A stretch of 29,447 nucleotides of DNA from a virus. Where the stretch lies: positions 1 through 29,447 of IMG/VR virus record IMGVR_UViG_3300042542_000793, one strand, 5' to 3'. The notes below the pieces were generated by a model. That model searched no databases, was not told the DNA's origin, and worked only from the letters and a program-made list of their open reading frames with translations. The translations under genes and the position numbers were made by a program. Shown here in pieces: positions 1 through 29,447 of this stretch (the stretch's first letter is position 1; each line of letters starts with the position of its first letter).

Positions 1-48
1 TTACCAAGATACGGATACAGCGGTCATCTGTCCATTGTGAGGTTATAA
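1..48 (+). CDS. 3' end of an upstream gene (partial)
   Basis: Frame 1 is open from the first base to a TAA at 46-48, giving a C-terminal tail that ends GHLSIVRL. The TAA overlaps the ATG of the next gene by one base (TAATG), an arrangement repeated at 964, 6338 and 8580 in this window, which is the main reason to believe this is a real gene end. Only about 15 residues are visible, so no function can be given. By position it would be the last gene before the lysis-like cassette. Confidence 0.5.
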   Translation, partial: LPRYGYSGHLSIVRL

Positions 49-230
49 TGCGCTTGGTTTTGATTTCGATGTTGTTATTATTGTCTGGCTGCAAAGACCG
101 CTATCGGTATGATTGCCAAGACCCTGCGAACTGGCAGGAGGAAATCTGCAAGAAGCCTAAGTGCATAGCTATGGGCTACTGCACCGAGTGGCTGATAAAT
201 ACAGGTGAAGAAGATGAAGCCGAGAAGTGA
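48..230 (+). CDS. Small lipoprotein, possible outer-membrane spanin-like lysis protein
   Basis: A 60-residue protein. It opens with a short basic n-region (MR), a hydrophobic stretch and the lipobox LLSGC, so cleavage before Cys15 and lipid attachment are expected. The mature part is hydrophilic and cysteine-rich (CKDRYRYDCQDP, then three more Cys) and ends in an acidic tail. I recall similar small KDRYRY-type lipoproteins in marine phages but cannot search for them. It sits first in a cassette with holin-like proteins and an endolysin, which fits an o-spanin role. It is not proline-rich as classical Rz1 is, and no convincing i-spanin partner overlaps it. A GAGG ribosome site lies just upstream inside the preceding gene. 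The lipoprotein call is solid; the lysis role is inference. Confidence 0.7.
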   Translation: MRLVLISMLLLLSGCKDRYRYDCQDPANWQEEICKKPKCIAMGYCTEWLINTGEEDEAEK

Positions 231-495
231 ATGGTCGCCAGAAGAACTGCTGCGGTTCATTGTCGGTATTGTGCTTTCGCTGACACTTACATTTATTGTG
301 GCAACTGTGCTATACTCACTGGTGTTTGTATCGCAGCCGATGGAGGGGCAATCCCCCAACGACGCTGAGTTTTTTAAGTTGATTAACCCTATTGCGACGT
401 TCATCGTCGGGGCGTTGGCAGGATTGATGGCAGGGCAGGGCAGCGGCTCAAGTAAGCCCAAGGACGAGGAGATTAAAGATGAGCTTCCTGAGTGA
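214..495 (+). CDS. Two-helix membrane protein, holin-like (first of a tandem pair)
   Basis: A 93-residue protein from the ATG at 214, which has AGGTGA upstream; a GTG at 205 is an alternative giving 96 residues. Two hydrophobic segments are visible, about residues 13-38 (FIVGIVLSLTLTFIV...) and 56-74 (INPIATFIVGALAGLMAG), joined by a short polar loop. The C-terminus is charged (KPKDEEIKDELPE). Length, topology and a place next to an endolysin fit a small holin. It overlaps the lipoprotein gene by 17 bases and the next gene by 17 bases. The second segment is clearly related to that of the next protein (INPxxxxIxGAL-GL--G), suggesting tandem duplication. The role as holin is inferred from context only. 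Confidence 0.65.
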   Translation: MKPRSEWSPEELLRFIVGIVLSLTLTFIVATVLYSLVFVSQPMEGQSPNDAEFFKLINPIATFIVGALAGLMAGQGSGSSKPKDEEIKDELPE

Positions 496-964
496 TTTTG
501 AAAGCAAGCAAGACGGCGTGAATGACACCGTTGAGTTTGTTATCCGCGTGGCCATCGTCACGCTATCTGCGGTTATCCTTGTGGTTGTGCTGGCGCTTGT
601 CGTGGGTCTGTTTGTGCCTAACGACGTTGTAGATAGCACTGCCATCCTTGAGATGATTAACCCTGCATTCCAGACCATCATCGGTGCACTGGTTGGGCTA
701 CTTGGCGGTCTAAGCCTTAACGCCAATGCGCGTGACAAAGAGGCTGCGCCAGAGCCGGAACCAGAAGAACCAGAACCCGAAGTCGGTGAGTATAACCCTG
801 TGCCGTTGGTCCGACCTGTTGACCCTGAGCCGGTAGCCGAAGATGACGATGATGACGACATGGCCCCTTGGGAAAAGTACCGCAACGACTTACGCTATGA
901 CGCGAACGGCGACGGTGTGGTTGATGAAGACGACTTCCCTGACTGGCGCAACCCAGCAGCATAA
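479..964 (+). CDS. Two-helix membrane protein with acidic tail and EF-hand-like loop
   Basis: A 161-residue protein; the start is supported by GAGGAG seven bases upstream. Two membrane segments lie at about residues 21-47 and 58-80, with INPAFQTIIGALVGLLGG matching the preceding protein. After the second segment comes an extension absent from the neighbour: a Pro/Glu-rich stretch (EPEPEEPEPE), a run of aspartates (EDDDDDD) and, near the C-terminus, YDANGDGVVDEDDF. That last motif has acidic or Asn residues at positions 1, 3, 5, 9 and 12 of a canonical calcium-binding EF-hand loop. It is a candidate holin or lysis regulator by context; calcium binding is inferred from the motif. It overlaps the next gene by one base (TAATG). 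Confidence 0.65.
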   Translation: MSFLSDFESKQDGVNDTVEFVIRVAIVTLSAVILVVVLALVVGLFVPNDVVDSTAILEMINPAFQTIIGALVGLLGGLSLNANARDKEAAPEPEPEEPEPEVGEYNPVPLVRPVDPEPVAEDDDDDDMAPWEKYRNDLRYDANGDGVVDEDDFPDWRNPAA

Positions 965-1134
965 TGGCGGGCGAACTCTCCACCGTTGAGATGATAGGCC
1001 AGCTTTGGCCCATCGTCCTTGCGTTCATCACGCTTACGATCATCCTTGCTAAGATGGACGTGCGGCTGGGTGTGGCTGAAGAGAAGATCAAAACGCTCTT
1101 TGAGCTATGGAATAATCGGAAGGACGATAAATGA
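964..1134 (+). CDS. 56-residue single-pass membrane protein (XhlA-like or small holin partner)
   Basis: This short gene is below usual ORF cut-offs. It starts at the ATG fused to the previous stop (TAATG) and ends in a TGA that overlaps the endolysin ATG (ATGA at 1131-1134), so it is locked between two coupled genes. The product has one hydrophobic segment at about residues 12-29 (GQLWPIVLAFITLTIILA), followed by a charged amphipathic helix (GVAEEKIKTLFELW) and a basic/acidic tail. A membrane segment beside a short helix directly before an endolysin recalls XhlA-type hemolysin/lysis accessory proteins, though XhlA usually has its membrane segment at the C-terminus. An i-spanin-like role is an alternative. 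The gene itself is well supported; its role is inference. Confidence 0.7.
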   Translation: MAGELSTVEMIGQLWPIVLAFITLTIILAKMDVRLGVAEEKIKTLFELWNNRKDDK

Positions 1135-1742
1135 GCCTTATAAATTTACAGAAAAAGATTGGAGTAACCGCAGATGGTGCGTTCGGTCCGGGTACATTTA
1201 AGGCGGCTGCGGCTTACTATAAATTATCGCCTAATCGGGCTGCGCATTTCTTTGCTCAAACGGCGCATGAGTCGGGCAACTTCAAGGCGTTCAGCGAGAA
1301 CCTGAACTACGGCGCAAAGGGTCTGCGCGGTACGTTTGATAAATACTTTCAAACAAATGCGATAGCCAAGGCTTATGAACGCCAGCCGCAGCGGATTGCT
1401 AACCGCGCCTACGCCAATCGCATGGCAAACGGCGACGAAGCGTCTGGCGACGGTTGGAAGTACCGCGGACGCGGCGCTCTCCAACTCACTGGAAAATTTA
1501 ACTATTCTGAGTTTGCCAAGTATATAAACCGCCCAGACATCATGGACAACCCAGACCTTGTCGCCACAGAACTTGCCTTTGAGAGCGCCCTGTGGTTCTT
1601 TGACAAGAACAAGCTGTGGGGTATCTGCGATCAGGGTATTAACGACGCTGCAATTCTTGCCCTGACAAAGCGTATTAATGGTGGTACACATGGGCTCGAC
1701 GACCGCAAACTGAAAACCAAGAAATATGCTTCTTGGATGTAA
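1131..1742 (+). CDS. Endolysin, glycoside hydrolase family 19 (chitinase/lysozyme-like)
   Basis: A 203-residue protein expected to cut the peptidoglycan glycan backbone. Residues 1-30 look like a short peptidoglycan-binding piece (LQKKIGVTADGAFGPGT). The catalytic domain follows: AQTAHESGNF places the likely acid at Glu47, SENLNYGAKGL the likely base at Glu56, and the family signature GRGALQLTGKFNY lies near residues 113-125. No signal peptide or membrane segment is present, so export would need a holin; the two membrane proteins just upstream are candidates. An AAGGA site precedes the start, and the ATG overlaps the previous stop (ATGA). Length is typical for single-domain GH19 phage endolysins. 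Confidence 0.93.
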   Translation: MSLINLQKKIGVTADGAFGPGTFKAAAAYYKLSPNRAAHFFAQTAHESGNFKAFSENLNYGAKGLRGTFDKYFQTNAIAKAYERQPQRIANRAYANRMANGDEASGDGWKYRGRGALQLTGKFNYSEFAKYINRPDIMDNPDLVATELAFESALWFFDKNKLWGICDQGINDAAILALTKRINGGTHGLDDRKLKTKKYASWM

Positions 1743-1753
1743 GGAGAACTACA

Positions 1754-1936
1754 ATGGTTGATTTTAAGAACATACTGAAGAAAGAAGCCGAGAAGGCGAT
1801 CCTCAAGAAAGCCGCAGGTAAGATACTTCCTATGGACGGCGAAAAGCCGAAGATGGGTTGGAAAGTTAAGCTGGCTGGCATCCTCGCCATCGTCGGCACA
1901 GCGGCAACCGCGCTATCGCAATATCTCGGCGGCTAA
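1754..1936 (+). CDS. Small basic protein with one C-terminal membrane segment
   Basis: A 60-residue protein. The ATG at 1754 is chosen because AAGGAG (1741-1746) lies eight bases upstream; an in-frame ATG at 1733 would sit inside the endolysin gene without such a site. Residues 1-35 are lysine-rich and probably amphipathic (ILKKEAEKAILKKAAGKIL). Residues 38-58 form a hydrophobic segment (VKLAGILAIVGTAATALSQYL). It follows the endolysin directly and may be a further holin, antiholin or membrane-perturbing lysis protein. I do not recognise the family. Confidence 0.65.
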   Translation: MVDFKNILKKEAEKAILKKAAGKILPMDGEKPKMGWKVKLAGILAIVGTAATALSQYLGG

Positions 1937-1944
1937 AACCCTAA

Positions 1945-2688
1945 ATGTTCGGCATAGCCCCCTTCGCAGCAGCCCCGTTCGCGGCACTTGGCGTCGTTGA
2001 TGCGCTTGTAGCCGTTACTGGTGTGCAAGGGGTAGCTCAGCTTGAACACGTCGAGGCCGCTGTCGGCTACCGCGTCAACGGAGTGCAAGGCACAGGCGCT
2101 GTTGGTACTGTTGTCGTCCGTGCCGCTGCTAACTTCGATGTAACTGGCGTACAGGGTACCGGCCAGATTGGCACCGCTAATGCAGTTAGTAGCGTACGAG
2201 TTACAGGCGTTTCGGCTGCGGGTCTTGTGGCTACGGTTAGCGTTGATGCCGATGCAATTATTATTGAAGACAGCGTATTCGGTACCGGCGCAGTTGGCAC
2301 TGTGGTTGTCAAGGCAAACTCCGACGTCATCCTCCAAGGTATGCAGGCTGAAGGGCAAACCGGCCAAGCTAACGTCATTGCTTACGGTAATATCATCGAG
2401 GACGGTGTTACTGGATTCGGGCAACTTGGCACTGTGGTTGTTGCTGCGGACGCTAACTTTGAAATTACAGGCGTTGCTGGCGTTGGCCAAGTTGGAAACA
2501 TCCGTTATCAGAGCGGTGTACGACCTACAGGGGTGCAGGCTACTGTTGAGCTAGGTACACCTTTCATTGCTATTAATATGCGTGTATACCCAATCGGAGT
2601 AACAGGCACTGGTAACTTAACTTCTGCTTTGGTTTGGGGTCAGATCAATGACGCGCAGAACCCGAACTGGACAACAATACCGACGTAA
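1945..2688 (+). CDS. Repeat-built virion protein with about ten TGVxGTGxxGTVVV units
   Basis: A 247-residue protein that is almost entirely tandem degenerate repeats of about 20-23 residues. Examples are NGVQGTGAVGTVVV near residue 45, TGVQGTGQIGTA near 67, VFGTGAVGTVVV near 111, VTGFGQLGTVVV near 155 and TGVAGVGQVGNI near 175. Glycine turns alternating with valine/threonine strands suggest a stacked beta structure such as a fibre shaft or decoration protein. The C-terminus changes character (VWGQINDAQNPNWTTI). There is no clear Shine-Dalgarno; the start lies nine bases after the previous stop, so re-initiation is likely. A single unit of the same kind ends the protein encoded at 6338-7099. 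A virion location is inferred from neighbours. Confidence 0.7.
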   Translation: MFGIAPFAAAPFAALGVVDALVAVTGVQGVAQLEHVEAAVGYRVNGVQGTGAVGTVVVRAAANFDVTGVQGTGQIGTANAVSSVRVTGVSAAGLVATVSVDADAIIIEDSVFGTGAVGTVVVKANSDVILQGMQAEGQTGQANVIAYGNIIEDGVTGFGQLGTVVVAADANFEITGVAGVGQVGNIRYQSGVRPTGVQATVELGTPFIAINMRVYPIGVTGTGNLTSALVWGQINDAQNPNWTTIPT

Positions 2689-2697
2689 GGACTGAAG

Positions 2698-3621
2698 ATG
2701 TCAAGCACATATAGCAACCTCAAACTCCAGCTTATGGCAACGGGCGAGAACCTCGCTACGTGGGGTAACGTCACGAATATCAACCTCGGGACCGCGCTTG
2801 AGGAAGCTGTTGTCGGCTCAGCGGATGTTACCTTCGCCAGTGGCACCGTCACTCTTGCTCTTACCAACGTAAACACGACGCAGCCTGCACGTAACCTGCG
2901 TTTGAACCTGATCGGCACCACTGGTGGCTCGACACGCAATCTGGTCGTACCCAACATTGAGAAGGTTTACATCATCAACAACACCTGCGCTGACAGCGTG
3001 GTGGTCAAAACGACTGCGGGCACTGGCATTACGGTGCCTGCTGGCAAGACCATGTGGGTTTATAATGACGGCACGAATGTGGTGGACTCTACGACGCACC
3101 TGACGTCGCTTACGCTTGGGACGCCTCTTGCCCTTACCTCTGGCGGTGTAGGCTCGAATACAGCTTCTGGCGCACGGTCTAACCTGAGCGCAGCCCAGTC
3201 AGGTACTAACACGGACATTACGTCGCTTCAGCCGCTGGCTTATGCCATTGAAACCGCCACAGTTGTGGGTTCGGGCCTGAGCGGCACTTTGACTATCGAC
3301 GCGATCACGCAGTCGGTACTCTACTACACCAGCAACGCATCGGCTAACTGGACAGTTAATATCCGGGGTAATAGCGGTACGACCCTCAACTCACTGCTCT
3401 CGACTGGGCAGGCGATCACCGTTGCGGTCTTTGCTACCATCGGCACCACAGGTTACTTTAATAATGTCTTTCAAGTTGACGGTGCGACCATCACCCCCAA
3501 ATGGCAGAATAGTGCGCCTGTCGCAGGCAACACTTCGAGTACTGACGCTTATACATATACCATCGTGAAGACGGGTAGCGCGGCCTATACGGTCTTTGCA
3601 TCACTGACTAAGTTCGTCTAA
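2698..3621 (+). CDS. Tail fibre-like protein
   Basis: A 307-residue protein. The N-terminus (YSNLKLQLMATGENLATWG, then NVTNINLGTALEEAV) matches a block I recognise at the start of many phage tail-fibre proteins, where it probably docks the fibre to the particle. The body is Thr/Gly/Val-rich with alternating short strands and includes a LTLGTPLALTSGGVGSNTASGARSNL region typical of fibre linkers preceding receptor-binding parts. The C-terminal 100 residues (from about 205) look like a separate beta-rich domain. AAGGACTGAAG precedes the ATG. It lies among other adhesion-type genes. No chaperone or autoprotease motif is evident. Confidence 0.75.
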   Translation: MSSTYSNLKLQLMATGENLATWGNVTNINLGTALEEAVVGSADVTFASGTVTLALTNVNTTQPARNLRLNLIGTTGGSTRNLVVPNIEKVYIINNTCADSVVVKTTAGTGITVPAGKTMWVYNDGTNVVDSTTHLTSLTLGTPLALTSGGVGSNTASGARSNLSAAQSGTNTDITSLQPLAYAIETATVVGSGLSGTLTIDAITQSVLYYTSNASANWTVNIRGNSGTTLNSLLSTGQAITVAVFATIGTTGYFNNVFQVDGATITPKWQNSAPVAGNTSSTDAYTYTIVKTGSAAYTVFASLTKFV

Positions 3622-3631
3622 GGAGCGCACA

Positions 3632-4408
3632 GTGCCGACAATCGTCACACGTGGAGTAGCAAGCGCACGAGGGGCTGGTACGTTTTCGGCTGCTCCTCCG
3701 CCTCCTCCACCGCCGCCTCCGACCCCGACTCCGCCGCCTCCGCCCCCGCCTTCTGTCTTTCAGACGGTTACATTTAACAGTTCTGGCGTTTGGACTGCAC
3801 CTGCTGGTGTGTCTACGATTGTTAACCTTCAGGTTGCCGGTGGTCTATACAGTTTTTCAGAAGGGTTTTTTATAAACGATAACACGGGTTCTATCTACGC
3901 CGCTAGGTATACGCCGAGCTTCGATTCACCGGGTTCATCCGATGGTTTATCATATAATAACGTAACCACCTACGCAGGTCTCGTCCTTTCGAATTTTAAC
4001 TCAGGTGGGACCGGCGACCGCTCTGTAACTTACGACCCGATATCGCTGTATTGGAACAGCCGTACGAACGGTTATTATTGGAATTTTGAGAGTTCTGTAA
4101 CCCTACGTATAAACGGCGTTGCTGAACGCCTTTTCGGTCCATGGGATAATCGTAGCAGTGCTTTAGTAGGTGGCCCGACACAACCTCCCACTGAATGGAG
4201 CATTGCTGTTCAAGTATATCAAGAGGGCGGCGAGTTTCCCGGCGGTCAATCTTCCGCTTTTGGGCGCACCGCAGCGGGCACTACGTCGGCAGGTCAGCCG
4301 CAAGTTATAGTGAGTGCTTCTTCTGTTTCGGTTACTCCGGGGCAGCAGTACAATATCGAAGTTGGTGGCTCGAGCGGGTACGTCACTTTCCAGTTTAGTC
4401 AGCCGTAG
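3632..4408 (+). CDS. Tail/adhesin protein with polyproline hinge
   Basis: A 258-residue protein starting at GTG, with AGGAG (3621-3625) six bases upstream. Residues 22-40 are almost all proline, a stiff spacer separating a short basic N-terminus from a beta-rich domain. That domain opens with VTFNSSGVWTAPAGVSTIV, a strand pattern found at the start of glycine-rich receptor-recognition domains of phage fibres. Gly, Ser, Tyr and Asn dominate the rest, and it closes with VTPGQQYNIEVGGSSGYVTF. Base composition of the central part (3830-4110) looks more AT-rich than the neighbours, consistent with exchange of a host-range module. The adhesin role is inferred from composition and position. Confidence 0.65.
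   Translation: MPTIVTRGVASARGAGTFSAAPPPPPPPPPTPTPPPPPPPSVFQTVTFNSSGVWTAPAGVSTIVNLQVAGGLYSFSEGFFINDNTGSIYAARYTPSFDSPGSSDGLSYNNVTTYAGLVLSNFNSGGTGDRSVTYDPISLYWNSRTNGYYWNFESSVTLRINGVAERLFGPWDNRSSALVGGPTQPPTEWSIAVQVYQEGGEFPGGQSSAFGRTAAGTTSAGQPQVIVSASSVSVTPGQQYNIEVGGSSGYVTFQFSQP
3695..3751 (+). repeat. Polyproline-encoding CCN repeat
   Basis: Nineteen codons encode seventeen prolines and two threonines. The DNA is a run of CCT, CCG, CCC and CCA codons with clusters of CCGCCTCC. Such tracts are prone to slippage and can stall ribosomes without EF-P, so length variation between related phages would be expected. Confidence 0.9.
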
Positions 4409-4418
4409 GAGCAAAGAG

Positions 4419-6338
4419 ATGCCATTCATCAAGCTCCAGTTTAAGCCCGGTGTAAACCGCGACCAGACCGACTACTCCAACGAGGGCGGTTGGTTCGAGT
4501 GCGACAAAATTCGGTTCCGTTCTGGCTACCCCGAGAAGGTCGGCGGCTGGCAACGCTACACGTCAGGTAGCTTCCAAGGCGTGTGCCGTCAGATGTTGAA
4601 CTGGTCTACGACCTACTCCGATAACTTTTTGGCGTTAGGAACACACCAGAAGGCTTACATCGAGAATGGTGGCTACTACAACGACATTACCCCACTACGC
4701 CCGGTAAACCCGACGCTCGACACGCCGGATACGGACAACTGTATCTACACGGACACAACTGCGCCCAACGTGGTAACCATCCAGTTGGCGGGGGCACACG
4801 AGGCAGAGACGGGTGACTTCGTTCAAATCTCAGGCGTAGCTGGTACGATTGGTGGTATCCCTGCCGCCCAGATCAACGGCAACCACGAGATTACTGTTGT
4901 TACCGGCCTGACTTTTACAATCCCTGTTACGGGTCCGGTCACCACAAACGTAGCTGGTGGAGGCGGTACTGCTATTATTATCGACTATGAAATCCGCCCC
5001 GGCTACCCGATCACGACTGCCGGATATGGTTGGGGTACTGGCACGTGGAACCGTGATGCTTGGGGTCTTGGTTCGCAGGAGCCGGTCTTCTTCCAGCAGC
5101 GCGACTGGTGGTTTGATAACTTCGACAACGACCTCGTCATGAACATCCGCAACGGGGCTGGCTACTGGTGGACTCGTGGTGCTACTCCCGATCCGGGCAC
5201 GGCGCTTAGTACGCGGGCAATTACGCTACAAGCGTATGCAACGGCGGAAGGGTATACTGCTAACGCGGTCCCTGTAAAAATCATGCAGTTGCTCGTGTCG
5301 CAGCAGGATCGCCACTTGATTGCCTTTGGCGCAGTTCCGTTTGGGTCAACCAATGTCAATGACTTCGACCCGATGCTTATCCGTTGGGCTGACCAAGACA
5401 CGCCGGGTGACTGGACGCCGACCGACACAAATACGGCAGGTGACCTCCGGGTATCACGTGGTTCGCGCATTGTGCGCGCTTTGCCAGCACGTCAGGAAAT
5501 CTTAGTCTGGACGGATAGCCACCTCTACACCCTTCAGTTCCTCGGCACGACTGACGTGTTTGGCTTACAGGAATATGCCGATAATATCTCGGTTATGTCC
5601 TCACGTGCGATGGCAACGGCGTCTAACATTACCTACTGGATGGGCCAAGATAAGTTCTACGCCTACACCGGTCGCGTCGAGACACTGCCCTGCACCTTGC
5701 GTAACCACGTGTTTCAGAACATCAACATGGCGCAATCCGATCAGGTTATTTGCAGCACCAACGAGCAGTGGAACGAAGTCTGGTGGTTCTACCCGTCGGA
5801 CAGTGCCGACTTTAACAACGCCTATGTGGTATATAACCACCTTGAGAAAATCTGGTACTATGGGACAATCGAGCGCACCGCTTGGTTGGATACGCCACTG
5901 CGCCGCTACCCGCAGGCTGCTAACACGCCGCTCTCAGACTTCTCGAATGGTATCTTGTACAACCACGAGGAAGGCATCGACGCGGACACCGACCCGCTAG
6001 TGGCATATATCCAGTCGTCTGACTTCGACTTGGCCGATGGTGATGCGTTTATGCTCTCGCGGCGCATTATACCTGACGTTGGCTTCAGTGGCTCTACGGC
6101 TAATAATCCGGCAGTAGATATGCAAATCCGCACCCGCAACTTCCCCGGTTCGGCGCTCACAAACAACTCGAGCGATAGCAAGATCGTCGTAGAGACCTCG
6201 GTTAACCAGTATACCGATCAGGTCTTCATGCGCGCCCGTGCGCGCCAGATGGCGTTTAAAATCCAGTCCGAAGCTCTTGGTGTTCAGTGGCAACTCGGTG
6301 CGCCGCGTTTAGATGCGCGTGAAGACGGACGGCGCTAA
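4419..6338 (+). CDS. Virion structural protein, possible DNA-stabilisation/tail hub type
   Basis: A 639-residue protein. The ATG at 4419 follows AGGAGCAAAGAG and begins MPFIKLQFKPGVNRDQTDYS, a conserved opening I recall from many aquatic phage structural proteins. The frame continues upstream to 4314, but that would overlap the preceding gene without a ribosome site. Features include EGGWFECDKIRFRSGYPEKVGGW at the N-terminus, aromatic-rich beta segments (RDAWGLGSQEPVFFQQRDWWFDN) and a propeller-like middle (residues about 300-500). The pattern, a fold reading the particle or DNA exit, resembles packaged-DNA stabilisation or hub proteins of P22-like phages (gp10 type), but I cannot confirm that family. 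It has no membrane segment. It is coupled to the next gene by TAATG. Confidence 0.7.
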   Translation: MPFIKLQFKPGVNRDQTDYSNEGGWFECDKIRFRSGYPEKVGGWQRYTSGSFQGVCRQMLNWSTTYSDNFLALGTHQKAYIENGGYYNDITPLRPVNPTLDTPDTDNCIYTDTTAPNVVTIQLAGAHEAETGDFVQISGVAGTIGGIPAAQINGNHEITVVTGLTFTIPVTGPVTTNVAGGGGTAIIIDYEIRPGYPITTAGYGWGTGTWNRDAWGLGSQEPVFFQQRDWWFDNFDNDLVMNIRNGAGYWWTRGATPDPGTALSTRAITLQAYATAEGYTANAVPVKIMQLLVSQQDRHLIAFGAVPFGSTNVNDFDPMLIRWADQDTPGDWTPTDTNTAGDLRVSRGSRIVRALPARQEILVWTDSHLYTLQFLGTTDVFGLQEYADNISVMSSRAMATASNITYWMGQDKFYAYTGRVETLPCTLRNHVFQNINMAQSDQVICSTNEQWNEVWWFYPSDSADFNNAYVVYNHLEKIWYYGTIERTAWLDTPLRRYPQAANTPLSDFSNGILYNHEEGIDADTDPLVAYIQSSDFDLADGDAFMLSRRIIPDVGFSGSTANNPAVDMQIRTRNFPGSALTNNSSDSKIVVETSVNQYTDQVFMRARARQMAFKIQSEALGVQWQLGAPRLDAREDGRR

Positions 6339-7099
6339 TGGCTCTCGAGCGGTTCAAAGCCGCCCCACTACCTAACCCACCTGCACAATACGATCCGCAG
6401 TATGTGCGGCAGCTTATCCGCGTCATCGAAATCTACTTCAACCAGCTAGACTCAAACACACCCAACCAAGCGCAGTCTTATCGGGCTGATAATTTTTATG
6501 GTAACGGTATTGGTCTGACATTCCCGCATAATCAGTTTACTAGTTTAGTTGACCAGTCTGCCGCAGCTATTGATATAGCTTACCCAGTTAAGCTGGAAGT
6601 GACGTCGTTCGCCAGCGACATATCCATAACAGGCGTTAACAACACGCGGATTACCTTTGCCGTCCCCGGCATCTATATGCTGATATACCGCCTATCGTTC
6701 AAAAACACGACGAACGACACCCAAGAAGTGAACATCTGGTTCCGATACAACAATGGCACCACCACGGCGGATGTCGTCAACTCAAACAGCCGGTTTACAA
6801 TACCACCCCGCAAATCTACAGGTGACCCCTCTTTTCTTATCGCAGTTACGCCGTTTAGTGGTGCCGCAGTGACAGCGGGCGATTGGGTTGAAGTTGTGTG
6901 GGCCACAACCAGCACAAGCGTGGTGATGGAACATCTTCCAGCGGTTGCATATTCAGCAGGTGTAACACCTGCACATCCGGGTACACCTTCGGCTATTGTC
7001 GAAGCGTTCTTTGTGTCATCGAAGATTAACGTCCGCAGCGTTACTCTAACAGGCGTTTCTGCTACCGGGTCTATCGGCACAGTTACCGTGACCGTGTAA
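6338..7099 (+). CDS. Jelly-roll-like virion protein ending in a glycine-rich repeat unit
   Basis: A 253-residue protein starting on the previous stop (TAATG). The N-terminal 45 residues (ALERFKAAPLPNPPAQYDPQ, then YVRQLIRVIEIYFNQLDSN) form a probable docking helix. Residues about 80-210 are beta-rich with a TNF/C1q-like pattern: ITFAVPGIYMLIYRLSFKN and WVEVVWATTSTSVVME, as in small receptor-binding or head-fibre jelly rolls. The last 20 residues, SVTLTGVSATGSIGTVTVTV, are one copy of the repeat that builds the 1945-2688 protein, so the two may share an assembly interface. A similar unit in another frame follows at 7102. The structural role is inferred. Confidence 0.65.
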   Translation: MALERFKAAPLPNPPAQYDPQYVRQLIRVIEIYFNQLDSNTPNQAQSYRADNFYGNGIGLTFPHNQFTSLVDQSAAAIDIAYPVKLEVTSFASDISITGVNNTRITFAVPGIYMLIYRLSFKNTTNDTQEVNIWFRYNNGTTTADVVNSNSRFTIPPRKSTGDPSFLIAVTPFSGAAVTAGDWVEVVWATTSTSVVMEHLPAVAYSAGVTPAHPGTPSAIVEAFFVSSKINVRSVTLTGVSATGSIGTVTVTV

Positions 7100-7101
7100 G
7101 A

Positions 7102-7152
7102 ATGGTGTTTAGTTTTGGACAAATAGGTAATGTCAGTGTAAGTATACGGTAG
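7102..7152 (+). other. Stranded glycine-rich repeat unit (16-codon mini-ORF)
   Basis: Directly after the stop of the previous gene, a different frame reads ATG to TAG and encodes MVFSFGQIGNVSVSIR. The core GQIGNVSV matches the repeat core G[QA][IV]G[TN]V.V of the 1945-2688 protein and of the C-terminus encoded at 7065-7096. It has no Shine-Dalgarno. It may be a decayed extra repeat of the upstream protein left behind by a frameshift, or it may be reached by frameshifting. It occupies most of the 71-base gap before the next gene; the rest holds only that gene's AAGGA ribosome site. Confidence 0.4.
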
Positions 7153-7170
7153 CGCTCAAGGATTAAGATC

Positions 7171-8580
7171 ATGCAGGAACTGAACGTTCAACCATCTAAC
7201 CCCACTCCGTACACCCCCGTAGGGGGCATGTACAATAATAACCCGGTCCCCGGTGCTGGTGGTTTGCCTGCTCTTTCTGGCTTGAACAACCGTATGAACC
7301 CAATGGCGCAAGAGATTCAGGACCAAGGGCGCGGCGAAGACTCCATGCTTGTCCACATGACACCAGACGAGGTTAACAGCCTTCAAGGTCTGGCTATGGC
7401 GCATGGCGGCTCACTTACTATTAACCCGCAAACAGGTCTGCCCGAAGCTGGTTTCCTTAAGAAGCTACTACCTACACTATTAGGCGCTGGCCTTATGCTT
7501 ATTCCGGGCGTGAACGCAATCGCTGCGGCTGGTATGGTTGCTGGCGGCTCTGTTCTTAAAACGGGTAGCCTTAAGAAAGGTCTGATGGCCGGTCTCCAAG
7601 CTTATGGTGGCGCTTCACTTGCTGGTGGTTTGGGTGCTGGTAATGTGTTTGGTGCCGCAGCTAAACAAGCGGCTCCTGCGCTTACAAATGTAGCGACTGG
7701 TGTAGACCTTTCCGGTGTAGCGGCCCAAGCTGCGCAGGGTGCTGGTCAGGCTGCGGCTAAAACGGGTCTTGCTGGGATCGCACAAGGCTTCGGCACTGCT
7801 GCGAAAGCTGGCCTCCCGGGCGGTATCATTGGTAAGGCTGCTCCCATGCTAGCTGCTTCTGGTCTTATGAAGGGTGTTACTGGCGCAATGGCCCCATCAG
7901 GTGGCGGTGTAGCAGGTCCGGCTGGTCAGGTTGATAACTCGTACCAAGGTCCGTACTACGCGCAGCCACGTAAGCAAATATTTTCGGGGACGACTGAAGA
8001 CATACTTGCGGGCAACGGTGGTCAACAGCGGTACTTCGATGTAGATATGCCTGAAATCTATAACACCATGGGTCAGGTCGTACAGCCCGGTTCCCATACA
8101 GTACGCGGTACGCAGATCATGCAGCCGGTGCTGAACCCTAATGCTAAGAAGGGCCAGCCGATGTACGACTTCCAGCCCACTACCTACATGGGCGGCGTTG
8201 ACCCTGAGGAAGAAGGTGTGGGTTACTCCGCAGGTGGCGAACTACAAATTGCCGACGGTGGGTTTATAGTAGACGCCCGCTCAGTAGCCGAAGGTGGTAG
8301 AGGTTATACTGACGCGGGGTTTGACGAATTTAAAAAACTGGGCGGCGTCCCAATTAAGGGTCCGGGCAACGGTGTAAGTGATAGCATCCCTGCCCGTATC
8401 GGTGGTACCCAACCTGCGCGTGTCGCTGCGGGTGAAGTATATATGCCCCCAGAAGCTGTGCGCCGTATCGGTAAAGGGAATCCTAAACATGGTGCTGACA
8501 GACTATACGCTATGATGAACGAAGCCCACAAGGCAACTAAACGAGGGCAAGAACGGAATATCCTTAGGGGGCTTGCATAA
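7171..8580 (+). CDS. Putative internal virion/structural protein with hydrophobic Gly/Ala core
   Basis: A 469-residue protein. Residues about 93-127 (FLKKLLPTLLGAGLMLIPGV and onward) are hydrophobic and may enter a membrane; residues 130-250 are Gly/Ala/Gln-rich. The C-terminal 110 residues form a distinct domain I recognise from other phage structural proteins: GGELQIADGGFIVDARSVAE, then GPGNGVSDSIPARIGGTQPA, RVAAGEVYMPPEAVRRIG and GADRLYAMMNEA. It has no catalytic motif. The order before a transglycosylase-bearing protein and a very large protein suggests an ejection complex that crosses the host envelope. AAGGA lies ten bases before the ATG. It overlaps the next gene by one base (TAATG). 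Confidence 0.65.
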   Translation: MQELNVQPSNPTPYTPVGGMYNNNPVPGAGGLPALSGLNNRMNPMAQEIQDQGRGEDSMLVHMTPDEVNSLQGLAMAHGGSLTINPQTGLPEAGFLKKLLPTLLGAGLMLIPGVNAIAAAGMVAGGSVLKTGSLKKGLMAGLQAYGGASLAGGLGAGNVFGAAAKQAAPALTNVATGVDLSGVAAQAAQGAGQAAAKTGLAGIAQGFGTAAKAGLPGGIIGKAAPMLAASGLMKGVTGAMAPSGGGVAGPAGQVDNSYQGPYYAQPRKQIFSGTTEDILAGNGGQQRYFDVDMPEIYNTMGQVVQPGSHTVRGTQIMQPVLNPNAKKGQPMYDFQPTTYMGGVDPEEEGVGYSAGGELQIADGGFIVDARSVAEGGRGYTDAGFDEFKKLGGVPIKGPGNGVSDSIPARIGGTQPARVAAGEVYMPPEAVRRIGKGNPKHGADRLYAMMNEAHKATKRGQERNILRGLA

Positions 8581-9869
8581 TGGCTAAAACTACTACATCG
8601 AATGTTATTAACACCACATCGAATATCGGACCGTCCCAGCAGCCGTACTATAACACTGCGATGCAGCAGGCAGCGGGGCTACTTACTACGCCTGCCCCGC
8701 GCTATGTGTCCACGGACCCAGTTACCGGTAAGCAAACCCCTATTGGGCGTATTGCTGGGTTCACCGATCAACAGAAGAATCTTCAAGGTCAAATTGCTGG
8801 GTTGCAGGCACCGCGTCAGTTTGGTGATGCGAGCACACTTGCTGCCACTGCGGGCCTTGGTTCTTTGCAAGCTGGTCAATACACACCGGGTCAGTTTGGT
8901 TTTCAGCAGGTTGCAGGCTCTCAGACACAAGCCGACAAGATGAACGCTGCCCAGACGGGCTATAATCCCAACCTAACGACGTTTCAGATGCAAGCTCCCG
9001 ACCAGTTTGGGCAGCAGCAAACTGAACAATATATGTCGCCGTATATCCGCAACGTGCTCGACACACAGAAGCGCGAAGCCATCCAAGATGCACGGCAGGG
9101 GCAGATTGTCCAAGACCTAGGTGCAGCCCGTCAGGGTACTTATGGTGGTAGCCGTCAGCTACTTGCTGGTCTTGAGCGCGAACGGGGCCTTGGCCAGCAA
9201 CTTGGTGATATTGAAGCCCGTGGTTTGCAGTCAGCGTTTGAAAACGCACAGGCTCAATTTGAGCGTGACCGTGGCGCGACTATGACAGCGCAACAGCAGA
9301 ATTTGGCGGCTCAGCTTGGTGTCCAGCAACTTGGCACTGACGTCGGCTTGAAAACTGCCTTGGCTAACCTTGATGCTGAGCAACAGGCTCGCGTCCAGAA
9401 CATGACCGCTGAGAATCAAATGCGTGGTATGAACGCAGAACAGGCGTTGCGCGCTGCACTCTCTAACCAGCAGGCAGGGCTTGATGTTCAACGTATGGGT
9501 GAGCAGTCGCGTCAGTTTGGTTCGTCGCAGGGACTTGCAGGGCTGGCACAAGCTGGTCAGATGGGTCAGACACTTGCCAATATCGGCTCGGCACAGCAGC
9601 AGGCTGATGCTCAGCGTCTTGGTATGCAGAAGGCCAACGCGGCAGAAGAACAATTACTTAACCAGCAAAAATTGGATTTGTCCTATTCAGACTTCCTGCG
9701 GGATGCCGATAACCCGTACACGCAACTTCAGCGTTATATGAATATCATGAGCGGTGTACCGCAGGCTACAACCAGTACGGAAACTAGAAGCGCGCCGTCT
9801 ATGTCGGTAGGTGAACGGCTTCTGGCTGGTGGGTTAGGTGCGTATAGCACATACAAGATGGGGACTTAA
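8580..9869 (+). CDS. Gln/Ala-rich putative internal virion protein
   Basis: A 429-residue protein starting on the previous stop. Residues 1-140 contain spaced QFG/PGQFGFQQ and TGYNPNL motifs; residues about 150-330 are strongly helical and rich in Gln, Ala, Leu and Arg (for example QNLAAQLGVQQLGTDVGLKT), suggesting long coiled-coil or bundled helices. The C-terminus (from about residue 400) carries a hydrophobic glycine stretch, LLAGGLGAYSTYKMG. There is no enzyme motif. Composition and place between two other particle proteins fit an internal virion protein similar in role to T7 gp14/gp15, though no sequence homology is claimed. The next gene begins five bases downstream. Confidence 0.6.
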   Translation: MAKTTTSNVINTTSNIGPSQQPYYNTAMQQAAGLLTTPAPRYVSTDPVTGKQTPIGRIAGFTDQQKNLQGQIAGLQAPRQFGDASTLAATAGLGSLQAGQYTPGQFGFQQVAGSQTQADKMNAAQTGYNPNLTTFQMQAPDQFGQQQTEQYMSPYIRNVLDTQKREAIQDARQGQIVQDLGAARQGTYGGSRQLLAGLERERGLGQQLGDIEARGLQSAFENAQAQFERDRGATMTAQQQNLAAQLGVQQLGTDVGLKTALANLDAEQQARVQNMTAENQMRGMNAEQALRAALSNQQAGLDVQRMGEQSRQFGSSQGLAGLAQAGQMGQTLANIGSAQQQADAQRLGMQKANAAEEQLLNQQKLDLSYSDFLRDADNPYTQLQRYMNIMSGVPQATTSTETRSAPSMSVGERLLAGGLGAYSTYKMGT

Positions 9870-9874
9870 CAGAT

Positions 9875-11509
9875 ATGGCGACGTTTAGCATGAACGCCCC
9901 GGAAGAAGTTGCTAAGTTTTACGGCGGCAACAAGCAGAAGATTTTACAAGCGCTACAGAGCGGTGCGCTTAGGAAGTTTGCTCCTGCGCCGTTCGACCAG
10001 ACGATAGCACTGGCCGCTGGCAATTTTATTGACGAAATGCGTAATGCGGCGCAGGCGGAACAAATTCCGCAGCAGACGGTTTTTGAAAAAACTTTTGCTC
10101 CTCCTGCTCCCATGGGTGGAATTGGTGCGCCTCCCCCTATGCCTCCGCAAGGTCCTCCTGCCGGTCTTGGCGCTACGCCAGAAGCTGCACAGATGCCTCA
10201 GATGCCCGTGCCTGAGATGCCTATGCCTGAGATGCCTATGCCCGAGATGCCGCAGGAAGAAGCGCCAATGGGTATGGCCGAAGGTGGACTTACTACACTC
10301 CCTCTGCCTGACACTATGTTCGACGAGCCTAATAACGGTGGCTATGACGATACGTTTGCTGGTGGTGGTATCGTTGCGTTTGCTGGCGGCGGCATGTCCA
10401 ACCTTTATGACGATGTGGAATATTGGGAAAGCGGCGGCAAGCAGAGCGCTGTAAGCCCTAAAGGTGCGCGTGGCGTTATGCAGCTTATGAGCGGCACAAG
10501 CCGTGATCCGGGCTTTGGCGTCGAACCAACCCGTGACGATAGCGAATCAGAGAACCGTCGTGTGGGCCAGCAATATCTTGATGCCATGTTCCGTCGCTAT
10601 GGCGACCAGCCTACTGCGCTTGCTGCGTATAACTGGGGTCCGGGCAACGTAGATAAGTGGCTACAGAAGGGTGGCGACCCTAAGAAGCTTCCGGCTGAGA
10701 CCAAGAAGTATATCTCGAATGTCATGAAGGGTAGTGAACCGCCTATTCGTGAGCGCAATACGCGTACGGCCCAAGGTTTCACATCTAACCTTAACGATAT
10801 TTCTGATTTGGTTGATCGTCGCTACGGCAAGACTGACGAAGAAAAAACCAACGAAGAAGCGCTACTGGCTCGGGCCAAGGAGATGGGCTCTCCTGAATAC
10901 GCAGCTAAAGAAGCTAAAGACTCTATATATAGGACACTGGCGGCTATCGGCTTCGGTGCGGCAGCTTCTGACGCTCCTGATCTAGCATCGGCTCTTTTTA
11001 AATCTACTGCTGCGGAGTTCGGTACTTACGTTGCCGACAAGAAAGAACGTAAGCAGCTTAAGGATAAGGCTCTTAACCTCATGGTTGCGAACGGTGCTAA
11101 AAACCGCAAGGACGCCATGGAGCGGTTTAACTTGGCTCTTAAAATTCAAGAAGGACAGCTTGCTCAACAGCAGTTTGGTCAGAAGCTGGACCTCGATGAA
11201 CGTCAAGTTGTCGTGGCTGAGAATAAGCTCAGGGAAGAAATTCGCCTTGCTGGCCTCACGAAGCCTGAAGATATTAAGGACCGCCTCCAGCGCATCGCGT
11301 TCGAATATGCCCCGGGTACGCCAGAGCATGAGGCAGCTATGCGCGTTCTTAAGGTAGGCTCAGCCCCAACTGCGGCTGCGAATATGACGCTTGAAGGTAT
11401 CCGGAACCTAAAAGAGGGCCGTGCTGGCGGCACCGCCGAAGGGGCTACAGCTAAAGATAGCGATGGTAAAACAATAGTGTTCTCCAACGGACAATGGATG
11501 TATCCATAA
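9875..11509 (+). CDS. Virion-associated lytic transglycosylase (SLT domain)
   Basis: A 544-residue protein. Residues 1-75 form a helical N-terminus; 76-130 are Pro/Met-rich with PEMPM repeats; 155-173 hold FAGGGIVAFAGGG, a motif common in aquatic phage virion proteins. Residues about 176-287 are a lysozyme-like SLT fold: WESGGKQSAVSPKGARGVMQ puts the catalytic acid at Glu185, and AAYNWGPGNVDKWL is the conserved later motif. The rest (residues about 300-480) is helical and Lys/Glu-rich, ending in a small DGKTIVFSNGQWMY piece. The likely job is local opening of peptidoglycan during DNA entry, as for T7 gp16 or other ejection proteins, not lysis. There is no signal peptide. Its Shine-Dalgarno is weak. 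Confidence 0.85.
   Translation: MATFSMNAPEEVAKFYGGNKQKILQALQSGALRKFAPAPFDQTIALAAGNFIDEMRNAAQAEQIPQQTVFEKTFAPPAPMGGIGAPPPMPPQGPPAGLGATPEAAQMPQMPVPEMPMPEMPMPEMPQEEAPMGMAEGGLTTLPLPDTMFDEPNNGGYDDTFAGGGIVAFAGGGMSNLYDDVEYWESGGKQSAVSPKGARGVMQLMSGTSRDPGFGVEPTRDDSESENRRVGQQYLDAMFRRYGDQPTALAAYNWGPGNVDKWLQKGGDPKKLPAETKKYISNVMKGSEPPIRERNTRTAQGFTSNLNDISDLVDRRYGKTDEEKTNEEALLARAKEMGSPEYAAKEAKDSIYRTLAAIGFGAAASDAPDLASALFKSTAAEFGTYVADKKERKQLKDKALNLMVANGAKNRKDAMERFNLALKIQEGQLAQQQFGQKLDLDERQVVVAENKLREEIRLAGLTKPEDIKDRLQRIAFEYAPGTPEHEAAMRVLKVGSAPTAAANMTLEGIRNLKEGRAGGTAEGATAKDSDGKTIVFSNGQWMYP
10211..10252 (+). repeat. 15-base tandem repeat encoding PEMPM
   Basis: Two perfect copies of CCTGAGATGCCTATG (10211-10225 and 10226-10240) are followed by a partial, diverged copy. 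They lie in the Pro/Met linker before the transglycosylase domain and keep the reading frame, so copy number can change without breaking the gene. Confidence 0.9.
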
Positions 11510-11512
11510 CCC

Positions 11513-14500
11513 ATGCCTACTCCTGTCCCCCTGAACAAACTTCCGGAGGGTCTACGATCCTCAGGTGGTAAAGCTGTCCCGCTAGATAAGCTTCCGGAAG
11601 GGCTTCGGCCCCAGAAGGAGGCTGCGGGCTTCTTTGGCTCCTTGATGGAGGGTGCCCAGACCCTTGGTATTACTGACGAAGCTGCGGCATTTGCTGCTGA
11701 TCCCAGTGAGAAGAACCGTCGTGCGCTTATAAAGGCTGGCGAGTCCAAGTATCGGCAGGTTGGGTTTGGTGAGGGTGAAAACTTTGAAGCCTTTAAGCAG
11801 TTGCTCGGTGGGTCAATCGGCCAGCTTGCGGCCCCTGTTGCTGCGGGTGTCGGCGCTTCGTTCGTATCTACCCCTGTCGGCGGTCTTGCTGCGGCGAGTG
11901 CGGTTTCGGGTACTCAATACACATCCCAGAACCTTTTGCGTCAGGCGCAGGAGCAAGAAGCAGCTATAGCGGCAGGCAAGAAGCCTGAAGATACTTCAGT
12001 AGGTAAAGCTATCTTAGCAGCTACCGGGCAAACTGCGCTTGATTTAGCTGGTGGTAAAGTCTTCTCTGGCGTTGCCAAAGCCTTCCCATTCATGCGTCCT
12101 CTATTGGGTAACGCTGGCGGTAAAGCCGCCCAAAATGCTGGGGAAGTGCTGGCCGACGCAGCAGAAAAAGGTACGATCAAGTTCTCCAAGGGTGTTGCCA
12201 CTGGCGTTGGTAAGGGCGTAGCCTTTGAAGTCCCGCAAGAAGTTGCGCAGCAGGGTCTTGAACGCTGGCAGGCTGGCCTGTCACTGTCCGATGAGCAAGC
12301 CCAAGGTGAATATGGTCAGGCTGCAATCGGCGCACTGCTCCTTGGTGGTGGTCTTGGTGGTGTTTCCGGCGCTCTATCCTCACGCAGTACGAAAGCTGCC
12401 CCTGAAGAAGAAATTGAGCCAGATGCTCCTGAGCCTGATATCATCCCTACTACCCCCGTTGAACGTGAGGGTGTCTTCTCCCGCTTAGCTGGTGCCGCTG
12501 GCGCTGATCTATCCACTGGGGCAACCGCAGCTATTAAGGCGCTTGAACGCCGCGTATCCAACGACCTATCGACTAACACGCCAGAAAGTCTGGCCAAAGC
12601 GCGGGAATATATAGCCAGCCAAGAAGACCAGATTGCTGCAGGGCAGTTCCCCGAAGATATGGCTGATCCGCTGGTAAAGGCTTTGGATGAAGCAAAGCGC
12701 ATGGTGGGAGAAGCTACACCAGCGGAGACAGAAGCTGCGTCAGCGACGCAAGGGGAAGAGGCCGATGCAGGAGTTGGAGGAGATACAGCACCTATCGGTG
12801 ACGAGCTTGGAACAGGCGTTCCGCCTAGTGGAGAACCGGGACCTGCCGGAGATACTACCGGAGGAGTTGAACAACCTGACTCGGAAGCAGTGGGAGTCGA
12901 TAGTGTACCTCCTGTTTCTTCTTCGGTCAGCCCAGATGCGCAGCCTGATACACTAGCCCGGGAAGAAGAGATTGCTGCCCCTACTGAAGCAGGACGAGTA
13001 TCGGAGCTTAAGCCTGCGCCAAACTGGATGGTTAAGTACGTCGATAAGTTCGGTATGTCCGGGCCACTTGACGCGTGGGCGAAGAGCACACTTGGCTACA
13101 CGGTGCTACCAGAGCAACTGGGGACCGAAGGTAAGCTTAAGATGGCAGCGTCGCAGCAGGCAGGCCAAGAACGGCTCCTTCAGCGTAACTTCTTCGACCC
13201 CATTGTGGAAGCTGCGGGTAGGCTTAAGGTAGATATGGGTGACCTTGGGATGTACCTATGGGCACGCGGTGCTGCGGATCGCAACCGTATTGTGGCTGAA
13301 CAGAACGTAGACTTTCCTGAAGGTGGTTCGGGTCTCACTACTGCGCAAGCAGCAGAGACTATGCAGAAGTTTAAGGATGAAGGACTGCTACCCAAGCTGA
13401 ACCAGCTTGCGCGTAAGGCTGACGCCATTGTGGACTTCACACTCAAAGAGAAGGTCAAGGCTGGCCTGATGACCGCAGAGGAAGCCAAGCAGCTACGCGA
13501 GACGCAAAAATACTACATGCCGCTCAAAGGTTTTGCTTCCGATGGTGACATGATGACAGCCGACATTGGTGAGGATGCCCATAGTCCTGACCGCCGCGCC
13601 GAAGCTGCGCAGGCGCTTCGCACCGCTGTACCCACTGGTAGCATCAACGAATACCGTAAGGCGTTTGGTCGTGGGTCCATGCCTTTCCATCCGCTCTTCA
13701 ATCTGTTCCAAGACGCAGAGCAGGCGGTACGTCGCAACATTACCAACGAAGCCATCAAGCCCATACTTAAGACGTTTCAGGCAAACCCTAGTGCCTTCGA
13801 TGGTATTATGAACGTTTACACCGACACCAACCCCAAGAAGGTTATGATGGGTCGGGACATCCCCGGTGGGCGTTTTGAGCCTGTGGATATGAAGCAGGAA
13901 TACTACAACGACAAACAGGGTAAGTATTATCTCGTTAAGGATAACGGTGTCGCGCACTACATTGAGTTTGCTGATAAGGGCGTAGGGGCTGACCTTAACC
14001 GCATGTTCGCCAACATGAACCCCAAGGACATGGAAGGCGCGATCCAGCAGCTTGCTAACGTCAACAACTTCCTCAAGGGGATGCTGACCTACAAGAACCC
14101 GCTATACCTGATGTTTGTGGCTCCGTTCCGCGACGTTTCGGACGCGGTGGCTACGGCCATGCTCCGCCAGAACACCAAGGGTGACGCCGCCTTTGGTAAA
14201 AATCTGGCGGCTAAGACGTTTGCCTACTCTATCAACCCAACCACATGGAGCACCATTGGCCGCTTCGTGTTTGGTAAGGGGGCTATGAACGACGAGACCG
14301 GCAAGCTCCTTGAAGCCATGATACGTGACGGTGGTACACCGCTACAAACGCGCTTCCTTAATACACAGGAAAAGGCTGCTGCCGCCAACAAGGCTATTAG
14401 CCAACTACGTGGTTTGGATGGTATGAACCCCAAAGCCCGTGCAGGAAACATACTAACTGGCCTAAATACTTGGGTTGATGGGCTTGCCGACATCATGGAT

Positions 14501-15724
14501 ATGGCTGCTCGTTTCGCTACGTACCGTGCTGCTGATGACTTAGGTATAAAGGGGGCTGCTGCCGCTGACCTTGCGCTTGACTCGTCGCTGAACCTTACCC
14601 GTCGTGGTGAGATGGCGCGTGGTATCGACCTTGTTATCCCATTCTTCGGTGCCAGTATTGAAGGTAGCCGTAAGACGCTCCGTATCCTCACCAACCCTAG
14701 GTCTGCGGCAAAAATCATTGGTGGCCTTATCGCTTATGGTGCGATGGAGTCTGTGTGGAACTCCATGCAGAGTGGCGACAGCGACGATGACGGGCAGGAA
14801 GATTATCTCGACCTCGACCAAGGTGCTAGTTTGCGTATGTCTCGCGCTACGATCTATTATGGTAGCGGCCCAGACGATTATGTCAAAATACCAATCGGTC
14901 AGATGCTGGGCTACTTCAAGTTCATGGGGAACAAGATTGGTGACGTAATGGCAGGTGCCAGCACGACAAGTGAGGCAACTAAGGGTCTTGTACCCGGCTT
15001 CTTCAGCTTGATGTCCCCGATGCGTATCCCAAGTGGTGACTTGCCTAGCTTTGCCAGTGCTGTTACGCCGCTGGTAGGTAAGCCGTTTGTCGGCGTTGGG
15101 TTCAACCAGAACTTCTTTGGGTCGCCCATCTATACAGAGTCGTTCCCCGGTGGTGCGCCTAAGTCTGAGCTTGGTCGTCCCAGCACTGCTGAACCGTGGC
15201 AGGAAATCGCCAAGGCTGTAAACTACGCTACGGGTGGTTCGGAAGCTGTTAGTGGGGCTGCGGACTTCCAGCCTGAAGTCTACCGCTATTTCATTGAAAG
15301 TTACTTCGGTGGGCCTTACCAGTTGGCAAAACAGATGGTGGGTCTGAAGGACGCCGAGGAACTAGCGGACGTTCCGGGGATCAAGAGCTTTGTTGGTACT
15401 GGCGCAGAGTATGCAGCGCAAACCAAGTACTTCGCAAATACCGACACCACACGCCAGATCATGAACCGCCTGAACAAATTAACGCCAGAACAACAGGCAG
15501 CGCAGGGTGAGCGGTACTTCGTGGATACTGATCCTCGCGTTCTTGACGCATATAAAGCTGTGGAAGCTAATCTCGACCGCATCAATAAGGCCCAGAAGGA
15601 AATCCTTGCGGCGGAGATGTCTGACAAAGATAAGCAGATGGTTCTTGACTACTACCGAGCCGAGAAAAACCAGTATTACAGCGCGTTTAACTCCGTTTAC
15701 AACGCAGCTAAGAAGGGCGAATAA
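11513..15724 (+). CDS. Giant internal virion/ejection protein with LPD38-like region
   Basis: A 1403-residue protein, the largest here. The N-terminus has a duplicated motif, PLNKLPEGLR and PLDKLPEGLR, within residues 5-32. Residues about 95-130 are hydrophobic (GQLAAPVAAGVGASFVSTPV), and residues 390-500 are an acidic Pro/Glu/Gly-rich linker. From about residue 845 comes a block resembling the large polyvalent protein-associated domain LPD38 (FLKGMLTYKNPLYLMFVAPF, then RDVSDAV), known from very large phage virion proteins. VIPFFGASIEGSRKTLRIL (about 1040) and a hydrophobic IIGGLIAYGAMESVW (about 1068) follow. The likely role is DNA ejection or envelope penetration. I see no polymerase or protease motif. 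It ends the plus-strand operon; the stop lies in the A-tract of the following hairpin. Confidence 0.8.
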   Translation: MPTPVPLNKLPEGLRSSGGKAVPLDKLPEGLRPQKEAAGFFGSLMEGAQTLGITDEAAAFAADPSEKNRRALIKAGESKYRQVGFGEGENFEAFKQLLGGSIGQLAAPVAAGVGASFVSTPVGGLAAASAVSGTQYTSQNLLRQAQEQEAAIAAGKKPEDTSVGKAILAATGQTALDLAGGKVFSGVAKAFPFMRPLLGNAGGKAAQNAGEVLADAAEKGTIKFSKGVATGVGKGVAFEVPQEVAQQGLERWQAGLSLSDEQAQGEYGQAAIGALLLGGGLGGVSGALSSRSTKAAPEEEIEPDAPEPDIIPTTPVEREGVFSRLAGAAGADLSTGATAAIKALERRVSNDLSTNTPESLAKAREYIASQEDQIAAGQFPEDMADPLVKALDEAKRMVGEATPAETEAASATQGEEADAGVGGDTAPIGDELGTGVPPSGEPGPAGDTTGGVEQPDSEAVGVDSVPPVSSSVSPDAQPDTLAREEEIAAPTEAGRVSELKPAPNWMVKYVDKFGMSGPLDAWAKSTLGYTVLPEQLGTEGKLKMAASQQAGQERLLQRNFFDPIVEAAGRLKVDMGDLGMYLWARGAADRNRIVAEQNVDFPEGGSGLTTAQAAETMQKFKDEGLLPKLNQLARKADAIVDFTLKEKVKAGLMTAEEAKQLRETQKYYMPLKGFASDGDMMTADIGEDAHSPDRRAEAAQALRTAVPTGSINEYRKAFGRGSMPFHPLFNLFQDAEQAVRRNITNEAIKPILKTFQANPSAFDGIMNVYTDTNPKKVMMGRDIPGGRFEPVDMKQEYYNDKQGKYYLVKDNGVAHYIEFADKGVGADLNRMFANMNPKDMEGAIQQLANVNNFLKGMLTYKNPLYLMFVAPFRDVSDAVATAMLRQNTKGDAAFGKNLAAKTFAYSINPTTWSTIGRFVFGKGAMNDETGKLLEAMIRDGGTPLQTRFLNTQEKAAAANKAISQLRGLDGMNPKARAGNILTGLNTWVDGLADIMDMAARFATYRAADDLGIKGAAAADLALDSSLNLTRRGEMARGIDLVIPFFGASIEGSRKTLRILTNPRSAAKIIGGLIAYGAMESVWNSMQSGDSDDDGQEDYLDLDQGASLRMSRATIYYGSGPDDYVKIPIGQMLGYFKFMGNKIGDVMAGASTTSEATKGLVPGFFSLMSPMRIPSGDLPSFASAVTPLVGKPFVGVGFNQNFFGSPIYTESFPGGAPKSELGRPSTAEPWQEIAKAVNYATGGSEAVSGAADFQPEVYRYFIESYFGGPYQLAKQMVGLKDAEELADVPGIKSFVGTGAEYAAQTKYFANTDTTRQIMNRLNKLTPEQQAAQGERYFVDTDPRVLDAYKAVEANLDRINKAQKEILAAEMSDKDKQMVLDYYRAEKNQYYSAFNSVYNAAKKGE

Positions 15725-15756
15725 AAAAGCCCCCAGCCGCGAACGACTGAGGGCTT
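15723..15756 (-). terminator. Intrinsic terminator for the minus-strand operon
   Basis: A 10-base-pair stem with one mismatch (15727-15736 with 15747-15756) closes a 10-base loop. Read on the minus strand, the stem ends in GGGGGCTT and runs into six T residues (15728-15723). On the plus strand there is no T-tract after the stem, so it is a proper terminator only for the leftward replication genes. It overlaps the stop codon of the 1403-residue gene. Confidence 0.8.
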
Positions 15757-15767
15757 GGAGTGATGTA

Positions 15768-15917
15768 ATGCAGGAAGGAGCAAACTTCCGCAGCCCGTAT
15801 ACTCACATCCGCCAGACTCGTAAACCCCTTATCCCGTCTTCTATGGTAAAATGTATCAATATCTTGACCCTTAGGCGATTGGTAACCACTAGCAGTTGTG
15901 TTTTGGCACGAGCGTAA
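15768..15917 (+). CDS. Possible 49-residue basic protein (doubtful)
   Basis: A small reading frame in the convergent gap. GGAG at 15757-15760 lies seven bases before the ATG. The initiation region GAGTGATGTAATGCAG (15758-15773) is identical to that of the minus-strand primase gene. The product would be Arg/Lys/Ser/Thr-rich (QEGANFRSPYTHIRQTRKPL ...) with no recognised domain. An AAGGAGCAAAC box at 15775-15785 sits inside it with no start codon behind it. The frame may be a real short gene or a relic of a rearranged initiation site. Confidence 0.28.
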   Translation: MQEGANFRSPYTHIRQTRKPLIPSSMVKCINILTLRRLVTTSSCVLARA

Positions 15918-15936
15918 TCAAGGCACGGGAAGAAGA

Positions 15937-15961
15937 CGGAGGTCCCCTTTTTGAACCTCCG
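15937..15961. other. Hairpin in the convergent intergenic region
   Basis: A perfect 7-base-pair inverted repeat, CGGAGGT with ACCTCCG, encloses an 11-base loop. It lies 26 bases beyond the primase stop. Neither strand has a clean T-tract after it (minus strand continues TCTTCTTCC), so it could be a weak terminator or an RNA 3'-end stabiliser. The rest of 15918-15986 shows no gene. Confidence 0.45.
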
Positions 15962-15986
15962 CCAGTTTAATTCATAGGTTACGCCC

Positions 15987-18830
15987 TCAATCAGCATTGG
16001 CCTTTTCAGCCTCGTCGTACTGCGTGGGGTCCACGAAATCGTCATCGTCAACCTTGAACCATAGGCAATGGATTGGGTCACCGCTAACCGCAGTACCCTT
16101 GGACAGGCGGATACCATCCTTCTTGATAAGGCGTCCCTCTGTCTCCAGCTTCTTGATGGTGTCGTTGTAATTGATCTGGAACTTCACGCAGTAGTCCTTG
16201 AACGACTTGGCAATAATGTACATGCGCTTGGTGTCAGGCTCAATCCGCACCAGCAACTCACCGCGTGGTTCGCGCCTCGGCAGCGCTTGCATCTTGGTCC
16301 GCCGATCAACTTCACCGTTAACCACAAGGATGTGCTGCATATTACGGTACAGGTAGTCAGCAACAACCTGACGTACGCTATCCACAGGAGCTACACTATT
16401 CTTGCGTAAGTCGTTAATCATACCGCAGGAGTAATGGTAGATACGGTCCATGTCCCAGTCTATGAGGCCACAGTTAATGGCTGTCAGACCTCCTGTTATG
16501 TTACTAGAAACAGTCGCAGACCAGAACCGTTCTTTAGGTTCAAGCTGGAGTTCGCGGTCAATCTTAATCTGCAAAGCGTCAGCCATGCGCTGGGTACGCT
16601 CCATATTCTCAAGTACGTACCGCATGTATATAGGACCGGCGTGGCCGTAGTTCTTGAATAAATCACGGTCGAACATCTGCTTGGCTTCCGTGGTATTAAG
16701 CCCCTCAACCTTATTGATCGGGTACTCAATCAGGCGCATCAGTTCGCCTTCTGGGTTGTTCTTAATGACCGACAGCTTTTCAGCAAACGAGGAGTTCGAC
16801 GTAGCCACCGTGATACTCTGCCATGTGGTGTTGTTCTCACGAAGCTCATTGGTGCCAGCTTGCATACGCTCCTTACCCTTACCGTTTGATAAGGCGTAAA
16901 GGAAATCCGAGTATTCCAGCGGACCCATGTTGGTCAGTTCGTCCATCGTAGGTGGGATGTTGTTAAGGATACCGACCCACTGCAAGCGTCCGTTGAGCGT
17001 GTCGTTCTGCTTTAGGCGCAGTTCCTTGGGGTGTCCGTATACGCTGTTAATCATATTCAGTACCGTTGACTTACCAGTACCGGAACGAGCGTTAAATAGG
17101 TTGATGACTGCCCCTGTCTGGTCGAGGAATCGCAGCAGCGGTGACCCAAAAGCGCTAAGCGCCGCAAAGGCATGGGGTTCCAGCCCCGGCGTATCGTAAA
17201 GTGCCCAGACCTTCTTCCACTCTTCGAGCGATCCTACCGGCCCCATGAACTTAGCCAGCGGGCGTGTTGTCTTTGATGGCGGCGAATGAGCCACGCCATC
17301 GACATGGATTTCCTGACTGCCTATGATAAACTTACTGCCGTTGTCGGCCCAGCCAAATTGTTGGCGCATGATTTGCTCCTTGTCGCGGTATTGGATGTCC
17401 TTCATCATCAGTGAGATGAATTCCATCAGGTGTGTAAATTTCTTCCCCATGCAGATAACGCCCTTGGACGAGAGCGCCTTACGAAGCTCTTCGGGACTGG
17501 TTATCTTAAACAGGGGTACATGGAACTCTTTGGTATTGTTATGCGGCAGGTGCAGCCGAAACATCACGACGTTACCATCAATGCTATCGTCCATGATCTT
17601 GGTTGGATATAGGTCGAACTCGTAGACCAGCATCGGCTCTGCTTCTTCTGCATCCTTAGGCGGCTTCTTCCATATACCGCCGCCTTCGCCACGGTAGAAC
17701 GGAAAGGGGTACTTCGATACAACGTGGCTCTCAGTTACCCCGTTAATTACCTCAATCACAACGTGGTCTTCTTCGGCTTCACGTACTTTTTTGCCGAGTT
17801 CTTTCGGACCCATGACAGTACCGAAGTGCGGACAGCCCTCACATAATTCTGGGTTGACACTCTTGAACTTGGCGCAGCTAGTCGCTTTGCGGATGGTAGC
17901 TACCTTCTTGTCTATGGTATCCGGATCATAGTCTGGGTGACCCTTCGACATCATGTGGACCGCAGTGTCAGCGTCCTCACACATAGCCGCCACAGACAGC
18001 GCGTAGAACCACTCGTAGTAGCCAATAGTGTCTTGGTGTTTATAGGCGTTTAGAAGCTGGTTACACCCATCTCCCCTAGCCGTGCGCTGCATGATTTGTT
18101 TGAAGTTGTAACCTATGCCGTTGTGCCGTGCCAGTTCCCGTGGCGATGGCTGGTAGTCATCGTCAAAGATTGTCGGCTTCGCCTTGACCCCTAAGATAGA
18201 GCGCATCTCCTCGAAGGCGATAGGCTCACCGACATGGATAAACTCGACCGGACGCGGCTCTTCCTGCTTATAGTTAAACGTACCCGGCACACGCAAGATA
18301 CGTGCCACTTCAAACACCGCGTTATCGACGTAGAAGTTCTGAGTGCGGCACACTTCTTTGAAGCGCTCTGCCACAAGCTCCCAATCCCGACGCGAGATTT
18401 CTTCCTCAAGAGGCCAGTAGGCATGGATGCCTCCCCCTGAGTTTACTAGCGTAGGAGCAGGAAGACCCACTGATTCGCAAAAAGTGCGAAGCGCAGCTAA
18501 CCCAGCTTGCTGGTCGATATACCCATCCGGCCTACCAGTTTCCGCATTGATTTCGGCTTTGCTAGGGCCACAGTCGATGTCGAGCCAGAATGCCTTGAGG
18601 GCTTTTACGTTTTCCTTAGTTCGGTTTAATCCGGTCTCATATTTAGCTACGCCAAAGAACACGTTGCGCTGCTGTTGCATAAACGTCTGGATGCACTCAT
18701 CGGCTTCCTCGCGTGTGGCTACAATATCCTGCCTAACGTCCTTTGGCCCTTTGATACCCACGATTACAAACCAGCCCGAAGCTGGCTGCACGAGGTCTAA
18801 GAGGTCTGGTTGCTGCATTACATCACTCAC
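15987..18830 (-). CDS. PrimPol-helicase replication protein (AEP primase plus P-loop helicase)
   Basis: A 947-residue protein from a GTG at 18830. An ATG at 18818, seven bases after GGTGAG, is an attractive alternative giving 943 residues. Residues about 20-200 are an archaeo-eukaryotic-type primase: FWLDID (Asp84, Asp86) and SGGGIHAYW (His136) are the metal and nucleotide motifs. Residues 319-335 carry CxxxxxxxxxxCxxCxH, a possible metal site. Residues about 480-780 are a helicase-like ATPase with Walker A SGTGKST (583-589) and Walker B PTMDELTN (Asp630, Glu631), similar to DUF927-type helicases. The C-terminal 90 residues look winged-helix-like. It would prime and unwind DNA for the polymerase at 26244-28061. 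It is the last gene before the terminator at 15723-15756. Confidence 0.88.
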   Translation of the reverse strand: MSDVMQQPDLLDLVQPASGWFVIVGIKGPKDVRQDIVATREEADECIQTFMQQQRNVFFGVAKYETGLNRTKENVKALKAFWLDIDCGPSKAEINAETGRPDGYIDQQAGLAALRTFCESVGLPAPTLVNSGGGIHAYWPLEEEISRRDWELVAERFKEVCRTQNFYVDNAVFEVARILRVPGTFNYKQEEPRPVEFIHVGEPIAFEEMRSILGVKAKPTIFDDDYQPSPRELARHNGIGYNFKQIMQRTARGDGCNQLLNAYKHQDTIGYYEWFYALSVAAMCEDADTAVHMMSKGHPDYDPDTIDKKVATIRKATSCAKFKSVNPELCEGCPHFGTVMGPKELGKKVREAEEDHVVIEVINGVTESHVVSKYPFPFYRGEGGGIWKKPPKDAEEAEPMLVYEFDLYPTKIMDDSIDGNVVMFRLHLPHNNTKEFHVPLFKITSPEELRKALSSKGVICMGKKFTHLMEFISLMMKDIQYRDKEQIMRQQFGWADNGSKFIIGSQEIHVDGVAHSPPSKTTRPLAKFMGPVGSLEEWKKVWALYDTPGLEPHAFAALSAFGSPLLRFLDQTGAVINLFNARSGTGKSTVLNMINSVYGHPKELRLKQNDTLNGRLQWVGILNNIPPTMDELTNMGPLEYSDFLYALSNGKGKERMQAGTNELRENNTTWQSITVATSNSSFAEKLSVIKNNPEGELMRLIEYPINKVEGLNTTEAKQMFDRDLFKNYGHAGPIYMRYVLENMERTQRMADALQIKIDRELQLEPKERFWSATVSSNITGGLTAINCGLIDWDMDRIYHYSCGMINDLRKNSVAPVDSVRQVVADYLYRNMQHILVVNGEVDRRTKMQALPRREPRGELLVRIEPDTKRMYIIAKSFKDYCVKFQINYNDTIKKLETEGRLIKKDGIRLSKGTAVSGDPIHCLWFKVDDDDFVDPTQYDEAEKANAD

Positions 18831-18837
18831 CGTCGCG

Positions 18838-18847
18838 GGGTATACCC
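18838..18847. promoter_or_regulatory. Perfect palindrome GGGTATACCC before the primase gene
   Basis: A 10-base perfect palindrome sits in the 48-base gap between the Cro-like gene and the primase gene, eight bases before the GTG at 18830. The wider sequence can also fold as a 5-base-pair GCGGG/CCCGC hairpin. It could be an operator for the neighbouring HTH protein or a translational control hairpin that masks the primase start. No clear -35/-10 pair is seen in the gap. Confidence 0.4.
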
Positions 18848-18878
18848 GCCATATTATTATTGATTGTGCCGGAGGTTA

Positions 18879-19115
18879 TTATGTACGGTTGTGAATGTTA
18901 TCTATCCACGCCTCGATCTCACTTTCATGAGAAGGGCGCGGTGATGTAGTCCCACTAAACCAGCCATAAATTGTCTGACGGGTAACCTTCAAGGCATGTG
19001 CTATCTCTGCGACAGGGATGTCGCGTTCGAGGCACAAACGTCCAAGCTGGACACCAAGAAGATTACCGTCAGCGTTTTTGATCGCCTCGGCTATACGAAT
19101 GCTATAGCCTTGCAT
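18879..19115 (-). CDS. Cro/C1-like helix-turn-helix protein
   Basis: A 78-residue protein. Residues about 20-56 form the helix-turn-helix (LGRLCLERDIPVAEIAHALK, then VTRQTIYGWFSG), with the second helix VTRQTIYGWF as the likely DNA-reading helix. There is no dimerisation or effector domain beyond a short tail. It lies three bases after the SSB-like gene and 48 bases before the primase-helicase gene, so it is cotranscribed with replication genes. It may repress its own promoter at 20496-20524 or act at the GGGTATACCC palindrome just downstream. The DNA-binding fold is well supported; the target is a guess. Confidence 0.78.
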   Translation of the reverse strand: MQGYSIRIAEAIKNADGNLLGVQLGRLCLERDIPVAEIAHALKVTRQTIYGWFSGTTSPRPSHESEIEAWIDNIHNRT

Positions 19116-19118
19116 GGA

Positions 19119-20048
19119 TCAATCCTCGTCATCGTTATCAAGCCACTCACCCAGCACGGATGCTAGTTCGGGCTTCACTTCAGTCACAGCAGCCTTAGGC
19201 TTACTGGCGCGCTTTGCTGGCGCAACCTCTGCGACTTCGTCCTCATCGTCACCAAATGGATTGGCAGCGGGTTGAACGGGCGGAGGAGCAATAGCTGCTG
19301 CTTTAGTAGGAGCAGCAAGGGCGGGAGCACCGCCCACAACACCAGCGGTCATATGGGTATAACGCTCAATGGTAGGGTCCTCTTGCGCAGCGTCAACAAG
19401 AAGTGCTTCATCCGCAGTCAGATGGCGGACTGCCTTGAACTGCACCTTGATGGTCTCAACCTTGCGGTCATAGCTGACGCGTGTAACTACCGTATCCATA
19501 CCTTCGCCATTGGCGAGGAGGAACTTCTTGTAGCCCTCGAAACCATAGACGTTACCATCGTTCTCCGCGAAGAGCGAAGCGCCCGGAAGGGCAATCTGGT
19601 ATACATCACCCGATGGGTCACCAGCGATAAGCACAGCAATACGGCGCTTATAACGGCAAGCCTTACCTTGGCCGTTGGTGCCGGAGCCTTTCACGTTATT
19701 GGGGCACTCCCTACAGGAGCTAGCTTGTGGCTTCTTAGAACCGGAGTCAGGCTTATCACCGTTGTTTGACCAGCAATCAGGCAATGCACCCTTGGCGTTC
19801 TTGTCATACGCACCTTCGTAGAACTCACGCGAAGGCTCATTCAACCAGTCAGCGATGATGACTTCCAACTGCTGATCGACTTCACGACCAATCTCTTCGC
19901 CGCCAACAACCCGCTTAAAGCTACGTCCGTTGCTAAGTTTGATACGGCGCACGGTTGAACCACCGCCACCCATACGGTCCATACGGCGCGACTCACGCCG
20001 TACAGTGGGTAGATTACTCTGGTCTTCAAAAATTGTAATGTTGCTCAT
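19119..20048 (-). CDS. Putative single-stranded DNA-binding protein
   Basis: A 309-residue protein from the ATG at 20048, which has GAGAAAG upstream; a GTG at 20060 overlapping the previous stop is an alternative. Four cysteines (92, 112, 115, 131) in a Lys/Ser-rich loop could bind zinc. The middle, residues about 132-210, is beta-rich (RRIAVLIAGDPSGDVYQIAL). The last 70 residues are a disordered Ala/Pro/Lys linker ending in a strongly acidic tip, WLDNDDED. A core fold plus flexible linker plus acidic tip is the plan of phage SSBs such as T7 gp2.5 and T4 gp32 (which also binds zinc). Neighbours (primase-helicase, Gam-like protein) fit. No homology search was possible. Confidence 0.6.
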   Translation of the reverse strand: MSNITIFEDQSNLPTVRRESRRMDRMGGGGSTVRRIKLSNGRSFKRVVGGEEIGREVDQQLEVIIADWLNEPSREFYEGAYDKNAKGALPDCWSNNGDKPDSGSKKPQASSCRECPNNVKGSGTNGQGKACRYKRRIAVLIAGDPSGDVYQIALPGASLFAENDGNVYGFEGYKKFLLANGEGMDTVVTRVSYDRKVETIKVQFKAVRHLTADEALLVDAAQEDPTIERYTHMTAGVVGGAPALAAPTKAAAIAPPPVQPAANPFGDDEDEVAEVAPAKRASKPKAAVTEVKPELASVLGEWLDNDDED

Positions 20049-20056
20049 TGTCTTTC

Positions 20057-20461
20057 TCACTTTTCTGTGGGTTTACGGACTTGGATTACATACTTGTTAT
20101 CAATCTGAAGACCGATAGGGAGGACGTCCGGATTTTCCTCCATGAACTGCTTCATGTTACCGTTATGAATACGCTTCTCAAGTACAAAAGGCGCATCATG
20201 TTCAGCGATGAACTGGTACATACGTTCCCAGTCCGTAGTCCAATAGCGGGTCTGAACACGGCGGGACAAAGTGCCCGAAGGTGTCTTAACGCTATCAAGG
20301 TTTTGCTCGTTACAAAACTTAAGAAGCTCGGATGATACAAGCTCCAGCTTCTCTTTGAGGCCAGACACACGGGCTTCGTGCGCCTCTTCCTCTGCCGTTA
20401 CCGCAGCGCGTATCTTTCGATACGCAGCCACGAGGGTTTCAATAGGTACAGTTTCTTCCAT
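20057..20461 (-). CDS. Coiled-coil protein resembling Gp157/Gam-type phage proteins
   Basis: A 134-residue protein beginning at an ATG preceded by AAGGAGCAAACC. Residues 8-50 form a charged coiled coil (AVTAEEEAHEARVSGLKEKL). The second half reads LDSVKTPSGTLSRRVQTRYW, a helical stretch, then DVLPIGLQIDNKYVIQVRKP. Coiled coil followed by a small beta tail with a 'K-T-x-x-G' strand and a final IxVRKP is the layout of siphovirus Gp157 and Mu Gam-like host-nuclease inhibitors. It is the first gene after the promoter at 20496-20524 and overlaps the possible GTG of the SSB-like gene. The family assignment is tentative. Confidence 0.5.
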   Translation of the reverse strand: MEETVPIETLVAAYRKIRAAVTAEEEAHEARVSGLKEKLELVSSELLKFCNEQNLDSVKTPSGTLSRRVQTRYWTTDWERMYQFIAEHDAPFVLEKRIHNGNMKQFMEENPDVLPIGLQIDNKYVIQVRKPTEK

Positions 20462-20495
20462 GGTTTGCTCCTTGCTCGGCTATTGCCGTAGTCTT

Positions 20496-20524
20496 GTTCT
20501 AGACCCTGTACTATACAGTGTCAA
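20496..20524 (-). promoter_or_regulatory. Sigma-70-like promoter driving the Gam-like/SSB/HTH/primase genes
   Basis: On the minus strand a perfect -35 box TTGACA (20524-20519) is followed by a 17-base spacer and the -10 box TAGAAC (20501-20496; four of six consensus bases). It overlaps the last codons of the upstream 89-residue gene and points at the gene starting at 20461. Transcription would begin near 20489, leaving a leader of about 28 bases that carries AAGGAG. No RNA polymerase gene is visible, so the host enzyme is expected to use it. Confidence 0.65.
20506..20518. promoter_or_regulatory. Palindromic operator candidate inside the promoter spacer
   Basis: CTGTA-TAG-TACAG is a perfect 5-base inverted repeat with a 3-base centre, filling most of the spacer between the -35 and -10 boxes. 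A dimeric repressor bound here would block RNA polymerase. Candidate ligands are the Cro-like protein (18879-19115), encoded in the same transcript, or a host regulator. Confidence 0.5.
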
Positions 20525-20780
20525 GCTCCTTGAGGTACTTTTCTTCAATAAGCATCGTCCTAGAATGGGGCGTTTCAACGATTGGTTCACACTGGTATTC
20601 ATGGCTGTGTGTGTTAGGCGAAATTATATCCACTACCGTAAAACCCTCAGGGTAGGTTAGGGCGTATGCCCCCTTAGTGCAGCCAGTAGCCCTAAGGTGT
20701 AGGTGATCTTTTACCGTAACACGGTCACCCACCTTAAAATTAAATACTGGGGGGCGCTCGAACATTGTAGTCTCAGTCAT
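20511..20780 (-). CDS. Small protein of unknown function, SH3/KOW-like strand pattern
   Basis: An 89-residue protein. GAGG lies six bases before the ATG. The segment FNFKVGDRVTVKDHLHLRAT, followed by LTYPEGFTVVDIISPN, has the turn-and-strand pattern of small SH3- or KOW-like barrels, where 'VGDRV' marks the first strand. The C-terminus is helical (MLIEEKYLKEL). It follows the SNF2 helicase gene by one base and its last codons contain the promoter for the following genes. I do not recognise the family. Confidence 0.6.
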   Translation of the reverse strand: MTETTMFERPPVFNFKVGDRVTVKDHLHLRATGCTKGAYALTYPEGFTVVDIISPNTHSHEYQCEPIVETPHSRTMLIEEKYLKELDTV

Positions 20781-20781
20781 T

Positions 20782-22323
20782 TTATTCCTCCGTTATCTGT
20801 CTATATAAATCAATGATACGTTTGTGGTTGTCGATGTTACCCCGTAGCATGGAGTAAAGCCGCTCTTCCACTGGGCTTCCTTTAATATGCACAATGGTCA
20901 TCGCGTTCTTCTGCCCCGTACGATCAATACGTGCGTTGGCTTGAAGGTAGGTTTCCACGCTAGTGGTAGGCGCGTACCAGATAATGGTATCTGCTGCCGT
21001 TAGGGTCAGGCCGTGGCTCGCTGCCTTGGGCTGGATGAGGAGGACACGGGGGTTCGGTTCTGTCTGGAAGCGACGCACAATATCTGTGCGCTTGTTAACC
21101 GGAACCTTACCGTTGATGACGTCGCAGGTAATCTTCTCCTTCTCCATCAAAGCGCGTAATAGCTCAATGGTATGGGTGAACGGCACGAATACCAGCACCT
21201 TGTTGCTGGCTTCTTCAATCACCTCCAGCACCACGTTAAGGCGGTTGGACACATCGAACTCTAGGACTTCCCCAGTATCCGTATACACCGCACCTCCGCT
21301 TATCTGGAGTAGCTTGTTGAGTTTGGTCGCTGCGTTGATCGCGCTGACCTCTTCGCCTTGGGCCTCGAACAACATCTGGTTCTTAAGCTGGGCATAGAAC
21401 TTGCGCTGCTGCGGAGTGAGCGGCGCTTCACGTTCAATGTGGGTTACAGATGGTAGGTCCAGACAATCTTTCTTCTCGAACCGGATGGCCGGTTGTAGAA
21501 CTTTATGGACGATGGCATCCGCACTGGGCCTCGGTGCCCATTTGAACTGGGTCACCTTCATCATCACGCTGTCGCGGAACGCGCCATAATACTTCGGACA
21601 TCCCTTCCCTCCTGCCAGACGAGCCAACCCATAAGCATCGATAGGGCTTTGTGCTGCTGGCGTACCAGTAAGCATCCACATCCGGGGATTAATTTCACGT
21701 ACGATCCGGTCCAGAATTTTCCAGCGGTTAGTCGTGGGGTTTTTGTACGCATTGGCCTCATCGATCACGATCAGGTCGAAGCCACCATTGACGATGGCAT
21801 CCTTGACTACGGCCACGCCATCGAAGTTTATGATAACAAAGTCGGAGCCAGCGTTGATGATCTTCTCACGCTGCTTAGCTGCCCCATGTGCAACGCTACA
21901 CGAACGGTGCATGGCAAACTTAAACAGGTCTTGCTGCCACGCTGACTTCATGATTGACAACGGGCAAAGAACAAGGACGCGCTTCACCAAGCCCTTCTTC
22001 ATGAGGTAGTCTGCTGCCCAGATGACACTGGCTGTCTTACCTGTACCCTGTTCGTTGAAGCAGAAGGCGCGTCTGCGCAGCGACAAGAACGAGGATGTGG
22101 TCTTCTGGTGGTCAAACGGCTTGAACTTACCCGTCCAGTCATAGGACTTTAGGATAGGCGAGGGGGTATCCTCGAAGCCAAGGTCCGTTAGTATCTCAGC
22201 TTCATTGTGCCCCCATTTGACAAGGACGCCTTCTTGCACCTCGGTGCTTTGGTGGATGTTGTCCGTTATGACAGACGGGTCCTGAGCGTTGACGAGCAAC
22301 GCCTTATTCTCAATAATTTCCAC
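20782..22323 (-). CDS. SNF2-family DNA helicase/translocase
   Basis: A 513-residue protein starting at GTG, with AAGGAGCAAACT upstream. It is a compact two-lobe superfamily 2 motor without extra domains. Lobe 1 has motif I EQGTGKTAS (Lys96), motif II DEAN (188-191) in VIDEANAYKN, and motif III LTGTP (218-222). Lobe 2 has VLVFVPFTHTIELL, the GLTLTAADTIIWY motif V region and motif VI QANARIDRTGQ (462-471). SNF2 proteins hydrolyse ATP to move on duplex DNA; in phages they accompany replication or recombination genes. Here it stands between a RecB-like nuclease group and the SSB/primase group. DEAN replaces the commoner DEAH/DESQ. Confidence 0.92.
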   Translation of the reverse strand: MEIIENKALLVNAQDPSVITDNIHQSTEVQEGVLVKWGHNEAEILTDLGFEDTPSPILKSYDWTGKFKPFDHQKTTSSFLSLRRRAFCFNEQGTGKTASVIWAADYLMKKGLVKRVLVLCPLSIMKSAWQQDLFKFAMHRSCSVAHGAAKQREKIINAGSDFVIINFDGVAVVKDAIVNGGFDLIVIDEANAYKNPTTNRWKILDRIVREINPRMWMLTGTPAAQSPIDAYGLARLAGGKGCPKYYGAFRDSVMMKVTQFKWAPRPSADAIVHKVLQPAIRFEKKDCLDLPSVTHIEREAPLTPQQRKFYAQLKNQMLFEAQGEEVSAINAATKLNKLLQISGGAVYTDTGEVLEFDVSNRLNVVLEVIEEASNKVLVFVPFTHTIELLRALMEKEKITCDVINGKVPVNKRTDIVRRFQTEPNPRVLLIQPKAASHGLTLTAADTIIWYAPTTSVETYLQANARIDRTGQKNAMTIVHIKGSPVEERLYSMLRGNIDNHKRIIDLYRQITEE

Positions 22324-22341
22324 AGTTTGCTCCTTGCGGGA

Positions 22342-22623
22342 TTACTTCTTCTTACGTTCCCGTGTACTGGTTTCTGACACTAGGTTGCGCTTGCTGTCGC
22401 GCTTGAATGAGCGGTTGGATGATGCGCTCTCGACGCGCAGTCCGGTCTTATTATTACCACCCTTATCGAATGCTTTAACGTGAGCAACGTCTTTACCATC
22501 GCCCTTATGGGCTTTACCAGCTTTCACCATCTTGGCACGGGCTGCATTGCGCATAGCGCGGTTCTTCTTCTGCACTGCCGTGCCTTGGTACTTCGCGTAC
22601 TCTGCCTTATAATCTCTGGCCAT
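22342..22623 (-). CDS. Small basic protein with HNH-like motif
   Basis: A 93-residue, Lys/Arg-rich protein. The ATG at 22623 overlaps the upstream stop (TGATG) and has GGAGG five bases before it; a GTG one codon earlier is less likely. Residues about 44-75 read GKDVAHVKAFDKGG ... LRVESASSNRSFKR. That follows the HNH layout H-x5-GG-x-L-x7-N-x3-K, but the central Asn position is altered and no zinc cysteines are present. I recall similar proteins in many phages near packaging or replication genes. It may be a nicking nuclease or a nucleic-acid-binding derivative. It is followed by the SNF2 gene after 18 bases. Confidence 0.6.
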   Translation of the reverse strand: MARDYKAEYAKYQGTAVQKKNRAMRNAARAKMVKAGKAHKGDGKDVAHVKAFDKGGNNKTGLRVESASSNRSFKRDSKRNLVSETSTRERKKK

Positions 22624-23297
22624 CACCGCCTCCGTGGGGGTTTATAATGCTCACAACTTACCACAGGACACCACCCACATAAAGGGCTTGTCTTGGCATT
22701 CCATACGCCGTTGCCGATGGCAGCATCCAACTGGTCTAGCTGCTCGTCGAACACGGAGAAGTATTGATCCTGCTTCTCACGTAGGTGTACCTTCTTAGGA
22801 AACTCGTTACTAACAACATACGCTAACGCTGACTTGATCTTCTGCACCTCTGGATAGTGTACGAAGATAGCACCAGCCATAAGGTCAAGCTGCTTCATGT
22901 CTGCGTACTTGGCGTTCTTGCCTGTCTTGTAGTCGATCATAAAAGCTACATCGTTATCCACGATGAGCAAATCGACGATGCCACGCCACCATACGTCCTT
23001 CGCAAAGAAGGTAGTAGGCTCGTAGCCAGCATCCGTCTTCCTGACACCTAGCTTTAGCTCGGTATGCTTCGTACCTTCCTTAGCAGCCAGCGGCTCCACG
23101 ATGGGTCGCATGTAGGCAAACTTCTCTGGGATAGGTGTGCCGTGCTTAACGTAATGCTCGGCAGCTTCATGGACTGCGGTCCCATAGTCAGCAGCTTCCC
23201 CCGGAATATCCTTGACGTCCTTTACCACCTTGAGGTGGTAATACTTCTTCGGACATTGGTCGAAGGTCTTGATGCTGCTATAGGACCACGCTGTCAT
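22623..23297 (-). CDS. RecB-like PD-(D/E)XK nuclease with iron-sulfur-type cysteines
   Basis: A 224-residue protein. The N-terminus SYSSIKTFDQCPKKYY is the typical opening of RecB/Cas4-type nucleases. His43 in GTAVHEAAE, Asp109 in WRGIVDLL, and Asp122/Lys124 in IDYKTGK form the metal-binding core; Gln136 lies in the QLDLMAG helix. Cys15 plus Cys207, Cys210 and Cys215 (CGWCPVVSC) are spaced as in AddB/Cas4 proteins that hold an iron-sulfur cluster. It would degrade or resect DNA ends in recombination or host-DNA breakdown. It overlaps the HNH-like gene by one base and lies one base after the HTH-DUF6378 gene. Confidence 0.88.
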   Translation of the reverse strand: MTAWSYSSIKTFDQCPKKYYHLKVVKDVKDIPGEAADYGTAVHEAAEHYVKHGTPIPEKFAYMRPIVEPLAAKEGTKHTELKLGVRKTDAGYEPTTFFAKDVWWRGIVDLLIVDNDVAFMIDYKTGKNAKYADMKQLDLMAGAIFVHYPEVQKIKSALAYVVSNEFPKKVHLREKQDQYFSVFDEQLDQLDAAIGNGVWNAKTSPLCGWCPVVSCEHYKPPRRR

Positions 23298-23298
23298 G

Positions 23299-23856
23299 TT
23301 ACCTGATTTTCCCTTGGATACGGTCAGCCACTAACGTAGCATATCCCGCTATATCAAGCCAGCTATCTCTGTGGTGTGAGTCACCGGTGATGATACGCGC
23401 AATCTTACTCGCTATCATATCAAGTGCTTCTTGGTGGTCTGCTTGTAGACCTGCATTTTGTTCGTCTAGGGCGCTGCGGATGAGTTCTTTCATTTCCTGT
23501 GCAAAAAGCGCTACGCTAATAAAGCTACCGTAAGTGGCTGCACGTTCGTTAAGAATTGCGTCTACGTCATCGACTTCCGGCTCAGACATGCACTCTCTGG
23601 TGCAGGGCATACCAAGCACTGCTTCCGCCTCTGCCTCTGCCCTCCAGTCTTCAACCATATCTTTGATTTTGTCAGTGTGCTCTACGGCAGTCTGTCGCAC
23701 CGTATCCACCACTTCCCCTACACCTTCTGCCAACTTCTTCTTTAGCAGATGCACGTAGCTTAGGCTTACACCAAGCTGTTCCTGTATTTCCTTAGCAGAA
23801 TAACCTTTTCGTAGCAGTTTCAAAACTGCCGCTGCTTTAGTCATTTTCAATTCCAT
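23299..23856 (-). CDS. HTH domain fused to DUF6378-like domain
   Basis: A 185-residue protein with AAGGAG eight bases before its ATG. Residues about 14-42 are a helix-turn-helix (LLRKGYSAKEIQEQLGVSLS, then YVHLLKKKL). A helical linker (45-95) follows with three nearby Cys/Met residues (MPCTRECM). Residues about 99-180 match a phage domain I recognise as DUF6378: ILNERAATYGSF, EALDMIASKIARIITGDSHH, RDSWLDIAGYATL. That domain usually occurs alone; its biochemical role is unknown, although the helical DxW-DIAGY end recalls nucleotide-binding all-alpha proteins. The fusion suggests DNA-targeted or regulatory use. It is coupled to the RecB-like gene. Confidence 0.72.
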   Translation of the reverse strand: MELKMTKAAAVLKLLRKGYSAKEIQEQLGVSLSYVHLLKKKLAEGVGEVVDTVRQTAVEHTDKIKDMVEDWRAEAEAEAVLGMPCTRECMSEPEVDDVDAILNERAATYGSFISVALFAQEMKELIRSALDEQNAGLQADHQEALDMIASKIARIITGDSHHRDSWLDIAGYATLVADRIQGKIR

Positions 23857-23868
23857 GTCATTTGCTCC

Positions 23869-24627
23869 TTACTTAAGATTGCCGCCGCTCTTCAGGATGT
23901 CACCACCAAACACATACGTGCCTACATGGTATAACTGAATGAACGGGTGGGCGTGTATTTTGCCACCGTGGGTGCGCCACAGTTCGCAAAAATGATAATC
24001 CTCTGACAACAGCGCCCCGCCCTCGTCGATGGATGTAGCGAAAAACTCATGGGTCAAAGGTTTGACGTATTCGCCTGTCTCTGGGTCTTTGAACGACGAT
24101 ACGCGATAGGTTGGGACATGGGGTGTAAGATGCTCAAACACTCCCCGCTTGATAAGCATGAAGCCTGTGCCGCCATGCCGCACTTCAATGCAGCCTTCCT
24201 CGTCTGTGTGCGTATCGCTATTGCCGATCATGTTGAACACGAATGCTCCTGCATGGTCCGCGAGGTCCGTCTTACCTTCAAGGGCAGCACGGTTGACGCT
24301 ATCCCAGTTCACTTCCTTCTTAGGGTAGATGCCACATACAAGGTCCTTGTCGGCCAGCAGAAGGTGCGCGATAGCCTCCCCGTCAAAACCAATGTCAGCG
24401 TCGATGAACATCAGGTAGTCATGGTCGCTCTCAAGGAATATCCGTGCCAGTTCATTACGGGCACGGGTGATGAGGCTCTCGTTCATAATCTGACACCACG
24501 CTACGTTGACACCGACTTCCCGCATCTTAGCCATGGTCATCAATAAGCCTTGCACATAGTGTCCCGTGCACATGCCACCATACATAGGGGTGGCGATCAT
24601 CAGGCTTGGACGTTTCTCTTCAGTCAT
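23869..24627 (-). CDS. GT-A fold glycosyltransferase
   Basis: A 252-residue protein. The N-terminus SLMIATPMYGGM begins the nucleotide-sugar fold, and the metal-binding DxD is at Asp76-Asp78 in YLMFIDADIGF. GGTGFMLIKRGVF (152-164) and LLSEDYHFCELWR (207-218) are the acceptor and catalytic-base regions usual in phage family-2-like transferases; HVG at 234-236 is a late metal ligand candidate. It could modify phage DNA bases, virion proteins or host surface sugars; nothing here decides which. It overlaps the small SANT-like gene by eight bases. A methyltransferase lies three genes upstream in the same operon. Confidence 0.82.
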   Translation of the reverse strand: MTEEKRPSLMIATPMYGGMCTGHYVQGLLMTMAKMREVGVNVAWCQIMNESLITRARNELARIFLESDHDYLMFIDADIGFDGEAIAHLLLADKDLVCGIYPKKEVNWDSVNRAALEGKTDLADHAGAFVFNMIGNSDTHTDEEGCIEVRHGGTGFMLIKRGVFEHLTPHVPTYRVSSFKDPETGEYVKPLTHEFFATSIDEGGALLSEDYHFCELWRTHGGKIHAHPFIQLYHVGTYVFGGDILKSGGNLK

Positions 24628-24793
24628 TTGCTTTCGCTTTCTTTAGTTTTCTATACCGGCATTCCACGGCAGCAATCGTAAGCCCCATTTGTTCTGCCAT
24701 ATATGCTGGTCTTAGGCCGTGTTGATAATAACTTAGTAATTCGGCGTCCTTCTCAGGTGTCCACTTACGTGCGCCCCGTTTTACAATTGGCAC
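24620..24793 (-). CDS. 57-residue SANT/Myb-like helix-turn-helix protein
   Basis: This gene is too short for common cut-offs. It starts at a GTG that overlaps the previous stop (TAGTG at 24791-24795), with an in-frame stop just upstream. The product has the pattern RKWTPEKDAELLSYYQHGLR, then PAYMAEQMGLTIAAVECRYR and a lysine-rich end. A leading W-TPEKD helix, a second helix and a recognition helix (TIAAVECRYRKL) are the layout of SANT/Myb-like and GcrA-like DNA-binding proteins. It overlaps the glycosyltransferase start by eight bases, so translation of both is probably coupled. It is likely a small regulator; its target is unknown. Confidence 0.72.
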   Translation of the reverse strand: MPIVKRGARKWTPEKDAELLSYYQHGLRPAYMAEQMGLTIAAVECRYRKLKKAKAND

Positions 24794-24969
24794 TACTTAC
24801 CGCCTTTGAAACGACCACGGCTATCGCGGTCCGTAAGCTTGTGCAGTTCAGCATTGAGCCGCTCGTTCTCGCGCTTGATACCTTCGGTGGATGCAAAGTT
24901 GCGTATCAACGCCACCAAATATCCGAGTACGAACAGCCCGATAAAAATAAAAGTTAGTAACCAATCCAT
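24793..24969 (-). CDS. 58-residue single-pass membrane protein with coiled coil
   Basis: A short gene with AAGGA before its ATG (inside the tail of the methyltransferase gene). Residues 3-23 are a strong membrane segment (WLLTFIFIGLFVLGYLVALI), followed by a charged heptad-like helix (STEGIKRENERLNAELHKL) and a basic glycine tail. The layout, N-terminal anchor plus cytoplasmic or periplasmic coiled coil, resembles short i-spanins, but it is far from the lysis genes and in the early/replication operon. A membrane-anchoring or superinfection role is another option. Its TAG overlaps the next gene's GTG by one base. Confidence 0.65.
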   Translation of the reverse strand: MDWLLTFIFIGLFVLGYLVALIRNFASTEGIKRENERLNAELHKLTDRDSRGRFKGGK

Positions 24970-24973
24970 GTCC

Positions 24974-25579
24974 TTATCCTTTCTTGCGTACTACTAGTTG
25001 ATAACCTACGTAGACAATCTCCACTTCCTCTGCGAACAGGTTAGTGAAGGCGTCGATGGCTGCTTTAGGGCGATGCAGGATATCCCGTGCGTTCGGTGTC
25101 CATAGGTAATCGTCAAACACCATCACCCCCTTGGGCTTGAGCAACGGCCAAGCCATACACGCATCGGTCAGCACATCAGGTGCCTTGTGGCTTCCGTCGA
25201 TGTAGATGAAGTCGAAGCTATGCTCAGACGGGTGGCTCTGGAGTTCTGCCAACTTCTTAATTGAGGTGCCCTTAAGTTGGAAGATACGGCGGCGCGGCAG
25301 CTTTTTTGTAGCTACAATTAAGTTGTGCCGGAAACGATCCTCGACTCCATCCATATCCTCTTCGCCGTGTTCCTCGCCACCTTCCCATGTGTCGATACAG
25401 CGCAGGTGGTCACCATCTTGCATCATGTTCTCAGCAATCCAGATGCTACTGCGTCCTTCAAAAGAACCGATCTCAAGGAATTGGCGGTGTCCTGCTACGC
25501 CTGATAACATAGGGGTTAGCTGGTTCCATACTTCCGGTGCCCAGTTGAACCAGTCTTTTGTAAATTGATACTCGGTCAT
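24974..25579 (-). CDS. SAM-dependent methyltransferase (Methyltransf_24-like)
   Basis: A 201-residue class I methyltransferase. SAM-binding motif I is FLEIGSFEGRSSIWIAE (34-50), with motif II acid at Asp63 in CIDTWEGG. FDFIYIDGSHKAPDVLTD (122-139) and LLKPKGVMVFDDY (146-158) are the later core strands, diagnostic of the Methyltransf_24 type. There is no target-recognition domain or DPPY/NPPY motif, so it is not a typical DNA adenine or cytosine methylase; a small molecule, sugar or protein substrate is more likely. It overlaps the winged-helix gene by four bases (ATGA). Confidence 0.85.
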   Translation of the reverse strand: MTEYQFTKDWFNWAPEVWNQLTPMLSGVAGHRQFLEIGSFEGRSSIWIAENMMQDGDHLRCIDTWEGGEEHGEEDMDGVEDRFRHNLIVATKKLPRRRIFQLKGTSIKKLAELQSHPSEHSFDFIYIDGSHKAPDVLTDACMAWPLLKPKGVMVFDDYLWTPNARDILHRPKAAIDAFTNLFAEEVEIVYVGYQLVVRKKG

Positions 25580-26046
25580 ACACTACTTTCCATTACGGCG
25601 CTGTAGTCAAAGGACTCAACGCAATCGTTGATTGTTATTAATTCATCACCGAAGCCTTCGACCTCGGCGTTATACGTATAGACTTTCTTCGGTACTTTTA
25701 TGCTATTCTGTGCAAACAGAATGCCGTTTTGGGTAGCGCGCCAGAAGCCGGAGTGCTTCTTGGTAGGGTCTTCAGTCCCATGTCGCTCTACCAACCCCCA
25801 CCAACGTAATGTCGGTAGTTGATTTGATCTTACAAGCCAGCGCGGTGCGCGTTTGGGGACATCTACCCAGTCACCGTTGCCGCTATGGTGCGCCAGCCAA
25901 ACTAATGACCGCGCCATAGTTTCATTAAGGCTACGCGGGTAAATTTTCCCCCACCTACTACAGCAGGGACAATGCCCCCCATCTGTTTCTATAGCCCCGC
26001 GCCATATGGCGCGAAGCTCCGATAAAAATGTATGTTTATCCGCCAT
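25576..26046 (-). CDS. Winged-helix-like protein with CPCC motif
   Basis: A 156-residue protein. The ATG at 26046 follows AAGGAGCAAGCT; the open frame continues upstream but lacks a better site. Residues 25-29 read HCPCC, a possible metal or redox site. Residues about 64-127 have a winged-helix pattern (PKRAPRWLVRSNQLPTLRWW, GLVERHG, then GFWRATQNGILFAQN). The sequence RATQNGILFA is the usual 'wing' of MarR-like phage proteins. The N-terminus may be an independent helix bundle. It shares an 11-base overlap with the sigma-like HTH gene and ends on the start of the methyltransferase gene. Regulation of phage or host genes is plausible. Confidence 0.65.
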   Translation of the reverse strand: MADKHTFLSELRAIWRGAIETDGGHCPCCSRWGKIYPRSLNETMARSLVWLAHHSGNGDWVDVPKRAPRWLVRSNQLPTLRWWGLVERHGTEDPTKKHSGFWRATQNGILFAQNSIKVPKKVYTYNAEVEGFGDELITINDCVESFDYSAVMESSV

Positions 26047-26254
26047 AGCTTGCTCCTTCTCTCTGCTTACGTGCCTCATCAATACGGGCTTGCTGTGCTG
26101 CTCGGCGGTCTTCCCTAGCTACAACCTGCCGAACCCGTTCTGGTGTGACACCATACTTTCGCCCTAAGGCTGCGAACGTGGCTCCCTGTTCATTATGCTC
26201 ATGCCGTATAACAAGGTCTCGCTCAGCGTTAACCCTAACTCCCTTAAGCGCCAT
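26036..26254 (-). CDS. Small sigma-70 region-4-like helix-turn-helix protein
   Basis: A 72-residue protein. The ATG at 26254 follows GGGAGCAAGCT; the frame is open further upstream to 26278 but without a ribosome site. Residues about 25-48 read ATFAALGRKYGVTPERVRQV, the helix-turn-helix signature of sigma factor region 4 (the 'GVTxERVRQ' recognition helix that reads -35 boxes). The rest is a charged helix. No region 2 is present, so it is not a full sigma factor; it may bind DNA alone or contact host RNA polymerase as an anti-sigma or co-activator. It ends REGASYGG, residues encoded by the next gene's ribosome site and start. Confidence 0.72.
   Translation of the reverse strand: MALKGVRVNAERDLVIRHEHNEQGATFAALGRKYGVTPERVRQVVAREDRRAAQQARIDEARKQREGASYGG
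26041..26056. repeat. 16-base repeat, copy 1 (gene-junction cassette)
   Basis: On the minus strand the sequence is GGAGCAAGCTATGGCG. It is the ribosome site plus start codon of the 25576-26046 gene and also encodes the C-terminal GASYG of the upstream gene. An exact second copy is at 26249-26264, 208 bases away. Confidence 0.9.
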
Positions 26255-28061
26255 AGCTTGCTCCCATCTTGCTCTCACAGTTTAACGGCAGTGCCGTTGC
26301 CCACTTGGGGCGTATACGCATACAGGCTTCGACAAACTGCCGCGCCTCTTCCGCTTTCTCAGTAGGGGCAATCACCCCCACAGCGTCATGGACAGTCATC
26401 ACCACGCGCAGGCGTCGTGCTACCATCAGCATCTGCTCCCCGATTATGATACGGGCCAACGCTTGACAGATGTTTTCGACAGCCTTCCCTCCGTATATGC
26501 GCGTAGGAAGAACAGACCTGCCCTTCTTCTGGTCGTAGACCATCTCGGACTTACCCTCGTGCATTATATAGCGCAGGTTCGGGTACTTGAGGCTCAACCC
26601 ATTAGGCAGCTTGATACCGTCCGCTCCGCACACCGTCAGTACACCATCCAGACCTACCGGTGCTGTCTGGTTGTTGGCCATAGCGTCCAGCGCATCACCC
26701 GTCTGCCGCCACAGAAGCGGGATCATAGGATAAGTCTCTCTGTATACGCTAATAATACGTTTGCACTCTTCTAGCTCCATGTTGACACCAAAGGTCAGAA
26801 GTTGCGCTTGGAACTTGGCAGCGCCCATCCCGTAGCCACAGCCCAAGATGGTGGTCTTACCCACGAACCGCTGCGGGTCTGTTACCTCATCGACAGGCAC
26901 ACCATAGATGGAGCTTGCCATAATCTTATACACATCCTCACCTTGGTCAAACGCATCAACAAGGTCTTGCTCCCCAGCCAGCCATGCCAAAGTCCGTGCT
27001 TCAATCTGGCTGCTATCGCAGTCGATAAAGGTGTAGCCCTCTGGTGCAAGCATCGCCTTCTTCAATGGTGACTTGCGCGGTAGGTTCTGAAGGTTGACCT
27101 TATCGTCACCGCCCCAGCGTCCAGTATGTGCAGCATAATAGCGTAAGGGGACGGGTAGTGTCCCGCGATCAGCAATCTTAATGAACCGTTCGGTGCGTGT
27201 CTCTTCCAGCGTAGACTTAACGCCCAGCCGCGCAGCGACGATGGCTTGCACCACAGGGTTCTTGTGTTCCAGTAGCGCCTTAAACTCTTCGTCGGTCTTG
27301 GCGAAAGCAAAGGTCTCTTTGCCTGTAGCGGGACTAATCTTCATCGGCGGCTCAACGCCCAGACTACGCAGGGTCTCAGCCAACTGCGGGTTGGACATCA
27401 GGTTGTCCTTGGTGATGAGCGCCTTACCTAGCAACTGGCTCTTCATGTGCTGCACTCTAGCCAAGTGTTCCTCTAGGGCTTGCTTGTTTATGGTCAGCAC
27501 AGGCTCGGTGAACATACGTATCGTCAGGTCGATCAACCGAAACTCAACCGCTGGGAAGTCCACAGCAATACGTTGGAACAAGTCGTAGGTCAGGTCTGCA
27601 TCGTTGCAACAGTATGTGCCATAGCGGGACATCTCTTCTGGTGTGAAGTCCAGCCGCTGTTTACCCAGCGCATTGATTACTTCTGTGCCCTTGACACCTA
27701 GCTCGTATCGTTCGGCTGCTTTGGCTAGGCTATTGCCAGCATCAGGCCCGTCGATAGCTCTAAGCATGGAGAGCGTGTCCACAATCCGCTTAGGCCGGAT
27801 GTCAAACTGCCAGTTAAGGATAGCCATATCGAACACAGCGTTGTGCGCCAGCGCGATAGCGTTGTCCCAATCGAATTGGTCGAGAAACATCTTGGTCGCG
27901 GCCTTCGGGCCGGAGAAAAACTTAGCTTCCCCGGAGTCAACCTTTACTGATACGCCAATAACCTCAAACTCGGAGTCACGGATATACTCCTCCGTTGTCA
28001 TCTTGGAGAGGCTAAACTTCTGGCTATAGAAGGTCTCGAAGTCGATTGTGATGACGTTCAT
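26244..28061 (-). CDS. Family A DNA polymerase with 3'-5' exonuclease
   Basis: A 605-residue protein from the ATG at 28061, chosen because it overlaps the preceding stop (ATGA). Exonuclease motifs: Asp7/Glu9 in TIDFETF, Asp78 in AHNAVFD, and NDADLTY at 153-159. Polymerase motifs: YYAAHTGRW (308-316), motif A with Asp349 in CDSSQIEAR, motif B RFVGKTTILGCGYGMG with Arg398, Lys402 and Tyr410, and motif C VHDAV with Asp559. Counting from Lys402 (E. coli Lys758), the residue equivalent to Phe762 is Leu406. Motif C has Ala560 in place of the usual Glu. It is somewhat short for the family and has no 5' nuclease or thioredoxin loop that I can see. It is the main replicative polymerase here. Confidence 0.95.
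   Translation of the reverse strand: MNVITIDFETFYSQKFSLSKMTTEEYIRDSEFEVIGVSVKVDSGEAKFFSGPKAATKMFLDQFDWDNAIALAHNAVFDMAILNWQFDIRPKRIVDTLSMLRAIDGPDAGNSLAKAAERYELGVKGTEVINALGKQRLDFTPEEMSRYGTYCCNDADLTYDLFQRIAVDFPAVEFRLIDLTIRMFTEPVLTINKQALEEHLARVQHMKSQLLGKALITKDNLMSNPQLAETLRSLGVEPPMKISPATGKETFAFAKTDEEFKALLEHKNPVVQAIVAARLGVKSTLEETRTERFIKIADRGTLPVPLRYYAAHTGRWGGDDKVNLQNLPRKSPLKKAMLAPEGYTFIDCDSSQIEARTLAWLAGEQDLVDAFDQGEDVYKIMASSIYGVPVDEVTDPQRFVGKTTILGCGYGMGAAKFQAQLLTFGVNMELEECKRIISVYRETYPMIPLLWRQTGDALDAMANNQTAPVGLDGVLTVCGADGIKLPNGLSLKYPNLRYIMHEGKSEMVYDQKKGRSVLPTRIYGGKAVENICQALARIIIGEQMLMVARRLRVVMTVHDAVGVIAPTEKAEEARQFVEACMRIRPKWATALPLNCESKMGASYGA
26249..26264. repeat. 16-base repeat, copy 2 (gene-junction cassette)
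   Basis: An exact copy of 26041-26056 in the same orientation. Here it starts the sigma-like HTH gene and encodes the last residues, GASYGA, of the DNA polymerase. Confidence 0.9.
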
Positions 28062-28186
28062 TCCCACCAATCCTCTTCCATCTCTTTGCGCTCTTGCTCG
28101 GTTATCTTCGGTGCGGTTACAATGAGGTAGGTGGCTAAGGCTACCACTCCCAAGAGTACAAAGAATAAGGGTGTGTCGTTAGTCAT
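28058..28186 (-). CDS. 42-residue single-pass membrane protein
   Basis: A very short gene locked between two others: its ATG overlaps the upstream stop (TGATG at 28184-28188) and its TGA overlaps the polymerase ATG (ATGA at 28058-28061). Residues 6-25 are a membrane helix (PLFFVLLGVVALATYLIVTA), followed by a charged tail, KITEQERKEMEEDWWE. A role at the membrane near replication, in superinfection exclusion or in host takeover is possible. No family is recognised. Confidence 0.65.
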   Translation of the reverse strand: MTNDTPLFFVLLGVVALATYLIVTAPKITEQERKEMEEDWWE

Positions 28187-29421
28187 CACGCCACCTTCTT
28201 ACGGGATTTGCTTGGTTTCGGCAGGGAGTAGGGGGTTGAGTAATACTGCCTGATGAGGTCCACGGATTTTTCAATAGATACAAAACCTCGCGGAGCGTCT
28301 TGTCCATCAAACTCAAAAGTCTCGACGGACGCATCGTAAAAGTCTTGGTGGTGGAAGCCCAGCCCACTAACTTCTATCCCATACCCCATCCACGAGAACG
28401 AGCGCTCTCCTCGGTAATGCTCACGCACATAGCTTGTACGTCCATCGGTATCACGGGTGAAATCACCTACATAATGGAGGATACGCTTACGCTTCCCGTC
28501 CGTAGCAGAACCCGTCACACGTTTAGCGAAGAACCGCTTACCATCTCGCCGGTCAATCGTCCACGACGCTGCCATATCAGATTTATTCGCACGAACTAAG
28601 ATAGCCTCTGACGGACGCTGGGCGGACAAACATATATTACATAGGGTAGTGGCAATCTCGTCTGTTGTCTGCACTTCCATACCTAATTTTTTCTGTTCGG
28701 TGACCATCTCTCTAAGGAAGAATGGAGTTATCGTCTTGCGGTGAACCACATTAGTATTACCCCTGCGGTGCTTGAAACCTTTGTTACTGTTATGTCGTAT
28801 CACCTGCTGAACTAACTTATTTTCGTTCACAACAGACATTTTATGGTTCTCGTCATAATGTACGAAAAAGCTCTCCGCGAAAGAACCAAGGTCATGGTTG
28901 TACACGATCACTACACGGTAACAAATTCCTACAGGCAAGTGGCAGTAACCGCCCTCCCGTCCTACGTATGTCATGCCACCTTTGAGCCGCATCATATATA
29001 TGATCGACGCACTGTAAGTGTCTTCCTTTTTTTGGTATTGGTCGCTCTTCTTGAAGAAGATACAACGCATCATGGGCGGATTATCCAAAACTTTTGGTAG
29101 AAGCGTGTTATGCCGAAACCCTGAATTTTCGGGTACTACAACACCGCCAAGCTTAGCCATAATAGAGTATGTGGCAGGGTCGTATTTCCGTAACGCCTTG
29201 AGGTCGTCGAAATATCCCGGCAGGTAGTCCAACATATCATGTATGGATACAGCGTTGGCTAAGCCATCCACCGTCAGGTTTTCTTCATCCTTGCTTGAAA
29301 TGGTTCTGGGCTTCACCACTAGCTCGGCGGTGTGCATAATCTTTTGAGGACGCAGCCGCTGCCACAAAGCCCTGATTGTTTGGAAGATACGCGTATTGCG
29401 TAGGTCAGTAATTTTTATCAT
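28186..29421 (-). CDS. Unrecognised 411-residue protein
   Basis: The ATG at 29421 has AAGGAG eight bases upstream; a GTG at 29430 overlaps that site and is unlikely. The protein is mixed alpha/beta, Arg/Lys/His-rich and has no membrane segment. Visible features: a basic N-terminus (IRALWQRLRPQKIMHTAELV), a beta-rich middle with GGMTYVGREGGYCHLPVG, a CNIC pair near residue 265, a basic stretch (GKRFFAKRVTGSATDGKRKR) and a lysine-rich end (PKPSKSRKKVA). The basic patches suggest nucleic-acid contact. I do not recognise a family or a catalytic motif. It is the first complete gene seen in the leftward operon. Confidence 0.7.
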   Translation of the reverse strand: MIKITDLRNTRIFQTIRALWQRLRPQKIMHTAELVVKPRTISSKDEENLTVDGLANAVSIHDMLDYLPGYFDDLKALRKYDPATYSIMAKLGGVVVPENSGFRHNTLLPKVLDNPPMMRCIFFKKSDQYQKKEDTYSASIIYMMRLKGGMTYVGREGGYCHLPVGICYRVVIVYNHDLGSFAESFFVHYDENHKMSVVNENKLVQQVIRHNSNKGFKHRRGNTNVVHRKTITPFFLREMVTEQKKLGMEVQTTDEIATTLCNICLSAQRPSEAILVRANKSDMAASWTIDRRDGKRFFAKRVTGSATDGKRKRILHYVGDFTRDTDGRTSYVREHYRGERSFSWMGYGIEVSGLGFHHQDFYDASVETFEFDGQDAPRGFVSIEKSVDLIRQYYSTPYSLPKPSKSRKKVA

Positions 29422-29447
29422 GCTCCCCACTCCTTATCGACTATGAC
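29418..29447 (-). CDS. 3' end of a further upstream minus-strand gene (partial)
   Basis: One minus-strand frame enters from the window edge and ends in a TGA that overlaps the ATG of the 411-residue gene (ATGA). The visible tail reads VIVDKEWGA. The overlap style matches neighbouring junctions, but nine codons alone are weak evidence. Confidence 0.35.
   Translation of the reverse strand, partial: VIVDKEWGA

Follow-up and report, generated by a model that had tools for sequence, protein, structure and literature searches.

Does the residue at position 762 of a viral family A DNA polymerase tell us how the phage that carries it lives? Viral ecology uses Leu762 as a proxy for a temperate lifestyle, and the question arises at the polA gene of the DNA analyzed here (IMG/VR record IMGVR_UViG_3300042542_000793, positions 1 to 29,447; hereafter the window), whose product has Leu at this position and HDA instead of HDE in motif C. 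A sequence-only reading of the gene had fairly cited the published link between Leu762 and slower or temperate replication (PMC6302109), and had proposed this polymerase as a useful test of that link. We consider it quite probable (about 85%) that the gene encodes the replicative PolA of a tailed phage in a large, mostly aquatic clade of the Leu762 Group I type, and that neither Leu762 nor HDA reports lysogeny there. The sequence-only interpretation as a whole was partly supported.

The polymerase and its active-site residues

The gene and the motifs discussed below are as follows (protein numbering, with E. coli Pol I positions where given).

26244..28061, minus strand: polA (ATG at 28061, stop at 26244), a family A DNA polymerase of 605 aa that includes a 3'-5' exonuclease domain
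28035..28043, minus strand: exonuclease motif D7-x-E9 (DFE), register read by eye
27828-27830, 27612-27614 and 27600-27602, minus strand: the other proofreading residues, D78, Y150 and D154, respectively
27000..27023, minus strand: motif A, D347-C-D349-S-S-Q-I-E354 (Asp349 catalytic, Glu354 steric gate, Asp347 an extra Asp at position 703)
26832..26858, minus strand: motif B, K402...L406...Y410, with Leu at position 762
26382..26390, minus strand: motif C, H558-D559-A560, HDA where E. coli has HDE

The product matched Pfam DNA_pol_A (1.1e-38) and DNA_pol_A_exo1 (5.4e-7), and PHROG 17, DNA polymerase (1.6e-91). An AlphaFold2 model computed from the clade alignment had a mean pLDDT of 85.9, and its top Foldseek match was Klenow (8oo6, E 1.9e-20). 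Klenow was the best match among solved structures in phmmer, with QRFVGKTTILGCGYGMG aligned with QRRSAKAINFGLIYGMS. MAFFT alignment with PolI of E. coli MG1655 and with T7 gp5 equated D349 with D705 and E354 with E710 in motif A, K402, L406 and Y410 with K758, F762 and Y766 in motif B, and H558, D559 and A560 with H881, D882 and E883 in motif C. The phmmer alignment with Klenow agreed in motif B, and neither alignment showed a shift in register. In other words, the earlier placement of Leu406 at position 762 was correct, and so was the numbering of Ala560 after Asp559, to the residue.

The protein has the DNA_pol_A domain, the catalytic Asp residues of motifs A and C, and the Lys and Tyr of motif B that are expected of family A; the acidic residue after the motif C Asp (the Glu883 equivalent) is replaced by Ala560. 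Given that Ser-bearing phage members of the family are active, Glu883 is common in family A rather than strictly defining for it. In the exonuclease domain, D78, Y150 and D154 correspond to E. coli D424, Y497 and D501 in the MAFFT alignment, which shifts the N-terminus, so that the DxE register had to be read by eye. All of these residues are invariant among the relatives that cover each of them, and the proofreading site is, judging by them, intact.

The replication gene set

We identified three further genes with replication-related matches.

20782..22323, minus strand: SNF2-type helicase (Pfam SNF2-rel_dom 3.7e-19, Helicase_C 7e-18)
22623..23297, minus strand: RecB-like PD-(D/E)XK nuclease (Pfam PDDEXK_1 1.5e-17; PHROG 69, exonuclease, 4.7e-27)
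15987..18830, minus strand: primase/helicase-like protein (DUF927 2.6e-26; PHROG 8841, DNA primase/helicase, 5.3e-29)

Of 29 related records, all (29/29) encode SNF2 and none an RNR large subunit. It has been reported that RecB-like genes accompany 70%, and SNF2-like genes 55%, of Leu762 Group I (Nasko 2018), and that the Leu762 groups are without an identifiable RNR (PMC6302109). With RecB-like and SNF2-like neighbours and no RNR, the polymerase of the window would fall in this group, to which we assign it by gene content. It shares with Group I (PMC6302109; Keown 2022, PMC9069017) Leu762, nearby SNF2 and RecB-like genes, the lack of RNR and an aquatic origin. Those papers group polymerases by position 762, whereas the sub-clade of the window adds HDA and Asp703; a word search of the two papers found no mention of position 883. 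The PolA proteins of the closest isolates, Pseudomonas phage KPP25 (Kochitakasuvirus) and Rhizobium phage RHph_TM3_14A, are 36% identical to that of the window over the full length. Like the clade, these phages have Leu762, an SNF2 helicase, a RecB-like nuclease and no integrase, but unlike the window they carry HDE in motif C and Thr or Ala at position 703.

Leu762 and HDA among relatives

In a first sample of relatives (62-89% identity, window included), Leu762 occurred in 81/81 sequences, with HDA in 78 and HDS in 3. A wider sample again gave Leu762 throughout (164/164); here, all sequences with at least 50% identity to the window had HDA or HDS, and those below 50% had HDE, with one exception. 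In the widest sample of distinct relatives, Leu762 was present in 287/287, and position 883 was Ala in 245, Glu in 30 and Ser in 12. This sample breaks the 50% border, as HDA is also found in a sister clade with ~45-49% identity. The use of RHph_TM3_14A and KPP25 as queries gained few further loci. The equivalents of D705, D882, K758, E710, R668 and Q849 were invariant across the 287 relatives.

Given the invariance of Leu406 and the few states seen at residue 560, neither can be put down to chance or sequencing error. On a tree inferred with the trait columns removed, position 762 had to change only twice and position 883 eight times. Together with the fixation of Leu762, this makes Leu762 a deep marker of the clade and HDA a later, derived state. 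HDA had been presented as an oddity of a single gene but characterizes a large derived clade, and HDS at the same place has a precedent in the Tt72 polymerase (PMC9324360). The clade consists of very large numbers of abundant, mostly aquatic tailed phages, and the gene in the window is an ordinary member of it. We also considered whether HDA is a compensation required by Leu762, and rejected this idea, since sister and isolate Leu762 enzymes retain HDE and since Phe762 enzymes carry HDA.

Lifestyle of the clade

If Leu762 makes a slow, accurate polymerase fit for temperate replication, as argued after Schmidt 2014 and Nasko 2018, then the phage should be temperate or pseudo-temperate. A published association in cultured phages and mutagenesis of Taq (cited in PMC6302109) speak for this, and an integrase or serine recombinase was present in 6/16 of the Leu762 isolates that we sampled, as BLAST hits to the window and hence non-randomly. 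However, both were absent from the other 10/16, the Phe762 isolate Takoda carries a serine recombinase, and work on T7 found Tyr and Phe equal in fidelity (PMC13228545).

The genomes of the clade itself also argue against it. The 29-kb window has no tyrosine recombinase, as had been noted from its sequence, and none turned up in the 72 IMG/VR records tested from the clade and from its sisters (many of 55-74 kb) or in KPP25, RHph_TM3_14A and Rollin, the three nearest isolates, with a search that detected integrases in 5/22 isolates. These records may be fragments, none of them carrying a completeness value, and the window is probably about half a genome, because relatives reach ~60-68 kb. Serine recombinases were likewise missing from 26 clade records and the same three isolates. 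A ParA-type ATPase was found neither in 30 records, all of relatives, nor in these isolates, a result that excludes just one kind of prophage because two temperate phages included in the test also lack ParA. A scan of a genome collection (84,980 species) returned two relatives and no true prophage of the clade. One relative was a 5-kb MAG contig and the other (L106) came from a Dehalococcoidia MAG. L106 had the look of an integrated phage, but we rejected it as such, given that 100-N scaffold gaps flank the phage piece on both sides. The piece spans ~3.8 kb (L106:8699-12707, CP070693.1), carries genes of the PolA, VRR-NUC-like and methyltransferase types, and is a scaffolding chimera in a public MAG chromosome. 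As a separate observation, the record of RHph_TM3_14A has an attL annotated inside an ATPase gene (L084:3151-3164); no integrase was found in that genome, and the annotation is doubtful.

Previous reports point the same way. Virulent phages of Bradyrhizobium elkanii have Leu762 (PMC12656738), so that the proposal to use the present polymerase as a test of the lifestyle link had already been overtaken, and a Kochitakasuvirus relative of KPP25 was called lytic for its lack of integrases (PMC13340246). The phage collection that we searched held no cultured member of the HDA clade. The lack of integrase and ParA genes is no proof of virulence. Nevertheless, the integrase, ParA and prophage searches, the isolates and the literature together do not support the lifestyle link for this clade; we regard a temperate or pseudo-temperate phage as very unlikely, and infer that the clade is most likely obligately lytic. 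Universality of both residues in the clade regardless of lifestyle had been named in advance as evidence against the link; this held fully for Leu762 (287/287), whereas HDA or HDS was only nearly universal (257/287). Given that Leu762 is fixed in a clade without temperate signs, it marks ancestry and not lifestyle, and the existence of a whole abundant Leu762 clade in which no lysogeny genes were detected is a further argument against inferring lifestyle from a single residue.

Is the polymerase active?

Catalysis would follow the usual two-metal mechanism via Asp349 and Asp559, with Lys402, Tyr410 and the steric-gate Glu354 retained and the proofreading exonuclease intact. Leu406 takes the place of an aromatic side chain with a role in placing the incoming nucleotide, and HDA, a derived state of the sub-clade, would not abolish function. 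In T7, the change from Tyr to Leu lowers activity by 97% and is lethal, the phage cycle not being completed; in the authors' inference, polymerases with a natural Leu require compensatory changes (PMC13228545). Because that change is lethal, we assume that native Leu762 enzymes are adapted to it; since Leu762 is ancient and fixed in the clade, the rest of the enzyme has presumably adjusted. Primer extension in vitro was reported for 5/8 native viral Leu762 enzymes (PMC9069017).

As for motif C, the Thermus phage Tt72 polymerase is a family A enzyme that, like the window's, has no carboxylate at position 883 and that has measured activity, the residue being Ser in Tt72 and Ala in the window. 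Its S616A mutant, altered at this very position, keeps ~76% activity, and its two catalytic Asp mutants drop to ~4% (PMC9324360). Thus, by analogy, HDA is likely compatible with activity. Our search for literature on E883A or Glu883 in Klenow found none. Loss of a named active-site carboxylate could also be taken to mean a degenerate, inactive polymerase domain in a phage whose genome is replicated by another polymerase. However, the six E. coli equivalents listed above are invariant in all 287 relatives, Tt72 S616A is active, and the sampled Tequintavirus and Herelleviridae polymerases carry HDS, so we find an inactive domain extremely improbable.

Covariation of positions 703 and 883

The motif C change is a feature of the clade with a possible partner in motif A. 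Position 703 precedes the catalytic Asp705 by two residues; it is Asp in the clade of the window and Ala in the HDE sisters. In a larger Leu762 sample, the Glu883 sequences carry Ala or Thr at 703 in 30/30 cases, and the Ala883 or Ser883 sequences carry Asp, Asn or Glu, except for seven with Ser. In a Phe762 lineage whose motif C reads HDA, HDS, HDG or HDC, position 703 is mostly Glu, Gln, Asp or Asn; the sole Glu883 member (L444) of this lineage has Ala703. Among 407 sequences, 336 have D/E/N/Q703 without E/D/Q883, 54 the reverse, 16 neither and one both; that is, D/E/N/Q703 occurs in 336/352 sequences without E/D/Q883 vs 1/55 with an acid or amide at 883.

Since the loss of Glu883 nearly always goes with D/N/E/Q703, the third active-site carboxylate may sit in motif A. 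Tentatively, then, we propose that in several phage family A lineages Glu883 was lost and D/N/E/Q703 takes over its role, that this may have arisen at least twice, under Leu762 and under Phe762, and that the window, with Asp347 and Ala560, could be an example; on the alignments at hand, we hold this possible but rather doubtful. We give even odds to the covariation reflecting shared ancestry only, that is, a few changes in lineages set apart by dozens of alignment columns. About 45 columns, position 703 among them, distinguish the HDA/HDS clade from its HDE sisters. By corrected mutual information with 883, position 703 ranks second of 333 partners over the 407 sequences, which argues against mere ancestry, and third within Leu762, but only 10th within Phe762 (87th by raw mutual information). 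The recurrence in the unrelated Phe762 lineage, including the Ala703 of its Glu883 member, also argues against it. In an independent-pairs test, the pairs followed the prediction (on average 4.2 in the opposite direction vs 0.1 in the same), yet at most six pairs were well supported and the median p was 0.125. The association is therefore suggestive but not significant, because there are too few independent origins; the two positions and the residue classes were picked post hoc, and the tree was a quick one. There are exceptions: T5-like phages combine HDS with Ala703, two contigs combine it with Val703, and a small group has HDA with Ser703.

We also examined position 764 (Leu to Ala or Cys) as the partner of 883 and rejected it, since it changes in the clade of the window whereas the Asn703 sister clade has Leu764 with Ala883. 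This sister clade (L208-L287, ~45-49% identity to the window), with Asn703, Leu764 and HDA, possibly represents a stage leading from the Glu883 sisters to the Asp703 clade of the window.

The Gordonia phage Nodigi-type PolA resembles that of the window in combining HDA with an acidic residue at 703 (Glu), but has Phe762 and belongs to a distant lineage; the combination is of separate origin there. E. coli Pol I (Klenow) and T7 gp5 share with the window the fold, motifs A, B and C and the catalytic Asp pair, and differ in having Phe or Tyr at 762, HDE, and Ser or Gly at 703. That Leu762 occurs in virulent phages was already known; the fresh part of this work is the association between 703 and 883, found post hoc. 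If it is true, then a hallmark active-site carboxylate of family A can be relocated, and the exchange offers a simple mutant pair for testing.

Other genes in the window

The stretch between the nuclease and helicase genes and polA (23869-25579) contains a clear Methyltransf_24 gene and, in addition, an Anp1-like (glycosyltransferase) match that is weak. A 168-aa protein without a Pfam match adjoins polA (25576-26082); its close homologue holds the same place in L106, so that the gene order is conserved. Directly upstream of polA lies a protein of 414 aa that matched neither Pfam nor PHROG (28186-29430). Finally, a 247-aa protein at 1945-2688, with no PHROG match, consists of repeated GVxGxGxxGTV-like segments and is perhaps a virion surface protein.
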